This document shows positions 1-64,000 of a stretch of DNA of 64,000 nt, piece by piece. The translations under genes were made by a program, and so were the position numbers. The stretch is from Desulfobulbaceae bacterium (GTDB lineage: Bacteria > Desulfobacterota > Desulfobulbia > Desulfobulbales > Desulfocapsaceae). The stretch's first letter is position 1. Each line of letters starts with the position of its first letter. The stretch spans positions 1 through 64,000 of the forward strand of contig QKIH01000044.1 of NCBI GenBank assembly GCA_003249645.1. Reading direction: 5' to 3'. The notes beneath the pieces were generated by a model, which was given only the letters and a program-made list of their open reading frames with translations, had not been told where the DNA came from and made no database searches.

Positions 1-36
1 AAGCTTAGACCCTTTTGAAATTGAATTTTGTTTTTA

Positions 37-107
37 GGCATAATCTTTCTCCTTTGGTTTTTAGGAGGATTATGCCATGGCTTGGGTGTCATATAGTGAG
101 CACCCAA
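37..107 (+). other. Two tandem hairpins upstream of coaX
   Basis: Two inverted repeats follow each other here. The first pairs GGCATAATC and CTCCT (37-53, with a 3-nt TTT bulge) with AGGAGGATTATGCC (63-76). The second pairs TTGGGTG (82-88) with CACCCAA (101-107) around a 12-nt loop. No T-tract follows either, so they are not classical terminators. They lie 94 nt or more before the coaX start and could be the end of an upstream transcript beyond the window or a leader structure. Function unknown. Confidence 0.4.
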
Positions 108-200
108 TTTAAAAACTGAGTTTTAGTGGTAACCAGAAATAAAATATTTTATTCTGTGATTAAGCACAATCAAAACTTCACAACGGAGATTGTACCAATT

Positions 201-995
201 ATGCTTTTTGTTATAGATATCGGCAACTCACATACTGTTACCGGCCTGTATGACAATGACCGGCTTGTAGCTCAATGGCGATTAAAATCGGATCGGGCTA
301 GAACAGCTGACGAGTTGACCATACGTTACCACACCCTGTTCGGGATTGCAGGGGTTTCACCTGCCAGTGTCAACAACGTTGTTATGGCTAGCGTTGTTCC
401 GCAGCTCGAAACGTCTTGGCTGAAAATGTGCAGGGAATATTTTTCATCATCTCTTCAGTCACCTCCATTTGTCGTCAACCACAAAACCGTCAGGGATCTC
501 ATAACAATCGACATTGACAACCCTTCAGAAGTTGGTGCTGATCGATTGGTTAACGGCATTGCGGCATGGCAGCAATATAAACAGGATCTCATCGTTATTG
601 ATTTTGGTACAGCCATCACCTTTGACTGCGTCAGCGCTGACTGCCGTTATCTTGGCGGCATGATCCTTCCCGGCATAGCATTGTCTCTCGACGCGCTTGC
701 TGCCAGAACCGCCAAACTGCCCCAGATAGATATTTCATCAGCACCGAATACAATCATTGGCAAAAACACCGTTGACGCCATGCACAGCGGCGCGGTCTAT
801 GGCTATGGTGCAATGATTTCAGGCATTTCTGAAAAAATCAAAGATGAAATGGTCGGCAACAGCAATAAAGACCTGAAAGTCATTGCAACTGGCGGTATTG
901 CTGAAATCATTGCACCCTACTCTCCAATGATTGACGTTGTTGACCCTCTTCTGACTCTAAATGGATTAAAAATTATTTATGATGCAACCAAATAG
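201..995 (+). CDS. coaX: Type III pantothenate kinase
   Basis: This enzyme phosphorylates pantothenate with ATP, the first step of coenzyme A synthesis in the cytoplasm. The acetate/sugar-kinase-like (ASKHA) fold shows as the N-terminal phosphate loop DIGNSH (residues 6-11), GADRLVNG (about 112-119), DFGTAITFD (about 134-142) and LGGMILPG (about 151-158). All are typical of CoaX rather than CoaA. The ORF track starts at a GTG at 126, but the ATG at 201 puts DIGNSH at the usual place, gives 264 aa (normal for the family) and has GGAG about 12 nt upstream. The 3' end overlaps the next gene by 17 bp, so the two are probably co-transcribed and translationally coupled. Confidence 0.93.
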   Translation: MLFVIDIGNSHTVTGLYDNDRLVAQWRLKSDRARTADELTIRYHTLFGIAGVSPASVNNVVMASVVPQLETSWLKMCREYFSSSLQSPPFVVNHKTVRDLITIDIDNPSEVGADRLVNGIAAWQQYKQDLIVIDFGTAITFDCVSADCRYLGGMILPGIALSLDALAARTAKLPQIDISSAPNTIIGKNTVDAMHSGAVYGYGAMISGISEKIKDEMVGNSNKDLKVIATGGIAEIIAPYSPMIDVVDPLLTLNGLKIIYDATK

Positions 996-1917
996 GCGTT
1001 CCCTGCGCCTGCCTCAAAAGCTTAAAAAAGGCGATGCCATCGGCATTATAGCTCCTGCGGCCCAGATCATCGACAAGGATCAGTTTGCTCGTGGCATCAA
1101 CATCTTAAGTGAGATGGGCTTTGAACCGGTTTTTCCACGAGAACTTTGGCCTGGCGATTTTTTCCTTGCTGATACTGACAGGAACAGGACTGAGGAGTTT
1201 TCAAGAATGTGGTCAGATGACCATGTGAAAGCATTGATCGCGGTTCGAGGCGGCTATGGCAGTATAAGGATTGCACCCGGACTGGATAAAGAGCTGATCA
1301 AGAGCAAAAAGAAGCTTTTTGTCGGTTTTTCTGATATTACCCTGCTGCACCTGTTTTTGTACAATCAATGCGACACCATCTCATTGCATGGACCGGTTCT
1401 CACATCTTTACCGACATTGAGCCAGGAAGCTCTTGAGCGTTTTTATATTTCACTTACCGGCGGTGCTCTCAATCCGATCCCATTTAGGAGAATAGAAGTT
1501 CTGCGTGAAGGAATGCAAGATTCCCCCGCCCCGCTTATCGGCGGCAACCTCTCAACTATAATGACCACCCTTGGCACAGCACTGGATTTTGATTACAGCG
1601 GCAAGGTCCTGTTTTTGGAGGATATCGGTGAAATGCAATTCAGGCTCGATCGGATGTTAACACATTTTCATCTAGCCGGAAAATTCAAAAACCTCAAAGG
1701 TCTTATCCTGGGTGACTTTTCTCATCCGGAGATCACCGATATGATTGACAAACTTCGATACAAAGAGTTTGTCTGGAACAGAGTGATCGAATTAACCAAA
1801 AATGAAGAATACCCAGTTATAGCAGACTTTCCGTCTGGTCACTGCTCAAACAATCTGACGCTGCCGCATGGAGCAGATATGCTGATTGACATAGAAAAGA
1901 AATGTCTTCGGTTTTAA
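979..1917 (+). CDS. ldcA: LD-carboxypeptidase, peptidase family S66
   Basis: Family S66 enzymes remove the terminal D-Ala from murein tetrapeptides in the cytoplasm during peptidoglycan recycling; some homologues (MccF) cleave microcin C instead. The N-terminus has the family pattern GDAIGIIAPA (about 18-27). The likely nucleophile is Ser118 in VGFSDIT, with an acidic residue in LFLEDIGE (about 211-218) and His288 in the PSGHCSNNLTLP motif. This is the Ser-Glu-His arrangement of S66. Length (312 aa) is usual. There is no signal peptide, which fits LdcA. Two ATGs in tandem (979, 982) are possible starts; both lie within the 3' end of coaX. An MccF-like role cannot be excluded from sequence, but recycling is the default. 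Confidence 0.88.
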   Translation: MMQPNRRSLRLPQKLKKGDAIGIIAPAAQIIDKDQFARGINILSEMGFEPVFPRELWPGDFFLADTDRNRTEEFSRMWSDDHVKALIAVRGGYGSIRIAPGLDKELIKSKKKLFVGFSDITLLHLFLYNQCDTISLHGPVLTSLPTLSQEALERFYISLTGGALNPIPFRRIEVLREGMQDSPAPLIGGNLSTIMTTLGTALDFDYSGKVLFLEDIGEMQFRLDRMLTHFHLAGKFKNLKGLILGDFSHPEITDMIDKLRYKEFVWNRVIELTKNEEYPVIADFPSGHCSNNLTLPHGADMLIDIEKKCLRF

Positions 1918-1970
1918 GCACACCGCAGCCTGTCCCCGGCAAGGTGTCTCAGGTTTATCTGGGAGAATGT

Positions 1971-1999
1971 TTGACTTGAGGTACCATTAATGCTATAAA
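1971..1999 (+). promoter_or_regulatory. Sigma-70-type promoter for the SH3-domain gene
   Basis: TTGACT at 1971-1976 and TATAAA at 1994-1999 are separated by exactly 17 nt, close to the sigma-70 consensus. The expected start of transcription is near 2006, about 77 nt before the ATG at 2083. Confidence 0.7.
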
Positions 2000-2082
2000 G
2001 TTTGTTTGAAATTTGGGAGTTAGGAAATTGTTGCTCTTTGGGCAACCGCTTACTGCTAATACAAAAAACAAGAGTTTTGCTT

Positions 2083-2541
2083 ATGAAAATTTTGACACCT
2101 TTGAGAACCGGTCTCATCGTTGCCCTGGGAAGTTTACTTCTCGCAACTGCAGCATTTTGCGCTGATTATGTCACTGTGAAAAATGACGACGTCAATGTCC
2201 GAAGCGGCCCTTCAACTGATTCTCCGGTCAAGATGGAAGTTTTTAAAGGATACCCCTTCCAGGTGATGTCAAAAGAAGGCAACTGGCTCAAGGTAACTGA
2301 TTTTGAAGGCGATACCGGATGGATTCACGAATCGCTTGTCAGCAACGGTGATACCGTGATCGTTAATAGCAACAAAGTCAACATGAGAGAGTCTACCAGC
2401 ACCAAATCTGCCGTTATTGCTGAAGTTGAGCGTGGAGTTGTTTTTACCCAGATCGGCAAAGAAGGTGATTGGATCAAGGTTCGTCACAGCGGCGGCACCG
2501 TTGGCTGGATCTATTCCAAACTTGTTTGGCCGAAACTCTAG
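2083..2541 (+). CDS. Exported protein with two bacterial SH3 domains
   Basis: The ORF begins at 2002, but residue 28 (ATG at 2083) starts a clear signal peptide: MKILTPLRTG, a hydrophobic core, then a cleavage site at about AAFCA|DYV. The 2002 start lies right at the predicted transcription start and is unlikely. The mature part is two SH3b-type repeats (about 27-85 and 90-150). Each has the pattern VNVRSGPSTDSPV / VNMRESTSTKSAV followed by a buried-Trp segment (GNWLKV, GDWIKV) and a GW(I) ending. SH3b domains usually bind peptidoglycan peptides, so a periplasmic wall-associated role is likely. There is no catalytic domain, so the precise role is unknown. Its TAG stop overlaps the stop of the convergent helicase gene in the tetramer CTAG. 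Confidence 0.8.
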   Translation: MKILTPLRTGLIVALGSLLLATAAFCADYVTVKNDDVNVRSGPSTDSPVKMEVFKGYPFQVMSKEGNWLKVTDFEGDTGWIHESLVSNGDTVIVNSNKVNMRESTSTKSAVIAEVERGVVFTQIGKEGDWIKVRHSGGTVGWIYSKLVWPKL

Positions 2542-5510
2542 GCTCTACGAAGCAGATTGTCTATAGACTTGTCCAGGCAAAGCGGGAGACGGACTGTTTT
2601 TCCCGCTTTGTTTGTGAATAAAAAGTGTTCATATTCCAAGCCGAAAAGGAACAACTCTTTCGTCAATTCAACATCTTGCTGACAATAGTGTTGTAATTTT
2701 CTGAATTCTTTTTCTTTATACCATTTCAAGGCCTGTAGCCCATCACCAGTTTTTTTTCTATCCAGTGTTGCCTCGGCAACCCGATCCAGACTGAGACGGT
2801 AGCCCAGGTGATTTGAAATCTCTTCAAGAAGATCAAGGCTTTTAATTGCTGATAAATCTATATCGGTATAAGCAGAAAGCACCCTGTTATCAAAACGTTT
2901 ATTATTAAAACCTACCACCACGTCCGCGTTCAGCAAATGCTCAATCAAGGCAGCGATCTCACCTTCCAGGAATGTCATATAGCCGTCAAGCCTGCTGTCG
3001 TAGATAACAGCAAGTGAAACTCGCATCTTTTCTGCATTATTCCAGCCACCCACCTCTTCTGCACTTAATTGTGTTTCAAGGTCAAATACGCAATAATGTT
3101 CAGGTAAAGCATCAATGCCTTTAGGGTAAGATGACTTTCTATTTTGCCCTTTAGAAAGTTTTTCCAGCAAAGCCGGCATCTGCCACTCATTGTCCTGTGG
3201 CCGGGAGGATATGATGAGCTCAAGCAGGGACAGGCAGCCTATCTTATCAATCGGTCGGTTGCCGGAACCGCATTTAGGAGAATGAACGCAGCTGGGGCAG
3301 CCGTTTTCGCACTCACATTGTTCTATCACTCTTTTGCATTCGAGCAGTATTTCATTTATCTTTTCATAAGCATCGCGACACAAGCCCACACCACCGTCAT
3401 GCCCGTCATAAATAAATATTGTCGCAAGTTCAGTCTGTTCATGAACCGGACATGAAATACCACCGATGTCATTCCTGTCGCAGAGCACAAACAAAGGAAA
3501 CAGGGAGATCATGACATGTTCCAGTGCGTGAATTGCTCCCATAAAATGCTGTTTTTCTCCTTCTATCTTCTGTCTGATCCATTCTGGCAATACCAGCCAG
3601 ATCCCATCTGTTTCGATGATCTGCTCGGGAAGGTCAAGAGCTATAGTGTTAATTGTTTTTCGTGTCGACGCATGTATTTTCTGATACCCGGTAACCTGCT
3701 CGGTAACTCGCACCTGACCTTCATACACTGAAACAGAAAAGCACTCCTTCCCACCTTTAGTCTCAATAATCTCAGTTTTTTTATTTGACAGTGCTCTGGT
3801 GTAGTGTGTTTTGCCCCCCTGCCCTACAACAACCTCAGCAGCCTCAAAATCAAGTTTTTCCACGGAGTAAATCTCGCTTCGATGAAGATATATTGCTCCT
3901 TCATGACACTCCTTCATCGCTCTGCTGCTGTCTATTTCTCCAAGAATTACTCCTGATTCTGAATTAATTATTGTCAGTTGACTGGAATCTCCCCTAAGAT
4001 TAAAGAGCCGTTGAGGATATTTTCTACTGGCAAAAAAATCTTTTCCATCGGCAGATTGATGAAGAACTCCATCATTCACCATTTCCCTTACGCAGGACTC
4101 GACCTCGGGTGGTGCAGATATAATCTCTGCTGCTGTCAGGGTAAGTTCTGCTGCCGCACAGTGCAGGTGTTTAGCCATGATAGAACTGTTGAAATGATTT
4201 AAGACAGCAGACTCAACGTCTCTTTTGAAAAATGCCTCCGGATTTCGCATGAAATACTGATCCAGTGCATCCTCTGCGCCAATCATTACGATTGCCGATT
4301 CCTGCTGGCCGCGTCCTACCCTTCCGCCTCTTTGCCATGAAGCCATGATGGACCCCGGGTAGCCGACAAGAATGCAAAGATCAAGATCACCGATATCTAT
4401 ACCGAGTTCCAGTGCAGAAGTTGATATAACGCCGTAAAGTTCGCCTGATGCGAGCTTTTTCTCGATTTCCCTTCGTTCTTCAACTGTAAAGCCGGCCCGG
4501 TAAGAACTCAACTTTCCGGCAAACTCCCGCAGTCTTGGTTTGGTCCACATGGTAATGAGCTCTGTAAGCTTGCGCGATTGGGTATAAACGATGGTTCTTA
4601 AAGAACGTTTCATCGCAGCCTCAAGAAGCTGACTTGCCACATGGGCTGCACTGTCCCATGGATTGAGAAAGAGCATATGCTTTACAGGTTGAGGAGCTCC
4701 AGAATCCGTAATTACGGCAACTTCCTCGCCAAGCAGTTCACGCCCGAGCTGTTCAGGATTTCCAACTGTCGCTGAGAGCATGATGAATTGCGGGGTGGTA
4801 TCATAATAGGCTGCGATTCTTTTCAGCCTGCTTATGGCCCAACTCATATGAGAGCCGAACACGCCTCTGTAGGTGTGAACTTCATCAATAATTATGTATC
4901 TGAGTTTTTTGAAAAAACGACTCCAGTTGTCATGGAAAGGAAGAATTGAGAGATGCAGCATGTCGGGAGTTGTAATCATGATGCCCGGCGGGTTGTCACG
5001 CAGTTTTCTCCTCCTGTACGTGCTTGTGTCACCGTCATAGATCGCAGCGATTTCGTTATCGCGTTTTTCTGAATCCCTTTGACAAAATAAATACATCTCC
5101 TCTATTTTTTTCAGTTGGTCATTGGCAAGGGCCTTTAGCGGAAACATATACAGTGCGTGACCCTGCGGGTCTTTTGCCAGGCTGTCAATGACAGGAAGAT
5201 TATACATCATGCTTTTACCTGAAGCGGTTGGTGTTGCCGCCAGCAGATGTTTCCCCTGTTTAACATGATGCAGGGCTTCAAGCTGGTGAGAATAGAGCTT
5301 GTTTATGCGTTTCTGGTGCAGGTAAGCCTTTAACCCTGAAGATAGGGAATCAGGTATTTCGCCGTAGCTGCCTGCTCTTTTTTGACTTGCTCTGTGACAG
5401 ACAACCTGAGGCCCGAACTTTTCAGAACCTTCCAGAGCCTGCAGATACTCTGTTATGTTTCCTCTGTTTCCAGAAGTTTTTTCTACATGTTGTTTTTCGG
5501 AAGAGTACAT
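2538..5510 (-). CDS. DEAD/DEAH helicase MrfA fused to a MrfB/YprB-like DEDD exonuclease
   Basis: The N-terminal two thirds is a superfamily 2 helicase of the MrfA (YprA, DUF1998) type. It has Walker A ATPTASGKS (about 92-100), DEVH (209-212), motif III SAT, and QRGGRVGR as motif VI. A four-cysteine zinc cluster (CECENGCPSC...C, about 732-750) belongs to the MrfA Zn-binding (MZB) region. After this comes a domain (about 800-960) with YCVFDLETQ, GFNNKRFDNR and HYCQQDVELT. These are the DxE, (N)xxxFD and YxxxD motifs of the DEDD/RNase H-like exonucleases, as in B. subtilis YprB/MrfB. In B. subtilis MrfA and MrfB are separate neighbouring proteins that repair mitomycin C damage; here they are one 990-aa chain. 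Divergent from the downstream tyrA gene. Confidence 0.85.
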   Translation of the reverse strand: MYSSEKQHVEKTSGNRGNITEYLQALEGSEKFGPQVVCHRASQKRAGSYGEIPDSLSSGLKAYLHQKRINKLYSHQLEALHHVKQGKHLLAATPTASGKSMMYNLPVIDSLAKDPQGHALYMFPLKALANDQLKKIEEMYLFCQRDSEKRDNEIAAIYDGDTSTYRRRKLRDNPPGIMITTPDMLHLSILPFHDNWSRFFKKLRYIIIDEVHTYRGVFGSHMSWAISRLKRIAAYYDTTPQFIMLSATVGNPEQLGRELLGEEVAVITDSGAPQPVKHMLFLNPWDSAAHVASQLLEAAMKRSLRTIVYTQSRKLTELITMWTKPRLREFAGKLSSYRAGFTVEERREIEKKLASGELYGVISTSALELGIDIGDLDLCILVGYPGSIMASWQRGGRVGRGQQESAIVMIGAEDALDQYFMRNPEAFFKRDVESAVLNHFNSSIMAKHLHCAAAELTLTAAEIISAPPEVESCVREMVNDGVLHQSADGKDFFASRKYPQRLFNLRGDSSQLTIINSESGVILGEIDSSRAMKECHEGAIYLHRSEIYSVEKLDFEAAEVVVGQGGKTHYTRALSNKKTEIIETKGGKECFSVSVYEGQVRVTEQVTGYQKIHASTRKTINTIALDLPEQIIETDGIWLVLPEWIRQKIEGEKQHFMGAIHALEHVMISLFPLFVLCDRNDIGGISCPVHEQTELATIFIYDGHDGGVGLCRDAYEKINEILLECKRVIEQCECENGCPSCVHSPKCGSGNRPIDKIGCLSLLELIISSRPQDNEWQMPALLEKLSKGQNRKSSYPKGIDALPEHYCVFDLETQLSAEEVGGWNNAEKMRVSLAVIYDSRLDGYMTFLEGEIAALIEHLLNADVVVGFNNKRFDNRVLSAYTDIDLSAIKSLDLLEEISNHLGYRLSLDRVAEATLDRKKTGDGLQALKWYKEKEFRKLQHYCQQDVELTKELFLFGLEYEHFLFTNKAGKTVRLPLCLDKSIDNLLRRA

Positions 5511-5604
5511 TTATAAACTTGCCTAAAGTGTTATCTGCGTTTATTCTCTTACCTTTCTGTAATTTTAACTATAGATTTTTTTCAGAGAACACTGACAGCA
5601 AACA

Positions 5605-7305
5605 ATGGTAAAGATAGCTACACTGGGGCCTCAAGGCAGCGACAGCATTAGCGCAGCAGGCCAATATTCACCAGATGCCGAAATTTTTCTTTTCAACCAG
5701 ATCTCAGAGGTTTTGAGCGCCCTGGCTTCAGGGAAAGCGGATAAGGCCCTGGTACCTGTATATAATACACGAGGCGGTGAGGTAAAAGAATATTTTCGTC
5801 TGCTTGAAAATGTCGAAAATGAATACTGGATTGACAACATCGTTTTACCGATTCATCTTTCTCTCGGTGTGGTTGCCTTAGAGACGCATAAGCCGGAATT
5901 AATAAAAACTATCGTCGGCAGACAGGCAGTTTTCAACCAGTGTCGTGAATATATATCGACAAATTTTCCGGATGTAACACTTATATCAGTAGGCAGTCTA
6001 GCTGAAAAAATAAAAGCTGCCATCAGCAGCAGTGATCACAGTTATGCCTTTATTGACACAGAAGAGTCCCTTAAACTCGGAGGGCTTGAAATCGCTGAGC
6101 GAGAGGTGGTTTCTCATAACCGCACCCGTTTTGCCGTGCTCGGAAAAAAGCTCCCCCCTTCTACCGGCTACGATGCAACGGCAGTAATCACCAAGCCTCT
6201 CAACGACAGGGTCGGCATGCTCGTTGATATTTTGAATGAATTTACCCGTCGCGGAGTCAATATTCTCGATCTGCGTTCTGAAAACGATATCAAAACCCAA
6301 AAACTTCAGATTTATCTTGAAGCTGAGGGACATATTGAAGATCTGCCCTTGAGATCAGCTCTTGAAACCATAGAAAAACGTGTCATTCAGGAAAGAGATT
6401 CTATAAAATTGCTTGGTTCATTTCCGCGAATCGACATGAGGGTGAAACAGATAAAGAATATCGGGTTCATCGGTTCAGGAGCAATGAGCCAGTGGTTTGC
6501 AGTTCGACTTGCCAATGAGGGCTATAAAACGGTCATTACAGGACGATCTTCAGAAATCTCTCCGGAGGAGATGGTTAAAGATGTTGATATCGTCTGTATT
6601 TGTGTGCCGATTTCGGTAACGGCAGAGACTATAAGGCAGTATGGTCCACTTTTGCATGAAGGCCAGGCACTTATTCTTCTGGCCGGTGAATCAGAAAACA
6701 CCTTACAAACAGCCATGGATTTTACCCACTCAGGTGTCGAACTGATGTTGGTCCACAATTTATGGGGCCCCCAGGCAGATACCATGAAAGATAAAAACGT
6801 CTCAGTGGTCAGGACGTCAAGGAGCGGTGCTTTCTGCAGCGAATTTGAGGCATTTCTTTATAAGCATGGGGCGGCAATATATCATGACAGCGCAAACAAG
6901 CACGACTTGCTCATGGGTGTTGGGCAGAAACTGCCTACCCTTATTTCAGTTGCCCTGGCAAAAACCCTTAAAGAGCACGGGGTGGATTGTGCCGATATTT
7001 CAAGTCATTCAACCTTGACCTCCCTGTATGGCGTCCTGTCTATGGTTCGGGTACATAATCAGAATCCGAGAACCTATGCAGAAATCATGTCAACTACAGG
7101 GGATGGCCGTAAAATCGTCCGCAGTTTTGTAAAAAACATTACCAATCTCATGGAAATTGCTGAAGACAGGGATATTCAGGAGTTATGTTCGATTATGGAA
7201 TCCAGTAAAGAGTTCATGAGTGAAAAGTTCAGAGAAAATAACATGCGGCAGGCGAAAGCTGTTGATGCTATCTTAAGCGACAATGGCGTAAAAGATTTGT
7301 ATTAA
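5605..7305 (+). CDS. tyrA: Prephenate dehydratase-like / ACT / prephenate dehydrogenase fusion
   Basis: Three domains are visible. Residues 3-180 resemble prephenate dehydratase (LGPQGSDS start, NRTRFAVLG at 172-180 containing the catalytic-type Thr). Residues about 190-265 form an ACT regulatory domain. From about 284 comes a TyrA prephenate dehydrogenase with a Rossmann loop (GFIGSGAMS), catalytic-type His384 in HNLWGP and a helical C-terminus. TyrA makes 4-hydroxyphenylpyruvate for tyrosine. The dehydratase part departs from the family at key places: PVYNTRGG replaces the usual P(V/I)ENSxxG, and the ACT ESRP motif reads LRSEN. It may therefore be a regulatory relic rather than an active PheA. 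Length 566 aa. No clear Shine-Dalgarno precedes the ATG. Confidence 0.8.
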   Translation: MVKIATLGPQGSDSISAAGQYSPDAEIFLFNQISEVLSALASGKADKALVPVYNTRGGEVKEYFRLLENVENEYWIDNIVLPIHLSLGVVALETHKPELIKTIVGRQAVFNQCREYISTNFPDVTLISVGSLAEKIKAAISSSDHSYAFIDTEESLKLGGLEIAEREVVSHNRTRFAVLGKKLPPSTGYDATAVITKPLNDRVGMLVDILNEFTRRGVNILDLRSENDIKTQKLQIYLEAEGHIEDLPLRSALETIEKRVIQERDSIKLLGSFPRIDMRVKQIKNIGFIGSGAMSQWFAVRLANEGYKTVITGRSSEISPEEMVKDVDIVCICVPISVTAETIRQYGPLLHEGQALILLAGESENTLQTAMDFTHSGVELMLVHNLWGPQADTMKDKNVSVVRTSRSGAFCSEFEAFLYKHGAAIYHDSANKHDLLMGVGQKLPTLISVALAKTLKEHGVDCADISSHSTLTSLYGVLSMVRVHNQNPRTYAEIMSTTGDGRKIVRSFVKNITNLMEIAEDRDIQELCSIMESSKEFMSEKFRENNMRQAKAVDAILSDNGVKDLY

Positions 7306-7383
7306 ATGAAAGACAATTCTCCCCGGCACGCAGATGACGGCAGAGAGAATACCATATAGAGTTTTATTCATAGGAGTTTATTA

Positions 7384-8037
7384 ATGATTATCAGTGAAAG
7401 CAAAGTATTAACCGAAGAACATATCTGCCCGCACTGCAAGGCCCGGATGTCCTGCTGTGAAGCTCCGGCTGTGCATGTTGGCGACGGACTTGGCTGGGGT
7501 TCAGATGTACTATTTATTTGTTTAAACGATGCCTGTTCTCTCTTCCTGAATGGCTGGCAGAATATTGAAGAACGTTACGGGCATCATGCATCATACCGTT
7601 ACATGGAGCTTCCGGGAAGCACTGAAGGCAACGTCATGATGGTTGGAAATAAAGACGCGTTTAAAGGGAGTATTATCGACCCTGAAGTCATAGCCAAGCA
7701 GAATGAACGCTACCTCAAAGAGCAAGCAGCCCTTGCAGCACTGGATTCCTGTGTTGCTGACAAAAACCTCGAACCTGTTCTTACCCTTATCCTTGATGAA
7801 GCTGCCGCAATTGAAGGGAGAAAAAGAGCGGTTGAGCTTCTTTTTGCCCTGAATGATCTCAGCTGTTTTGATGCGATCAGAAACCATGAATTCAGAAATA
7901 AAGCGCTCGAACAGGGTACCAACCTGATGCTTACTGCTATGTTAAAAAAGAATTTCAAGAAAGAATGCCCTGCCTGCGGTGAAATAATCAAATTACAGGC
8001 GAAGAAATGTATGCACTGTCAGGAAAATCTGGATTAA
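7384..8037 (+). CDS. Hypothetical protein with zinc-ribbon motifs at both ends
   Basis: I do not recognise a named family. The 217-aa cytoplasmic protein starts with a cysteine pair CPHC (about 15-18) plus further cysteines at about 24, 25 and 46-51. It ends with a treble-clef or zinc-ribbon pattern CPAC...CMHC (about 195-211). The middle is helical and Ala/Leu/Glu-rich (about 110-190). AGGAG lies 7 nt before the ATG. The gene stands alone between tyrA and tRNA-His, with a 78-nt gap after tyrA. A nucleic-acid or protein-binding role is possible, but nothing in the sequence settles it. Confidence 0.6.
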   Translation: MIISESKVLTEEHICPHCKARMSCCEAPAVHVGDGLGWGSDVLFICLNDACSLFLNGWQNIEERYGHHASYRYMELPGSTEGNVMMVGNKDAFKGSIIDPEVIAKQNERYLKEQAALAALDSCVADKNLEPVLTLILDEAAAIEGRKRAVELLFALNDLSCFDAIRNHEFRNKALEQGTNLMLTAMLKKNFKKECPACGEIIKLQAKKCMHCQENLD

Positions 8038-8053
8038 ATTTTGTAATTTATTG

Positions 8054-8082
8054 TTGCAAAAGAGAAAGTGAGAGAGTATAAG
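8054..8082 (+). promoter_or_regulatory. Promoter of the tRNA-His gene
   Basis: TTGCAA (8054-8059) and TATAAG (8077-8082) are separated by 17 nt. This places a transcription start near 8089, about 28 nt before the tRNA. Confidence 0.65.
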
Positions 8083-8116
8083 GTAAAACCGATTTCGGCA
8101 GACAATTAAATTTGAT

Positions 8117-8194
8117 GGTGGATGTAGCTCAGTTGGTTAGAGCACCTGGTTGTGGCCCAGGAGGCCGAGAGTTCAAATCTCTTCATCCACCCCA
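8117..8194 (+). tRNA. tRNA-His (anticodon GTG)
   Basis: A full cloverleaf can be drawn. The acceptor stem GTGGATG (8118-8124) pairs with CATCCAC (8184-8190). The D arm contains AGCTCAGTTGGTTAGAGC. The anticodon stem CCTGG/CCAGG encloses loop TTGTGGC with anticodon GTG. The T arm is GAGAG-TTCAAAT-CTCTT. The encoded CCA is at 8192-8194. As expected for tRNA-His, an extra G (8117) faces C73 (8191). The ORF track reads through this tRNA as an artefactual N-terminus of the next gene. Confidence 0.97.
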
Positions 8195-8201
8195 TCATAT
8201 T

Positions 8202-8239
8202 ACAGGGCATCAGTTAATACTGTTGCCCTGTTTTTTTTT
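8202..8239 (+). terminator. Rho-independent terminator after tRNA-His
   Basis: The stem ACAGGGCA (8202-8209) pairs with TGCCCTGT (8224-8231) around a 14-nt loop and is followed by nine Ts (8231-8239). Confidence 0.85.
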
Positions 8240-8306
8240 GCAGTGTAGAATCCAGCATTTTCCATATCGTCTAACCCCATCGATTACTCAGCATAGAGTT
8301 TGTATT

Positions 8307-9137
8307 ATGACAGATTATTCAAAAATAGATCAGCCCGAGTTTCTCCAGCTTATTTTTCATCCGCTTGTTCAAGAAAAATCTCCTTTACCTGGGAATTCCT
8401 TTGATCTGGATATCGCAGTGGAAGAAGGTGTGACTCTCGGGTGCAGATTTTATACCTGTGATAAAGAAGCTCCGGTTATTCTCTATTTCCACGGCAACGG
8501 TGAAACGGTTAATGATCATAATGAAATCGCATATATGTATAATAAACATGGGATGAATTTATTTGTCACCACCTATCGCGGATACGGGTGGAGCAATGGC
8601 ACCCCAACTGTTGCATCGATGATGGCCGATGCCCAGACATCACTGGACTTTCTTGTTCAGTACATGAAGGAAAACGAATACACCGGACAGATCTTTGCTA
8701 TGGGACGATCTCTCGGCTCTGCCAGTGCAATTGAGATCGCTTCCAAGAAAGAAAATCCTGTTAAAGGACTTATAATAGAAAGCGGATTTGCAGATATTAT
8801 CCCGCTCGCAGAAAAGCTCGGTGTTAATGTTGCAGAACTTGGCCTTACAGAAGAAGACGGGTTTAATTCCAAGGCAAAAATTGAAATCGTTGAACGTCCG
8901 ACCTTCATATTGCATGGCCAGAAGGATGAACTCATTTCTGTTAATGAAGGCGGTAAACTCCAGGCCGCGTGCGGAGCAAGAAACAAACAGTTTCAAATCA
9001 TTCCCGGAGCAAATCATAACACCATGATAAGCACAGCCGGAGATCTGTATTTTCAAACGATAAAGACATTCATCGATACCATAACAGGTGCAAATAGCTG
9101 GCGTAAGAGACGCAAAGCATTTAAAAAAGGTGAATAA
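8307..9137 (+). CDS. Alpha/beta hydrolase (serine hydrolase)
   Basis: This is a 276-aa cytoplasmic alpha/beta-hydrolase fold protein. An oxyanion loop segment YFHGNGE is followed by the nucleophile elbow GRSLGSA. The acid is probably the Asp of HGQKDEL, and the base is His in GANHNTM, giving an intact Ser-Asp-His triad. Substrate unknown; homologues are annotated as esterases or peptidases of the BAAT/Abhd13-like kind. The ORF track begins at 8112 inside the tRNA. The ATG at 8307 (MTDYSKIDQPEF) is the first plausible start after the tRNA terminator, although no strong Shine-Dalgarno is visible. The C-terminus is a short basic tail. Confidence 0.8.
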   Translation: MTDYSKIDQPEFLQLIFHPLVQEKSPLPGNSFDLDIAVEEGVTLGCRFYTCDKEAPVILYFHGNGETVNDHNEIAYMYNKHGMNLFVTTYRGYGWSNGTPTVASMMADAQTSLDFLVQYMKENEYTGQIFAMGRSLGSASAIEIASKKENPVKGLIIESGFADIIPLAEKLGVNVAELGLTEEDGFNSKAKIEIVERPTFILHGQKDELISVNEGGKLQAACGARNKQFQIIPGANHNTMISTAGDLYFQTIKTFIDTITGANSWRKRRKAFKKGE

Positions 9138-9198
9138 CAACGCAAAACGATTTGTGAATTTCGTATAAGAAACATAGAGTAGCATAAAGGGGGAGAAA

Positions 9199-9708
9199 AT
9201 GGGGAATTCTGTAAAGCGCGAAAATCCACTCACCTGGGATGAATATTTTATGGCCGTGGCCCTGCTTTCAGCCCAGCGAAGCAAAGATCCGAACACCCAG
9301 GTCGGAGCCTGTATCGCCAACGAACAGAATAAGATTGTCGGTGTCGGCTATAACGGATTTCCGTTAGGATGTTCTGATGATGAACTGCCCTGGGCTAGAG
9401 AAGGCAACTTTCTTGACACTAAATACCCATATGTCTGCCATGCCGAACTCAATGCCGTATTAAACTCGATTTCCAGAGATCTTCGTGGTTGCAGAATATA
9501 TGTCGGTCTTTTCCCATGCAACGAATGCACAAAGGTTATCATTCAGTCTGGAATCAGCGAAATCATTTATCTCTCAGATAAATATAGAGATACGGACGCA
9601 GTGAAAGCCTCAAAAATCATGATAGAAAAGGCCCCTGGAATCAGCTACAGAAAGCTTGAAACAAATCTGGAGAACATAAAAATTGCTCTTCACGAACACC
9701 TGATATAA
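9199..9708 (+). CDS. Deoxycytidylate (dCMP) deaminase
   Basis: A zinc-dependent deaminase of the CDA/ComEB type, converting dCMP to dUMP for thymidylate synthesis. The zinc and proton-shuttle motif CHAELNAV puts His81 and Glu83 in place, and PCNEC supplies Cys107 and Cys110. The NTQVGACI and GYNGFP segments are typical of dCMP deaminases rather than TadA. Length 169 aa is normal. A very strong Shine-Dalgarno (AGGGGGAG, 9188-9195) sits close to the ATG. The 3' end converges on thiL across a 13-nt gap containing a hairpin. Confidence 0.88.
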
Positions 9709-9747
9709 CCTTCTTTTCCTATCAGGTGTGTTCATACCCCTGATAGG
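9694..9747. terminator. Overlapping hairpins between convergent genes (possible bidirectional terminator)
   Basis: Two mutually exclusive stems share the arm at 9718-9733. GAACACCTGATA (9694-9705) can pair with TATCAGGTGTGTTC (9720-9733, 2-nt bulge), and CCTATCAGG (9718-9726) can pair perfectly with CCTGATAGG (9739-9747). They cover the stop codons of both convergent genes. There is no clean T-run on either strand, so termination is an inference. Confidence 0.45.
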
Positions 9748-10693
9748 AAATATCTTCTATCCTGCCGTTCTTTCTCTGCAGACGCACGCCCTGCCCCTCT
9801 TGTATCTCCCCTATTCGATAGAGTGAAAAACCTTCTTTTCGCAGGCCATGCAGTGATGTTTCTTTGTCAGCAGGAACTGTGAAAACCAGCTGATATTCTT
9901 CTCCGCCTTTCAGCTGTATGGCTGTCGGATCGAGTTGGAGTGCATTGCAATATTCTGAAAAGTTCTCTTCCATGGGCAGCAGGTTTTCATCGAGAATCGC
10001 CCCTACTCCGCTTTCATGACAGATATGCGCGAGATCGGTTGCTATGCCGTCAGAAAGATCCTGCATTGCAGAAACTAACTTTCCTTCTGCCAATCTCCTG
10101 CCAAGTTTCACCTGTGGAGATGGATCAAGATGGGCAAGATGAAAAAGTGTAAGCTCCTCCACTGACATGCCGGCCTGAAAAAGCTTCAAGCCAAGAGCAG
10201 CCGAGCCAAGACAACCGCTTACAAAGACAATATCCCCGGCTAATGCACCGGATCGTTTAACGGGAGAGACTCCGGCACTGGTTCCTACTACGGTAACTGA
10301 AAAAGAAAGCTCGTTTCCGCTAACAGTATCTCCTCCAATGACTGCGCAGCCGTATTCACTGCACATATCGCCAATACCGCCGAGAAATTGCTCAAGCCAT
10401 TCATCCTTTACTGCAGGCGGAAAGCAAAAAGTGAGCAAGATAAATTTCGGAATACCTCCCATCGCTGCAATATCACTGATGTTCGCTGCAATGGATTTGC
10501 GTCCTAAACGATAAGGGTCATGCCAGTTGAGGTTGAAATGCACATTGTCTACCAGCATATCGGTGGTAATCATCCAGGGATTGGAAGCGGTGTTGCCGAA
10601 TAGAGCACAATCATCGCCAATCCCGGCAAAGAGCATTGAATCCACACGATGATACCGCTCGCGGATTTTTCTTATAAGCTCTCTTTCAGCCAC
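9722..10693 (-). CDS. thiL: Thiamine-monophosphate kinase
   Basis: ThiL phosphorylates thiamine monophosphate to the active cofactor thiamine diphosphate. It belongs to the PurM/AIR-synthase-like ATP-binding fold. Characteristic motifs are GIGDDCALF (about 24-32), TTDMLVDNVHFN, AANISDIAAMGG and GGDTVSG in the N-terminal half, and SDGIATDL with the GGEEYQLVF segment in the second half. Length 323 aa matches the family. It is the last gene of a minus-strand run that starts at 15107, with 4 nt separating it from the gene before. No other thi biosynthesis gene lies beside it; yjbQ at 31 kb is sometimes linked to thiamine. Confidence 0.93.
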   Translation of the reverse strand: MAERELIRKIRERYHRVDSMLFAGIGDDCALFGNTASNPWMITTDMLVDNVHFNLNWHDPYRLGRKSIAANISDIAAMGGIPKFILLTFCFPPAVKDEWLEQFLGGIGDMCSEYGCAVIGGDTVSGNELSFSVTVVGTSAGVSPVKRSGALAGDIVFVSGCLGSAALGLKLFQAGMSVEELTLFHLAHLDPSPQVKLGRRLAEGKLVSAMQDLSDGIATDLAHICHESGVGAILDENLLPMEENFSEYCNALQLDPTAIQLKGGEEYQLVFTVPADKETSLHGLRKEGFSLYRIGEIQEGQGVRLQRKNGRIEDISYQGYEHT

Positions 10694-10697
10694 GTTT

Positions 10698-11066
10698 TTA
10701 TTTTATCCTTTTCAGAAAGCCTTTTTTCTTATCCGTCGCCTGCTCTTCTTCAATGCCGAGATCGGGCTTTTTCACATCGACCTTTACAGCCTTCACGAAA
10801 CGTTTTTTTCCTCCCATGGTGAAGATCTCCATTCCGGTCATCTGTTCAGTTCTCAACGTCCAGGTAGTCTGCTGCAAGGGAATAGTGAGAAAAGCCAGAC
10901 CAACATGCCACCACTCATCTTTTCTGGAATCGTCACGCACTATACCTGTTACCTGGGCGTATATGCCGTTCTGGGATTCTTCCAGAAGAATTAAGACTAT
11001 ATCTCCAACATCTAGTGTTTCTTTGAACTCCATGATCTGCGAGAGTTCTTTTACCAACGATTCCAT
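10698..11066 (-). CDS. Conserved-looking protein of unknown function
   Basis: I do not recognise this 122-aa protein. It has no signal peptide or membrane segment. An N-terminal helix is followed by a predominantly beta region (VGDIVLILLEES through WHVGLAFLTIPLQQTTWTL), and the C-terminus is strongly basic (DKKKGFLKRIK). The beta-rich part is reminiscent of small barrel domains such as PilZ, but the RxxxR and DxSxxG motifs of PilZ are absent. Its start codon overlaps the stop of the upstream gene by 1 nt and thiL follows after 4 nt, so it is translated from the same mRNA. Confidence 0.55.
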   Translation of the reverse strand: MESLVKELSQIMEFKETLDVGDIVLILLEESQNGIYAQVTGIVRDDSRKDEWWHVGLAFLTIPLQQTTWTLRTEQMTGMEIFTMGGKKRFVKAVKVDVKKPDLGIEEEQATDKKKGFLKRIK

Positions 11067-12787
11067 TACTCTTTTCCTTCTTCCAATCGAATGACGGTAT
11101 CGACCGTCATGGTGTTATCAATTCTGCCAACTCTGTACCCAATGGCCTTGTACATGCTTAATCCGTCCAGTACCGGGTGAATAAGCCTGTCGATGACAAT
11201 TTTTGACTTCATCGCAGCTTCTCTGTCCTGGATCGCCAAAACCGTCCCTCCCCAGCTTACCACTTCTTTCATAATCTTAAAAAAGCTTTGCAGCTGTACA
11301 TAACAAAGAATATTGTTTTCGTCATGAAAGCCTTTTGTTACCTGAGCAAAACCATTTTCTTTAGAAAATGAAACAGGTTTATCGAGATGATCGATGATGT
11401 CTTCTAAAAATGGTTTGCTGCTTGCCAGAACAAAGTAATCACCATGTATCGTATAGCCAAGTTGCATGCTGTTTTGTGAATATTCACCCCAGAGGGTCAA
11501 GGTGTCTTCTCCATGTTTCTCCTGGTGAGTAACGACATTATTGTCTTTAATCACCTTTTCCATCATCTTTTCAAATTTTGGTCTGTCATTGATACGGATA
11601 TACATGCCGAAATCAGGTACCGGCAAGAAAAACGGCACTTCGCTGTCTCTTAGCAGGAAGGTTGGCCTGTGATCAAACAGTGAAAAGAAATCATCAAGCT
11701 CCAGACCAGTATTCTTTTGTATTTCATTTTGTAAATTCTGAATCTGTTCATCGGTGAAATTTCTGTCATGAACAGCGAATTTGTAGAGGTCTTTCAGGAG
11801 AAAGGTATTGGTCCAGTAATAAATAAGAAGATCTTCAGGAACCATCTGGACCATCGGATTTTCTTCAGGCGGAACGAGTACGATGTTTTTCATACTGCTG
11901 TCCATTTTATCAGGCCTGAACACAATTGAAGAATGGGTTTGCATCGAACCGTCTTTGACAGGATAGACCGCAGAAGAAAGATGTGAATAATTATCGAGAA
12001 GTTCAAGTTCCTTGGAAATGGCGTCTAAATCTTCCGGGCTGTATGCCTTTATATAGGCAAGAATAGTTTCTTTCAGCGGCCCTGCCTGAAAGAATGCAAA
12101 CTGCAGAGCATTTTTGTGCTTTTCCTGGGCCTTTTTAAATGCCTTGTTAGCTTTTAAATCGGCGGATTGGTTTTTATGACGATCTATTGCCGACTTTATT
12201 ACAGTGTCTGAAAATGAAAAAAGAACCCTGTTTGCAACAACAGCCGCGTAGAGTGTAAATTGATCATCGAGCTTATAATAAAGGATCTTTTCCTCCAGAT
12301 ATCGCAGTTCACCATTATTATCGCTTTTTGGAATCAACTTCGCCAGAGCAGCAAGAGCTATTGCCGACTTTTTCGGCTTTGCAATAACTAGTAGAGATTC
12401 CTTGAGGTTATCTAATCTGCTTACCTCTTGATATATTTTTGTGTTTGGAAGAAGAGCGACAATAAAATGTTCTCCAAAGATTTCATGTACCAGTGGATTA
12501 TTAACTGTTTCCTGTATATCCTCAATAACCTGTTCAACGTGCCGTCTCGATTCTTCAGGCAACTGCAGGTCATTGATAATACCTCTATAATCAATAGCTT
12601 TGATTGTATTGCCAAGTTTTGAACTGTCATATTTTTTATACATTTTAGTCAGGTTATCCTGACGAATATAACCGATAACATTTTGCGGCAGCAGATCAAC
12701 AGCAGTAATTTCCTCATCATCACTTATTATGAAATAGATAGAAACACAGGCAAGCAACAGAACAATAATCAAGATTAGTTTTTTCAT
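11066..12787 (-). CDS. Membrane-anchored periplasmic protein of unknown function
   Basis: The 573-aa protein begins with a hydrophobic N-terminus (MKKLILIIVLLLACVSIYF). It can be read as a signal anchor or, because of LLAC, as a weak lipobox. The rest is soluble and would lie in the periplasm. The sequence from VDLLPQNVIGYIR onward, with repeated segments of the form 'FSFSDTVIKSAIDRHK' and 'VLASSKPFLEDIIDHL', resembles the DUF3352-type proteins found in several Gram-negative phyla; that family call is tentative. No catalytic motif is visible. It sits between comM and the 122-aa unknown, with the latter's start coupled to its stop. Confidence 0.6.
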   Translation of the reverse strand: MKKLILIIVLLLACVSIYFIISDDEEITAVDLLPQNVIGYIRQDNLTKMYKKYDSSKLGNTIKAIDYRGIINDLQLPEESRRHVEQVIEDIQETVNNPLVHEIFGEHFIVALLPNTKIYQEVSRLDNLKESLLVIAKPKKSAIALAALAKLIPKSDNNGELRYLEEKILYYKLDDQFTLYAAVVANRVLFSFSDTVIKSAIDRHKNQSADLKANKAFKKAQEKHKNALQFAFFQAGPLKETILAYIKAYSPEDLDAISKELELLDNYSHLSSAVYPVKDGSMQTHSSIVFRPDKMDSSMKNIVLVPPEENPMVQMVPEDLLIYYWTNTFLLKDLYKFAVHDRNFTDEQIQNLQNEIQKNTGLELDDFFSLFDHRPTFLLRDSEVPFFLPVPDFGMYIRINDRPKFEKMMEKVIKDNNVVTHQEKHGEDTLTLWGEYSQNSMQLGYTIHGDYFVLASSKPFLEDIIDHLDKPVSFSKENGFAQVTKGFHDENNILCYVQLQSFFKIMKEVVSWGGTVLAIQDREAAMKSKIVIDRLIHPVLDGLSMYKAIGYRVGRIDNTMTVDTVIRLEEGKE

Positions 12788-12806
12788 ATTCTATTAATAG
12801 TTTAAT

Positions 12807-14336
12807 TTATTGAAGAAAACTCATTCTACGGTATTGAATGGCCTCTGCAACGTGTGAAGTGCCTATTTCCGCAGTACCGCTCAAATCTGCCACTGTACGG
12901 GCTATTTTTAAAATTCTGTGATACCCCCTTGCTGACAGGCCAAGCTTGTCCATGCTTTTTTCAATCAATTTCTCAGAACTTTTATCAAGAGTACAATGCT
13001 CCTCTATCTCACTGCTGCCCATTTGCGCATTACAGGTTATACTTGCGGAGGATTCAAAGCGTTTCTGCTGTATTTTTCTACACCTGTTTACACGTGAACG
13101 TATTTCTGCACTTTTTTCAATAGCATCATCTTGCTGGAGTTCATTGAATTTGAGTGCGGGGACATCAAGAGAAATGTCAATCCTGTCCAGAAGAGGACCG
13201 GACATTTTGGAGTGATACCGTTGAATTTGGGCAGGAGTGCAGCTGCATCGATTATGGGTGTCACCGTAGTAGCCGCATGGGCAAGGGTTAAGGGAACAAA
13301 CGAGCATAAAATTGGCCGGATAGGTTACGGACATATTGGCTCTGGATACAGTGACAGCTCCCTCTTCCAGAGGTTGTCGAAGGGTTTCCAAAACATGTTT
13401 ACTGAACTCCGGCAATTCATCGAGAAAAAGAACGCCATGGTGAGCAAGAGAAATTTCACCTGGTTTTGGATATGTTCCCCCACCGATAAGTCCGGCATCA
13501 GAAATTGTATGATGAGGAGCACGAAAAGGCCTGACTGTAAGCAGACCTTTTGTTTCATAAAGGGGTTGTGCAACAGAGTAAATTTTAGTTATTTCTAGAG
13601 ATTCGTTAAATTCAAGATCTGGTAAAATTGTTGGCAGGCGTTGCGCTAGCATGGTCTTGCCGGAACCAGGCGGACCGGAAAACAACAGATTATGCCCACC
13701 GGCTGCAGCAACTTCAAGAGCTCTTTTTGCATGTTTTTGCCCTTTCACGTCGGCATAATCAATTTCGAAGCGAACATTTCCAGAATCACTTCTCGTTTTC
13801 TGATACGTTGCAGACTCCAGCAGCGCGGTACCATTGCAAAACTCAACCGCTTCGCTCAAATGGTTTACGCCGATAATTTTTATATCTTTTACTACAGCCG
13901 CTTCATTGCTATTGGCTGCAGGCACTATAGCCGTATCCAGGCCTCTTTCCTGTGCGGCAATGACCATGGGTAGAATACCTCGCACAGGTTTTACTCCCCC
14001 GTCCAGCGAAAGCTCACCGATGATGCAATATTTGTTTAGCTCAACATTTTTTATCGTTTCTGCTGCAAGCAGCAATGCTATCGCTATAGGCAGATCAAAA
14101 CCTGCTCCTTCTTTCTTGTGATCGGCCGGAGCGAGATTAACGGTGATCCGTTTATTGGGAAAACTGTAGCCGCTGTTCATTAAGGCAGCTTTTACCCGAT
14201 CCCGGCTTTCCCGTATTGCGTTGTCGGGCAAACCGACAATGGAAAACATTGGAAGGCCATTTGAGATATCAACCTCTACATCCACCGGGAAACCGTCTAT
14301 TCCTCTTACTGAACAGCTGAAAACCTTTGAGAGCAT
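12807..14336 (-). CDS. comM: YifB/ComM-family magnesium-chelatase-like AAA+ ATPase
   Basis: ComM is a hexameric AAA+ helicase that promotes branch migration during natural transformation in several Gram-negatives. An N-terminal ComM/ChlI domain (VFSCSVRGIDGFPVDVEVDI at the start) is followed by the ATPase core with Walker A GPPGSGKTM (about 219-227) and Walker B LFLDELPEF. A four-Cys cluster (CSLNPCPCGYYGD...CSC) and the Mg_chelatase C-terminal helical domain (ARGYHRILKIARTVADL) follow. Length 509 aa is normal. The ATG directly follows the TAA of the upstream methyltransferase (TAAATG), so the two are coupled. Competence genes are not nearby, and a housekeeping recombination role is equally possible. 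Confidence 0.9.
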   Translation of the reverse strand: MLSKVFSCSVRGIDGFPVDVEVDISNGLPMFSIVGLPDNAIRESRDRVKAALMNSGYSFPNKRITVNLAPADHKKEGAGFDLPIAIALLLAAETIKNVELNKYCIIGELSLDGGVKPVRGILPMVIAAQERGLDTAIVPAANSNEAAVVKDIKIIGVNHLSEAVEFCNGTALLESATYQKTRSDSGNVRFEIDYADVKGQKHAKRALEVAAAGGHNLLFSGPPGSGKTMLAQRLPTILPDLEFNESLEITKIYSVAQPLYETKGLLTVRPFRAPHHTISDAGLIGGGTYPKPGEISLAHHGVLFLDELPEFSKHVLETLRQPLEEGAVTVSRANMSVTYPANFMLVCSLNPCPCGYYGDTHNRCSCTPAQIQRYHSKMSGPLLDRIDISLDVPALKFNELQQDDAIEKSAEIRSRVNRCRKIQQKRFESSASITCNAQMGSSEIEEHCTLDKSSEKLIEKSMDKLGLSARGYHRILKIARTVADLSGTAEIGTSHVAEAIQYRRMSFLQ

Positions 14337-15107
14337 TTATCGTTCCTTTTGCTGATAGAGCTTCTGCATTTCTATGCTGTATGGACCATTTTGGTGTTGA
14401 TATACAAAAAAAGGAGGCAGAACAACGCACTCACTTCCCCCGTTTTTCGTTGCCTCGACAAGAACCAGACTTGCACTGCATGCCTGAGGATAACTGTAAA
14501 TCAGCTGCATTTTCTTTATTTCAAGATTGTCCGCTGAAAGTATGCTGAACAATTCAGTAATGCGTTTTGCCGGATAACATAGGGTTATGGTACCCTTATT
14601 AATCAAAACCTTTTTAGCAGCCGCGGCGATGTCTTTCAAATCGGCATAAATCTGGTGTCTAGCCCCGTAGGCTTCCTGATTTATGTTTGTGCGACCGGTT
14701 CCGGTGCTGAAATATGGCGGATTGCAGTATATATGATCAGTACTTTCAGGTTTTAGATATTGAAGAATATTTTTTAAATCGCCTGATATCGGATAAATCA
14801 GGTCATCAAAACGATTTTGAATAACATTATGCTGCAGCAGATTAAACAGGGAGGATTGAATTTCGACAGCGTAAATTTTCTCTATAAGGCCATTATATCT
14901 ATACGCTAAAATCAGGCTTATCACACCGCAACCGGCTCCGAGATCAAGCAGGCGGCTCTTGCTTTTTGGTAATGTAAAATGCGCAATAAGTACCGGATCG
15001 ATGGAAAACCTGTATCCATCCAGATGCTGCCGACAGACCAGGTCCTGATCAAACAGGGTGTCTTCTGTTACTTGCAGTTTCGTTAAATCAGTCATACCTA
15101 TTCCCAT
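14337..15107 (-). CDS. TrmN6-like SAM-dependent methyltransferase
   Basis: A Rossmann-fold N6-adenine methyltransferase of the YfiC/TrmN6 group, which modifies A37 of tRNA1(Val) in E. coli. The SAM-binding loop is LDLGAGCGVISL (about 55-66), and the catalytic N6-adenine motif NPPYF is present (about 128-132). The N-terminal 'DGYRFSIDPVLIAHF' segment is also family-typical. Two starts are possible: ATG at 15107 and ATG at 15095 (MTDLTKLQVTED). The second is nearer family starts, but neither has a strong Shine-Dalgarno. It is the first gene of the minus-strand run trmN6-comM-unknown-unknown-thiL. The target RNA is inferred from family only. Confidence 0.8.
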   Translation of the reverse strand: MGIGMTDLTKLQVTEDTLFDQDLVCRQHLDGYRFSIDPVLIAHFTLPKSKSRLLDLGAGCGVISLILAYRYNGLIEKIYAVEIQSSLFNLLQHNVIQNRFDDLIYPISGDLKNILQYLKPESTDHIYCNPPYFSTGTGRTNINQEAYGARHQIYADLKDIAAAAKKVLINKGTITLCYPAKRITELFSILSADNLEIKKMQLIYSYPQACSASLVLVEATKNGGSECVVLPPFFVYQHQNGPYSIEMQKLYQQKER

Positions 15108-15260
15108 AACGGGGAGTTAAGTGCCCCCTATTATTCGTGTATTTATTTTACTCATCAGGGTATAGTTTTGCGGAACCGTAAAGTGTCAACTGAAACATTT
15201 TTTTTCGTAACACATCGAAAAAACAATTTATAATAATAAGATATATCATCGGAGGTTACA
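15108..15260. promoter_or_regulatory. Divergent promoter region (trmN6 / queD)
   Basis: The 153-nt gap between divergent genes is AT-rich. A TATAAT hexamer (15229-15234) lies 26 nt upstream of the queD ATG, but no convincing -35 is found at the right distance. A GGGG...CCCC hairpin lies near 15113-15128 on the trmN6 side. I looked for a preQ1-type leader before queD and did not see one. Confidence 0.4.
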
Positions 15261-15641
15261 ATGTTTGATATTTTCATAGATACCCATTTTGCAGGAGGAC
15301 ATCATCTTCGTGATTATCCCGGCGATTGCGAAACCCCGCATGGTCACAATTGGAAGGTACAGGTAACTGTCAGGGCAACGGAACTTGATCATCTTGGGAT
15401 GGGTGTTGATTTTACTGTTGTAAAAAAAGCCGTCAAAGAAACGCTTAAAAAAATAGACCATAAAAATCTTAACGAGCTGCCGATGTTTCAAAAAGTGAAT
15501 CCATCATCAGAAAATATTGCGATTTTTATTTATGACGATCTTAAAGATGCGCTCAACCATGAAAGATACAGCCTGTATTCAGTTACGGTAAGGGAAACTG
15601 ATTTTCAGGGTTTAACCTATTACGGACCTTCTAAAAGCTGA
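15261..15641 (+). CDS. queD: 6-carboxytetrahydropterin synthase QueD
   Basis: QueD converts dihydroneopterin triphosphate to 6-carboxytetrahydropterin on the queuosine (preQ0) pathway. The zinc ligands are the His in HFAGGHH and the two in PHGHNW, with the catalytic Cys of GDCETPHGH. The C-terminal half has IDHKNLNELP, the dimer and substrate region typical of the family. Length 126 aa is usual. GGAGG lies upstream of the ATG (CGGAGGTTACA). No other que gene is in the window. The next gene (a sugar kinase) starts 2 nt after its stop, so the two are likely co-transcribed although unrelated in function. Confidence 0.93.
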   Translation: MFDIFIDTHFAGGHHLRDYPGDCETPHGHNWKVQVTVRATELDHLGMGVDFTVVKKAVKETLKKIDHKNLNELPMFQKVNPSSENIAIFIYDDLKDALNHERYSLYSVTVRETDFQGLTYYGPSKS

Positions 15642-15642
15642 A

Positions 15643-16536
15643 ATGTCTTCATCCGGCAACTCAACCATGACTACTCCGACCTTTTTCCTCGGCGTTGACG
15701 GAGGCGGCACCAAATGTCGGGTAAGGCTTTGCGATAATCGAGGAACGATCCTAGGCGAAGGACACTCGGGCCCTGCCAATATCACCCTGGGCCTAGAAGA
15801 AAGTTTTGCCAGCATTCTTTCGGCCACGAAGGTCCTGCTCGAAAAAAGCAATTTAGATGTTTCAATTCTGCAAAACACAAGAGCAGGACTTGGTCTTGCG
15901 GGAGTAGTTCAGCAAAGCGACATTGATGAAATCTGTTCGTTCCCTCACCCCTTTCATTCAGTTTGTGCAGATTCTGATGCCGCCACTGCCTGCATTGGTG
16001 CTCACGATGGAGAAGACGGCGGGATAGTTATACTTGGTACAGGCAGTCATGCTTTAGCTTTTCATCAGGGTGGCAAGATATCCATCGGCGGTTGGGGATT
16101 CACAATTTCAGATCATGGGAGCGGTGCCCAGCTTGGCCTCAAGGCAATTCGTCTGGCTCTGCTTGCCCATGAAACGCAACATGCACAATCACCTTTTATT
16201 CATGAAATTCTTTCTTATTTTGATTTTTCATCTTTAAAAATATTTCACTGGAGCAAAACAGCAAACCCGGCAGATTACGGCAGGTTCGCAAAAATTGTTG
16301 CTGATTTTGCCAAGGAAAATGACCAATCTGCTATTTCCCTCCTCCGCCAGTCGGCTCAAGAGGCTGAAATTCTCATTAAAGGCCTCATTGATTTACATGT
16401 CAGCCGTATCGCACTTTACGGGGGAATGGTTTCGGTTATCAGCCCATTCATACATGATGATTTTGGGACATATCTTGTTCAGCCTCAGCAAGATGCCATC
16501 TCAGGAGCTGTTATCATGGCTATGAATAATTATTGA
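15643..16536 (+). CDS. BadF/BadG-type ATPase, probable N-acetylglucosamine kinase
   Basis: An ASKHA-fold ATPase of the BcrAD_BadFG family, whose sugar-kinase members phosphorylate N-acetylglucosamine or glucosamine. The phosphate-1 motif is FFLGVDGGGTKCRVRL (about 14-29). GLGLAGV follows, then CADSDAATACIGA, the adenosine loop VILGTGSHA, and GGWGFTISDHGSGA. The last is characteristic of the GlcNAc-kinase/NAGK group. Length 297 aa fits. Directly downstream is nagA, so the pair would take GlcNAc to GlcNAc-6-P and then to GlcN-6-P, feeding cell-wall and lipid A precursors from recycled murein sugar. The substrate is inferred from context plus family. Start 2 nt after queD. Confidence 0.78.
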   Translation: MSSSGNSTMTTPTFFLGVDGGGTKCRVRLCDNRGTILGEGHSGPANITLGLEESFASILSATKVLLEKSNLDVSILQNTRAGLGLAGVVQQSDIDEICSFPHPFHSVCADSDAATACIGAHDGEDGGIVILGTGSHALAFHQGGKISIGGWGFTISDHGSGAQLGLKAIRLALLAHETQHAQSPFIHEILSYFDFSSLKIFHWSKTANPADYGRFAKIVADFAKENDQSAISLLRQSAQEAEILIKGLIDLHVSRIALYGGMVSVISPFIHDDFGTYLVQPQQDAISGAVIMAMNNY

Positions 16537-16571
16537 CGGTATACGTAAGAATCGAATCGGGACTATCTTGT

Positions 16572-17708
16572 ATGAGTACTACTTGTTTTATAAACGGCAC
16601 CATTTTTACCGGTCACGAACTTGTCAGAGACAAATCGCTTTTAGTTGAAGATGGAATTATCCAAAACATTACTGCCGCTGACAAACTGCCGACAGATGTT
16701 CAAATATATGATCTCGGCGGCGGTATTCTGGCACCCGGCTTTATTGATATACAGGTCAACGGCGGCTGCGGGCTGCTTTTTAATGATTCCCCTTCTCTTG
16801 AAACTATTGAAGAACTGATACGATGCCACCGGATTAACGGCACGACTATGCTGTTCCCTACTCTTATCAGTACCGACTATGTCAAGATGGTTTCAGCATA
16901 TGAGACAGTTGAACTCGCATTAAACAATAATATGGCAGGTCTTGGCGGCCTTCATTTTGAGGGGCCGTATCTGAATAAAAGCAAAAAAGGCATTCATGAC
17001 GGCAACAAGATAAAGGACATCTCGCCTAATGAATTAGATACCTTTATATCCGGATTTTCCGGCGGCAAACTGATTATGACACTTGCACCGGAAAAGGTCT
17101 CCTCTCAATTTCTTGAGAAGATGACAGCTGCTGGGATACTGCTGTTGGCCGGTCACTCTGATGTCAATTTAGAACAGGCGTTACAAGCTTTTAACTCAGG
17201 AATTACTGGTGTCACCCATCTCTATAATGCAATGAGCCAGTTCGGCAGTCGGGAGCCGGGGCTGGTTGGCGCTGCTCTTCTGTCAAAAGATTGCTGGTGT
17301 ACCATTATCGTTGACGGTTACCATGTACATCCTGCGACGTTGAAGGTCTCCATTGCTGCCAAAGGTGCTGAAAAGTTTATTCTTGTGACCGACGGAATGC
17401 CGTCATCGGGTTCCAAACTAACGGAGTATTATCTGGGAAAAACGAAGATAGACGTTATCAATGGCCGCTGCTCATCAAGTGACGGCACCTTGGCCGGGTC
17501 TAATCTCACCATGATCGATGCGGTAAAAAACTGCGTCAACTTGCTTCATCAGCCACTGGAGACAGCTCTGGCAATGGCTTCTCTGCATCCAGCACAGTTT
17601 TTGGGTATTGCTCATCAATATGGCAAAATCGAGGCAGGTTTTTTTGCAGATTTAGTACAGCTTGATCAAAATCTTAACGTTTTGAATACCTGGATAAAAG
17701 GCAGTTAA
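16572..17708 (+). CDS. nagA: N-acetylglucosamine-6-phosphate deacetylase
   Basis: NagA hydrolyses GlcNAc-6-P to GlcN-6-P and acetate. This amidohydrolase-family protein shows PGFIDIQVNGG near the N-terminus, HFEGPYLN (metal-binding Glu), AGHSDV, GVTHLYNAMSQ (metal His) and LVTDGMPSSG (catalytic Asp). The ORF track starts at a TTG (16533) overlapping the kinase stop. The ATG at 16572 (MSTTCFINGTIFTG) fits family N-termini better and gives 378 aa, although its ribosome-binding site is weak. Convergent with lpxB; the 32-nt gap has only a short imperfect stem and no T-run. Confidence 0.92.
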   Translation: MSTTCFINGTIFTGHELVRDKSLLVEDGIIQNITAADKLPTDVQIYDLGGGILAPGFIDIQVNGGCGLLFNDSPSLETIEELIRCHRINGTTMLFPTLISTDYVKMVSAYETVELALNNNMAGLGGLHFEGPYLNKSKKGIHDGNKIKDISPNELDTFISGFSGGKLIMTLAPEKVSSQFLEKMTAAGILLLAGHSDVNLEQALQAFNSGITGVTHLYNAMSQFGSREPGLVGAALLSKDCWCTIIVDGYHVHPATLKVSIAAKGAEKFILVTDGMPSSGSKLTEYYLGKTKIDVINGRCSSSDGTLAGSNLTMIDAVKNCVNLLHQPLETALAMASLHPAQFLGIAHQYGKIEAGFFADLVQLDQNLNVLNTWIKGS

Positions 17709-17740
17709 TCGAAACCTGTAGACAGATTTTTACTGCAGGA

Positions 17741-18892
17741 CTATTGAAGCAGTTCAAAGGCGAGATCAGCCGCCTTTTGAGAAGCACCTTTTTCTCCGAG
17801 ATGCGTTCTGACATTTTTCAGCCCGGTAAGCTGTAAAGCCATCTGCTTTTTGACAGTGAGTATCTTGATAATCTCTTTTGCTATGTTCGCATCTGTCACC
17901 TGATCCTGTAGAAGCTCAAGGACAAAGGGATTGTCTGCTATCAGGTTAACCAGTGAAAAATATTTTACCTTGATGCGAAAAACATGCCTGCCGAGAAAAT
18001 AGGTGAGCGGTGAGGTTCGATAGCTGACAACCATGGGCACATTAAGCAGTGCAAGTTCAAGCGTTACTGTGCCGGATGCTGCTATCGCTGCATCACATGC
18101 CGCCATAGCCTCATAACGATCTTCTGTAATGGTTATTATTTCAAGGCCTGAACAGGTCAATTCCTGCAAACCGCACTCATTGAGCAGCTCCATTGACACC
18201 GTTGGAGCCTTGGGCAGAATGAAAACTGGCGGTTCAGGCAGTTCCCCGGCAATTTTTTTAGCAGATTCAAGAAAAACAGGAAGCAGCGAGGTGATTTCAC
18301 GATACCTGCTGCCAGGAATGAGAGCAATAAGCCTGCGGTTCGGATCTATTGAATGGCGATGACAAAATTCCTCTCTTCCGTACTGAATGGATACTTCATC
18401 AAGCAGGGGGTGTCCGACATACCGTGCTTTCACACCATGTCTGGTGAAAAACTCTTCCTCAAAAGGAAGAATAACACCAATCCTATCTACCCGTTCTTTT
18501 ATTGTCTTGACTCTTCCAGTACGCCAAGCCCACACTTGAGGGCTGATATAATAGAAAACAGGGATTCCAAGCTTTTTCGCACAAGCAGCCAGCATCAAGT
18601 TGAAATCAGGAAAATCAATAATGATTAACAGATCAGGATGTTGCTGACGCAAAAAGGTTTTCAGGATTTTCTGAGCGCTGAGAATATCAGGTAAATGAGA
18701 AAGAATTTCTGCAATGCCGACAACAGAAACTTTTTGCGCTTCAAAAAGAATCTCTACACCGGCTGCAGATAGTTGCTGTCCGCCCATACCATGAAATGCA
18801 ACAGTTTCGTCTTGCTGATGGATTGCTCTAACGAGATTTGCACCATGGATATCCCCGGAGGCTTCTCCGGAAACTATCAGAACCTTTTTCAT
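17741..18892 (-). CDS. lpxB: Lipid-A-disaccharide synthase
   Basis: LpxB (GT19) joins UDP-2,3-diacylglucosamine and lipid X to form the lipid A disaccharide at the inner face of the inner membrane. The N-terminal motif SGEASGDIHGANLV and the later FHGMGG are diagnostic. PQVWAWR, IPGSRYREI and the C-terminal VSYRTSPLTYFLGR complete the family pattern. Length 383 aa is normal. The start overlaps the stop of the Gfo/Idh gene by 4 nt. The other lipid A genes of the window (lpxK, lpxC) are on the opposite strand 6-8 kb away; lpxA/lpxD are not here. Confidence 0.95.
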   Translation of the reverse strand: MKKVLIVSGEASGDIHGANLVRAIHQQDETVAFHGMGGQQLSAAGVEILFEAQKVSVVGIAEILSHLPDILSAQKILKTFLRQQHPDLLIIIDFPDFNLMLAACAKKLGIPVFYYISPQVWAWRTGRVKTIKERVDRIGVILPFEEEFFTRHGVKARYVGHPLLDEVSIQYGREEFCHRHSIDPNRRLIALIPGSRYREITSLLPVFLESAKKIAGELPEPPVFILPKAPTVSMELLNECGLQELTCSGLEIITITEDRYEAMAACDAAIAASGTVTLELALLNVPMVVSYRTSPLTYFLGRHVFRIKVKYFSLVNLIADNPFVLELLQDQVTDANIAKEIIKILTVKKQMALQLTGLKNVRTHLGEKGASQKAADLAFELLQ

Positions 18893-19878
18893 TGCTTATT
18901 TATGCTCGAAAAATCCAGATCTTTAAAAACTGATTGTTCACGATGCTGTTTGATCTGCTCTATAACCTTAAGGGCAACATCAAGGGCCTGACGTCCTTCA
19001 TGCCCTGAGACTATTGGACGGCTCCGTTTTTTCACATTTTCAATAAAATGCTCTGCTTCACTTTTGAGGGCATCGGCACTTTCAAAAGACTTTGAAACGA
19101 TATGCTGCTTCGGCATGCCGGAATCCTGCATCTGGTCAGTCAGCTGAATTGAGACGACCTTTCGGTTGGCAAAGTCTACATCGATGTAAGACCCCGGTTG
19201 AAAGATTTTCATCTTTCTGACATTGGTCAGTGAAATTCTGCTCACTGTAACATTAGCTGTCGCCCCGTTTTCAAACATCAACCGGGCATTTGCAATATCG
19301 GTGGTATTGGTTACAACCGGTGCACCAACAGTATGAATATGGATAAGAGGTGATTTTACGATATTAAGAATAATATCAATGTCATGGATCATAAGATCGA
19401 GAACAACATCAACGTCTGCTCCCCTGCCCCTGAATTTGGTGATCCTGTTGCTTTCGATAAAGATAGGGGTATTTAAGAACGGCTCCATCGCCTGAACAGC
19501 AGGATTGAAGCGTTCGAGATGTCCGATCTGTAAAACGAGTTTTTTCTCTTCAGCTTTCTGAATAAGTTCATCGGCTTCCTGCGTAGTCACCGTCATCGGT
19601 TTTTCAAGCAGCATATCCACATTATGTGCTATACAATCAAGCGCTACCCGATGATGATAGGTTGTCGGGACAACAATTGATGAAGCACTGATTAACGGAA
19701 GCAATTGTTTGTAGTCATCAAAGGCCTTACAACCGCATTCTTCTGCAACCCTGGCTGCCTGGTTCGGGTCAGAGTCCGCGACACCAACCAACTCAACACC
19801 TTCCATAGCAGCATATTTCTGGGCATGAAAACGGCCCAGATACCCTACCCCGATTACTCCGACTTTTATAGTATCCAT
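18889..19878 (-). CDS. Gfo/Idh/MocA oxidoreductase next to lpxB (GnnA-like candidate)
   Basis: An NAD(P)-dependent sugar oxidoreductase. It has a Rossmann loop VGVIGVGYLGRFHAQ at the N-terminus, the LLEKPM motif (conserved Lys) near residue 90 and a substrate-side DLMIHDIDI segment. Its start is taken as the ATG at 19878; the ORF track begins at a TTG 12 nt further up. The gene overlaps lpxB by 4 nt. In Acidithiobacillus and Leptospira a related oxidoreductase, GnnA, is encoded among lpx genes and makes the 3-keto sugar for diamino lipid A, with the aminotransferase GnnB beside it. No GnnB is present here, so a lipid A role is inferred from position only. Confidence 0.75.
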   Translation of the reverse strand: MDTIKVGVIGVGYLGRFHAQKYAAMEGVELVGVADSDPNQAARVAEECGCKAFDDYKQLLPLISASSIVVPTTYHHRVALDCIAHNVDMLLEKPMTVTTQEADELIQKAEEKKLVLQIGHLERFNPAVQAMEPFLNTPIFIESNRITKFRGRGADVDVVLDLMIHDIDIILNIVKSPLIHIHTVGAPVVTNTTDIANARLMFENGATANVTVSRISLTNVRKMKIFQPGSYIDVDFANRKVVSIQLTDQMQDSGMPKQHIVSKSFESADALKSEAEHFIENVKKRSRPIVSGHEGRQALDVALKVIEQIKQHREQSVFKDLDFSSINKQ

Positions 19879-19897
19879 GAAAATTGCCAATGTTATT

Positions 19898-20605
19898 TTA
19901 AATACCTAAATACGCTTTCTGAACTTCCTCGTTAGTAAGAAGATCACTAGCCTGACCGGAAAGAGTTATTTTGCCGTTTTCGATAACGTACGCCCGATCT
20001 GCAATTTGCAGCGCCTGATTGGCATTCTGCTCGACGAGAAATATCGTGGTATTATTATCTTTATTAATTTGTTTAATGATTTCGAAAATCTGCTTAATGA
20101 TCAATGGAGCAAGCCCCATTGAAGGTTCATCAAGCAGCAGGACTTCTGGTCTTGCCATAAGCGCCCTTGAAAGTGCAAGCATCTGCTGCTCTCCACCGCT
20201 CAGCGTTCCTCCATCCTGATTTCTTCTTTGAGCAAGAATCGGGAAGAGAGAATAGACATAATCAAGATCTTTCTTGATTTCTGCCTTATCATTGCGTAAG
20301 AACGCCCCCATATCAAGATTTTCCTGAACAGTCAACATTGGGAAAATGTGGCGACCTTCCGGGACCTGGCAAAGACCGCTTTTGACGATATCGTCAGGTT
20401 CTGCTTTCTGTATTTCCCTGTCCTTGAAAAATATTTTGCCGGTTCTCGTTTTCACGACACCGGAAATGGTCATAAGTGTAGTTGACTTTCCAGCACCGTT
20501 TGCACCGATCAGGGTTATAATTTCACCTGCATTAATATCAAGTGAGATTCCTTTTAATGCAAGAATGTTACCATATCCTGAGCTTACGTTTTCAAGTCTA
20601 AGCAT
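19898..20605 (-). CDS. livF: Branched-chain amino acid ABC transporter, ATPase LivF
   Basis: One of the two ATPases of a HAAT-family importer. Walker A GANGAGKST (about 36-44), signature LSGGEQQML, Walker B LLLDEPSMGLAP and switch His/Gln region are intact. Length 235 aa is typical of LivF. Its start overlaps the end of livG by 8 nt. It is the last liv gene, and the Gfo/Idh gene follows after about 19 nt, so read-through into lpxB is possible. Confidence 0.95.
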   Translation of the reverse strand: MLRLENVSSGYGNILALKGISLDINAGEIITLIGANGAGKSTTLMTISGVVKTRTGKIFFKDREIQKAEPDDIVKSGLCQVPEGRHIFPMLTVQENLDMGAFLRNDKAEIKKDLDYVYSLFPILAQRRNQDGGTLSGGEQQMLALSRALMARPEVLLLDEPSMGLAPLIIKQIFEIIKQINKDNNTTIFLVEQNANQALQIADRAYVIENGKITLSGQASDLLTNEEVQKAYLGI

Positions 20606-21389
20606 CTAATTCTTCACCTAAGTACGCTTTAATTACTTCCTGATTATTTCTGATCTCATCCGGTGTGCCCTGGGCAATTTTTCTACCGTAATCCATAACG
20701 AATATGCGTTCAGAAAGTGTCATGACAAGTTTCATATCATGTTCAATAAGCAGGATCGACTGACCGCCTGAACTGATATTCTGGATAAGGGTAACAAGTT
20801 CATTTGTTTCCTGAGGATTCATGCCTGCAGCAGGTTCATCAAGCAGAAGCAGCAACGGATCAGTGGCAAGCGCCCTTGCTATTTCAAGACGACGCTGTGC
20901 ACCATATGGCAGATTCTTTGAGTATTCATTGGCAAGATCAGCAAGGCCGACCTTTTCAAGAATCGAATAACTGTAATCGATGATTTCTTTTTCTTCCTGT
21001 CGAGTGCTTTTAGTTCTGAAGAGTGCACCGAAGATAAAGGCCTTGGTTCGGCAATGTCTACCGATCATGACGTTTTCGAGAACTGTCATCTGTGAGAAAA
21101 GACGAATATTCTGAAACGTTCTTGCAAGTCCTGCAACGGTAACCTGATTGGGTTTAAGGCCTTTCAGACTTTTCGGTTTCTGCCTGCCGGGGGTATGGAG
21201 AAGGATATCGCCTTTGGTTGGATAGTAAATACCGGTAACACAGTTGAAAAATGTTGTTTTCCCGGCACCGTTCGGACCAATAAGCGCTACAATTTCCCCG
21301 CCCTTAACATCGAGGTCAACTCCGCCTAATGCCCGGACACCACCAAAGTCCATGGTGAGGTTTTTAACTTCTAATATTTTCTTACTCAT
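20598..21389 (-). CDS. livG: Branched-chain amino acid ABC transporter, ATPase LivG
   Basis: The second transporter ATPase. Walker A is GPNGAGKTTFFN, the LivG-type signature is PYGAQRRLEIARAL, and Walker B is LLLLDEPAAGMNP. The ORF track starts 13 codons upstream inside livM. The ATG at 21389 (MSKKILEVKNLTMDFG) lies 1 nt after the livM TAG and begins exactly where family members begin, so it is preferred. Length from there is 263 aa. Confidence 0.95.
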   Translation of the reverse strand: MSKKILEVKNLTMDFGGVRALGGVDLDVKGGEIVALIGPNGAGKTTFFNCVTGIYYPTKGDILLHTPGRQKPKSLKGLKPNQVTVAGLARTFQNIRLFSQMTVLENVMIGRHCRTKAFIFGALFRTKSTRQEEKEIIDYSYSILEKVGLADLANEYSKNLPYGAQRRLEIARALATDPLLLLLDEPAAGMNPQETNELVTLIQNISSGGQSILLIEHDMKLVMTLSERIFVMDYGRKIAQGTPDEIRNNQEVIKAYLGEELDA

Positions 21390-21390
21390 T

Positions 21391-22593
21391 CTACTCGTCT
21401 TTGTTAATGCTGTATGTACGACGTACATTTGAGATGAGTCCCTGAGGACGGAAAACCATCATTGCAACAAGTGCGGCACCAAAGGCCAGCATCCTGTATT
21501 CCGAAAGCTCACGGAGATATTCAGGCAACAGAATAAGGATCAGTGCGCCGAGGATTACACCAACGATTGAGCCCATACCTCCCAATACGACAATCGACAG
21601 AATCATGGCCGATTCCAGGAAAGTGAAAGAGGCCGGATTGATAAAGGTTGTTTTTGCTGCAAACATAACGCCAATAATACCTGCCCAGAATGCACCAAGG
21701 GAAAAGGCAATCAGCTTTGTTTTCATTTTATCAATACCCATGGCCTGGCAGGCAATCTCGTCTTCACGCAGTGCGATCCATGCCCTTCCAAGCCTTGAAT
21801 CCTGTAAACGATTGACAAAAAAGATCGTCACTACGACAAAAATAACCATGAGATAATAGGTATATGTAATCGCATCGTTTAACGAAAGCTCTATGCCGAA
21901 TAGTCCCGGGCGTGGAATATTGGAGATACCACTGGGGCCTTTGGAAAATTCTCCCCAGTTTTCAAGGACAAGGCGAATAATTTCACCAAATCCAAGGGTT
22001 ACGATGGCAAGATAATCGCCGCGCAGCCGAAGAACCGGAATACCCAGCAAAATACCGAAGATTGCTGCAAGCACACCGCCTATTGGCAACACAGCCCAGA
22101 ATCCCAGCCCGAAGTGATGGTTCAGCAATGCATAACTGTAGGCACCCACTGCATAAAACGCGACATAACCAAGATCGAGCAGGCCTGCGAGTCCAACAAC
22201 TATATTAAGGCCAAGACCAAGCACCACATACATTAAGGCGGTTGTCATGATATTGATCTGATAGGTCGAGAATACAAACGGATATACAACAGCAAACAAC
22301 AGCAATGCTGCTCCGAATACAACTCTGTAGGTAGGATGATTTATCAGTTGATGAATCGGTGACAGCTTGATTTCGGTGCCTGATTCTTCTTTTCCGGCCC
22401 GCATCTCTTTTTGTTTGAGCAAGAAGCGAAAGGCCATGGAAAGAAAAAATATTCCTACCATAACATATACGACATTCATCCATCTCCACTGGATTGTCTT
22501 TTCTATTGAATTCACCTTGATAACCATGATCGGAAAGGTGAGAAAAGCGAACCAGATTGAAGCTATTAATGATTTTCTTAATTCGGTTAACAT
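21391..22593 (-). CDS. livM: Branched-chain amino acid ABC transporter, permease LivM
   Basis: An inner-membrane permease subunit with many hydrophobic helices and the permease/ATPase contact loop LGRAWIALREDEIACQAMG. The N-terminal ~110 residues form an extra region with two or three predicted membrane segments (ASIWFAFLTFPIMVI and VYVMVGIFFLSMAFRFLL) before the conserved permease core. This makes it 400 aa, longer than minimal LivM proteins, though such extensions are common. The gene sits 10 nt after livH and 1 nt before livG. Confidence 0.93.
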   Translation of the reverse strand: MLTELRKSLIASIWFAFLTFPIMVIKVNSIEKTIQWRWMNVVYVMVGIFFLSMAFRFLLKQKEMRAGKEESGTEIKLSPIHQLINHPTYRVVFGAALLLFAVVYPFVFSTYQINIMTTALMYVVLGLGLNIVVGLAGLLDLGYVAFYAVGAYSYALLNHHFGLGFWAVLPIGGVLAAIFGILLGIPVLRLRGDYLAIVTLGFGEIIRLVLENWGEFSKGPSGISNIPRPGLFGIELSLNDAITYTYYLMVIFVVVTIFFVNRLQDSRLGRAWIALREDEIACQAMGIDKMKTKLIAFSLGAFWAGIIGVMFAAKTTFINPASFTFLESAMILSIVVLGGMGSIVGVILGALILILLPEYLRELSEYRMLAFGAALVAMMVFRPQGLISNVRRTYSINKDE

Positions 22594-22603
22594 AGAAACA
22601 AAC

Positions 22604-23518
22604 TCACACTTTTTGGTTATCAGCTTTGCCGAGAATTCCGGAAGGTTTAAAAATCAGAATTAGAACAAGCAGCGAAAATGCAAAAACATCTTCGTAGTCA
22701 CTCGAAACATATCCGGTTGCGAAACTTTCGGTTAGCCCAAGAATCACACTGCCGAGAACGGCGCCGGGAATTGATCCGATACCACCCAGTACAGCAGCGG
22801 TAAAAGCCTTGATTCCCGCGATAAACCCTATATAAAAATTTATCTGGCCAATGTGGGAAGCGATAAGGAGTCCTCCTACGGCGGCCAGTGAAGAACCGAT
22901 GATAAACGTAGCTGAAATAATTCTATTTACATTAATTCCGACCAGTGTAGCCATTGTTCTATCCTGGGCTGTTGCCCTCATGGCTTTTCCGACCTTTGTA
23001 TATTTTATAATAAATGTAAGAATAATCATGATGACCGTTGTGGTTGCAAGAATCACAACATCGGTGGAGCCCACAATATGCGCATACGGCTCCATAAAAT
23101 CAAAATCAGGTATCAGTGCAGGAAAAGGAAGAAAATCGGAGGTCTGTGCAAGAAGCACATAGTTCTGCAGGAAGATAGACATACCAATCGCACTGATAAG
23201 GGGCGATAGCCTCGGGGCATGTCGAAGGGGCTTATAAGCGATCTTCTCAATGGTATAACCGTAAGATGCCGACCAGATAACAGCGCAAACCCCTGCCAGT
23301 ATAATAATCGCCAAAGCAGGAAAACCTAAGATGGAGAAGATTGTGGCAGCAATAAAGGCTGTAAAAGCACCGATCATATAAATTTCACCATGGGCGAAGT
23401 TGATCAGACCGATAATGCCGTAGACCATAGTATAACCGAGTGCAATCAATGCATAAATTGCACCTCTGGTCAGGCCGGAGAAAAAGAGTTCTCTAAAATA
23501 ATCAAAATCCATAAGCAT
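22604..23518 (-). CDS. livH: Branched-chain amino acid ABC transporter, permease LivH
   Basis: An inner-membrane permease of about eight hydrophobic helices. It has the family-typical start GLTRGAIYALIALGYTMVYGIIGLINFAHGE-like region and the coupling loop TKVGKAMRATAQDRTMATLVG. Length 304 aa. The ATG at 23518 (an in-frame ATG lies 2 codons later) sits immediately after a hairpin and T-run that follow livK, with no recognisable Shine-Dalgarno. This fits reduced expression of the membrane subunits relative to the binding protein. Confidence 0.93.
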   Translation of the reverse strand: MLMDFDYFRELFFSGLTRGAIYALIALGYTMVYGIIGLINFAHGEIYMIGAFTAFIAATIFSILGFPALAIIILAGVCAVIWSASYGYTIEKIAYKPLRHAPRLSPLISAIGMSIFLQNYVLLAQTSDFLPFPALIPDFDFMEPYAHIVGSTDVVILATTTVIMIILTFIIKYTKVGKAMRATAQDRTMATLVGINVNRIISATFIIGSSLAAVGGLLIASHIGQINFYIGFIAGIKAFTAAVLGGIGSIPGAVLGSVILGLTESFATGYVSSDYEDVFAFSLLVLILIFKPSGILGKADNQKV

Positions 23519-23520
23519 TT

Positions 23521-23564
23521 AAAAAAAAATGCCTGAAGCAGGATACGATAGATCCCGCTTCAGG
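23521..23564 (-). terminator. Hairpin with T-run between livK and livH (attenuator-like)
   Basis: Read on the minus strand, CCTGAAGC...GCTTCAGG (23557-23564 with 23532-23539, extended inward by GGAT/ATCC) is followed by a run of nine Ts (complement of 23521-23529). It lies just before the livH ATG. As an intrinsic terminator it would end many transcripts after livK, keeping binding protein in excess. Confidence 0.7.
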
Positions 23565-23593
23565 TTATTATAGAAGTATATCGGTAGCGGGTT

Positions 23594-24718
23594 TTACTTT
23601 AATTCAGTAAAAACACCGTCTTTTACCTGGTATACAGAGAAACCAACACCAATTGCGTCACCTTTTGCATCGAAAGAGATCTTTCCGACAGGAGTATCAA
23701 CTTTTTCTGACTCAAGTGCAGCCTTGAGAGCAGCAAGATCAGTTGAACCGGCTTTTGCAATTGCATTGGTCATTGCAAGCATAGCAGAGTAGGCATTCTC
23801 ATAGAAAGCACCTGGATCTGCATTGAAAGTTGTTTTATGTTCCTCAATTGCGGCGATAGAAAGAGGATTTGTGGAATTGTCCTGAGGACCGGAAGCATAG
23901 GCACCCTCGGCATTTTCTCCGGCTACTTTAATGAAGGTCTGGTCTTTAACACCGTCATCTGAGATAAAGGTTACATCAAGACGTTTTTTCTTCATCATAG
24001 ATATGATTTTTGAAGCTTCTGGATGGTAACCGCCGAATATGACAGTCTCAGCACCGGATTTCTTGATTTTCTGTACAATAGCAGAGTAGTCAACACCACC
24101 CGGAGTTACGCCCTCAAAAAGAACGACCTCAGCTTTTCCGCCTTCCTCAATGAATTGCTTTGCGAATTCAGCAAATCCTTTGCCGTAGTCACCTTTATCA
24201 TGAATAACAGCGATTTTTTTGTAACCTAAGGTGTCAGTTGCAAAATCAACATCGAGTTTCGCCTGAGCATCGTCCGGTGCGATTGTTCTGAAAAAGTTCG
24301 GATATTCTCCGCTTTGAGTAAGTGCAGGATTGGTTGCAGAAGGAGACATTACAAGAATGCCAGCATCGTTGAAGATAGGAAGCGCTGCCTTAGTAGCACC
24401 AGAACAGATACCGCCTAAAACTACCTGAGCACCTTCTGAAACAAGTTTGGTAGCAGTGTTTGTAGCGATTTCAGGTTTACAAACAGTATCTTCAACCAGA
24501 AGCTCCAGCTGTTTTCCGTTGATACCGCCAGCTTTGTTGATTTTATCAACAACTATTTTTGCAGCATTAACGCTCGGGAGTCCGTAAGAAGCGAGATCTC
24601 CACTATGAGGGCCGGCTACACCGATTTTGATGGTGTCGGATGCCATTGCAGAAACAGACAGACTAACAGCAAAACCCAATCCAAGAGCTGTTGCCATGAA
24701 CTTCTTTCTCATTTTCAT
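23594..24718 (-). CDS. livK: Branched-chain amino acid periplasmic binding protein
   Basis: A Leu/Ile/Val-type (type I periplasmic fold) binding protein for a HAAT importer. A classical signal peptide (MKMRKKFMATALGLGFAVSL... cleaved near SAMA|SDT) precedes IKIGVAGPHSGDLASYG. The family segment DTVCKPEIATNTATKLV and the Ser-rich ligand region GICSGATKAA...VMSPSATNP follow. Length 374 aa. A strong Shine-Dalgarno (AGGAGG, 6 nt before the ATG) precedes it. It heads the liv operon, with a palindrome in its leader. The true ligand may be any hydrophobic or branched amino acid. Confidence 0.93.
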   Translation of the reverse strand: MKMRKKFMATALGLGFAVSLSVSAMASDTIKIGVAGPHSGDLASYGLPSVNAAKIVVDKINKAGGINGKQLELLVEDTVCKPEIATNTATKLVSEGAQVVLGGICSGATKAALPIFNDAGILVMSPSATNPALTQSGEYPNFFRTIAPDDAQAKLDVDFATDTLGYKKIAVIHDKGDYGKGFAEFAKQFIEEGGKAEVVLFEGVTPGGVDYSAIVQKIKKSGAETVIFGGYHPEASKIISMMKKKRLDVTFISDDGVKDQTFIKVAGENAEGAYASGPQDNSTNPLSIAAIEEHKTTFNADPGAFYENAYSAMLAMTNAIAKAGSTDLAALKAALESEKVDTPVGKISFDAKGDAIGVGFSVYQVKDGVFTELK

Positions 24719-24768
24719 CGTTTCCTCCTTCTAGGTTCGTAATGAGATTGGTGCTACGAAGTAAAAAA

Positions 24769-24783
24769 AACTCAATTTGAGTT
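24769..24783 (-). promoter_or_regulatory. Perfect palindrome in the livK leader
   Basis: AACTCAATTTGAGTT is a perfect 7+1+7 inverted repeat 50 nt upstream of the livK start. On the minus strand a T-run follows it. It could be an operator for a regulator of amino-acid uptake or a short attenuator stem. No factor can be named from the sequence. Confidence 0.4.
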
Positions 24784-24886
24784 CACGCAAAAAACATAGT
24801 ACTTTAGTAAACATCATTTAACGGAAATGAAACTAAAATCTCTACGTACCAAAATATACCATAAATTACCAGCGAAGGTTGCCTGA

Positions 24887-25960
24887 ATGAGCATAAAAAC
24901 TGATACTTTCTTTACCTTTTTTCGACCGCTAAGTCCCATCTACTCAAAATTGATGAGCGCAAGAGAAAAAATGTATTTATCAGAAACCTTTAAAAGCACT
25001 CGTTTTGAGGTTCCCGTTGTGTCTATCGGCAATCTCACCATGGGTGGAACAGGCAAAACTCCCCTGGTGATACATCTGGCCGAACACTTTAAACAGCGAC
25101 AATATCGACCTGCGGTTATCAGCCGTGGCTATAAAGGTGAAGCTGAAAACAGCGTAAATGTCGTCTCAGACTATCAACAAATCTATTTAACGAGCAAAGA
25201 AGCAGGTGATGAGCCCAGATTAATAGCGGAAAGTCTGCCCGGCATTCCGGTACTGACAGGAATAAAAAGAAAGCATCCATGCAAACATGCAATCTCTGCT
25301 TTCGGCTGCGACCTGTTATTATTAGACGACGGCTTTCAGCACTTAGGGGTGCAACGCGACATTGATATTGTTCTGTTTAACGCGCAAAACCTCAAAAAAA
25401 ATTTCAGAGTTTTCCCTGGTGGGGATCTGCGGGAAAACTTCAGCGCATTGCAAAGAAGCAGCTGCATAGTTTTCACCGGAATGACTGACGAACTCCATGA
25501 AGATGTTGCATTATTTATAGATAAACTCAAGTCACATGGTATCGACAAGCCTTCTTTTTACACATCACTTGGCCAGCCGCTTTTTCATGATCTTAAAAGC
25601 CGATTTTTAATTACTCCTGAAAAAACAGGTGGCTCATATTTGAGCTTTTGCGGTATTGGCAACCCGGAAAGATTTAAAGATTACCTGTTGCAGCACGAGA
25701 TCCCGGTAGATTTTTTTCGCAGTTTTAATGACCACCATATTTATAGTCAGCAAGATGTTGATGAACTCGAATTTTATGCCAGGCAAAATGGCATAAGAGC
25801 TCTTTTAACAACAGAAAAAGATGGTGTTAAACTTCGTTCGCTTGATTTTACCATGCCTGTTTTTACCACGAGGCCGGAGCTGATAGTTGACAACGATCTT
25901 TTGACTTTCATAGATGATAAACTTGCATCGTTTTTTCACCGGCAGGTTGACGGGCGATAA
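24887..25960 (+). CDS. lpxK: Tetraacyldisaccharide 4'-kinase
   Basis: LpxK phosphorylates the 4' position of the lipid A disaccharide at the inner membrane, the step after LpxB. The N-terminal amphipathic segment (FFTFFRPLSPIYSKLMSAR) is followed by the P-loop GNLTMGGTGKTPL (about 48-60), GDEPRLIAE, LLLLDDGFQHL and a C-terminal TTEKDGVKL motif, all conserved in LpxK. Length 357 aa is usual. It is divergent from livK, sharing a 168-nt regulatory region, and ends at a clear terminator that separates it from lpxC. Confidence 0.94.
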   Translation: MSIKTDTFFTFFRPLSPIYSKLMSAREKMYLSETFKSTRFEVPVVSIGNLTMGGTGKTPLVIHLAEHFKQRQYRPAVISRGYKGEAENSVNVVSDYQQIYLTSKEAGDEPRLIAESLPGIPVLTGIKRKHPCKHAISAFGCDLLLLDDGFQHLGVQRDIDIVLFNAQNLKKNFRVFPGGDLRENFSALQRSSCIVFTGMTDELHEDVALFIDKLKSHGIDKPSFYTSLGQPLFHDLKSRFLITPEKTGGSYLSFCGIGNPERFKDYLLQHEIPVDFFRSFNDHHIYSQQDVDELEFYARQNGIRALLTTEKDGVKLRSLDFTMPVFTTRPELIVDNDLLTFIDDKLASFFHRQVDGR

Positions 25961-25995
25961 GACATCACATTCAGGCCTAATGTGTTGTCTTTTCT
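25959..25995 (+). terminator. Terminator of lpxK
   Basis: AAGACATCACATT (25959-25971) pairs with AATGTGTTGTCTT (25979-25991) with one mismatch around loop CAGGCCT, followed by TTCT. The stem starts on the lpxK stop codon. Confidence 0.75.
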
Positions 25996-26108
25996 ACTAA
26001 TGTGTGTTTTTTTTTACACACAGAATCAAATTCGCAAAAGCAAGCGCCATTATAAATACTTACGTTTTTTCGCGCTGTTACAACACGCAGGAGACCGTAA
26101 TAGATTGA

Positions 26109-26117
26109 TGGTATACT
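26109..26117 (+). promoter_or_regulatory. Extended -10 element before lpxC
   Basis: TGGTATACT fits an extended -10 (TGnTATAAT) 49 nt before the chosen lpxC start. No good -35 is present at 17 nt, as often seen with extended -10 promoters. A TGTGTGT...ACACACA inverted repeat lies further upstream (26001-26022). Confidence 0.4.
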
Positions 26118-26165
26118 TTTTGCATCATGCATATTGTCTTAACTTATTACTCAAAGGAATTATGC

Positions 26166-27152
26166 ATGACTTCGAAATTAGATTCGCATCAATATACATT
26201 AAGAGATAAAGCCAGCTGTTGTGGCGTTGGTCTTCATTCAGGCCGTAACGTAAACCTCACTATCAAGCCCGCCCCGGTCGATTCCGGCATTCGTTTTCTT
26301 CGAACAGATCTTGCTGAAGCAGAGCCGCTTAAGGCACATATGGACAAGGTTGTTGATACCAGACTTGCAACAACTCTTGGCAATGGTGATTTCAGGGTTT
26401 CTACAACCGAACACCTTCTTGCTGCCCTCAAAGCTTTTGGTGTAGATAACGCAGATATTGAACTGGATGCTGATGAAGTTCCGATTATGGATGGCAGTGC
26501 AGCGCCTTTCTACACACTAATAAAAAGCGTCGGTAAAAAACGCCAGAACGGCTACAGAAAAGCACTTCGCATAACTCAGGAGATAATCTTCCAGGATGGA
26601 GACAAGGTCATCACTATTTCCCCGTATGACGGTTTCATGGTCGCCGGGAAAATACAGTTTGATGACAGCCTGATCAGTACTCAGGAATTCAGCTTTGAAC
26701 TAGGCGGAGAACTGTTTGAGAAAGAAGTTGCCAAGGCCAGAACCTTTGGATACGTCGAACAGGTCGAAGAACTTTGGGCTAACGGCCTTGCACTTGGCGG
26801 TAATCTGGGAAATGTGATCGCTATCCACTGGAACCGCAAATCAGTGCTCAACGAAGACGGTCTGCGTTATAAAGACGAGTTTATCAGACATAAGGTTCTT
26901 GATCTTGTCGGTGATCTCGCCCTTCTCGGCTGCCCGGTACTTGGAAAAGTTTCTGCTTTTAAAGCAGGGCACGCACAGCACCTTGGCCTCATGCAGGCTA
27001 TTGCTGACGCCCCTCATTGTTGGGAAATTGTAGAATTAAAGGAAAATGGTGAACATTCTGTTCTGCACAGTATCATGAATGATACAAAAGAAGCCGCTCA
27101 CGGCCTTCTTATGCCCTTTCTGGCACCTGCAACACTTCCCTCAGCCGCATAA
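26166..27152 (+). CDS. lpxC: UDP-3-O-acyl-N-acetylglucosamine deacetylase
   Basis: LpxC is the zinc deacetylase that commits UDP-acyl-GlcNAc to lipid A. GVGLHSGR near the N-terminus, STTEHLLAAL (zinc His), MDGSAAPF, RHKVLDLVGDLALLG (zinc His and Asp) and AGHAQHLGLM (catalytic His) are all present. The ORF track opens at 26127. The ATG at 26166 is preceded by AAGGAA at a 7-nt spacing and matches family N-termini, giving 328 aa. The C-terminal tail after the last conserved block is about 40 residues and unremarkable. Monocistronic between two terminators. Confidence 0.95.
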   Translation: MTSKLDSHQYTLRDKASCCGVGLHSGRNVNLTIKPAPVDSGIRFLRTDLAEAEPLKAHMDKVVDTRLATTLGNGDFRVSTTEHLLAALKAFGVDNADIELDADEVPIMDGSAAPFYTLIKSVGKKRQNGYRKALRITQEIIFQDGDKVITISPYDGFMVAGKIQFDDSLISTQEFSFELGGELFEKEVAKARTFGYVEQVEELWANGLALGGNLGNVIAIHWNRKSVLNEDGLRYKDEFIRHKVLDLVGDLALLGCPVLGKVSAFKAGHAQHLGLMQAIADAPHCWEIVELKENGEHSVLHSIMNDTKEAAHGLLMPFLAPATLPSAA

Positions 27153-27162
27153 CATAAGTCAT

Positions 27163-27198
27163 AAAAACACGGATCAATATTTGATGATCCGTGTTTTT
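27163..27198. terminator. Bidirectional terminator between lpxC and the hybrid kinase
   Basis: AAAAACACGGATCA (27163-27176) pairs perfectly with TGATCCGTGTTTTT (27185-27198). The flanking A- and T-runs make it usable from both strands, serving convergent lpxC (+) and the kinase gene (-). Confidence 0.8.
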
Positions 27199-27259
27199 AC
27201 CATTGAAAATGGTCTTATTATTTCTTTCAGGTCTTGATTTATAATAACGTGATTTCCTG

Positions 27260-30200
27260 CTAATTGCCGTTTTTCTTCTTTCTGCTGCCCCTTGCCATTA
27301 CTCTGGAAATCTCCTGCAGGATACTGTTTTTTTCAACCGGTTTTCTTATATAACCATTCATACCTGCTTCATAAAATTCTCTTTCATCATCGGCCATGGC
27401 ATAAGCAGTCATGGCAATAATTGGAATCAAACGATTTTTTTCGCCAGCACGTCCTTTCCGCACTGCTTTTGTCGCCTCAAGACCATCCACGACAGGCATC
27501 TGAATGTCCAGCACAACTAAATCAAAATTCTCTTTAGTTAGACACTCGACAACCTCTGCTCCATTTATAACTGCTGTGACATTCAAACCGATGTTTCGTA
27601 AAAGCTGAGCCCCCACCATCCTCGAAACAGGATCATCTTCAGCGAACAACACCTTGTATTTACGTGATAAAGACTCGTTTTCATTTTTCTCGGAGATATT
27701 GTCTTTTTCTTGTTGCAGCTTAAACGGAAGGCTGATGTAAAAGCTCGTACCCTCTTCTTCCCTGCTGTTTACTGCAAGATTTCCACCCATCAGTTCAACC
27801 AGCTGTTTTGAAATGGCAAGTCCCAATCCGGCTCCTCCAAACTGATGCTTATATCGTACCTCTTCCTGTGTAAACGGCGTGAACAATTTTTTCAGCGTCG
27901 AATCAGAAATACCGATCCCGTTATCTTTAACTGTTATAAAAAGACGAACATCTTTTGTATTAACGGCCATATCCAGTTTTTCGATAGTGACCAGCACTTC
28001 ACCTTTAATGGTGAATTTTATCGCATTGCCTATCAGGTTGCTCAAAACCTGTTGAAACCTCACCACATCCCCGATGAGATTATCAGGAACGTCTGTATTC
28101 TTACAGATGGTAAGCTTCAACCCTTTGGATTTGGCTGTTGGTAAAAAAAGTTGGGTGAGAGCGGCGATATTTTCGGAAAGATCGAAAGTCTCCTCCTGAA
28201 TCAGCATTTTTCCAGCTTCAACCCTTGAAATGTCAAGGATATCAGACAGCAGCCTTGTTAACCTCCGGCACGATTGTATGGCAATTTCAATATACTCATG
28301 GTGTTCAGGTTTTGGAGAAGAGTCCTGCATCATCTGAAGCATTCCCATAATGCCATTAATCGGGGTTCTGATCTCATGACTCATGTTCGCTAAAAAGGCC
28401 GATTTCGTTTTATTTGCCTGCTCAGCATCTTTTTTGGCCTGCAGCAGAGTTTCTTCTATTTTTTTTCTTTCAGTAATATCCTGATTGACTCCTGTCAGCT
28501 TAAATTCATTCTGTTGATTTGTTTTTACTCTCTTGAATTTTACAGCAATATGCCTGATCTCATTGTTTCTGGTGATTATTCGATGCTCAGTTGTATGATA
28601 AAAATCAGACGTTTTAACGCTGAGAAACGCACGAATACTTTCCTCAACCAGATAGCGGTCATCGGGATGAACAAAGTTGACCGTGTAATCATGAACAGAC
28701 ATCTTGCTGCCTTCTCTTTGCGAATTTGTTGCATATAGTGAATAAAACTGGTCGTTAAATAGAAAGTACCCCTCCCCTTTTTCATTAAGAACACCTTCCC
28801 AATGGCCCATTTTTGCGAGATCCAACGCCAGAGCTAATTTCAGGTTTGATTCGGCAAGAGCATCACGTTTCTCTGCCAATTCTTTTTCGCTCTTCTTTTT
28901 GCTCGTTATATAACGTGCCTGGTTAACATTTTGATAGGCCAGCCTTGACATATAATTCGTAAACAGATCAAGCGCCTGAGAAACTGACTCGAACTGTTCT
29001 TCTGACATCACCGGAATTTGACGGTATTCTCTCAGCATTTTTGCAGGATCCGCTCCGATCTCCACTGCATACCTCTCAATCTGTGCATCGATAGGCGTGT
29101 CGGATCGCACCTGACCAATGATCCAGCTGGCCAGATGCTTCTCTCCTACAGTAATATTCGCTCCTGCAAGCCAGCAGCCAACAACCGGGCACAAGGTAAT
29201 ATTAGGCCCAACACACTGATGTTGGGCCATGATTGCGTCGGTCATTTTACAATGCACCGCCCCTTTTTCTGTGCTTCGTATTAAGTCAAAGCAAAGATCT
29301 GTGGTATTGCTTGGTTTTGTAATAGGAACACCATCAGGGTCGACTATCATACAGCCGACGCCAGTAGCTTGAGAAAACACATCCTGAAATTTTTGTATTT
29401 CGTCCAGACTGAAAAGATCATCGAAACAGATTTTTTCATTCGATTCAAGTGGCGTTGTAAGGGATAAAATGCGTTTCTCCAAAGCCTCTTCCAGCTGTTT
29501 TCTTTCTGTAATATCATCAAAGACGCCAAGTACACCGATAATGTTTCCCCGTTCATCTGTCAGAGGAGATTTTGATGTATCAACCCAGCGTAGTTCTCCT
29601 TCAGAGGTGTGCACCTGTTCAATCATTTCAACCGGTTCCCCTGTTGATACAACCTTTTTATCAACCCCTCTGTAGGCTTCCGCCATATCTCGCGGCATGT
29701 TTATGTCAAAATCAGTTAGACCTACCAGCCCTGCAGGTGTTCGAAAACCGAAAGTACTCGCAAAGACATTATTGCAACCAAGAAACACTCCATTTAAATC
29801 TTTCCAGAATACTGCCTGTGGAATGGTATTGATTATTTTGTTCAGCATGTCACGGCTTTGCCGAACATTCTCAGAAGCTCGTTTTATCTCGGTTATATCC
29901 TGAACCGTACCGAAAAATTTAACTATGTTTCCTTGATCATCTTTCTCAACAGTTCCTCTGGTAATGAGATAAAGGAAATGCCCTTCACTGGAAAGAGTAC
30001 GATGCTCAATGCTTAAATATGTTTTCCCCTTTCTCTTTCCAGCATCTCTAAAAGCCGCTACCACTTTTTTTCTATCATCAGGGTGTATGAGTTTTCTCAG
30101 TCTTTCTGCAGGGATATAATTATAGAGATCACCTTGCGAATAACCATAAATTTCGCATGCTTCACTTGACGCCGAAATGAGGTCCTTTTCAGGGAAATAC

Positions 30201-30991
30201 TCCCAGTGCCCTAGTCTTGCATATCTTTGTGCATCAAGATATCTGGCGTGGTTTTCTTCATATCTTCGTTCAATTTCCTTTCTTTTTCTGATATCAATAA
30301 AATAACCGTAAACCTCTGAAATATCATCTTTTCGAAAAATTCTAGCATGATGATAAACCCACACTTTTTGCCCCAGAGCTGTAACAAGCATACACTCCTG
30401 GTCAGTCAGGGTGTGTAACTGATGAATTTGCTTATCGCCTAATCGGCTCAGCTTGGCTATTTCCGGACATCTGAATATCTGCGAGAAAGGAATATCTCCG
30501 TTGACAATGCGTTTGGCGTCATAACCAAATTGTTTTATATTTTTAGAAACTGAAACGACCTGTAATTCGCTGGTTATTTCCAGCTTATATCGTACGACAG
30601 GCCCATCTTCAAACAAGGCATCAGCACAAGATTCATTGTGATCAGGTTCTCTTCTCTTTGCTACTTGATCTGAAGACGGCGTACTCCATGGTTGGAGCAG
30701 CACCAGGCTGAATCTTCCTGAAGGGAGATCCAATGAGCTTATACTGGCTATTCCTGCCTCTATAACCCTGCCTTTTTCATTTGAGATGTAAATGGATGGA
30801 GAAGTGAAGGAATGGCTATACTGTTCAACCGGTCCAAAAACAGTGTTGACCGGCATTAATTCGGCTTCTTTATTACTGTACCCTGTCAACTCTTCTGCAA
30901 CGGGGTTAATATAGCAAAGCAGATCCTGATTGTTTTTGACATATGCCGCATGGCTCAACAGATCGAGGATTTCAGTGTTCAACTCTTCCAT
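27260..30991 (-). CDS. Hybrid sensor histidine kinase with multiple PAS domains and a PocR domain
   Basis: A 1243-aa soluble-looking kinase. About four PAS-type domains occupy residues 1-505; one segment has NPVAEELTGYS and another AVFWKDLNGVFLG. A PocR sensory domain follows at about 530-695, recognisable by VGCMIVDPDG and its Cys-rich centre (HCKMTDAIMAQHQCVG...CPVVGCWLAG). A fifth PAS lies at about 730-860. Next are HisKA (FLANMSHEIRTPINGIMG, His near 875), HATPase_c (DNGIGIS, GAGLGLAISKQL) and a C-terminal REC with phospho-Asp in VLDIQMPVVDG. PocR domains are thought to bind small hydrocarbon or diol-like ligands. There is no obvious membrane helix and no adjacent response regulator. Signal and output are unknown. 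Confidence 0.88.
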   Translation of the reverse strand: MEELNTEILDLLSHAAYVKNNQDLLCYINPVAEELTGYSNKEAELMPVNTVFGPVEQYSHSFTSPSIYISNEKGRVIEAGIASISSLDLPSGRFSLVLLQPWSTPSSDQVAKRREPDHNESCADALFEDGPVVRYKLEITSELQVVSVSKNIKQFGYDAKRIVNGDIPFSQIFRCPEIAKLSRLGDKQIHQLHTLTDQECMLVTALGQKVWVYHHARIFRKDDISEVYGYFIDIRKRKEIERRYEENHARYLDAQRYARLGHWEYFPEKDLISASSEACEIYGYSQGDLYNYIPAERLRKLIHPDDRKKVVAAFRDAGKRKGKTYLSIEHRTLSSEGHFLYLITRGTVEKDDQGNIVKFFGTVQDITEIKRASENVRQSRDMLNKIINTIPQAVFWKDLNGVFLGCNNVFASTFGFRTPAGLVGLTDFDINMPRDMAEAYRGVDKKVVSTGEPVEMIEQVHTSEGELRWVDTSKSPLTDERGNIIGVLGVFDDITERKQLEEALEKRILSLTTPLESNEKICFDDLFSLDEIQKFQDVFSQATGVGCMIVDPDGVPITKPSNTTDLCFDLIRSTEKGAVHCKMTDAIMAQHQCVGPNITLCPVVGCWLAGANITVGEKHLASWIIGQVRSDTPIDAQIERYAVEIGADPAKMLREYRQIPVMSEEQFESVSQALDLFTNYMSRLAYQNVNQARYITSKKKSEKELAEKRDALAESNLKLALALDLAKMGHWEGVLNEKGEGYFLFNDQFYSLYATNSQREGSKMSVHDYTVNFVHPDDRYLVEESIRAFLSVKTSDFYHTTEHRIITRNNEIRHIAVKFKRVKTNQQNEFKLTGVNQDITERKKIEETLLQAKKDAEQANKTKSAFLANMSHEIRTPINGIMGMLQMMQDSSPKPEHHEYIEIAIQSCRRLTRLLSDILDISRVEAGKMLIQEETFDLSENIAALTQLFLPTAKSKGLKLTICKNTDVPDNLIGDVVRFQQVLSNLIGNAIKFTIKGEVLVTIEKLDMAVNTKDVRLFITVKDNGIGISDSTLKKLFTPFTQEEVRYKHQFGGAGLGLAISKQLVELMGGNLAVNSREEEGTSFYISLPFKLQQEKDNISEKNENESLSRKYKVLFAEDDPVSRMVGAQLLRNIGLNVTAVINGAEVVECLTKENFDLVVLDIQMPVVDGLEATKAVRKGRAGEKNRLIPIIAMTAYAMADDEREFYEAGMNGYIRKPVEKNSILQEISRVMARGSRKKKNGN

Positions 30992-31136
30992 TCTATGTAA
31001 ATAGACAGTCTTTTATTTTGTCAGGCTTTTTTTCTCTCAATGACGAACCTGATGAATGTTACCATACCATTTTTTTAAATACCAATATTTAAGCGTAATC
31101 AATTTTAGTCAATCTTACAGATACTCTTCAGCCTTG

Positions 31137-31553
31137 TTACTCACCAATAATCTTCACTAAAACCCGTTTTTTTCTTCTTCCGTCAAATTCTCCGTAAAAG
31201 ATCTGTTCCCATGTACCGAAATCCAGGCGACTATCCGTTACTGCTACAACAACCTCACGCCCCATTATCTGGCGCTTCATATGGGCATCTGCATTGTCTT
31301 CATAACCATTATGACGATACTGATTAACAGGGGCATGAGGGGCGAGCTTTTCGAGCCATACCTCATAATCGTGATGGAGACCTGATTCATCGTCATTAAT
31401 GAATACAGACGCAGTAATATGCATGGCATTACAGAGCAGAAGCCCCTCTTTAATCCCGCTTTCCCGCAGACACTCTTCCACTGTTGGAGTAATATTGATA
31501 AACCCGCGTCGTGAGGGTATTTCGAACCAGAGTTCTTTACGATAGCTTTTCAT
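31137..31553 (-). CDS. yjbQ: YjbQ family protein (UPF0047)
   Basis: A small (138 aa from the chosen start) protein of the YjbQ/UPF0047 family, which has weak thiamine-phosphate-synthase activity in vitro but whose physiological role is unsettled. Family motifs are [32 protein letters not shown], and the metal-binding-type [12 protein letters not shown] and [12 protein letters not shown]. The ORF track starts at a GTG (31562). The ATG at 31553 has AAAGG 8 nt upstream and matches family N-termini. It is the only thiamine-linked gene besides thiL in the window. Divergent from the TolC-family gene. Confidence 0.85.
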
Positions 31554-31924
31554 AGGAAACACCTTTCTTAATATTTTTTTTTGCCCTTAAAACAGAAAGC
31601 CGAGCATATTTAAAAGCATATCCACTGCTTTTTGAAATAAAAATGAACCATCTTCTATATGATGACTATTTCTTTTTTTCACGGTCAGCTAGCTTTTGAT
31701 AAGGTTCTATTATATGTCAAACACTTTGCTTTTTTAATAAATATATCAAGATAACTCCATGCCATCACAATGTAACAATTATATCATGAAACTAAGATTT
31801 CATTTTTCTTTTCAGATAATATAAGATCCGGTTAATCTTTAGGGATTTATTATTCATCCATGAGATTTATGTTATGAAGATAGTTTTTTTTGTATGTCAT
31901 CACCGTATCAGGAGGAAACTGCAG
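31554..31924. other. Intergenic region between yjbQ and the TolC-family gene
   Basis: 371 nt, strongly AT-rich, with no convincing gene. On the minus strand TATAAT (complement of 31709-31714) with TTAAAA 17 nt upstream (31732-31737) is a reasonable promoter for yjbQ. A short ATGAAA...TTTCAT inverted repeat (31786-31803) and the palindrome AGCTAGCT (31687-31694) are present without evident meaning. The TolC gene's strong Shine-Dalgarno AGGAGG is at 31910-31915. Confidence 0.4.
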
Positions 31925-33331
31925 ATGATCCAACTGCCGCAGCTTTACCGCAGAGCCGTAACCTATTCACTTCCGATAATTATTTTTGGAATGTTTTCCT
32001 GTGGACCAGTCATAGCGCAGAAGACTGAGATAAAAAAAGCAACTCTTGATGAATGTATCGAAGAAGCTCTTGCAAATAACCACAGAAAACCGGTTTCGCA
32101 ATATGCTGTTCAGATGGCTGAAGCACAACACAAACAGGCTCTTGGTTCTTATTGGCCGCAAATCGCTGTTCAGGGCAGCTATCAAAAGCTTGATGAGTCT
32201 GTCAATTTTGTTTTTCCAAGTCAGATCATGTCATTTCCTGGCTTAACCATTGCCACTCCTGAGCAAAATATTGAAGTTATCAGTGATCAGCATTTCACTA
32301 CGTCAGCCAACGCTACCTGGCTGCTTTATGATGGTGGAATGCGCAAGGGCATTACTTCGCAAACCCAGGGCCAGATTGACGTAATGAAAATCGAAGCCCG
32401 GCGAACCGATCTCGAAATTATTGACAGCGTACAGCGTTATTACTGGGGCGCGGTACTGGCTGAAAAGCTTTATCAAACAAGTGTTGATACTCTCAGCCGC
32501 ATGGAGGCAACTCTCAATCTCACAGAAACGATGTATAAGGAAGGTAGCGGACGGGTAAAAAAAACAGACTACCTGAGCAACAAGATTATGGTTGAATCTA
32601 TTAGGGCCATGGTTGCACTTCTTGAAAAAAACAAACTCAGCACCGTTGCAGCTCTTGCCAACACCATGGGGCTCAGCTGGGATCAAAGTGTGGTTCCTGC
32701 AGATAATAACCTACCATATGTGCCGATGGATCTTGACCTTGATAATCTGGTCGCAACTTCATATCAATTTAATCCTGACTGGTCAAAACTTCTCATCGGC
32801 CTTCGTGTCGCTGAAGGGGCACTGACAGAAGCCAAAAGCGGTCATCACCCTAAACTTGCTGTTACAGGAAAGGTCTATAAGTGGTGGCCGAACTCTGATG
32901 AAGGCCTTGCCACAGATCAAAATGAAGAGGGATGGCAGCTTGGAGTCGGTATTGAACTGCCGATTTTTAATGGCATGTCAACGACCAGCCGCGTACTTGA
33001 AGCAAAGGCGCGCATAGGAAAACTCAATGAAGAAAAATACCTCCTGAAAGAGGGCCTCGGCCTCCAGATCAGAGACATATTTCTCTCTCTTGCTGCTGCT
33101 GAAAAATCACAGGATGCCACACTTGAGGCAATGAATTCCTCAATTGAGAATCGTGACCTTAATACCAGAGCTTACCAGAACGATCTGGTTGAAACAGAAG
33201 ATGTCATCCAGGCTCAACTGGTCGAAGGCCTGATGACAGCACAACATTTCAAAGCCCGTTATGACCATATCGCACTGAAATCTCAACTTCAGCTTGCAGT
33301 TGGTTCTGAATTGTTTAAAACTTTACAATAG
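31925..33331 (+). CDS. TolC-family outer membrane efflux protein
   Basis: A 468-aa outer-membrane factor that would form the exit duct of a type I or RND/MFS-type exporter. A signal peptide (hydrophobic PIIIFGMFSCGPVIA, cleavage near IAQ|KTE) precedes two OEP repeats rich in alanine-containing coiled-coil helices (for example LDECIEEALANNHR at the start and the second-half YQNDLVETEDVIQAQL). The ORF track begins at 31874, but the ATG at 31925 has AGGAGG 9 nt before it and a clean signal peptide. No membrane-fusion or inner-membrane pump gene is adjacent, so it is an orphan. The three PhnD-like genes follow on the same strand after 78 nt. Confidence 0.82.
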   Translation: MIQLPQLYRRAVTYSLPIIIFGMFSCGPVIAQKTEIKKATLDECIEEALANNHRKPVSQYAVQMAEAQHKQALGSYWPQIAVQGSYQKLDESVNFVFPSQIMSFPGLTIATPEQNIEVISDQHFTTSANATWLLYDGGMRKGITSQTQGQIDVMKIEARRTDLEIIDSVQRYYWGAVLAEKLYQTSVDTLSRMEATLNLTETMYKEGSGRVKKTDYLSNKIMVESIRAMVALLEKNKLSTVAALANTMGLSWDQSVVPADNNLPYVPMDLDLDNLVATSYQFNPDWSKLLIGLRVAEGALTEAKSGHHPKLAVTGKVYKWWPNSDEGLATDQNEEGWQLGVGIELPIFNGMSTTSRVLEAKARIGKLNEEKYLLKEGLGLQIRDIFLSLAAAEKSQDATLEAMNSSIENRDLNTRAYQNDLVETEDVIQAQLVEGLMTAQHFKARYDHIALKSQLQLAVGSELFKTLQ

Positions 33332-33409
33332 TAGATAGAAATTTTGGTTTTAAAATAGCCCATCAGTTCTCAAACAGGAGACACACCCTGTATTACAATA
33401 TCAAATTTT

Positions 33410-34333
33410 ATGCCGTATAGTTTTTTCTATTATTTTTCTAGATATTCCATGCGTTTTTTCCTCTGCATGTCTGTCACAGTCTTCTGTTTTCTCTTTCTTT
33501 TCTCTCATGACAGCTATTGTTCGGAAGAAAAATTCAGAATCGGCTTTTCTATTAAAACACTTGGAGAAGTTAATCAAAATGATGCCATAGCAGCTGTACA
33601 GTTGTGGACTAACGGGCTCGCAAGTGATAACAAAATACCTATTGATCCTGAACCGATTATTTTTTCATCTCTCGATCAGATGAAGAACGCATTGGACAAC
33701 AGGATGATAGATTGCGTCAATATCACAACGCCGGAGTTTGCGGCCATTGAAAACAAAATAGACACAAACTACATGATAGCAGGATTAAAGCAGAACTCGA
33801 TGTATGAAGAATATGTCGTAATAGTCAGAAAAAGTTCAGGCTTTAATTCAATAAATGATCTTCAAAATAAATCGATTGTCGAACTCGACACATCCAGAAC
33901 GTCATTGGCACCACTCTGGCTTGACGCTGAATTGCATCTTAAAAAACTGCAACCGTCTACATCATTTTTCTCAAAAATCGAATCTGTAAACAATCTTACA
34001 GCTTCCGTACTTCCTGTTTTCTTTAACAATTCAGACGCCTGCCTTGTCAACAAGTCGGGATTTGAAACAATGGTTGAACTGAACCCACAGCTTGATCAGC
34101 AATTGAAAATCATTCTACAATCCAAGCCTTACATCCCGATGTTGTTTGCTTTTCGAGCAAATTACAACAGCCCATTTAAGAATCAGGTGCTAAGCCATCT
34201 GGAAAACTGGCACAACTCTCCTGAAGGCAGACAAATACTAACCATTTTCCAAACCGATAGTATAATCAGATTTACGTACGACCAGTTACTTGACTCGCTG
34301 GAATTGGTTAAGCGGCATCGAAGTCTGCAATAG
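33410..34333 (+). CDS. PhnD-like periplasmic substrate-binding protein (copy 1 of 3)
   Basis: A PhnD/SsuA-like (type II periplasmic fold) binding protein, a group known for phosphonate, phosphite and related anions. A hydrophobic leader with cleavage near SYCS|EEK precedes FRIGFSIKTLGEVNQNDAIA. The QLWTNGLA motif, the SLDQMKNAL segment, the SLAPLWLDAEL block and PVFFNNSDACLVNKSGFET follow; the last two recur almost unchanged in copy 2. The 33410 ATG has no Shine-Dalgarno, and a second in-frame ATG at 33449 gives a tighter signal peptide. First of three tandem paralogues, with no permease or ATPase gene nearby. They run into sensor kinases, so it is more likely a receptor than a transporter subunit. 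Confidence 0.78.
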   Translation: MPYSFFYYFSRYSMRFFLCMSVTVFCFLFLFSHDSYCSEEKFRIGFSIKTLGEVNQNDAIAAVQLWTNGLASDNKIPIDPEPIIFSSLDQMKNALDNRMIDCVNITTPEFAAIENKIDTNYMIAGLKQNSMYEEYVVIVRKSSGFNSINDLQNKSIVELDTSRTSLAPLWLDAELHLKKLQPSTSFFSKIESVNNLTASVLPVFFNNSDACLVNKSGFETMVELNPQLDQQLKIILQSKPYIPMLFAFRANYNSPFKNQVLSHLENWHNSPEGRQILTIFQTDSIIRFTYDQLLDSLELVKRHRSLQ

Positions 34334-34351
34334 CGATTGATTTTTCTCATT

Positions 34352-35338
34352 ATGAAGACATCATCCACCACCCTTGATTCACCAATCGTTTTTATCTATA
34401 ATTCTTTAGTGATATCAAGACATAGCCATACACGTTTTGTATCGTTGATTTTGTTTATTTTCCTCCTTTCATTCCCACAGATCAGTTTTGCGGAAAAAAC
34501 ATATCCTATTGTTTTCGGTTTTTCCCAGTCTATTTTAGGATCAAACATTAATGTCAATGATGCAACCGCTGCAGTTAAAACATGGACTAATTCCCTGACT
34601 AAGTCGGCTCATATCCCTGCAGAACCCAAGCCGGTTGTCTTTGAAAGCATCGATGAAACGTACCAGGCTCTTCGCAACAAGGAAGCAGAAGTGTTTTTTC
34701 TGACACTGCCTGAGCTTTATCCTGTAGTCGATGCAATGGATGACACGATCATGCTCATGCCGGTCACCAATGGCACAATTTCTGAGCAGTATATCCTGCT
34801 CACCAATAAATCATCAGGCATCAAAACCCCAGAACAGCTCATTGGAAAAGATCTGATCATATTTGTCAACTCAAGGACATCATTAGCTCCTTATTGGCTT
34901 GAAACAACGCTGAAAGAAAATGGCATGAAAGCACAGAAAGATTTTTTTTCAATGGTCACCAATGTATCAAAACTAAATGATGCTGTTTTGCCGGTTTTTT
35001 TCAACAAAGCGGCTGCCTGTCTTGTTTCAAAAAGCGGCTTTGACACTCTTGCTGAGCTTAACCCGCAAATAGCGAAACAACTTCATGTGATAATGCAATC
35101 TCCTGAATATATCCCAAGCGGGCTCTTTTTCAGGAAAGATTATGAGTCGCCGATAAAAGAAAGAATTGTCGAAGATCTGGCCGATTGGCTAGTATCTACC
35201 GATGGCAAACAGCTGCTTACAATCTTCCAACTTGAAAGCCTCAGTATTGAAAACAGCACCTGTCTTGAAAATAGTGTTAATCTGCTTCGAAAACATGAGA
35301 CCCTGTTAAAACCAGAAAATATTAGCCTGCATGATTAA
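34352..35338 (+). CDS. PhnD-like periplasmic substrate-binding protein (copy 2 of 3)
   Basis: A paralogue of its two neighbours. The leader is long (about 48 residues), with a hydrophobic stretch LILFIFLLSFPQISFA and cleavage before EKTYP. The mature part has FGFSQSILGSNINVNDATAA, VKTWTNSL, SRTSLAPYWLETTL and PVFFNKAAACLVSKSGFDT, aligning closely with copy 1 throughout. The ORF track begins at a TTG (34337); the ATG at 34352 is preferred. It begins 18 nt after copy 1 and its end comes within or just before the start of copy 3, so the three are one transcriptional unit. Confidence 0.78.
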   Translation: MKTSSTTLDSPIVFIYNSLVISRHSHTRFVSLILFIFLLSFPQISFAEKTYPIVFGFSQSILGSNINVNDATAAVKTWTNSLTKSAHIPAEPKPVVFESIDETYQALRNKEAEVFFLTLPELYPVVDAMDDTIMLMPVTNGTISEQYILLTNKSSGIKTPEQLIGKDLIIFVNSRTSLAPYWLETTLKENGMKAQKDFFSMVTNVSKLNDAVLPVFFNKAAACLVSKSGFDTLAELNPQIAKQLHVIMQSPEYIPSGLFFRKDYESPIKERIVEDLADWLVSTDGKQLLTIFQLESLSIENSTCLENSVNLLRKHETLLKPENISLHD

Positions 35339-35369
35339 CAAATACCTTGAGACACAAGGTTGTTGCTCT

Positions 35370-36293
35370 ATGAGACAGCTTGAATTTCTATCTTTTTTAT
35401 TTCTTTTTCTGTTTTTTACTCCGCTCTCTTCTTATTCTGCTGACGTATCTGAACCACCTGTTCATTGTTTCACTTTTGGTATTTCTGCAGTTAACTTTGG
35501 CGGACTCAATAAAAATGACACGACCGCATCCTTGAAAGCCTGGACTCACGCGATCATTTATGAAGAAAAGTTTAACCTTTCACTCCAGATTGATCTGTTT
35601 AACTCATTTGAAGAGCTTAACAGCAAGTATGACAAACAGGAAATTGATGCCGCTTCAATAAATGTCGGCGAATTCATGCAGCTTCATGAAAAGCCTTCAT
35701 ATGTTTACATTCCAACGTACAATAACAGCCCTTTTATCAGATATGCACTTGTTGTTCGGAAAAAAGATGCGACAAATGTATTCAAACAGCTGTCTCGCGG
35801 ACATATTGCTTTTCATGATTCCCCAAAGATGATTTACGCAGTTCCCTGGCTTCAGCTCTTCCTACTGAAGATGCAACCAGAATCAGGGAATAAAGAAAAG
35901 ATAGGCTCTCTATCTCGAAATCTCCATCAGGCAGAAAATCCCTCCAAAGCAATCTTCGAGGTCTTTTTCCATCAGGCTGTTGCGGCCCTTGTAACTTTGG
36001 AATCCTATCAGCTGGCCTGCGAGCTTAATCCGCAGTTGCAGAATAATCTTGAAACAGCAGCCATTTCACCGGAACTTATCGCAGCAATGTTTTTACTCCG
36101 CCCTTCTTTTCAGGCTTCATACCGCAAACAGCTGGAGGAATATTTAGAAACAATGCACACAACCACTGCCGGCAAACAGGTATTGACCACATTTCAAAGT
36201 GAAAAAATAATCAAATATCCGATTTCCATTCTTCAAACAACAATGGAGCTTATTACAGCTCACCGAAGCAACTTTTCTAACGAAGGAATATGA
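35370..36293 (+). CDS. PhnD-like periplasmic substrate-binding protein (copy 3 of 3)
   Basis: The most divergent of the three. A canonical signal peptide (MRQLEFLSFLFLFLFF..., cleavage near YSA|DVS) supports the ATG at 35370; an upstream in-frame ATG at 35331 overlaps copy 2. Conserved blocks remain: FTFGISAVNFGGLNKNDTTA, LKAWTHAI, EVFFHQAVAALVTLESYQLA and GKQVLTTFQSEK. The SRTSLAPxWL block of copies 1-2 is replaced by DSPKMIYAVPWLQ, so its ligand pocket probably differs. It is followed after 118 nt by a membrane-bound histidine kinase whose periplasmic loop is the natural docking site. Confidence 0.75.
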   Translation: MRQLEFLSFLFLFLFFTPLSSYSADVSEPPVHCFTFGISAVNFGGLNKNDTTASLKAWTHAIIYEEKFNLSLQIDLFNSFEELNSKYDKQEIDAASINVGEFMQLHEKPSYVYIPTYNNSPFIRYALVVRKKDATNVFKQLSRGHIAFHDSPKMIYAVPWLQLFLLKMQPESGNKEKIGSLSRNLHQAENPSKAIFEVFFHQAVAALVTLESYQLACELNPQLQNNLETAAISPELIAAMFLLRPSFQASYRKQLEEYLETMHTTTAGKQVLTTFQSEKIIKYPISILQTTMELITAHRSNFSNEGI

Positions 36294-36411
36294 TGGAAAT
36301 AATAACCAGCATATGCTGTCTCCGTACCACGCACCATTTCTTGCTTTACAATTTTTGCCGTGATATGAGTTAATTATTGTCAAACATCTTATTAATATCA
36401 GTGACAAGCAA

Positions 36412-38646
36412 ATGAAAGGCATTAGTACCTCACTAAAGACACACGATAAAAAAAAGAAAGGTTTCACCATTGCCGTCCGCATAGGCCTGCTTATCTGGAT
36501 GGTTGCGGTTGCAACGCTCTTTATTTTTGTTGTTGTAACTATCCCGCAGCAGAAAAATATCTATATAGAAAACCTCTTTTCAAAATCCAACGGACTGGCT
36601 GTTTCTCTCCACGATGTTGCAGCCGGGGCAGCAATTAATGAAGATTTTGCCAGTGTTGTCAGCGCTGCACAGACACTGCTTGCAGGTGATCCTGACCTCG
36701 AATTTCTTGTTGTCATGAAAAACAACGGTTTTTCTCTGGTCATCGAGCAGGATAAGTGGAGTGTCCAGGAGCTTACATCGGATTACTGGCTTGATAGAAA
36801 ACGTGAGTCGTCTGGTCTGCTTGAAACGGTACCGGTTGTAGACAAGAGAGTTTTTCACTTTATTCAGCCTTTTGATTATTCAGGTATTCAATGGGGATGG
36901 ATCCATGTTGGTCTCTCACTGCAATCATATGACCAGAGCATCAGCTCACTATATCTGAACACCGTTATTCTCGGCCTTTTTTGTATCGTTTTCAGCCTCT
37001 TTTTCTCAGCTGTTTATGCCAAACAGATAGTAAAGCCCATTATCGTACTGCAGTCAGTGTTTCACCAGGTAACTAACGGAGATTTATCTGTACGAGCTGA
37101 TGCGAGAAGAAAAGATGAACTAGGCAGTCTTGCTGCTTCGTTCAATTCAATGACCGACACCCTCTTGCGGAGGGATCTCATACTGGAAAGTGTTCGTTTT
37201 GCCGCCCAGCGTTTTCTGCAGGTTCCGGATTGGCAAGACACAATCGTCGAGATTCTTGAAAGAATTGGCGTGGCGGCTGACGCCAATCGCGCCTCTGTTT
37301 ACAGAAATTTTGTTAATGATAAGAACGAACTTTGCACCATCAGGGATTTCGAGTGGGCTGCAGAAGGTTATGACACCTTAGTCCACCATATCGTTTCCGG
37401 ACATTTCAATGTGCACGCTTTTAAGTTTAACTCTTGGGCTGAGGCTCTTGGCGGAAACAATATTGTCAAAAAGAATTTTTCTGATTTAAACAAAGCCGAA
37501 CAAGTAATATGTGCAAAGCTTGATATAAAATCAATCATTCTCTCCCCGGTCTTTGTTTCAGGTCGCTGGTGGGGCAGCATAATTCTTGAAGATTGCGTCA
37601 AAGAACGTCACTGGACCGATGCAGAAGAAGACAGTCTTAGGACTGCAGCAGACATACTCGGTGCAACGATCGCCCGGCAACAGGTTCAGGAAGCACTTAT
37701 AGAGGCAAAATCAACCCTTGAATCCAGAGTTGACGAACGCACCCGCGAATTAAAAGAGCAGTTTATCAAAAAAGAACAGGCCTTAAAAGAACTCGAAGAA
37801 GCCCAGAGTTCACTACTGGAGATGTCTCGTGCTGCAGGTATGGCAGAGGTCGCCACCGGAGTTCTGCATAATGTTGGAAACGTGCTGAACTCTGTCAACG
37901 TTTCCTGCACCCTGCTTGTCGATCAGCTCCGTGAATCTCGGATTTCAAATATCTCTAAATTATCAGAACTCATTAATCAGCAGGGAGAAGATCTCCCGTC
38001 CTTTTTGACAACCGATGAACGCGGACGCCAAATCCCTACCTATCTCAAATCGCTTGCCGATGCTTTAAAGAAAGAACACGACACATTATTTAAAGAAACT
38101 GAATCATTGGCCGGCAGGATAGAACACATAAAAGAGATTGTTGCAATGCAGCAGAACTACGGCAGGGTTTCCGGCATCATAGAATCAATTGACCCTCATC
38201 AATTGATGGAAGACGCCCTGATGCTCAATTCCGGCGCTCTTGTTCGCCATAATATTGTCGTCTTAAAAGAATATGCAGATGTTCAGTCTATTCAGGTTGA
38301 TAAACATAAAGTTTTGCAGATACTGCTTAACCTCATCAATAACGCCAAATATGCCTGCTCAGAAGCAGACATTTCTGGTAAAAAAATCCGCCTGAAAATT
38401 TACCAGATAGACGGGGAAGTCTATTTCGAAGTCATTGATAATGGTATCGGCATTTCTGAAGAAAATCTCACCAATATCTTTCGCCACGGTTTCACCACTC
38501 GCCGTTCCGGCCATGGGTTTGGTCTTCACAGCGGAGCACTGGCTGCACGCGAACTGAATGGAGTACTGTTTGCACAAAGTGAGGGCCGAGGAAAAGGTGC
38601 AACATTTACTTTAAAACTTCCATTGAACACACCAAGTCAGAAGTAA
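36412..38646 (+). CDS. Membrane sensor histidine kinase (HAMP-GAF) downstream of PhnD-like genes
   Basis: A 744-aa inner-membrane kinase. TM1 (about 21-45) and TM2 (about 183-205) enclose a periplasmic domain of some 135 residues. HAMP (about 205-258), GAF (about 275-420) and a coiled coil (about 425-475) follow. The dimerisation/phosphoacceptor region is unusual: it has MAEVATGVLHNVGNVLNSVN (His near 486) in place of a standard HisKA H-box (such as SHEIRTP). HATPase_c has DNGIGIS (about 676) and GHGFGLHSG (about 701). It ends in TAATG, so the next kinase is translationally coupled. It probably receives the signal from the PhnD-like receptors and passes phosphate to the REC-GGDEF-EAL protein. 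Confidence 0.88.
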   Translation: MKGISTSLKTHDKKKKGFTIAVRIGLLIWMVAVATLFIFVVVTIPQQKNIYIENLFSKSNGLAVSLHDVAAGAAINEDFASVVSAAQTLLAGDPDLEFLVVMKNNGFSLVIEQDKWSVQELTSDYWLDRKRESSGLLETVPVVDKRVFHFIQPFDYSGIQWGWIHVGLSLQSYDQSISSLYLNTVILGLFCIVFSLFFSAVYAKQIVKPIIVLQSVFHQVTNGDLSVRADARRKDELGSLAASFNSMTDTLLRRDLILESVRFAAQRFLQVPDWQDTIVEILERIGVAADANRASVYRNFVNDKNELCTIRDFEWAAEGYDTLVHHIVSGHFNVHAFKFNSWAEALGGNNIVKKNFSDLNKAEQVICAKLDIKSIILSPVFVSGRWWGSIILEDCVKERHWTDAEEDSLRTAADILGATIARQQVQEALIEAKSTLESRVDERTRELKEQFIKKEQALKELEEAQSSLLEMSRAAGMAEVATGVLHNVGNVLNSVNVSCTLLVDQLRESRISNISKLSELINQQGEDLPSFLTTDERGRQIPTYLKSLADALKKEHDTLFKETESLAGRIEHIKEIVAMQQNYGRVSGIIESIDPHQLMEDALMLNSGALVRHNIVVLKEYADVQSIQVDKHKVLQILLNLINNAKYACSEADISGKKIRLKIYQIDGEVYFEVIDNGIGISEENLTNIFRHGFTTRRSGHGFGLHSGALAARELNGVLFAQSEGRGKGATFTLKLPLNTPSQK

Positions 38647-41600
38647 TGCCAAAATCAAGACGTAATAAGCAGAAAATTCTTTCAGCTCCTAAAAACAGGG
38701 AATCGCCTCCTCTGTTGATAGACAGGAATTCTCTGCTCTGGCAGCTCATTGAGTCGTCCACTGATGGTTTGGGCATTTTAGACCATGATTTCAAACTGAT
38801 TTTATGTAATCACTCTTTCGCCAGCTCTCTTGGTTATTCGGTTGAGGATTTAACAGGAAAACATGCCTGGTATTGGGATGCAAAATATAGTTCGAAAGAA
38901 GCATTCATTTCGGATGTCTCGATTAACAACAGTCTTCCCAGCAAATTCGAAACACAGCATCGTCGAAAAGATGCAACTATTATAGATGTTGAAATCACCC
39001 TTACCACTACGAACGTAGAGGGCAGCGGCGTCTACATGTTCGTAAGCAAAGACATCACCGAGCAGAAACAGGAAAAGCGCAACCTTCTGCAAACCAGATT
39101 CGCCATGGAAAACGCCAAAGACAGCTGCTCCTGGTTTGATGCACAGGGCAACATTGTCTACGCGAATCATTCTGCTTGCAGAGTTCTTGGCTTTTCTAAA
39201 AAACAAATGCTCTCTAAAACCATATTTGATATAGACCCCAACTATACCCGCGCGGGATATACAAAACTGGTTAATAAACTGAAAAAACAGGGATCATGTC
39301 TTTTTGAGAGCACTCACATTACCAGCGACGGCAGAATTTTCCCGGTTGAGATCAGTGCAAATTATTTTAAGGATAGCAGCAACTTCTACATCTGTGTCTT
39401 TGACAGGGATATAACAACACGCAAAATTGCCGAAGAGGCGCTGCAAGAACACAGTAAAATTCTAGAAGAGAATGTATCAAAACGAACAAGTGAACTTTTA
39501 GAGGAAATTAAAAGAAGACAGCTGTCAGAGAAAGCATTGCAGAAAAGCGAGGCAACCTTTAAAGCTCTTTCTGAAAACTCATTGGATGTCATAATGCGTT
39601 TTGACAGAAAGTATAAACTGCTCTATGTCAATCCGGCAGTGCAGTCTATCACCAGTTACACGCCTGATGATCTTATCAATAATTCATTTTCCGATCTCGA
39701 AAAGGCCAAACCAATTGCACCATATCTCAACAGTGCATTGGAAAAGGTTTTTACCAGCGGGAAACTGCACCAGATCGAGTTTATGCTGCCGAACGGGATA
39801 TGGATCGAAAGTCTGCTCTCTCCGGAGTTTAATCGCAAGGGAGATGTATCCGCAGTTGTTTCAACTTCGAGAAATATAACCATACACAAACAGACCCTGG
39901 CCAAACTTAATATCTACAACCAGCTGCAGCAGCTGCTCACAGATCTGGCACTGACATTTATCAATCTCCCGCTGCATGAAACCACCAGCGCTGTGAAAAA
40001 AGCACTTGCCGAGATAGCCTCATTTGTCAGCGCCGATCACGCGTTTATCGTCCATTACGACTATAACAGAAGAACATGTACAAATACCTACTCATTCAGG
40101 AGAAAAGGTTTCAAGTCAAAGAGTGCGCTCCCCTACTCCAGCTTTATCGACAGCATCAACAGCAAGAAAGGGCAAAAAATTCTACATATCCCCGATAGTT
40201 GCATGTTGCCGGAAAACCACAAGTTCAAAAATTTTATGCTTCAAAGCGGCATGACAAGCTTGATTATTGTTCCCATGTTAATCGGCTCTGAAGTTACAGG
40301 TTGTGTCGGATTTGAAACATACGGTCATGGTCATAACTATTCGGAACAGGAACAACAGCTGCTTTCAATTTTCACCCAGCTTCTAGTCAATATTGACAAA
40401 CGGAATGAAACCGAAAGCGCCTTGAAGGAGCAGCATTCATTTCAGGAAATCATTGCCTCCATCGCAGTCAGATTTGTGACAGTAACTGAAAGCAATCTCA
40501 GTGAACTTATAGCCAACACACTGCTGCAGATTGACAGATTCTTCAACTTTGACCGTTCTTCATTCATATTTGATGGTTTTTCCCGGATCAAAACAATAAA
40601 TAGCATTGACGTAGTTGATCACCAAGTGCAGGGCGGCACTTTAAAATGCCCAATGATTCACCCCGTTATCAGGGATAATTTCCTCGAAAAGGATAATATT
40701 TTCAGGCAACAGACTATTTTTCATTTCCCTGTCACTGAAAAGATTCAAAGTAAAAATAAAGCATGGATGCCTTACTTTGCTGAAAATAGCATCAAATCAG
40801 CACTCTATCTATCCTGTAAAACCGATCAGAAAGTTTATGGCATTCTGGGTTTTGAGATGAAAAAAGACTATTCCCAATGGTCCCAGGCTCAAATAAACGG
40901 ACTGGTTATCGTCGCCCAGATATTGGGATATACTCTCGCCAACCTTGAAGCAAGAAAGGCATTGCTGGCCGCAAAGGTAAATCTCGAATCCAGAGTTGAT
41001 GCAAGAACACATGAACTTATTAAACAGATAAAAGCCCGCGAGAAAACGATGGAGGATCTAGCTAAAGCCCAGTCAAGTCTGCTTGAAGCTTCACGTTCCG
41101 CAGGGATGGCTGAGGTCGCAACCAACGTCCTGCACAACGTCGGCAATGTTTTAAACAGTATTAATGTGTCATGCAACATGCTCTCCGGCACCCTGAAACA
41201 ATCAAGATTATCAAATCTGAGCAAAATTACTGAAATGCTTCATGCTGCTAACGGGGGTTACACACATTTTCTGACCCTTGATGAAAAAGGAAAGCATATC
41301 CCTGAATATCTTGTTTCTCTTGCTCCGCAATTAGAAAAAGAACAGCAGACGCTGCTGGATGAAGTGCGGCTTTTAAGCGATAAAATCGACCACATAAAAA
41401 AAATTGTTAATATGCAGCAGGGGTTCGGCAGGGTTCATGGCATATTCGAGAACCTTTTCCCTGAAAAGCTTTTTGAAGATGCCTTGTCACTTTCAACCTC
41501 TTTACTGCATAAACACAATGTAACAGTAGATAAAGTTTTTCATGATGTTCCTGAAATAAGTTCAGACAAACATAAGATCATGCAAATTCTGTTAAACATG

Positions 41601-41909
41601 ATCACCAATGCATGCAATGCATTTGAAAAATATGACAGCAACAGAGACAATGTTATTACACTTGGTCTTTCCCTCGCCGACAATAATGCTATACAATTTC
41701 TTGTAAAAGATAACGGGACAGGTATTCTGAAAGAAGATATCAATAAAATTTTTCTCTATGGCTTTACGACAAGACAGAAAGGTCACGGATTCGGTCTGCA
41801 CAGTGGTGCACTTGCCGCAAGTCAGCTGGGTGGAACGTTAAGAGCATCAAGTGAAGGTTCAGGATGCGGAGCAACATTTATCCTGGAATTGCCATTACAA
41901 AAAAAATGA
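38646..41909 (+). CDS. Soluble PAS/GAF histidine kinase, paralogue of the upstream kinase
   Basis: A 1087-aa cytoplasmic kinase with no membrane helix. Three PAS domains (about 30-140, 150-265, 300-415; GLGILDHDFKLILCN opens the first), two GAF-like domains (about 430-575 and 600-760) and a long coiled coil lead to the same noncanonical H-box as its neighbour (MAEVATNVLHNVGNVLNSIN, His near 828). HATPase_c follows, with DNGTGI (about 1021) and GHGFGLHSGALAAS (about 1046). The C-terminal third is clearly paralogous to the upstream kinase, while the sensory half is different. Its ATG overlaps the previous stop by 1 nt. Two kinases with one shared output would integrate periplasmic and cytoplasmic signals. 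Confidence 0.88.
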   Translation: MPKSRRNKQKILSAPKNRESPPLLIDRNSLLWQLIESSTDGLGILDHDFKLILCNHSFASSLGYSVEDLTGKHAWYWDAKYSSKEAFISDVSINNSLPSKFETQHRRKDATIIDVEITLTTTNVEGSGVYMFVSKDITEQKQEKRNLLQTRFAMENAKDSCSWFDAQGNIVYANHSACRVLGFSKKQMLSKTIFDIDPNYTRAGYTKLVNKLKKQGSCLFESTHITSDGRIFPVEISANYFKDSSNFYICVFDRDITTRKIAEEALQEHSKILEENVSKRTSELLEEIKRRQLSEKALQKSEATFKALSENSLDVIMRFDRKYKLLYVNPAVQSITSYTPDDLINNSFSDLEKAKPIAPYLNSALEKVFTSGKLHQIEFMLPNGIWIESLLSPEFNRKGDVSAVVSTSRNITIHKQTLAKLNIYNQLQQLLTDLALTFINLPLHETTSAVKKALAEIASFVSADHAFIVHYDYNRRTCTNTYSFRRKGFKSKSALPYSSFIDSINSKKGQKILHIPDSCMLPENHKFKNFMLQSGMTSLIIVPMLIGSEVTGCVGFETYGHGHNYSEQEQQLLSIFTQLLVNIDKRNETESALKEQHSFQEIIASIAVRFVTVTESNLSELIANTLLQIDRFFNFDRSSFIFDGFSRIKTINSIDVVDHQVQGGTLKCPMIHPVIRDNFLEKDNIFRQQTIFHFPVTEKIQSKNKAWMPYFAENSIKSALYLSCKTDQKVYGILGFEMKKDYSQWSQAQINGLVIVAQILGYTLANLEARKALLAAKVNLESRVDARTHELIKQIKAREKTMEDLAKAQSSLLEASRSAGMAEVATNVLHNVGNVLNSINVSCNMLSGTLKQSRLSNLSKITEMLHAANGGYTHFLTLDEKGKHIPEYLVSLAPQLEKEQQTLLDEVRLLSDKIDHIKKIVNMQQGFGRVHGIFENLFPEKLFEDALSLSTSLLHKHNVTVDKVFHDVPEISSDKHKIMQILLNMITNACNAFEKYDSNRDNVITLGLSLADNNAIQFLVKDNGTGILKEDINKIFLYGFTTRQKGHGFGLHSGALAASQLGGTLRASSEGSGCGATFILELPLQKK

Positions 41910-41918
41910 GAATGTGTA

Positions 41919-43775
41919 ATGAAATCCGACCATAAGGCCAGCAATAACAGGATCATTATTATTGACGACAACGTCGCTATTCATGATGATTTTAAAAAAA
42001 TACTTGTTAAAGAGGGTGATGACAATCGTGATCTGGAAGATTTGGAATCCCTTCTATTCGGTTCCGCCATACCTGGTAATACTGGAATTCAGTTTGAGAT
42101 AGATTGTGCTCTCCAGGGAAAAGAAGGCTGGGAAATGGTTAAGAACGCCAGGGAAAACGAAAAGCCGTATGCCCTGGCCTTTGTTGATGGACGCATGCCT
42201 CCTGGCTGGGATGGAATTGAAACAATCAAGCATCTCTGGGAGATTTCTCCAGAGCTGCAGATAGTGCTGTGTACCGCATACGCTGATTATTCTTGGAAAG
42301 AGATTCAAGATGTTCTCGGTAAAAGCGACAGCCTTCTTATCCTGAAAAAACCTTTTGATAATGTTGAAGTCCTTCAGCTTACTCACGCTTTAACACGAAA
42401 ATGGGAATTGAATCAGGAAATCCAGGGAAGACTCCATCATCTTGCCTATTATGATAACCTGACCGGCCTTCCCAACCGCGCTCTTTTTGTCGACAGACTC
42501 ACCCTTGCTCTAGAGGCCGCCCAGCGTGACAAGTATAAGGGCGCGCTTCTTTTTATTGATCTGGACAACTTTAAACGAATAAACGACACACTGGGGCACA
42601 GTGTTGGCGATGAACTGCTGAGAATCATGGCGCAGCGGATTCTTCTTTCCCTTCGCAATACAGATAAGGTGTCACGCCCTATAATCCCTGAAACGGCCGC
42701 AAGACTCGGCGGAGACGAGTTCACCATTGTCATACCTGAACTCTACGGCAATGAACGTGCAGCAGTTGTAGCAAGACGCATAGAAAAACAGCTCGCAGAA
42801 CCGGTGCATCTCGGCAATCATGAATTTATCATCACCTCCAGCATCGGCATTGCCATTTTCCCTGATGACGGCAACGATGTGGAATCCCTTCTGAAAAATG
42901 CTGATCTTGCCATGTATTTTTCTAAAAACAGCGGCCAAGGACGTTTCAATTATTACCGGGAATCGATGAACGAAGCAGCTCTTCGGCGTCTCACCATTGA
43001 AAACCATCTGAGAATTGCCATTGAACACAAAGAGCTTGAATTGTACTACCAGCCTCAGGTCAATATCACAAATAACAAAATCACCGGCTTTGAAGCGCTA
43101 CTGAGATGGCATAATGAAGATCTTGGAACGCTTTCTCCACTTGAATTCATTCCGGTTGCGGAAGAAAGCGGTCTCATTCTCTCTCTTGGCGACTGGGTGA
43201 TACGCACGGCATGCAAACAGGCCAAAGCCTGGTTTGATAAAGGATATCATTTTGAGCGGATCGCGGTAAATGTCTCAGTACGACAATTCACCCACCCTGA
43301 TTTTGCTGAAAAAGTACTCGCCATAGTAGAGGAATTCGATCTGACGCCAAATACGCTTGAAATTGAAATAACTGAAAGTCTTCTGATGCAGGATTTTGAA
43401 AAACTGGTGAAAAATCTCGAAAATTTGAGAAAGCATGGAATTCAGATTTCCGTCGACGACTTTGGTACCGGCTATTCGAGTCTCAGCCGCCTCAAGGAAA
43501 TACCAATTGACAGCTTGAAAATAGACAGGACATTTATTGTCGGAATTGAAAAAGACGGTAGAGATCTTTCAATTATTGAAGCAATCATAGCCATGGCCAA
43601 AGGGATGCATCTGCGCGTCATCGCTGAAGGGGTTGAAACCAGCAAACAGCTGAATTATCTCCTTAATAAACAATGTTATGAGGCACAGGGATATCTCTAC
43701 AGCAGGCCCGAGCCAGCAGAACAAATTGAACAGTTTCTTCAACAGGGGGCGTTTTTAAAACCGGCCCTAAACTAG
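41919..43775 (+). CDS. Response regulator with GGDEF and EAL domains (c-di-GMP turnover)
   Basis: A 618-aa cytoplasmic regulator. The N-terminal REC domain (1-155) begins IIIDDNVAIHDDFKKIL, carries an insertion of about 35 residues after the first helix, and has phospho-Asp near 89 (FVDGRMPPGWDG) and Lys in LKKPFD. GGDEF follows with an intact active site RLGGDEF (about 265) but no RxxD inhibitory site just upstream. EAL has FEALLRWH (about 391), VNVSVRQF, ITESLL, DDFGTGYSSL and VIAEGVET, so the phosphodiesterase residues look complete. Either or both activities are possible. Its position 10 nt after two kinases without REC domains marks it as their output. Confidence 0.92.
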   Translation: MKSDHKASNNRIIIIDDNVAIHDDFKKILVKEGDDNRDLEDLESLLFGSAIPGNTGIQFEIDCALQGKEGWEMVKNARENEKPYALAFVDGRMPPGWDGIETIKHLWEISPELQIVLCTAYADYSWKEIQDVLGKSDSLLILKKPFDNVEVLQLTHALTRKWELNQEIQGRLHHLAYYDNLTGLPNRALFVDRLTLALEAAQRDKYKGALLFIDLDNFKRINDTLGHSVGDELLRIMAQRILLSLRNTDKVSRPIIPETAARLGGDEFTIVIPELYGNERAAVVARRIEKQLAEPVHLGNHEFIITSSIGIAIFPDDGNDVESLLKNADLAMYFSKNSGQGRFNYYRESMNEAALRRLTIENHLRIAIEHKELELYYQPQVNITNNKITGFEALLRWHNEDLGTLSPLEFIPVAEESGLILSLGDWVIRTACKQAKAWFDKGYHFERIAVNVSVRQFTHPDFAEKVLAIVEEFDLTPNTLEIEITESLLMQDFEKLVKNLENLRKHGIQISVDDFGTGYSSLSRLKEIPIDSLKIDRTFIVGIEKDGRDLSIIEAIIAMAKGMHLRVIAEGVETSKQLNYLLNKQCYEAQGYLYSRPEPAEQIEQFLQQGAFLKPALN

Positions 43776-43928
43776 GTGGTTGTGAATCGGTTGTTTTTAG
43801 CAAATGCATTTATTTTAAAACACCAGGAGTCCTGTTTATTCTTGCTATTATTGATGAATTGTTTACTTATTTGTCTTTATAATTCACATATACAATTTTC
43901 AATTTAAAAGAAAACCTAACATCTTTTT
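43776..43928 (+). promoter_or_regulatory. Promoter region of the KS-ACP-CrtI locus
   Basis: The 153-nt AT-rich gap has TATAAT at 43878-43883, 46 nt before the KS start, without a good -35. An AGGA-G-TCCT stem near 43825 could be part of a weak terminator for the regulator upstream. It is the only sizeable gap before the biosynthetic locus. Confidence 0.35.
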
Positions 43929-45167
43929 ATGAACCAGAATACACGCGTCGTTATTACCGGGGTTGGGCTTGCCGCTCCCAATGCAGACAATCTTCATGAT
44001 TTCAGAGATAAAGCTATCAGAGGAATAAACGAAACCACCGAAATTGAATTACGCTATTTCGGCAAGGCACCTGCCGGTATCTGCACCTTCCCTGAGACCA
44101 AATACCGTAAGAAAAAAGATAATAAACGCGGTACCAGAGCCGGTTGTCTTGGCGTTTACTGTACCTACGAGGCACTCAACGATGCCGGGCTTGATATTGA
44201 TTACTATGATCGTTCGAAGATCGGCGTCTATATTGGCCTTACGGAGCATGGCACAGTCGAAACTGAAAATGAAGTGTACAACATAAAACAGTATGACTAT
44301 GACACGAAGTACTGGACACACCATCACAACCCGAGAACAGTGCTGAACAATCCGGCTGGCGAAATTACCATGAGCCTTGGGATAACCGGCCCGCATTACT
44401 CAATCGGCGCCGCATGCGCCGCTGGTAATGCATCTCTGATACAGGGTGTTCAGATGCTGCGCCTCGGTGAAGTGGATATGGCCATTGCCGGCGGCATCTC
44501 GGAATGTGTCGGCTCCTTTGGTATTTTTGCCTCGTTTAAAGCACAGAATGCCCTGGGCTATGATGAAGACCCTCGGCTTGCCTGCAAACCCTTTGACATG
44601 AGCCGTAACGGCATAATCATTTCTGAAGGCGCATGCGTATACACTCTTGAAACCCTGGATAAAGCTCTTGAACGCGGGGCAAAAATTTACGGCGAGATTG
44701 TCGGCTATGCCATGAATTCCGACGCCAAAGATTTTGTTCTGCCGTTCTGGGAAAGACAGGCTGAGTGTATGGAGCTTGCCCTTCAACGAGCAGGACTTAA
44801 AGCGGAAGACATTGACCTGGTAAACACCCACGCCACCGGCACCAAATCAGGTGATATTGAAGAGTGCAAAGCTGTAAAACGAGTCTTCGGTAATTCTTCT
44901 TCTACTTATATCAACAATACCAAATCAATCATTGGTCATGCCATGGGTGCTGCCGGAGTTCTTGAACTTGCTGCCAACCTCGGCAGTTTCGATGATGGAA
45001 TCATCCACCCAACCATCAATATTACTGAACTCGACCCTGAATGTGCCTTGAATAATCTTGTTATTAACACAGCAAAACAAGTTGACGCGGTTGATACAAT
45101 ATTGAACAACTCTTTCGGCATGGTTGGTATAAACTCCACCCTTGTGGTAAAAAAATACAAGGGATAA
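43929..45167 (+). CDS. FabF-like 3-oxoacyl-ACP synthase (ketosynthase) of an unassigned type II locus
   Basis: A condensing enzyme of the KAS I/II type that would extend an ACP-bound acyl chain with malonyl-ACP. The thiolase fold has the active-site Cys in GAACAAGNAS (near 162), the first His in NTHATGTKSGD (near 299) and the second in SIIGHAMGAAG (near 335), so it is a complete Cys-His-His enzyme. It is not a chain-length-factor partner. Length 412 aa is usual, but the N-terminal third (FGKAPAGICTFPETKYRKKKD) is unlike housekeeping FabF. It heads a cluster with its own ACP, two CrtI-like enzymes, KR and DH. No second KS is present. Product unknown. Confidence 0.85.
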   Translation: MNQNTRVVITGVGLAAPNADNLHDFRDKAIRGINETTEIELRYFGKAPAGICTFPETKYRKKKDNKRGTRAGCLGVYCTYEALNDAGLDIDYYDRSKIGVYIGLTEHGTVETENEVYNIKQYDYDTKYWTHHHNPRTVLNNPAGEITMSLGITGPHYSIGAACAAGNASLIQGVQMLRLGEVDMAIAGGISECVGSFGIFASFKAQNALGYDEDPRLACKPFDMSRNGIIISEGACVYTLETLDKALERGAKIYGEIVGYAMNSDAKDFVLPFWERQAECMELALQRAGLKAEDIDLVNTHATGTKSGDIEECKAVKRVFGNSSSTYINNTKSIIGHAMGAAGVLELAANLGSFDDGIIHPTINITELDPECALNNLVINTAKQVDAVDTILNNSFGMVGINSTLVVKKYKG

Positions 45168-45295
45168 TGAAATTTTCTTTTATTCTAAAAAAAACATAAA
45201 AAAGATTGATCATCTGTGTTATAGACACATTTTGTTAAAATCTAGGATACGATTATTCGCTTTTAAATATAGTACAGAACCTTCTGGAGATACGA

Positions 45296-45547
45296 ATGAC
45301 ACGTGACGAAATTAAAGACCTGGTACTTGAAATCATTGAAGATATTGATGAGGACGCTGATTTTGATGCGCTTGATCCTGCTGAACCGCTGCGTGATCAG
45401 CTAGACCTTGATTCCATGGATTTTCTCGATATTGTCATGGAGCTTCGTAAACGTCATCAGTTACAAATTCCCGAAGAAGATTATCCTCAACTTGCAACCC
45501 TCAACAGCTGTGTGGACTATCTTGAGCCGCTTCTCAAAGACGCCTGA
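45296..45547 (+). CDS. Acyl carrier protein dedicated to the locus
   Basis: An 83-aa acidic, helical carrier protein. The phosphopantetheine attachment Ser lies in LDLDSMDFLDIV (near 40), with the usual acidic helix II following. The LRDQLDLDSMDFLD motif is closer to specialised polyketide or aryl-polyene ACPs than to the housekeeping AcpP (DSLD) motif, which suggests a dedicated partner for the neighbouring KS. GGAG precedes the ATG. Upstream is a 128-nt gap after the KS gene containing a TGTGT...ACACA repeat, so it might also have its own promoter. The next gene starts 4 nt after its stop. Confidence 0.88.
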   Translation: MTRDEIKDLVLEIIEDIDEDADFDALDPAEPLRDQLDLDSMDFLDIVMELRKRHQLQIPEEDYPQLATLNSCVDYLEPLLKDA

Positions 45548-45551
45548 TTGA

Positions 45552-46937
45552 GTGAAGTATCCTTTTCTGATTATCGGCAGCGGCTTATCTGGTTTAGCCG
45601 CTGCTATCCGTATATCCAACTATTGCCCTGACGTACTGCTGCTTGATCAACACAGCAGAATTGGCGGCCTGAATTCATACTACTACCGCAACAACCGTCT
45701 GCTTGAAACCGGCCTTCATGCAATAACCAACTACGCACCGAAAAAGCAAAAACATGCACCGATCAACAAGCTGTTCCGACAACTGAAAATCAAGCGTGAT
45801 GAATTTTCTTTTAAAGAACAGATTGGCAGCCAGATTCACTTCGGTTCTGATCAGATCCTGAATTTCAACAATGATGTAAACCTGCTGATCTCAGAGGTAG
45901 AACGACTATTCCCGGATTGTCACGATGATTTTTGCTCCTTATTAAAGAAAATCGAAGTCCATAATCCGTTTCAAAATACAACAGGCTTGTCTGCAAGAAA
46001 GTATCTCGAAGAAATGATCAGCGATAAACGGCTGATTGAAATGCTGCTATGCCCTCTTTGCTATTATGGTTCAAGTGTTGAAAATGATATGGAACTCAAC
46101 CAGTTTGTCATCATGTTCCGTTCGATATTTCTTGAAGGCATGTTCAGGCCAGAAGGTACAATTAGAGATTTCCTTCAGGTTCTAAAGCAACGCTTTGTTG
46201 ATCAGGGCGGTACACTGAGGCTGAAAAGCAAAGTCAGCAGGATTCTTGTAAAAAACAATACCGCCTATGGCGTTGAGCTTGATTCCGGTGAAATAATTGA
46301 AGCCGACAATATACTGTCCACGGCCGGATATGAAGAAACTTTAGCCCTGACGGGCCGGGATCTTAAAACCAGGATCGGCAAACGGCTTGCATTCATCGAG
46401 TCTATTTTTTTAGTCGACGATTCGATAAAAAACAACCTCACCACCTCAAAAACGATTATTTTCTATAATTCCGGAGAATTATTTAATTATCAGCAATCCG
46501 CCGAGATTGTCGATTACCGGAGCGGTGTTATCTGTTTTCCCCAGAATTTCCAAGATATTGGCATTTCAGATCCTTTGGAAATCCGGTTAACACACCTAGC
46601 CAACTATGATCTTTGGCAGAAACTTTCTTCTACCCCGGAAGAATATCGGCGTGTTAAACTTCAATGCAGTGCCCGGTCCGCCGAAACTGCAGAGAAAATA
46701 ATTGGAATTTTTTCTGACAATATTGTATATCAAGACACTTTTACGCCTGTCACAATTCAGCGTTACACTCTGAAACATGAAGGCGCTATTTACGGGAGTC
46801 CTAGAAAAATAGCAGACGGAGACATTGGTTTTACCAACCTCTTCCTAGCTGGAACCGACCAGGGGTTTCTAGGAATAATCGGATCAATGTTAAGCGGTGT
46901 ATCCATCGCCAACCAGCATTTTTTGACCAAAATCTAA
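45552..46937 (+). CDS. CrtI-like FAD-dependent oxidoreductase 1
   Basis: A 461-aa flavoprotein of the phytoene desaturase/amine oxidase superfamily. The N-terminal dinucleotide-binding motif is FLIIGSGLSGLAAAIRIS, followed about 25 residues on by DQHSRIGGLNSYYYR (the GG-doublet of the family). A C-terminal FAD motif (LFLAGTDQGFLGIIGSMLSG) binds the rest of the flavin. Family enzymes introduce, saturate or isomerise double bonds in polyenes and retinoids. The sequence cannot tell desaturase from saturase or isomerase. It starts with GTG 4 nt after the ACP gene and is followed within 22 nt by a second, divergent member of the same superfamily, so the two may act as a pair or in sequence on the ACP-bound chain. 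Confidence 0.8.
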   Translation: MKYPFLIIGSGLSGLAAAIRISNYCPDVLLLDQHSRIGGLNSYYYRNNRLLETGLHAITNYAPKKQKHAPINKLFRQLKIKRDEFSFKEQIGSQIHFGSDQILNFNNDVNLLISEVERLFPDCHDDFCSLLKKIEVHNPFQNTTGLSARKYLEEMISDKRLIEMLLCPLCYYGSSVENDMELNQFVIMFRSIFLEGMFRPEGTIRDFLQVLKQRFVDQGGTLRLKSKVSRILVKNNTAYGVELDSGEIIEADNILSTAGYEETLALTGRDLKTRIGKRLAFIESIFLVDDSIKNNLTTSKTIIFYNSGELFNYQQSAEIVDYRSGVICFPQNFQDIGISDPLEIRLTHLANYDLWQKLSSTPEEYRRVKLQCSARSAETAEKIIGIFSDNIVYQDTFTPVTIQRYTLKHEGAIYGSPRKIADGDIGFTNLFLAGTDQGFLGIIGSMLSGVSIANQHFLTKI

Positions 46938-46959
46938 ACTTTTACACCTGCCTTTTCTT

Positions 46960-48369
46960 ATGCCAGTTGCTTTTGACGCCATTTCAGACAGATATGATGC
47001 TATCGTCATCGGTTCAGGTCTTGGAGGCCTGACCACCGCTAATCGGCTTGCCTATTGCGGCCATAAAATACTCCTGCTTGAATACCACCATCAGCTCGGC
47101 GGACTTGCCACTTGGTTCAAAAGAAAAGGACATATTTTTGATGTTTCCCTGCACGGATTTCCATTCGGAATGGTTAAGACCTGTAAAAGATACTGGACCA
47201 AGGAAATCATGCAGTCAATTGTCCAGTTGAAGAACATCGTTTTCGATAATCCTCAATTTACGTTGAAGACAACCTTTGACAAGCTTGATTTCACGCGTCT
47301 TTTAAACGAGAAATTCAAAGTGGAGCTGTCAACCATCAACAAGTTTTTTGAAACTGTCGCCAAGATGAATTTTTATGATGATCAGACGATGACCACAAGA
47401 GAGCTTTTTGAGAAGTTCTTTCCAGGCCGTTCAGATGTTCATCGACTGCTGATGGAACCTATTACCTACGCCAACGGATCAACATTGGAGGATCCGGCAA
47501 TCACATACGGCATTGTCTTCTCAAATTTTATGAACAAAGGGGTCTTTACCTTTGAAGGCGGAACAGACAAACTCATTTCGATGATGGAAAAGGAACTCGA
47601 ACGCCAGGGAGTAACAATCTGTACCAAGGCCAAAGTAGAAAAAATTATCGTCAATAAAGGCAAAGTATGCGGGGTAGTTGCCAATGGAAGAACCATTGCA
47701 GCAGATGCGGTTATATCCAACAGCGGCATAACCAACACCATCAATAACCTGACCGAGTCGTCAGCCTTCTCAGATGAATTTCTTGAAAAGGCCGGGAAAA
47801 TACGGGTGAACAACTCCTCCTGCCAGGTTTATTTCGGAATCAGACAAGAAGAAAAACTTGATGATATCGGGGATCTGCTCTTTACATCCACTGCAGAGGA
47901 ATTTTCGAGCGCAGAACTGCTCGACAAAGAAACAAAATCAAAAACCTTTTCTATTTATTATCCTAAAACCAGACCTGGGCACGACAGATATACCATTGTT
48001 GCCTCAATGAACAGTCGCTATTCTGACTGGCAGGATATGAATGAAACAGTTTACAAGCAGGAAAAAGAGAACCTGATTCAGCGCACCATCGCAGATCTGA
48101 AACGGTACGTTCCAAATATAGAGTCAATGACAGACTGGGTTGAAGCTGCGACACCAAAGACCTTCAATCACTATACTCTGCACACCAATGGAACCTCTTT
48201 CGGTACAAAATTTGAAGGGCTTGATGTCTCTCGTTCTATTTTCAAGGAAGTTGGCGGGCTTTTTCATGTCGGCTCCGTCGGCATCATTATGTCCGGCTGG
48301 CTTGGAGCCATCAATTACGGAGTAATCGTCTCCAACGATGTAGACTGCTATTTACGCAGCAATAATTAA
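46960..48369 (+). CDS. CrtI-like FAD-dependent oxidoreductase 2
   Basis: A 469-aa member of the phytoene desaturase/retinol saturase-like group. It has DAIVIGSGLGGLTTANRLAY at the N-terminus, then LLEYHHQLGGLATWFKRKG, and a C-terminal GGLFHVGSVGIIMSGWLGA flavin motif. It is clearly a distant relative of the gene before it, but the two share little outside the FAD motifs, so they are not a recent duplication. There is no signal peptide. No strong Shine-Dalgarno precedes the ATG, and translation may depend on coupling. In carotenoid pathways such enzymes act on isoprenoids, but none of the isoprenoid genes (crtB, crtE) are here. An acyl or polyene substrate is therefore inferred. Confidence 0.8.
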   Translation: MPVAFDAISDRYDAIVIGSGLGGLTTANRLAYCGHKILLLEYHHQLGGLATWFKRKGHIFDVSLHGFPFGMVKTCKRYWTKEIMQSIVQLKNIVFDNPQFTLKTTFDKLDFTRLLNEKFKVELSTINKFFETVAKMNFYDDQTMTTRELFEKFFPGRSDVHRLLMEPITYANGSTLEDPAITYGIVFSNFMNKGVFTFEGGTDKLISMMEKELERQGVTICTKAKVEKIIVNKGKVCGVVANGRTIAADAVISNSGITNTINNLTESSAFSDEFLEKAGKIRVNNSSCQVYFGIRQEEKLDDIGDLLFTSTAEEFSSAELLDKETKSKTFSIYYPKTRPGHDRYTIVASMNSRYSDWQDMNETVYKQEKENLIQRTIADLKRYVPNIESMTDWVEAATPKTFNHYTLHTNGTSFGTKFEGLDVSRSIFKEVGGLFHVGSVGIIMSGWLGAINYGVIVSNDVDCYLRSNN

Positions 48370-48381
48370 CAGAGAACTATC

Positions 48382-49122
48382 ATGACGTTTTTTCAGAATA
48401 AGAAGGTCATAGTCACCGGAGCAACACGTGGAATAGGTAAAACTGTTGCACAATCTTTTCTTGACTCCGGCGCAACCGTAATCGGAATTTATGCAGGCAA
48501 CAGAAAAGCCGCCGAATCGTTTCTTTCAGAAGCATCGGCAAAAGACCAGAATCTCTCTCTATACCAGTGCGATATAAGCAATAAAGATCAGGTTAGATCG
48601 TTTTATGATGCCATAGAACAACGTTTTCAAAGCATTGACATCCTTGTAAATAATGCTGGGATAAGAAAAGATGCGATAGTTGCGTTGATGAAAGAGGAAG
48701 AATGGCAGCAGGTCATAGATATCAACCTGACAGGAACTTTTCTGATGTCCAAATATGCCGTTCCCTTGATGATGCAGCAGAAATTCGGAAGAATTATCAA
48801 TGTAACATCGCCGATGGCGTACCTCGGTTTCGCCGGACAGGCCAATTATTCAGCTTCAAAAGCCGGTCAGATAGGTCTGACAAAATCCCTGTCCAAAGAA
48901 ACAGCAAAGAAGAAGATCACTGTCAATTGCGTGTCTCCTGGATTCATAGAGACAGATCTCATCAATGATCTTTCAGACGAACAGCTTACCGCCTATAAAA
49001 AGCTCATTCCCATGAAGCGGTTCGGTACCCCGAAGGATGTTGCAGAAGCCATCATGTTTCTGGCAAGTGACAGAGCCTCTTACATTACAGGAGCGGTTCT
49101 TGAGATAACCGGAGGGTTATAA
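48382..49122 (+). CDS. FabG-like 3-oxoacyl-ACP reductase of the locus
   Basis: A 246-aa short-chain dehydrogenase reducing the 3-keto group made by the ketosynthase. NADPH-binding TGATRGIG (about 12-19), NNAG, the catalytic Ser in NVTSPMAY, and Tyr-Lys in YSASKAG (Tyr near 155, Lys near 159) are intact. The C-terminal ITGAVLEITGGL is typical of FabG. It lies 12 nt after the second CrtI-like gene and 2 nt before the dehydratase. Confidence 0.88.
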   Translation: MTFFQNKKVIVTGATRGIGKTVAQSFLDSGATVIGIYAGNRKAAESFLSEASAKDQNLSLYQCDISNKDQVRSFYDAIEQRFQSIDILVNNAGIRKDAIVALMKEEEWQQVIDINLTGTFLMSKYAVPLMMQQKFGRIINVTSPMAYLGFAGQANYSASKAGQIGLTKSLSKETAKKKITVNCVSPGFIETDLINDLSDEQLTAYKKLIPMKRFGTPKDVAEAIMFLASDRASYITGAVLEITGGL

Positions 49123-49124
49123 AA

Positions 49125-49553
49125 ATGAGCAAGGTTCCGGTTACGTCCTATATTCCTCATCGCCCTCCATTTTTATGGGTTGATAAAATTGTTGAACTCA
49201 CTGACAATCGAGCTGTGACAACCAAATACGTAGCTGAGGATCTACCTTTCTTCGAAGGGCATTATCCAGGTAACCCTATTGTACCCGGCGTTATTCTCTG
49301 TGAAGCCATATTCCAGACGGGTGCAGTTCTTATGGGGCATATCATCGGCAATGCTGAGCTGTCTGAAGAAAAAAAACCTGTTCTCACCCGGATAGAAAAT
49401 GCAAAATTCAAACAGATTGTGAAACCGGGCGATACATTGACTATTACTGTTGAACTGAAGGAGACGCTGTCATCCGTCAGTTATTTCAAAGGCAAGCTTT
49501 CCGTTGACGGCAAACTTGCAGTAGCAGTTTCTTTTGCCTGTGCTCTTGTCTAA
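49125..49553 (+). CDS. FabZ-like 3-hydroxyacyl-ACP dehydratase of the locus
   Basis: A 142-aa single hot-dog-fold dehydratase making the trans-2-enoyl chain. HRPPFLWVDKI at the N-terminus and EGHYPGNPIVPGVILCEA (catalytic His and Glu) are the standard FabZ/FabA-type active site. It is the last gene of the locus and its start follows the ketoreductase by 2 nt. No enoyl-ACP reductase follows, so each elongation cycle would leave a double bond unless the housekeeping reductase intervenes. Confidence 0.88.
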   Translation: MSKVPVTSYIPHRPPFLWVDKIVELTDNRAVTTKYVAEDLPFFEGHYPGNPIVPGVILCEAIFQTGAVLMGHIIGNAELSEEKKPVLTRIENAKFKQIVKPGDTLTITVELKETLSSVSYFKGKLSVDGKLAVAVSFACALV

Positions 49554-49614
49554 ATGATCAATCCTGATTGAATTCTGATCTATTCTGATATTTTCTTAGT
49601 TGCCCTTACTTTTG

Positions 49615-49645
49615 TTGAATTTTTTACTATTCAGGGTATTATAAT
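49615..49645 (+). promoter_or_regulatory. Candidate promoter for the tol operon
   Basis: TTGAAT (49615-49620) and TATAAT (49640-49645) with a 19-nt spacer, longer than optimal. It lies about 80 nt before the tolQ start within the 172-nt gap after the biosynthetic locus. Confidence 0.4.
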
Positions 49646-49725
49646 TCCTCAACATGCCTGTCTATTACAGATGGGCAAAACAAGTCTGAATTAACCATCC
49701 ACAATCTTTAAAGGACCGTTCTCAC

Positions 49726-50418
49726 GTGCAGTCATCATTCAGCTCTATGATTCTCCATGCTGGCCCTGTTGGTCAGTTTGTCATGCTTACATTGCTCGTA
49801 TTTTCACTTGTCTCATGGGCAATAGTCTTATCCAAACTAAAACTTTTCCGTAATGTCAGAATTGACTCAGAAGATTTTCTCGATACTTTCTGGTCGTCAA
49901 ATAATCTTTCTGAAGCATACGATGCAGCCGAGGAGTTTGAATACAGCCCTGAGGCTGTCGTTTTTATTGCTGGTTATAACGAGCTTCAGAAAATAAATAA
50001 AGTTCGCGCCGAAGACAAAGGCTCTGAAACCCTTGAAATGCAGATGGCCACACTTGATAACCTCAAACGGGCAATCCGCAAAGCAGAAAGCCAGGAGATC
50101 AGTGAACTCGGTCGAGCCCTTCCTTTTCTTGCTACAACCGGCAGTGCTACACCGTTTATCGGACTCTTCGGAACGGTCATGGGTATCATGTCCAGTTTTC
50201 ATGATATTGGCTTACGAGGGTCAGCCTCTCTTGCTGTTGTAGCACCAGGTATCTCTGAAGCACTCATCGTTACAGCTGCAGGTCTTGCTGTTGCTATCCC
50301 TGCTGTTATCGCCTTTAACTTCTTTTCAGCCAAGCTGGATAGAATTGACGGGGATATGCAGAACTTTTCAACCGATTTTCTTAACCTTGTTGAGCGTGAT
50401 TTGCTCAGTCGGGTTTAA
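49726..50418 (+). CDS. tolQ: TolQ, proton-channel subunit of the Tol complex
   Basis: An inner-membrane protein of the MotA/TolQ/ExbB family that uses the proton gradient to energise outer-membrane constriction at division. Three membrane segments are visible: FVMLTLLVFSLVSWAIVL near the N-terminus, and two around LPFLATTGSATPFIGLFGTVMGI and LIVTAAGLAVAIPAVIAFNFF, with the conserved TPFIGLFGTVMGI helix. Length 230 aa. The GTG at 49726 has AAAGGA 11 nt upstream. The gene order Q-R-A-B plus cpoB identifies it as Tol rather than ExbB. Confidence 0.92.
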   Translation: MQSSFSSMILHAGPVGQFVMLTLLVFSLVSWAIVLSKLKLFRNVRIDSEDFLDTFWSSNNLSEAYDAAEEFEYSPEAVVFIAGYNELQKINKVRAEDKGSETLEMQMATLDNLKRAIRKAESQEISELGRALPFLATTGSATPFIGLFGTVMGIMSSFHDIGLRGSASLAVVAPGISEALIVTAAGLAVAIPAVIAFNFFSAKLDRIDGDMQNFSTDFLNLVERDLLSRV

Positions 50419-50432
50419 GGTGGAGAGAACAT

Positions 50433-50858
50433 ATGGCTATGTCTTCGCCAAGAAACGGTAACCGCAGAGGGCTGGTAGCTGAAATCAACGTCACTCCTCT
50501 AGTCGATGTCATGCTCGTTCTGCTGATCATTTTTATGATTACCGCACCGATGATGACACAGGGGCTCGATGTTGATCTGCCTGAGACCACAGCGAAATCG
50601 CTTCGCCAATCGGACGATATCAAGATAGTTACCGTCGATAAGACAGGTAAAATCAGTATAGGCGAGCTCGAAACGCCGATTTCAATGCTGTTTGAACGTC
50701 TCGATGGGAAAAATGCTGATCAGAATCACGAAAAACCAATTTTTTTGAAAGCGGACAAAGGCGTTCCTTACGGAACAGTTATAGAAGTCATGGCTGAAAT
50801 TAAAGCAGCCGGTTATGACAAGCTCGGCATGATTACACAACCGAAGGATCAAAAATAG
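50433..50858 (+). CDS. tolR: TolR, Tol complex subunit
   Basis: A 141-aa ExbD/TolR-family protein with one N-terminal membrane helix carrying the proton-linked Asp (INVTPLVDVMLVLLIIFMI, Asp near 26) and a periplasmic domain. Strong Shine-Dalgarno (GGTGGAGAG). It ends at the GTG start of the TonB-like tolA gene, sharing one base. Confidence 0.93.
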   Translation: MAMSSPRNGNRRGLVAEINVTPLVDVMLVLLIIFMITAPMMTQGLDVDLPETTAKSLRQSDDIKIVTVDKTGKISIGELETPISMLFERLDGKNADQNHEKPIFLKADKGVPYGTVIEVMAEIKAAGYDKLGMITQPKDQK

Positions 50859-51724
50859 TGGATCGTGTACAGCGGATAGCCCCGATTGGCAAAATAGATT
50901 GGAAAATAGCTTTCAACCTTGCCGTAGGAATACATCTTCTTTTTGTTGCGTGCGTCATCTATCTGCCGCAGATTTTCAAAAGTAAACCAAAGCACGTTGA
51001 GATTTATTCTGTTGATCTGGTTAACTATGTAGAGCCTGCACCTGCGGCGCCCGCTCAGGCAGCACCGGCCAAGCCGAAAGAAGTAGTTAAGCCAAAACCT
51101 GAAGCGAGAAAAACTGCGCCAATAGCAGAAACCCCTGCGCCAGTTAAACCGGCACCTGAAAAAGTGGTCTCGCTCAAACCGATCAAGAAAAAAGTAGTCA
51201 GTGAGACGCCCCCTAAACCCGATTTAGATCGGCAACGTCGGTTAGTTGAAGCAAAGGTGGCTCAACGTGCTGCCGCAGAAGCTGCACGTCAAGCTCAAGA
51301 GGAAGCTGATCTGCAACGAAGACTTCTTGAAGCGGATCTTGCTGAAGCAAGACAAATTGCTGCTCAGATTAATGCTAATAATACCCCATCTACAGGAACA
51401 TCTGAAAAACAGGGCGGTGGCTCGAATCTCACCGGAATTGAAGCTCAATTCATGAACGCCATCAAGATTCACATCCATCAATATTGGCAGTTGCCGGCAA
51501 TAAAAAGCTGGGATCCTAATCTGACAACAAGAGTTGCTATTACCTTTAACCGAAACGGCAATATCAGAAGTATCGATATTGAAGAAAGTTCCGGCGACAA
51601 GCTCTTTGACCAGTATGTTAGAAAAGCTCTGCAGGATGCAGACCCATTACCTGCAATTCCTCCTGCACTTAGAAAATCAGTATATGATATCGGTTTCTTT
51701 TTTAAACCCGGTGGAATTCAATAA
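50858..51724 (+). CDS. tolA: TolA-like periplasm-spanning protein with TonB C-terminal domain
   Basis: A 288-aa protein with one N-terminal membrane helix (LAVGIHLLFVACVIYLPQIF, about 22-41). A Pro/Ala/Lys-rich stretch (about 55-125) and a charged Ala/Glu/Arg/Gln-rich helix (about 125-170) span the periplasm. A TonB_C domain (about 195-288) has ITFNRNGNIRSIDIEESSG and ends GFFFKPGGIQ. It links TolQR in the inner membrane to TolB at the outer membrane. Shorter than E. coli TolA (421 aa), mainly in the helical spacer. Confidence 0.88.
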   Translation: MDRVQRIAPIGKIDWKIAFNLAVGIHLLFVACVIYLPQIFKSKPKHVEIYSVDLVNYVEPAPAAPAQAAPAKPKEVVKPKPEARKTAPIAETPAPVKPAPEKVVSLKPIKKKVVSETPPKPDLDRQRRLVEAKVAQRAAAEAARQAQEEADLQRRLLEADLAEARQIAAQINANNTPSTGTSEKQGGGSNLTGIEAQFMNAIKIHIHQYWQLPAIKSWDPNLTTRVAITFNRNGNIRSIDIEESSGDKLFDQYVRKALQDADPLPAIPPALRKSVYDIGFFFKPGGIQ

Positions 51725-51738
51725 CTTAGAAGGAAAGT

Positions 51739-53022
51739 ATGAAAAAAATATTCCCAGTTTTTTTGTTTGTTCTACTCTTTTGCTTCCCTTTTCAATCAAT
51801 TGCTGCTGAAAGGGTTTATCTTGATATTTCTTCTTCTAAAACCAGGAAGATCAATATTGCCGTTCCCTGGTTTACAAATCAGGATCTGCCCGGCACTCCC
51901 CAGAATTTCGGCAGCGAGCTTGCCGATACTCTGGCAAAAGCTTTACAATTTCACGGCATTATTTCTATCTATCCTACCAGTGAATACGGTGGAAAACAGA
52001 ATGTTGATTTGAAAAATCGTGGTGTGGATTACTCTGTAATCGGTACCTACAAAATTTCTGCGAATATCGTTCGGTTTGAAATCCGACTCCTTGACGTCGC
52101 AAGCGGCTCCATGATTACCGGGAAATCGTATCAGGGCGAGCGCTCTCTGGTTGATCAGATGATCTTTAAATTTTGTGATGATGTCATATATGAACTCACT
52201 GGGAAAAGAGGGATAGCATCAACTCAGATAGCCTTTGTTACCAACAGTCTCAAGGCTAAAGAATTATTTGTAACCGATATTCTCGGCAGAAAAATCCGTC
52301 AGGTTACACGCCACAAAAACCTTGTTGTGTCTCCTCGTTTTACCCCTGATCATACACATATTGCCTATACTTCATTCCATAAAGGAAATCAGAGTCTCTA
52401 TATCACCGATCTGCGTCAAAGCAAAACAACCCGGGCTCTTTCACGCCGAAAAGGGATGAACCTTGCTCCAGCCTGGAGTCCTGACGGGAAAAACTTTATC
52501 CTGACCCTTTCCAACGAGGGAAATCCCGATCTGTACATGCTCGATCGGACCGGCAACATTATTCAGCAGTTGACACGAAACACAGGAATCAGTGTTTCAG
52601 CAAGTTACGCACCTAACGGCAGACAGTTTGTCTTTGTCTCCGATAGAAGCGGCAAGCCGCAAATCTATCTATACGATCTGCCAACCGGAAGAACACAGCG
52701 TATAACATTCGATCAGTATGAGAATAGCGAACCGTCCTGGTCACCTGTTGAAAATCTTATTGTATATACCAGCCTCCGGGAAGGAGTTTACCAGTTATGC
52801 ACTATAAAACCGGAAGCAGATGCTGTGCCTACACAGGTCACACAGGACTTATCACATCATGAGTCACCTTCATGGTCTCCTGATGGAAACCAGATAATTT
52901 TTTCAAAAAAAGACGGGAAAGAAAACAAGATTTACGGCATTATGAAAAACGGATCGTATCAGCGACGTCTTTTCGATTTTCCTGGCAGCCAGACATATCC
53001 TCAATGGGCTTATAACTATTAA
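51739..53022 (+). CDS. tolB: TolB, periplasmic beta-propeller of the Tol complex
   Basis: A 427-aa protein with a signal peptide (LLFCFPFQSIAA|ERV), an N-terminal mixed domain and a six-bladed propeller visible as repeats such as APAWSPDGKNFIL, SASYAPNGRQFVFV, PSWSPVENLIVYT and SPSWSPDGNQIIFS. TolB normally binds Pal and shuttles with TolA. In most operons pal follows tolB; here the next gene is cpoB, 15 nt on. Confidence 0.95.
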   Translation: MKKIFPVFLFVLLFCFPFQSIAAERVYLDISSSKTRKINIAVPWFTNQDLPGTPQNFGSELADTLAKALQFHGIISIYPTSEYGGKQNVDLKNRGVDYSVIGTYKISANIVRFEIRLLDVASGSMITGKSYQGERSLVDQMIFKFCDDVIYELTGKRGIASTQIAFVTNSLKAKELFVTDILGRKIRQVTRHKNLVVSPRFTPDHTHIAYTSFHKGNQSLYITDLRQSKTTRALSRRKGMNLAPAWSPDGKNFILTLSNEGNPDLYMLDRTGNIIQQLTRNTGISVSASYAPNGRQFVFVSDRSGKPQIYLYDLPTGRTQRITFDQYENSEPSWSPVENLIVYTSLREGVYQLCTIKPEADAVPTQVTQDLSHHESPSWSPDGNQIIFSKKDGKENKIYGIMKNGSYQRRLFDFPGSQTYPQWAYNY

Positions 53023-53037
53023 TTACGAGACACGAAT

Positions 53038-54060
53038 ATGATAAGAAAACGAATTTCTTTGCTTGCAATCGCGCTCACGGCACCCTTTCTTGTACAATGC
53101 GCATCTCAGGATCAGGTCAACAGACTTGAATATCAGGTCCGGGTTATTAATCAGAAACTGCTGGACATGGAAAACACCACGGTAAACCAGCTGCAGCAGC
53201 GCCAAGCGGCTTCTTCAGGACAGATTGGTCAGCTTGAGAGTGAAATACTGAACTTGAAAGGCCAACTCGAAGAGACACATCATCTTAACCGAACCCTGAA
53301 AGAACAGAATAAAGAACTCGAAGATCAATTCCGCAGTTATACAGAAATTGAAGGCCAGAAGCGTGATGAAGAGCTCAAGCGGATTCAGCTTGAACAGCAG
53401 AAAAAAGAACAACAGCTTGCAGAGATGAATAAAAGGCTCCAAGTTCAGCAGGAAAACCTCAAAGCAATTCAGGCATCTCGCGTCCGTGATGCTGAGCGCC
53501 GTGCCAGAGAAGCTCAACAGGTTGCAGATAAAGCACAAAGCAATGCTTTATCCGGCTCTGCAACAATAAAAGCCGATAAATTCAAAGTGAAGCATGATGT
53601 CACAAATGAACCGGCTGTAGCCGCTGTCCCTGCAGTGGATGCTGCCCCGCCGGCTGAAGAAGTTAAGCAGGCTCCTGCAAAACCGGCAGCCACCGGCGGA
53701 CCGCTTGCAAAGGCTGATGATCTGTATAAGCAAGGAAATTATCAGGATGCGTATACCATCTACGAGCAATACGTAAAGAGCAACGGTAACAGCGACAGTG
53801 CCACTACTGCCAGATTCATGATGGGTGAATGTCTTTTCCAGCAGCAGCAGTATGATCAGGCGATTCTCAGCTTTCAAAAACTTATTTCAATCAATTCGAA
53901 TCACAGCAAGGCCCCTGCAGCCCTTTTGCGGCAGGCAGAAGCTTTTGAGATCCTAAAGGATAGCGGCACCGCAAAGCTTATTTACAAAAAACTGCTCACA
54001 TCCTACGCAAACAGCCCGGAAGCAGCTGAAGCAAACGCCAGACTCGCCAAACTTCAATAG
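53038..54060 (+). CDS. cpoB: CpoB/YbgF-like protein with coiled coil and TPR repeats
   Basis: The protein begins with a signal sequence ending in a lipobox-like LVQC (Cys near 21), so it may be a lipoprotein, unlike E. coli CpoB, which is soluble. A long coiled coil (about 30-180: VNRLEYQVRVINQKLLDMEN and the Glu/Gln/Lys-rich stretch after it) precedes a Pro/Ala-rich linker. The C-terminal TPR domain starts at DLYKQGNYQDAYTIYEQYVK. CpoB coordinates peptidoglycan synthesis with Tol-driven constriction. Length 340 aa, larger than E. coli (263), because of the coiled coil. Confidence 0.88.
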   Translation: MIRKRISLLAIALTAPFLVQCASQDQVNRLEYQVRVINQKLLDMENTTVNQLQQRQAASSGQIGQLESEILNLKGQLEETHHLNRTLKEQNKELEDQFRSYTEIEGQKRDEELKRIQLEQQKKEQQLAEMNKRLQVQQENLKAIQASRVRDAERRAREAQQVADKAQSNALSGSATIKADKFKVKHDVTNEPAVAAVPAVDAAPPAEEVKQAPAKPAATGGPLAKADDLYKQGNYQDAYTIYEQYVKSNGNSDSATTARFMMGECLFQQQQYDQAILSFQKLISINSNHSKAPAALLRQAEAFEILKDSGTAKLIYKKLLTSYANSPEAAEANARLAKLQ

Positions 54061-54067
54061 ACTCGTT

Positions 54068-54802
54068 TTGAAAATTCGTTTAGACGAACTTGTTGTTGAG
54101 AAAGGGCTTGCACCAGATCGGAAATCTGCGCAAGCCCTTATCATGAGCGGCAAAATAGTCGTCAATGACCAGAGAATAGACAAAGCCGGCACTTTGGTTG
54201 ACCGGCACAGCCTCCTCCGTCAGAAAGGTGTTTGCCCGTTTGTTTCACGAGGCGGTTTTAAACTCGAAAAAGGACTCTTTCACTTCAATATTGACCCGAC
54301 CGGTTACACTTGTATTGACGTAGGGGCAAGTTCCGGAGGCTTTACAGATTGTCTGCTGCAGCATGGAGCGGCCCATGTTTATGCGGTAGACGTTGCATAT
54401 GGTCAGCTTGACTGGAAAATTCGCCAGGATCCCCGGGTAACAGTCCTTGAAAGATTCAATGCAAGAAAAATCACCACCGGCGATCTGCCCACGCCAATTG
54501 ATCTTGCTGTAATGGATGTTTCCTTTATTTCTCTTACCACCCTGCTTCTGCCTCTTATCCCGCTCTTCACAAGCCGACTAGATGTTAGAATGTTGGTGCT
54601 TATCAAACCCCAGTTTGAACTGCCGAAAAATCTAGTCGGAAACAACGGTGTCGTTGAAAGCGAAGAACTTCGCCAAAAAGCCATTGACATGACATCTTCA
54701 TTTTGTGCCGAAAACAGTCTGAATATGGCAAGCCCAGTTGCAAGTCCGATTCTTGGACCTAAAGGGAACAAAGAATATCTTACCCTGATTACAGCCAGAT
54801 AA
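54068..54802 (+). CDS. tlyA: TlyA-family rRNA methyltransferase
   Basis: A 244-aa protein with an N-terminal S4 RNA-binding domain (RLDELVVEKGLAPDRKSAQ) followed by an FtsJ-like Rossmann methyltransferase. The latter has CIDVGASSGGFTDCLLQ (SAM loop) and AVMDVSFISL. In mycobacteria TlyA 2'-O-methylates 16S and 23S rRNA; Gram-negative members are assumed to do likewise on 23S. The start is a TTG 7 nt after cpoB. It converges on the M48 protease gene, with only 2 nt between stop codons. Confidence 0.88.
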   Translation: MKIRLDELVVEKGLAPDRKSAQALIMSGKIVVNDQRIDKAGTLVDRHSLLRQKGVCPFVSRGGFKLEKGLFHFNIDPTGYTCIDVGASSGGFTDCLLQHGAAHVYAVDVAYGQLDWKIRQDPRVTVLERFNARKITTGDLPTPIDLAVMDVSFISLTTLLLPLIPLFTSRLDVRMLVLIKPQFELPKNLVGNNGVVESEELRQKAIDMTSSFCAENSLNMASPVASPILGPKGNKEYLTLITAR

Positions 54803-54804
54803 GA

Positions 54805-56211
54805 TCACTTTTTCATTAATTTTTTAATCAGTTCCTGATATTGCCCTGCTTTCTTTTTCAGGTCCGGATTCAGATCACCTGCTTTTACAGCAGTATTGAA
54901 ATTAAATTCTGCAATCTTCAGCTTTCCAAGATAAAGATTATATTTTCCAAGATAAAACGACATCTTGCCATTTTCCTTTTCTCCACTTGCTATTTTTCCA
55001 AGCTCATAATAAACGTCAGCAAATTCTTCCATATTTAATGTGACCTGCTCAAACAGCTGTTTTGCTCTGCTGTTATTCCCTGCATTCAGATATGCCTTGC
55101 CGAGTGAATACGTGCAGTAATTATCGGTTCTGAGTCTATTGTATAATTTTTCAAGAAGACTTATAGCTCTCTCAGAATCACCTGCTTCAGAGAGTATAAC
55201 TCCCTTATCAACCTGCAGGATATCACGATCAGGAAATCTGCTGATAACTTTTTCAAGCAGTTCAAGACTACGCGGATAATTATTTTCCTGACGTTCCAGC
55301 TGGGAAAGGCCGTATTCTGCATAAACTTTATGTATTTCATCTGTATTGTCATTGGCTATCAGCGAAGCAAGATATGTTCTAAATTCCGCCTTGCTCTGTA
55401 ATAATGACAAGATACGGTACTTAAAACGGAAAAAATCAAAATCGTCTGCTGTCGATTGTGCGGGCTCGACGATTTGCGTCTCTGTTGCCATTAATCCCTG
55501 CACATAATCAAGTCTTGCTTCAGGATTCGGGTGTGTAAGAAGGTATTGCGGCACCTGACTCGATTTATATCTCACTATACGGCGCATGGTCTGCAACATT
55601 TCTTCCTGCCCAACCGGACTTCTACCGAGTTTTTTCATCCATCCGTAGGCTAGAAGATCTGCTTCTTCTTCATATTCTCTGCTGAAAGAAAGCTGAGCAG
55701 ACTGACCTGCAGCAAAAGAACCGGTGATAAGCGCAGCCGTTGCCTTTGCATTGCCCAGTGCTAAAGCAGCAAGAGCTACACCAAGACTGGCTATACTGAC
55801 AATATTGCCTTGTTCGATTCTGCTTGCCAGATGCCTTCGAACAACATGGCCAATCTCGTGAGCAAGGACAGAACAGAGCTGATCTTCACTGTTCATCTGT
55901 TTGATAAGGCCGGTATAGAAAAATATCAGGCCGGATGGCGCTGCAAAGGCATTGAATTCATCACTCTCGACAATGTAATAACGATAATCGAAATACTGCA
56001 GACCGGCCACAGCCAGAATCTCACTGCCCAGTCCGTTCAAATATGAAACAAGATCAGGTTCTTCAATGACCGGGAAGGCACTTCGAATACTGTAAAGAAG
56101 TTTTTCGCCTGCTTCCCTCTCTTCACCAATGGTGAAACAGTGCGCAGGAGTAACGAGAAAAAATATGAGCAAAAAGACTATACTTTTAGACAGCAGTTTT
56201 TTTATCTTCAT
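54805..56211 (-). CDS. M48-family metalloprotease with TPR repeats (BepA/YfgC-like)
   Basis: A periplasmic zinc protease that in E. coli (BepA) helps assemble or degrade outer-membrane proteins such as LptD. A signal peptide (IVFLLIFFLVTPAHC|FTI) is followed by the M48 domain with zinc motif LAHEIGHVVRRH (about 128-139) and the third ligand Glu in SREYEEEADLLAY. From about 270 onward TPR-like repeats follow (YGLSQLERQENNYPRSLELL and similar). Start taken at the ATG 56211; the ORF track runs 7 codons further. The 5' end overlaps oleD's 3' end by 26 nt, so it may be co-transcribed with the ole genes. Confidence 0.86.
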   Translation of the reverse strand: MKIKKLLSKSIVFLLIFFLVTPAHCFTIGEEREAGEKLLYSIRSAFPVIEEPDLVSYLNGLGSEILAVAGLQYFDYRYYIVESDEFNAFAAPSGLIFFYTGLIKQMNSEDQLCSVLAHEIGHVVRRHLASRIEQGNIVSIASLGVALAALALGNAKATAALITGSFAAGQSAQLSFSREYEEEADLLAYGWMKKLGRSPVGQEEMLQTMRRIVRYKSSQVPQYLLTHPNPEARLDYVQGLMATETQIVEPAQSTADDFDFFRFKYRILSLLQSKAEFRTYLASLIANDNTDEIHKVYAEYGLSQLERQENNYPRSLELLEKVISRFPDRDILQVDKGVILSEAGDSERAISLLEKLYNRLRTDNYCTYSLGKAYLNAGNNSRAKQLFEQVTLNMEEFADVYYELGKIASGEKENGKMSFYLGKYNLYLGKLKIAEFNFNTAVKAGDLNPDLKKKAGQYQELIKKLMKK

Positions 56212-57205
56212 CTTGCAGCCATCGAATAACATTTTCCATTGCCTGTTCGTCCGTTACAATCGGTTTATAACCGAGATCGTTTTTTGCCCTTTCATGAGAA
56301 AAATAATGCGATTTTGCGAGTTGTTCAGCAACAAAACGAGTCATGGGAGGTTCTTTTTTGCTTTTTGCAACCGTGTACAAGGTCTCCAGAAAGGATCCAA
56401 GCTTGTAGGCGGTCTTTTCAGACACCTTCTTCTCAATCTTCTGAATACCAAGCCGCTCAAAAAGCTCATTAATCCATTTCCATAGATTTACAGGTTTTTC
56501 ATCACCGATAAAATATACCTTACCATTAGATCGTCTCCTGCTGCAAAGATCTTCCGCCGCAAGAATATGCAGATGCGCCACATTGTCGACATAGCTGATA
56601 TCCACCCTGTTCATGCCGGATCCGACAATTTTCAGTTTGTTGGCTTTGCCACGACTTACAAGACGAGGAAGAAGATGGGGATCGTTGGGGCCGTAAATAA
56701 GATGGGGCCTGATGGCACAGCCCGACAGGTTCTTATCAAGTGCTTCCAGGACTGCCTTTTCGGCCATAACCTTGCTTTTAGCATAATTGCAGAGAAATTC
56801 CGTTGCATAGGGCAAGCTTTCATCTCCCCCTTGAATATCCTGCCGGTTAAAGACAACTGACGGCGTAGAGGTGTAAACCAGACGTTTTACAGATTGTGAT
56901 TTGCACCCTTTTATGACGTTTTCTGTCCCTGCTACATTGATTCTGTAATAATCACTCCACTTTCCCCAGACACCAGCCAGTGCAGCGGTGTGAAAAACAG
57001 TATCTACCCCGGCAAGGCCTGCTTTCACAAATGCCTCATCACAGATATCGCCTCGCAGACACTCAACCCCTTTGGCAGCAAGATCGGCATATTCATTTCT
57101 GCCAATGACCTTCACCTGGAGACCTTTTTCAAGCAGCATATCAACAATCTTTCTCCCGACAAAACCACCGCCACCCGTCACCAAAGCTGTTTTCATGTTA
57201 TCCAT
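56186..57205 (-). CDS. oleD: OleD, 2-alkyl-3-ketoalkanoic acid reductase
   Basis: An NAD(P)H-dependent extended SDR (3beta-HSD/epimerase superfamily). It has TGGGGFVGRKIV at the N-terminus, the SDR catalytic pair Tyr-Lys in YAKSKVMAE, and the OleD-typical YTSTPSVVF. OleD reduces the condensed beta-keto acid made by OleA to the beta-hydroxy acid, for the OleBCD assembly. Length 339 aa. It overlaps oleC by 8 nt. Without the oleC/oleB neighbours the family assignment alone would be ambiguous; the gene order makes it firm. Confidence 0.88.
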   Translation of the reverse strand: MDNMKTALVTGGGGFVGRKIVDMLLEKGLQVKVIGRNEYADLAAKGVECLRGDICDEAFVKAGLAGVDTVFHTAALAGVWGKWSDYYRINVAGTENVIKGCKSQSVKRLVYTSTPSVVFNRQDIQGGDESLPYATEFLCNYAKSKVMAEKAVLEALDKNLSGCAIRPHLIYGPNDPHLLPRLVSRGKANKLKIVGSGMNRVDISYVDNVAHLHILAAEDLCSRRRSNGKVYFIGDEKPVNLWKWINELFERLGIQKIEKKVSEKTAYKLGSFLETLYTVAKSKKEPPMTRFVAEQLAKSHYFSHERAKNDLGYKPIVTDEQAMENVIRWLQDEDKKTAV

Positions 57206-58826
57206 TTATTTTACCTTCTGCCCATACTGCCAGCTTTTCCCTGAATATTTTGGCATTATGGCGAATATCGACAGGAAATGAGGTGTGAACAAGAAAATGC
57301 TCTATATCACTTGTCAAATCTGAAACTGAGCAGAGTCTTTTCACCTCATCAATCAGTTGCTCTTCTGAAAGGCCATTGTTCTTCGTCGGTTCCAGGATCA
57401 TCACAGGAGAGAAAAAACCGGGGTAGTTTTTATCAGCAATCGGAACCATGGCAGACCGGAAAACCGCAGGGTGATTATTTGCGATGGCTTCACATGGGAT
57501 AGTATATTTTGTCTGTCCTGTCATCACAACCCGATGTGCTTTTCTGCCGCAAAACCAGATTCGCCCATTTTCATCTTTATAGCCGGTATCTCCCATTCTA
57601 TGCCAAAACGATCCTTGATCTGGGATTTTTGCAAGCCTTGTCTCTTCAGCATTATTTTCATACGCCTTCGTCACAACATCACCCTGAACAATTATTTCAC
57701 CGATGATATTGTTTTTACATTCAACAGCTTCCACTATATCCCCTATGGGCGCATCATTAATTTCTATTATCCTGATCTGTATTCCCGGAAGAGGTCTTCC
57801 CACACAAGTCCCCATTCCCTTTACAGTTTGCGGCCAGGTTTCCTGTACTATTTCCCTGCCTTCTATTGAAACAATAGGCAGACTTTCCGTTGCGCCATAT
57901 GGGGTATATATTTCCGCATCTTCGGCGATGCTGCTGAACACTCTTCCTATCAGTTCTCCCGGTACCGGGGCCCCTGCCATCAGCACTTTTTTAACAGTTT
58001 TCAGTCGTATTTTGTTTTTGATGCAATAATGTGAAACCACATTCCACAAAGCCGGAGAGCCAAAGGAATAGCTCACTTTATATTGATCAATAGAGGCAAC
58101 AAATTTTTTCGGGTCTACATAAGCAGGTTTTGTCGGATCCATATCCGGAATGACCGCGCAAGCCCCAAGTGCAGTGGAAAACAGTGCGAAAAGAGGAAAT
58201 GCCGGCTGATCAATATCAGACGAGCCTATCTTGTAATATTTTCTGAGATGTTCGAGCTGCGCTGCAAAAATAGAATGTTCATACCGTACACCTTTGGGCG
58301 GACCGGTCGAACCTGTAGTGAAAATAATGGCAGCCAGATCTTTTTCGGCAGGCTGATAGATTTCAAAGGGCTGATTTGAAAATGCCTTAACAGCACCAAG
58401 AATATTTTTGCCGAGCAATCCAAAAGACGGACCGACACAAAATGTTTTTTTTATTGAGGAAAAATGTTTTGAAAATACCCGCTTAAAAAGGCAGGCCTTC
58501 GGAATACCGATAAAGATATCCGGTTTAACTTTATCAATACATCGTAAAAGATTTTTGTATCCCATACCGGGATCGATAAGAATCGTTACTGCACCGACCT
58601 TGAACAAGGCAAAAGTAAGACAGATAAAATCTGCCGATGGTTTTACCATCAGCATGACGCGGTCTCCGTGATTTACTCCAGAAGACCTGAGCATCGAGGC
58701 AAAGGCATCAGAATAGTTCTCAAGTTCACGAAAACTCAGTTTCTTTCCCGTTGCTGCTTCTATCAGTCCGGTTTTTTCTTCAAGTTTTTCTGCTGCTTCG
58801 CGTAACGTAAAGGCTATATTGCGCAT
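57198..58826 (-). CDS. oleC: OleC, beta-lactone synthetase
   Basis: A 542-aa adenylate-forming enzyme. The P-loop IIFTTGSTGPPKGVRYEH, the A5 motif TPYGATESLP and the A7/A8 region GDTGYKDENGRIWFCGRKAHRV match the OleC group (GRKxHRV) rather than ordinary acyl-CoA synthetases. OleC adenylates the 2-alkyl-3-hydroxy acid and closes the beta-lactone. It lies between oleB (12 nt gap) and oleD (8-nt overlap). Confidence 0.88.
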   Translation of the reverse strand: MRNIAFTLREAAEKLEEKTGLIEAATGKKLSFRELENYSDAFASMLRSSGVNHGDRVMLMVKPSADFICLTFALFKVGAVTILIDPGMGYKNLLRCIDKVKPDIFIGIPKACLFKRVFSKHFSSIKKTFCVGPSFGLLGKNILGAVKAFSNQPFEIYQPAEKDLAAIIFTTGSTGPPKGVRYEHSIFAAQLEHLRKYYKIGSSDIDQPAFPLFALFSTALGACAVIPDMDPTKPAYVDPKKFVASIDQYKVSYSFGSPALWNVVSHYCIKNKIRLKTVKKVLMAGAPVPGELIGRVFSSIAEDAEIYTPYGATESLPIVSIEGREIVQETWPQTVKGMGTCVGRPLPGIQIRIIEINDAPIGDIVEAVECKNNIIGEIIVQGDVVTKAYENNAEETRLAKIPDQGSFWHRMGDTGYKDENGRIWFCGRKAHRVVMTGQTKYTIPCEAIANNHPAVFRSAMVPIADKNYPGFFSPVMILEPTKNNGLSEEQLIDEVKRLCSVSDLTSDIEHFLVHTSFPVDIRHNAKIFREKLAVWAEGKING

Positions 58827-58838
58827 GAGAATTAATCC

Positions 58839-59801
58839 TCACCCCTGCAGGAATTTTTCAATCACCGGGCAGATTTCATCCCACTTATCCTCAAGGACAT
58901 AATGGCCGGCATCTTCATAATAGTGAATCAGGGCCTGTGGAAACCTTGCTTTCCATTCATTAAAGAAATGATCATTGAAACAGAAATCTTTTCCCCCCCA
59001 GCCAATGAATACCGGAAGATTGCTGTTCTGGAATCTCTCAAGACCTTCCTCCACTTCTTTCAAAGGCTGATATGATACATGATCTTCTTTCAATGGGATG
59101 TCCTGAACAAATCGATGTGTTGCGATTCTGTTTTCCCAGGAATTATAAGGCCGCAGATAACCTGTTTTAATTTCCTTTTTCATCTTCTTCGTTACGGCCA
59201 TAAACGTAGCCGGCCAGGCAAATCCGTTAAATCCGCGAACAATGAATTCACCGAGCACAGGAATTTTACAAATTCTGATACGAAGAGGTATCCGATCGGA
59301 ACGAAAAGCAGCTGTATTTAAAACTACGGCACGCTGAAGCTGATCAGGGTTCTTTGCAGCCACTCCAAAACCAATAGCCCCGCCCCAGTCATGCACGACA
59401 AGTGAATAACTGTCAACGTTCAGATGAATTAACAGTTTCTGCAGATTATCTATATGGTTTTCAAGAGTATATTGATAGTTCTGAGGCTTATCAGAAAGCC
59501 CACAGCCAAGATGATCAACCGCAATCACACGGTGAGTTGCAGAAAGCACCTTAACGAGACGTCTGTAGTAATAGGACCAGGTCGGATTGCCGTGAACCAA
59601 GACCACACATGGCCCATCGCCCTCATCAAGATAATGAAGCCGATTAGAATCTACAGTGAAATAATTTGATGAAAACGGGTACTGATATAGCAAAATAGTA
59701 TATTGAGGTATTTCGTTGATAAGAAACCGGTCGCAAATACGATGCAATCTGCAACGGCTTTGGATAATTTTGCACTTTATACCACCTTCTCTTAAAAACA
59801 T
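58839..59801 (-). CDS. oleB: OleB, beta-lactone decarboxylase
   Basis: An alpha/beta hydrolase of the haloalkane-dehalogenase-like OleB group. It has LVHGNPTWSYYYR (oxyanion loop), the nucleophile elbow VVHDWGGAIG with Asp in place of Ser, and a catalytic His in DAGHYVLEDK. OleB decarboxylates the beta-lactone to the cis-olefin. The first 36 codons of the ORF (MFLREGGIKCK...) do not look like an OleB N-terminus. A TTG near 59693 would give MLYQYPFSSNYF, and a strong AGAAGG near 59790 is followed by a GTG in another frame, so the start is uncertain. No oleA lies upstream; the next gene is on the other strand. Confidence 0.82.
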   Translation of the reverse strand: MFLREGGIKCKIIQSRCRLHRICDRFLINEIPQYTILLYQYPFSSNYFTVDSNRLHYLDEGDGPCVVLVHGNPTWSYYYRRLVKVLSATHRVIAVDHLGCGLSDKPQNYQYTLENHIDNLQKLLIHLNVDSYSLVVHDWGGAIGFGVAAKNPDQLQRAVVLNTAAFRSDRIPLRIRICKIPVLGEFIVRGFNGFAWPATFMAVTKKMKKEIKTGYLRPYNSWENRIATHRFVQDIPLKEDHVSYQPLKEVEEGLERFQNSNLPVFIGWGGKDFCFNDHFFNEWKARFPQALIHYYEDAGHYVLEDKWDEICPVIEKFLQG

Positions 59802-59921
59802 AAGGAAAAAATAAAATAATTAACATAGGTCTATAACGGAACGACTGAATCTCATTTGTCAAGGCTAAACCCTAACAAAAGCACCTATCAATTTTTTTCT
59901 GCTTTTTTTGTGATTTTGTTC

Positions 59922-59950
59922 TTGCGTTAATATATCGAATATGCTATCTG
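59922..59950 (+). promoter_or_regulatory. Promoter of the cold-shock gene
   Basis: TTGCGT (59922-59927), a 17-nt spacer and TATCTG (59945-59950) preceded by TGC, making an extended -10. Transcription from here would give a leader of about 130 nt. The wider 287-nt gap (59802-60088) between oleB and the cold-shock gene is AT-rich and otherwise holds no gene. Confidence 0.5.
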
Positions 59951-60022
59951 AATTCTTAAGTTGCACGTAAATACTAGTAAAATTCAATCATTATACATTA
60001 TAAGCGTGTGATTTAGATGCAG

Positions 60023-60071
60023 CCAACGGAAAAGCTGTTGGGAGATTAAAGAGGATCTGAAAGAGCAGATC
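60023..60071 (+). promoter_or_regulatory. Two-hairpin structured leader of the cold-shock mRNA
   Basis: CCAACGG (60023-60029) pairs with CTGTTGG (60035-60041), one G-T pair, loop AAAAG. GATCTG (60054-60059) pairs perfectly with CAGATC (60066-60071), loop AAAGAG. They precede AGGAG (60081-60085) and the start codon. Long structured leaders are characteristic of cspA-type genes, where they control mRNA stability and translation at low temperature. Confidence 0.5.
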
Positions 60072-60091
60072 GTGTAAAAAAGGAGTTCATG

Positions 60092-60292
60092 ATGGCAGAA
60101 GGTACAGTTAAGTGGTTTAATGATTCTAAGGGCTTTGGTTTTATTGAACAAGATGGCGGTCAGGATGTGTTTGTACACTACTCCGCTATTCAATCAGAAG
60201 GATTCAAATCCCTTGAGGAAGGCGCAAGAGTAAGTTTCGAAATCGTAGACGGCCCTAAAGGTCCTGCTGCCGATAACGTTGTAAAACTGTAA
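60092..60292 (+). CDS. Cold-shock protein (CspA family)
   Basis: A 66-aa single-domain nucleic-acid chaperone: [15 protein letters not shown] (RNP1) and DVFVHYSAI (RNP2), with a normal family ending. Two tandem ATGs (60089, 60092) are possible; the second gives better spacing to AGGAG. Transcribed alone between a structured leader and a strong terminator, so probably highly expressed. Whether it is cold-induced or constitutive cannot be told from the protein. Confidence 0.95.
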
Positions 60293-60313
60293 TATTACAG
60301 TTTATGCAATTTT

Positions 60314-60344
60314 AGGGTTCTGCATTCTGCAGGACCCTTTTTTT
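60314..60344 (+). terminator. Terminator of the cold-shock gene
   Basis: AGGGTTCTGCA (60314-60324) pairs with TGCAGGACCCT (60328-60338; one T-G pair) around loop TTC, followed by a run of Ts to 60344. Confidence 0.85.
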
Positions 60345-60395
60345 ATTTCTATATTATTTTCCTTCTGTCTTTTCTGTTTCCAGTATAGTATTAAA

Positions 60396-60421
60396 GTTGG
60401 CCAACAACCTTAACCGAGGTT
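60396..60421 (+). promoter_or_regulatory. Palindromes upstream of the methionine synthase genes
   Basis: GTTGGCCAAC (60396-60405) is a perfect 10-nt palindrome, directly followed by AACCT...AGGTT (60406-60421). They lie 26-51 nt before the first ATG and may be an operator. I looked for a cobalamin or SAM riboswitch between the cold-shock terminator (60344) and 60447; the 102 nt available is too short for a full cobalamin riboswitch and shows no B12-box. Confidence 0.35.
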
Positions 60422-60446
60422 TTGATTTAACTTTACTTATAATATT

Positions 60447-61367
60447 ATGACACTTGCAAACCACCCGCTTATTATTTTAGACGGCGCCACCGGTACCACT
60501 CTCCAGAGTATGGATATCCCAAACTCCGCCTGGGATGGACTTGATGGTTGTAATGAATACCTCAATGTCAGTTCACCGGATACAGTTGTTGAGTTGCATT
60601 CCATGTTCCTCGAGGCCGGGGCAATGGCTATCGAAACCAATACATTTGGCTGTTCATCAATTGTACTGTCTGAATATGGTCTTGAAAACAGGGTTAGAGA
60701 AATCAATACCGCCGCTGTTAATAATGCCAAGAAAGCTATAAAGGCGCATAATTCATCTGAGCCTAAATATATTCTCGGTTCAATTGGCCCGACCACAAAA
60801 CTTCCGGTACTTGGCCATATAGAGCCTGATGCACTGACCGAATCACTGAGAGAGCAGACAACCTCCTTAATCGATGCCGGCATTGACGGGCTTATTATCG
60901 AAACCTGCCAGGATCTTCTCCAGGTAAAGCTGACTCTTGTCACTTGTTTTGAGATCATAGAAAAACTTGATAAAAAGATACCGGTCATGTGTTCTGTGAC
61001 AATGGAAAAACTGGGCACCATGCTTGTCGGGACCGACATCGGAGCTGTTGTTGCAACAATTGCTCCTTTTCCCGTCTTCTCTCTCGGCCTGAACTGCGCT
61101 ACAGGCCCTGAAGATATGTCCTCACATATCACCTACCTGAAAAACAACTGGACAGGTCGCATCTCCTGCTACCCGAATCAGGGAATGCCGGAAGTTGTTA
61201 ATGGGCAGACATGTTATCCAATGTCCCCTGAACAATTCAGCCATCATATGCATAAATTTGTTACTGAAGATGGTGTTTCCATTGTAGGAGGCTGTTGCGG
61301 TACTTCACCTGCTCATATCAAACAACTCAGCGATCATCTTAAAAGCGCTGTTCCAACAAGAAAATAA
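60447..61367 (+). CDS. Homocysteine-binding methyltransferase module of a split methionine synthase
   Basis: A 306-aa homocysteine S-methyltransferase domain. IILDGATGTTLQSMDIP at the N-terminus and IETNTFGCSS are family motifs. The zinc ligands appear as Cys in LNCATGP (near 215) and the GGCCGTSPAHI pair (near 281-282). It corresponds to the N-terminal Hcy module of MetH. It is separated from the module-carrying partner gene by 7 nt, so it most likely forms a complex with it rather than being an independent MmuM-type enzyme. The ATG has no clear Shine-Dalgarno, and a TATAAT-like string lies just before it. Confidence 0.86.
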   Translation: MTLANHPLIILDGATGTTLQSMDIPNSAWDGLDGCNEYLNVSSPDTVVELHSMFLEAGAMAIETNTFGCSSIVLSEYGLENRVREINTAAVNNAKKAIKAHNSSEPKYILGSIGPTTKLPVLGHIEPDALTESLREQTTSLIDAGIDGLIIETCQDLLQVKLTLVTCFEIIEKLDKKIPVMCSVTMEKLGTMLVGTDIGAVVATIAPFPVFSLGLNCATGPEDMSSHITYLKNNWTGRISCYPNQGMPEVVNGQTCYPMSPEQFSHHMHKFVTEDGVSIVGGCCGTSPAHIKQLSDHLKSAVPTRK

Positions 61368-61374
61368 AAGCAGC

Positions 61375-63783
61375 ATGAACACAACAAACTCACAATTATC
61401 CAGCCTATACCAATCTGTCGATATTACCCAGGACATTCCTCCCCTTATAGTCGGGGAACGAACCAATCCAACCGGATCCAAAAAGTTCAGAGAACTTCTT
61501 CTTGCTGACGATTTTGACGGTTGTCTCCAAGTCGCTGTTGAGCAGGAACGAATAGGGGCTCACGTGCTTGACCTTTCCGCAGCCTGGGCCGGTCGGAACG
61601 AAGAAGAGGATCTGGTTAAGCTCGTCAAGCTTTTCAGCCAGACCTTGCGTATACCGCTGATGATCGATTCAACCTCTCCTGTCTGCATAGAAAAAGCGCT
61701 GAAGTCATATCCAGGCAGGCCGGTTATCAACTCAATTAACCTTGAGGATGGTGGTGATAATCTGCACAAAGTTTGCGGACTTGCTAAAAAATATGGAGCC
61801 TGTGTCGTTGCTCTCACCATTGACGAAGACGGAATGGCAATGGATACCCCGAAAAAATTTGAGGTAGCCGAAAGAATATTCAATATCGCTGTCAACCAAT
61901 ATGGTCTCCAGCCTTCAGACATATTCTTTGATCCGCTGACGTTCACTGTAGGCTCCGGAGACACCAATCTTGTTGATGCGGCAGTACAGACCCTTGATGC
62001 AATTAGACTCATCAAGGAAAAGCTTGTCGGTGCCAAGACTATTCTTGGTCTTTCCAACATTTCCTTCGGCTTGCGTCCACCTGCCAGGAAAGTGTTGAAC
62101 GCCGTCTTCCTCCATGAAGCTGTTGAAGCCGGACTCGACGCTGTAATCATCAATCCGACAAACTGCATTTCACTTGATACCATCAATAAAGAAAGCAGAC
62201 AGCTGGCGATGGACCTGCTCTACAACAGGCAAAGCGGTGAGACATCTCCTCTCATGGCGTATATCGATCATTTTGAAAGTCATAGCGGCGTTGAGGAGAC
62301 TCACGACGAGGCAGAGTTCAACCCTGAACAGCAGATGTTTGACAGTGTTCTTCATGGTAACAGGAAGAATATCAATGATCTTCTTTATATGCTGATGGAC
62401 AAGTACAACCCGCTTGATATCGTCAACCAGATTCTTGTCCCCGCCATGAAAAGAGTCGGTGAACTTTTCGGCTCCGGTGAAATGCTGCTTCCTTTTGTTC
62501 TTCAGTCTGCTGAAGTTATGCGGGCAAGCGTAGAAATCCTTGAACCGTACATGGATAAGAGTTCAAAAAGCGATGCACCAAAGGTCCTGCTTGCAACGGT
62601 GCAGGGCGATGTTCATGATATTGGTAAAAACCTCGTCAATATTATCCTTTCCAACAACGGATATGATGTAATCGATATCGGGATAAAGGTCCCTGCAGAA
62701 CGGATTATAGAAGAGGCCCAAAAACACAAAGTTGACATCATCGGTCTGAGTGGACTTCTCGTAAAATCTGCAGTCGTTATGCGGGACAGCATGTCGATAT
62801 ACAAGGAGGCAGGATTAACTCAGCCTATTTTACTCGGTGGTGCTGCTCTAACCAGAAAGTTTGTCGCTACAGAATGTGCAGTTGAATATCCATCACCGGT
62901 GGTCTACTGCAAGGATGCTTTTGCCGGCCTCAAAGCCCTGCAGGACATGGAAGAAGGTAAACTCAAATCGACCACATGGACAGGCAGTGATCGTGCAGTA
63001 CAATCAAGCGAAGAGGCGGAACAGGTTGTAATTCAACCGGCTAAAAACATTCCAAAACCGCCTGTTTTCGGTACTGCGAGAATGGAAGTAGAAACAAAAG
63101 ATTTCATCGATCTTATCAAGACAAACTTTTTGTTCCGGGGCAGATGGGGATATGTCCGCGGCAATATGAGCAAAGATGAATATCAGGAACTGCTTGATAA
63201 GACCGTGTTTCCGCAATATCGTGCTATCCGTGAAAGAATACTGAATGAAAATTTGCTGGAACCTAAAATCAACTATGGCTGGTTCAACTGCCATAAAGAA
63301 AAAGATACTCTTTACGTTGATGCTGCAGGCCAAACGATTGAATTCACTTTCCCCCGTCAACAAGGCATTCCTCACCTCAGTCTTGTTGACTACTTCAACA
63401 GCAGAGAGCAGGGCTCGGATGTGGTTGGCTTCTTCGTCGTAACAGTTGGCAGCAAAATTGACAGAATTGCTCATGAGCTCTATCAGCAAGGAGAATTTCA
63501 CGACTATCTGCTTCTCCACGGTTACTCTGTTGAAGCGGCAGAAGCGCTGGCTGAATACACTCACAAAATGATGCGGAATGAAATCGGTATCATGTATACA
63601 GGTGAACGTTACAGTTTCGGATATTCTGCCTGTCCCGATCTCAATTTACAACAACCTCTTCTGAAGCTGCTACGGTCTGAAGAAATTGGTGTGGAACTGA
63701 CTGAATCCATGGAGATGGTTCCTGAACAGAGTGTGTCTGCCATGGTCGTGCATCACTCCCAGGCTTCCTACTTTTCGGTATAA
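61375..63783 (+). CDS. metH: Cobalamin-dependent methionine synthase, folate/B12/activation modules
   Basis: This 802-aa protein carries the remaining MetH modules. The pterin-binding domain (VGERTNPTGSKKFRE at about 27, ERIGAHVLDLS, then a TIM barrel to about 280) comes first. The B12 cap and binding domain (about 310-545) has the cobalt-ligand motif DVHDIGKN (His near 413). The C-terminal activation domain (about 575-795) has the SAM-binding ACPD segment in RYSFGYSACPDL. It transfers methyl from methyl-H4folate via cobalamin to homocysteine held by the partner subunit, and reactivates oxidised cobalamin with SAM. It stands 7 nt after the Hcy module gene and ends before a strong convergent terminator. 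Confidence 0.93.
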   Translation: MNTTNSQLSSLYQSVDITQDIPPLIVGERTNPTGSKKFRELLLADDFDGCLQVAVEQERIGAHVLDLSAAWAGRNEEEDLVKLVKLFSQTLRIPLMIDSTSPVCIEKALKSYPGRPVINSINLEDGGDNLHKVCGLAKKYGACVVALTIDEDGMAMDTPKKFEVAERIFNIAVNQYGLQPSDIFFDPLTFTVGSGDTNLVDAAVQTLDAIRLIKEKLVGAKTILGLSNISFGLRPPARKVLNAVFLHEAVEAGLDAVIINPTNCISLDTINKESRQLAMDLLYNRQSGETSPLMAYIDHFESHSGVEETHDEAEFNPEQQMFDSVLHGNRKNINDLLYMLMDKYNPLDIVNQILVPAMKRVGELFGSGEMLLPFVLQSAEVMRASVEILEPYMDKSSKSDAPKVLLATVQGDVHDIGKNLVNIILSNNGYDVIDIGIKVPAERIIEEAQKHKVDIIGLSGLLVKSAVVMRDSMSIYKEAGLTQPILLGGAALTRKFVATECAVEYPSPVVYCKDAFAGLKALQDMEEGKLKSTTWTGSDRAVQSSEEAEQVVIQPAKNIPKPPVFGTARMEVETKDFIDLIKTNFLFRGRWGYVRGNMSKDEYQELLDKTVFPQYRAIRERILNENLLEPKINYGWFNCHKEKDTLYVDAAGQTIEFTFPRQQGIPHLSLVDYFNSREQGSDVVGFFVVTVGSKIDRIAHELYQQGEFHDYLLLHGYSVEAAEALAEYTHKMMRNEIGIMYTGERYSFGYSACPDLNLQQPLLKLLRSEEIGVELTESMEMVPEQSVSAMVVHHSQASYFSV

Positions 63784-63795
63784 CAACGGCAGCAG

Positions 63796-63824
63796 AGGGC
63801 TATAACTTTTAAGGTTATAGCCCT
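63796..63824. terminator. Convergent terminator between metH and pepA
   Basis: AGGGCTATAAC (63796-63806) pairs perfectly with GTTATAGCCCT (63814-63824), an 11-bp stem with a 7-nt loop, 13 nt after the metH stop and 14 nt before the pepA stop. Because the genes converge it can serve both, although the T-tracts are short. Confidence 0.7.
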
Positions 63825-63837
63825 TGCGTCTTCTTAT

Positions 63838-64000
63838 CTAGAATTTCGTTTTCTTCCAGTTCCGGACAAATTCTATCAGTGTTCGGACGCTGTTTCCTGA
63901 CGGGCCTTTCGGTATATAGCTTTTTTTTGTGAAATCCCAGGCCGTGCCGGCAATATCCAAATGCGCCCACGGGGTATCTTCAATAAATTTTTCGAGATAA
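63838..64000 (-). CDS. pepA: Leucyl aminopeptidase, C-terminal fragment (cut by window end)
   Basis: The reading frame from the window edge (YLEKFIEDTPWAHLDIAG...) to TAG at 63838-63840 matches the C-terminus of family M17 aminopeptidases: PWAHLDIAGTAW followed by a GPSGNSVRTLIEF block (family usually GATG.PVRLL). Only 53 residues are present; the rest lies beyond the window. M17 enzymes trim N-terminal residues from peptides. Too short for the ORF track. Confidence 0.88.
   Translation of the reverse strand, partial: YLEKFIEDTPWAHLDIAGTAWDFTKKSYIPKGPSGNSVRTLIEFVRNWKKTKF

Follow-up and report, generated by a model that had tools for sequence, protein, structure and literature searches.

Gene and domain architecture

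The stretch of DNA analyzed here (the window, 64,000 nucleotides from a Desulfobulbaceae bacterium) carries on its reverse strand a gene for a 990 aa protein (2538..5510, −) that joins a YprA/SftH-type SF2 helicase to a C-terminal DEDDy exonuclease. The ORF is complete, opening with an ATG at 5510 and closing with a stop at 2538-2540, and holds neither a frameshift nor an internal stop. An earlier sequence-only reading had placed a helicase and a DEDD nuclease in this single uninterrupted ORF, and its coordinates are exact. The helicase half comprises a RecA1/DEAD domain (residues 74-253; 4752..5291, −; Pfam PF00270, 6e-32) with the motifs ATPTASGK, DEVH and SAT, a RecA2/Helicase_C domain (residues 296-400; 4311..4625, −; PF00271, 1e-12) with motif VI QRGGRVGR, a winged-helix-like region (residues 441-507; 3990..4190, −) with a weak match to PF22982 WHD_HRQ1 (22 bits, below the cut-off), and an MZB/DUF1998 zinc domain (residues 663-742; 3285..3524, −; PF09369, "MrfA Zn-binding", 4e-22). 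The zinc domain runs into a Cys cluster, CECENGCPSCVHSPKCGSGNRPIDK (residues 732-756; 3243..3317, −), of the SftH-clade form. The protein has the SF2 RecA1-RecA2 core, MZB/DUF1998 domain and Cys cluster that define the YprA/DUF1998 family.

A variable linker (residues 757-805; 3096..3242, −), with no conserved positions in homologues and a mid-linker pLDDT of 55-77, leads to the exonuclease domain (residues 806-976; 2583..3095, −; PF13482, 26 bits), and the spacing from K756 to D810 is 49-74 residues across homologues. When the C-terminal ~220 aa were searched in isolation they matched RNase_H_2 (PF13482) at 26.1-26.8 bits, above the gathering score of 22, in line with the DEDD nuclease originally proposed, and all 54 of the homologous nuclease domains tested matched the same family at E <= 1. 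Weaker Pfam matches to DNA_pol_A_exo1 and DNA_pol_B_exo2 were also found. An AlphaFold2 model gave a pLDDT of 96 for this domain (87, with a pTM of 0.86, for the whole protein) and an exonuclease fold like that of PolB and T7 Pol; its top structural matches are B-family and T7 DNA polymerases, which carry proofreading exonuclease domains.

Residue conservation was scored over 56 fused homologues, leaving out one misassigned row that was a wrong-frame ORF (L036). In the helicase half the Walker A K99, D209/E210, the SAT motif (S246) and R397/R400 are invariant, as are five Cys (732, 734, 738, 741, and 747); the zinc cluster proposed earlier had been counted as four Cys. Exo motif I and the family signature (3042..3083, −) read D810-L-E812-T and A-E-V-G821-G822-W823, with the D, E, G, G, and W invariant in 56/56. 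Motif II (2889..2912, −), first noted as FNNKRFD, is in full GFNNKRFD and includes the catalytic D874, however, only G-F-N and F-D (among them F868, N869, F873, and D874) are invariant. Motif III (2673..2687, −), Y942-C-Q-Q-D946, has the Tyr of DEDDy enzymes, and both Y942 and D946 are kept in 55/56 homologues with one gap. D810, E812, D874, and D946 together with Y942 are therefore conserved as in DEDD (DnaQ-like) nucleases, and the fold agrees. The adjoining H941 might have been a DEDDh-type catalytic His, but this option was discarded, since homologues vary at H941 and not at Y942. Given their conservation across the fused homologues, the predicted catalytic motifs exceed what chance would be expected to produce.

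Genomic context and distribution

The fused gene has a convergent neighbor encoding a bacterial SH3-domain protein (2002..2541, +; PF06347/PF08239), the last 4 bases of which overlap its end, and a divergent upstream neighbor encoding a prephenate dehydratase-ACT-prephenate dehydrogenase protein (5605..7305, +; PF00800 and PF20463, with a weak ACT match). Of 73 homologous loci, ~42 have the former adjacent in convergent orientation and 48 have the latter upstream in divergent orientation, and no conserved same-strand partner adjoins the fused gene. This is a stable chromosomal locus, flanked on the opposite strand by unrelated housekeeping genes. Neither neighbor is a separate exonuclease (MrfB) gene, and a promoter/terminator scan upstream of the fused gene found nothing.

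Among 297 sampled Desulfobacterota genomes, at least 71 encode the fused protein, bearing out the broad conservation in this phylum that had been predicted. A genome-wide scan found the fusion in 77 of 80 loci, these being the best 80 of at least 547 relatives; those among the 80 with informative titles are all Desulfobacterota, and the counts apply within the phylum. The fused state is the normal architecture in Desulfobacterota, and cultured species with a fused locus include Desulforhopalus singaporensis and Desulfobulbus alkaliphilus. At a threshold of 1e-30, 165 of the 297 genomes gave no match to the gene, so its function is dispensable in many lineages. The nuclease is missing from some close relatives (G013, at 775 aa; the f57/f72 lineages), and in another (G280) it occurs with no helicase, which indicates that the two activities are separable. 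No helicase-nuclease fusion was found among the matches in a plasmid collection, and tblastn of the tail against INPHARED phages gave no match; relatives of the tail nuclease are present on IMG/VR contigs.

Affinities of the helicase

One interpretation of the gene, that of the sequence-only reading, is that orthologues of MrfA and MrfB are fused in it and serve the same mitomycin C repair pathway as one polypeptide. In its favor, the protein has an MZB domain and a 523-bit match to MrfA, MrfA is the best structural match of the full-length model (6znp, E 4e-69), and the tail finds its best Pfam match in RNase_H_2, the family of MrfB. The helicase tree argues otherwise, with Bacillus MrfA clustering at 100/100 with the Desulfobacterota helicases that adjoin a real MrfB and the fused helicases falling outside. 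The zinc motif also differs, being of the SftH/TIGR03817 type (CPSCVHSPKCGxxNxPxDK) with the extension CPSC-x-x-SPKCGxxNxPxDK in common with an actinobacterial helicase from a Tsukamurella plasmid. TIGR03817 (DECH_helic) is the top NCBIfam model, at 687.5 bits over residues 42-767, however, this is below its cut-off of 874, and the helicase is therefore termed SftH-like rather than a member. SftH itself belongs to the TIGR03817-type group; its M. smegmatis sequence is not among the taxa of the tree. Tree position and zinc motif place the fused helicase with the SftH/TIGR03817 part of the YprA family, in a branch sister to that of MrfA, and do not support MrfA orthology. With ~36% identity and a common overall fold between the fused motor and MrfA, part of this difference may be one of degree.

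Affinities of the nuclease

The nuclease half also departs from MrfB. In the nuclease trees the fused tails cluster with stand-alone phage exonucleases (97/93), and a clade of fused nucleases and MrfB was rejected (AU test, p = 0.025). A profile search with the fused nuclease (A1) did not retrieve MrfB (8un9), whereas the profile of a stand-alone RNase_H_2 family from the same genome does. The position of the MrfB Leu wedge (D+6) is Ser in 45/56 and Leu in 4/56 fused domains, and no C-terminal TPR match was found in the fused protein, the chain of which ends 44 residues past D946. True MrfA-MrfB neighbor pairs do occur in other Desulfobacterota; their MrfB is DEDDh with a TPR tail (HNxxD in the neighbor-type proteins examined, n = 6, with the TPR present in L184). 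Because Tyr likewise occupies the DEDDy/DEDDh position in the stand-alone family from this genome, Tyr versus His is not decisive alone for MrfB orthology, which was rejected on the DEDDy type, the missing TPR and Leu wedge, and the tree, profile and AU results together. On this evidence we consider a fusion of orthologous MrfA and MrfB unlikely. As was first noted, one chain does carry both a helicase of the YprA family and an exonuclease of the DEDD type; it is their orthology to MrfA and MrfB that is not supported.

The member of the stand-alone family in the same genome (L061:4933-5916) is nearer to MrfB than the fused tail is. Among 57 relatives, 28 have both the fused and the stand-alone gene, 8 the fused only, 8 the stand-alone only, and 13 neither (Fisher p 0.004, ignoring phylogeny). 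The idea that it is a constant companion of the fused gene was dropped, as it is non-adjacent and only moderately co-occurrent.

Proposed function

We propose that the fused protein is probably a bifunctional 3′-5′ translocase/3′-5′ exonuclease for housekeeping DNA repair, assembled separately from MrfAB. It would operate in the manner of MrfA plus MrfB, or of WRN, although its parts come from another helicase branch and from another, phage-type exonuclease. The YprA/SftH-type motor (RecA1-RecA2, winged helix, OB/connector, and zinc domain) would load on ssDNA and travel 3′ to 5′, opening the duplex, while the tethered DEDDy domain would trim 3′ ends in the 3′ to 5′ direction by two-metal catalysis at D810, E812, D874, and D946, with Y942 as a fifth active-site residue. 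The variable linker, with its 49-74 residues between K756 and D810, may allow the nuclease to get to the 3′ end that the motor exposes. The ATPase, the polarity and the exonuclease action are those expected from the respective families, the 3′-5′ polarity of SftH and MrfA and the chemistry of MrfB being taken from two reports (PMC12458937; PMC11194089). By analogy with MrfAB and WRN, the enzyme could act in lesion or crosslink repair.

Two other functions were weighed. If the tail were an RNA exonuclease, the protein would be an RNA-processing helicase-nuclease, and it is true that DEDDy nucleases include RNases such as RNase D and NrnC (PMC11194089) and that SF2 cores can act on RNA. However, the tail is most closely related to phage proteins that match PHROG 403, "DNA polymerase exonuclease subunit," its structural matches are DNA polymerases with exonuclease domains, and DNA is the substrate of both MrfA and SftH, which makes an RNA role very improbable. 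An antiphage component, pairing a YprA-family helicase with a nuclease as in Druantia, ARMADA or TALON (the last with a C-terminal RNase H fold), is hardly credible. PMC12458937 does describe a large defense branch with C-terminal nucleases within the YprA family, and the PADLOC models BrxHI, DruE, and DrmA do hit the helicase half. However, these hits fall mostly within the helicase core, as would related SF2 helicases in general, and do not span a whole system; the RNase H domains of TALON are reported to be inactivated while the nuclease here is intact; and gene context lends a defense-system origin no support, the housekeeping locus being conserved in many relatives and the families recurring in the 6-kb flanks being non-defense.

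Returning to the bifunctional repair enzyme, we tentatively suggest that an SftH-type repair helicase, independently of MrfAB, may have become joined to a proofreading exonuclease of phage type, and that the single-chain enzyme may replace MrfAB across much of Desulfobacterota. In line with such a replacement, none of the genomes listed from the 297-genome phylum sample had the fused enzyme and an MrfA-type helicase together. If true, the helicase-DEDD pairing would have arisen more than once, with MrfA and its downstream MrfB, the fused DEDDy enzyme, a haloarchaeal DEDDy neighbor, and an upstream exonuclease in two other lineages as separate pairings. The fusion had been taken to show directly that MrfA and MrfB work as one unit. 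With an SftH-side helicase and a nuclease that groups with phage proteins as its halves, it does not show this directly and becomes instead a parallel example of such coupling. The interaction of MrfB with MrfA remains unknown (PMC11194089), and if the nuclease lineage is separate, repeated independent YprA-DEDD pairing would be stronger evidence of coupling than one fusion of orthologues. A single-chain helicase-exonuclease also makes the coupling of a YprA-family motor to a 3′-5′ exonuclease directly testable. The "MrfAB" label and the mitomycin C role should not be transferred to fused proteins by annotation.

Comparison with known systems

YprA-YprB fusions are already mentioned in a preprint (Bell et al., 2025; PMC12458937), the relevant sections of which call the nuclease a MrfB/YprB homologue and do not describe the DEDDy/GGW lineage, the phage relatives or the distribution. 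The preprint also notes that only alleles from close relatives can complement. MrfA of Bacillus subtilis (YprA; PDB 6znp/6znq/6zns) has the same domain order over residues 18-744, with MZB in both, however, in the fused protein the zinc motif runs on as HSPKCGxxNxPxDK with a fifth Cys and the nuclease is attached, whereas MrfA lacks one and has MrfB as a separate partner protein. The form typical of the SftH (Mycobacterium smegmatis)/TIGR03817 group, CPSCVxSPKCGxxNxPxDK, is common to the fused helicase and the Tsukamurella helicase, although the latter has no fused nuclease. MrfB (YprB; PDB 8un9) shares the DEDD superfamily, Pfam RNase_H_2 and the N and FD of motif II with the fused domain, but is DEDDh with a Leu113 wedge and a TPR tail, while the fused domain is DEDDy, has neither, and carries an invariant GGW. 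Closer to the tail are the stand-alone PHROG 403-like phage DEDDy exonucleases, an example of which, from a T4-like contig (L199; 196-204 aa), is 41% identical over 162 residues and scores 237 bits against the fused-nuclease profile. The motifs DLET..VGGW, GFN..FD, and YCxxDV are common to both, but the phage proteins have no helicase fused and lie near phage replication and structural genes. Human WRN, with 3′-5′ polarity and a DEDDy-type nuclease, also combines helicase and DEDD exonuclease within a single chain. Its exonuclease domain is listed in the DnaQ family (PMC11194089), however, WRN has a RecQ-family motor and an N-terminal exonuclease, and the likeness to the fused protein is one of logic, not descent.

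The fused protein and its gene context

A single unbroken ORF of 990 amino acids (window 2538-5510, minus strand) encodes a DEAD/DEAH core, Helicase_C, the MZB "MrfA Zn-binding" domain and a C-terminal DEDD exonuclease, hereafter the tail; by a search of the genome's own assembly, this is the sole close copy. The Pfam domains of both parts bear out the sequence-only reading of helicase and DEDD nuclease in one uninterrupted frame. Searched alone, the tail matches PF13482 (RNase_H_2) above the cut-off, and all 54 homologous tail domains scanned match it at E ≤ 1, so the DEDD assignment stands. The whole-protein model is well defined overall in its arrangement (pTM 0.86), and a variable stretch of 49-74 residues runs from K756 to the first catalytic Asp.

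The convergent neighbour is an SH3-domain gene and the divergent one (window 5605-7305, plus strand) encodes a 566-aa prephenate dehydratase/dehydrogenase. Each turns up again at over half of the homologous loci, a pattern that speaks for a housekeeping gene passed on vertically and against a mobile gene for defence. The prephenate protein itself joins the dehydratase, an ACT-like region and the prephenate dehydrogenase dimerisation domain in one chain, with a weak match for the dehydrogenase nucleotide-binding domain.

Conservation in Desulfobacterota

The same protein of about 1000 aa is found in most of 58 genomes from the bacterium's own family and order (full-length identity 48-61%). The survey of fusion frequency proposed from sequence alone was carried out on 297 Desulfobacterota genomes (match threshold 1e-30; tallies counted from the listing). 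Helicase and tail share one ORF in at least 71 of these, an MrfA-type helicase of ~35% identity is all that matches in about 35, a handful carry a close helicase relative lacking the tail, and 165 have no match at 1e-30. The MrfA-type helicase and the fused enzyme occur together in no listed genome of this sample. Among the best 80 of 547+ relatives in a named genome collection, with titles including Desulfobulbales and Desulfobacterales, 77 loci are fused in one ORF; of the other three, one is apparently frame-split, and in two the domain falls where the contig ends.

Across 56 aligned fused proteins, K99, D209, E210, S246, R397 and R400 of the helicase and five cysteines are invariant, as are, one gap apart, D810, E812, G821-G822-W823, F868, N869, F873, D874, Y942 and D946 of the tail. 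Such unvarying residues indicate that both predicted activities are held by selection.

Placement of the helicase

The protein had been read as MrfA fused to an MrfB-type exonuclease, and MrfA is indeed the closest solved protein to the motor (523 bits; fold match E 4e-69). However, the helicase tree groups Bacillus MrfA (100/100) with those ~35% helicases that other Desulfobacterota carry. The fused helicases lie alongside tail-less relatives and two helicases with an exonuclease gene just upstream (loci L181 and L183), in looser association with one helicase from an actinobacterium and two from haloarchaea. The zinc motif splits likewise, GCPSCVGP in the MrfA clade and GCPSCVHSPKCGxxNxPxDK in the other, and TIGR03817 is the best NCBIfam model, yet scores below its cut-off. 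On this sequence evidence we name the motor a YprA-family, SftH-like helicase, not MrfA.

An MrfB-like gene lies directly downstream of the MrfA-clade helicase at L184:3005-6783, L188:1797-5379, L185, L186, L187 and L190. At L181:2-2670 and L183:276-4057, the YprA-family helicase gene overlaps an RNase_H_2-type exonuclease frame on its immediate upstream side, a further arrangement of the helicase-exonuclease pair. On a Haloprofundus halobius plasmid (L197:1938-6107) the gene after a YprA-family helicase encodes an RNase H-like protein that combines a helix-hairpin-helix-like N-terminal part with a DEDDy-like YCEAD motif.

The nuclease and its phage relatives

The identification of the tail as MrfB was not upheld. 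True MrfB of the phylum, as in the neighbour pairs, has DTETTGL, HNxxD (DEDDh) and, by Pfam in L184, a TPR tail, whereas the fused tail has DLET..GGW and YCxxD, without TPR. A profile of fused tails did not retrieve MrfB (8un9) at E ≤ 1 and reached 55% probability (E 1e-4) against an MrfB set in profile-profile comparison. Closer to MrfB is a stand-alone 327-aa RNase_H_2 protein of the same genome (L061:4933-5916, equivalent to G000:C110:24935-25915, minus strand; PF13482 131 bits; MrfB in PDB 4e-5), present in 37 of 58 relatives, with no helicase adjoining its gene. Its family profile finds 8un9 (9e-5) and matches the MrfB set with 97.8% probability (E 1e-12), and the two profiles match each other at 87%; the residue aligned with MrfB His258 is always Tyr in this family. 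Two nuclease trees set fused tails and phage proteins apart from MrfB and this family (MrfB with this family 99/89), and holding fused tails and MrfB together was rejected (p = 0.025). Fused tails and phage proteins group at 97/93 in the second tree, which is compatible with transfer either from phage to bacterium or the reverse; branches at such depth are long.

For the AlphaFold tail model (pLDDT 96), the best PDB matches are structures of B-family and T7 DNA polymerases, and the best BFVD match is a viral protein of 214 aa (TM 0.76). A scan of viral contigs gave 32 relatives, headed by stand-alone proteins of ~200 aa with longer, polymerase-like proteins lower down. One phage protein (L199) is 41% identical to the fused tail, and its contig carries genes recognised by eye as T4-like, one of them for a gp32-like protein; two more relatives (L231, L232) sit among phage-like genes on stretches from the order to which this bacterium belongs. 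The L199 gene (L199:4932-5522, IMGVR_UViG_3300004369_000262) encodes a GGW DEDDy exonuclease of 196-204 aa and lies upstream of the gp32-like ssDNA-binding protein gene, with one gene between. In genome G280, a stand-alone 219-aa GGW exonuclease gene directly follows an HD-domain (dGTPase-like) gene (L178:3613-4269 and 4273-5436), with no helicase on that stretch.

Proposed working and comparison with known systems

Translocation 3'-5' on ssDNA is reported for SftH and MrfA by Bell et al. (PMC12458937), and by analogy the motor should move likewise. As DEDD nucleases digest 3'-5', the tail is predicted to share this polarity, and the two together may open duplex starting at a 3' tail or gap and then trim the 3' end. 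Fusions of YprA with YprB are already mentioned by Bell et al. Against a term search of that paper's main text, two points seem new: true MrfAB pairs in other members of the phylum beside the lineages of the fused enzyme, and a Desulfobacterota fused nuclease that belongs to a DEDDy lineage of its own, related to phage proteins and carried on a non-MrfA helicase.
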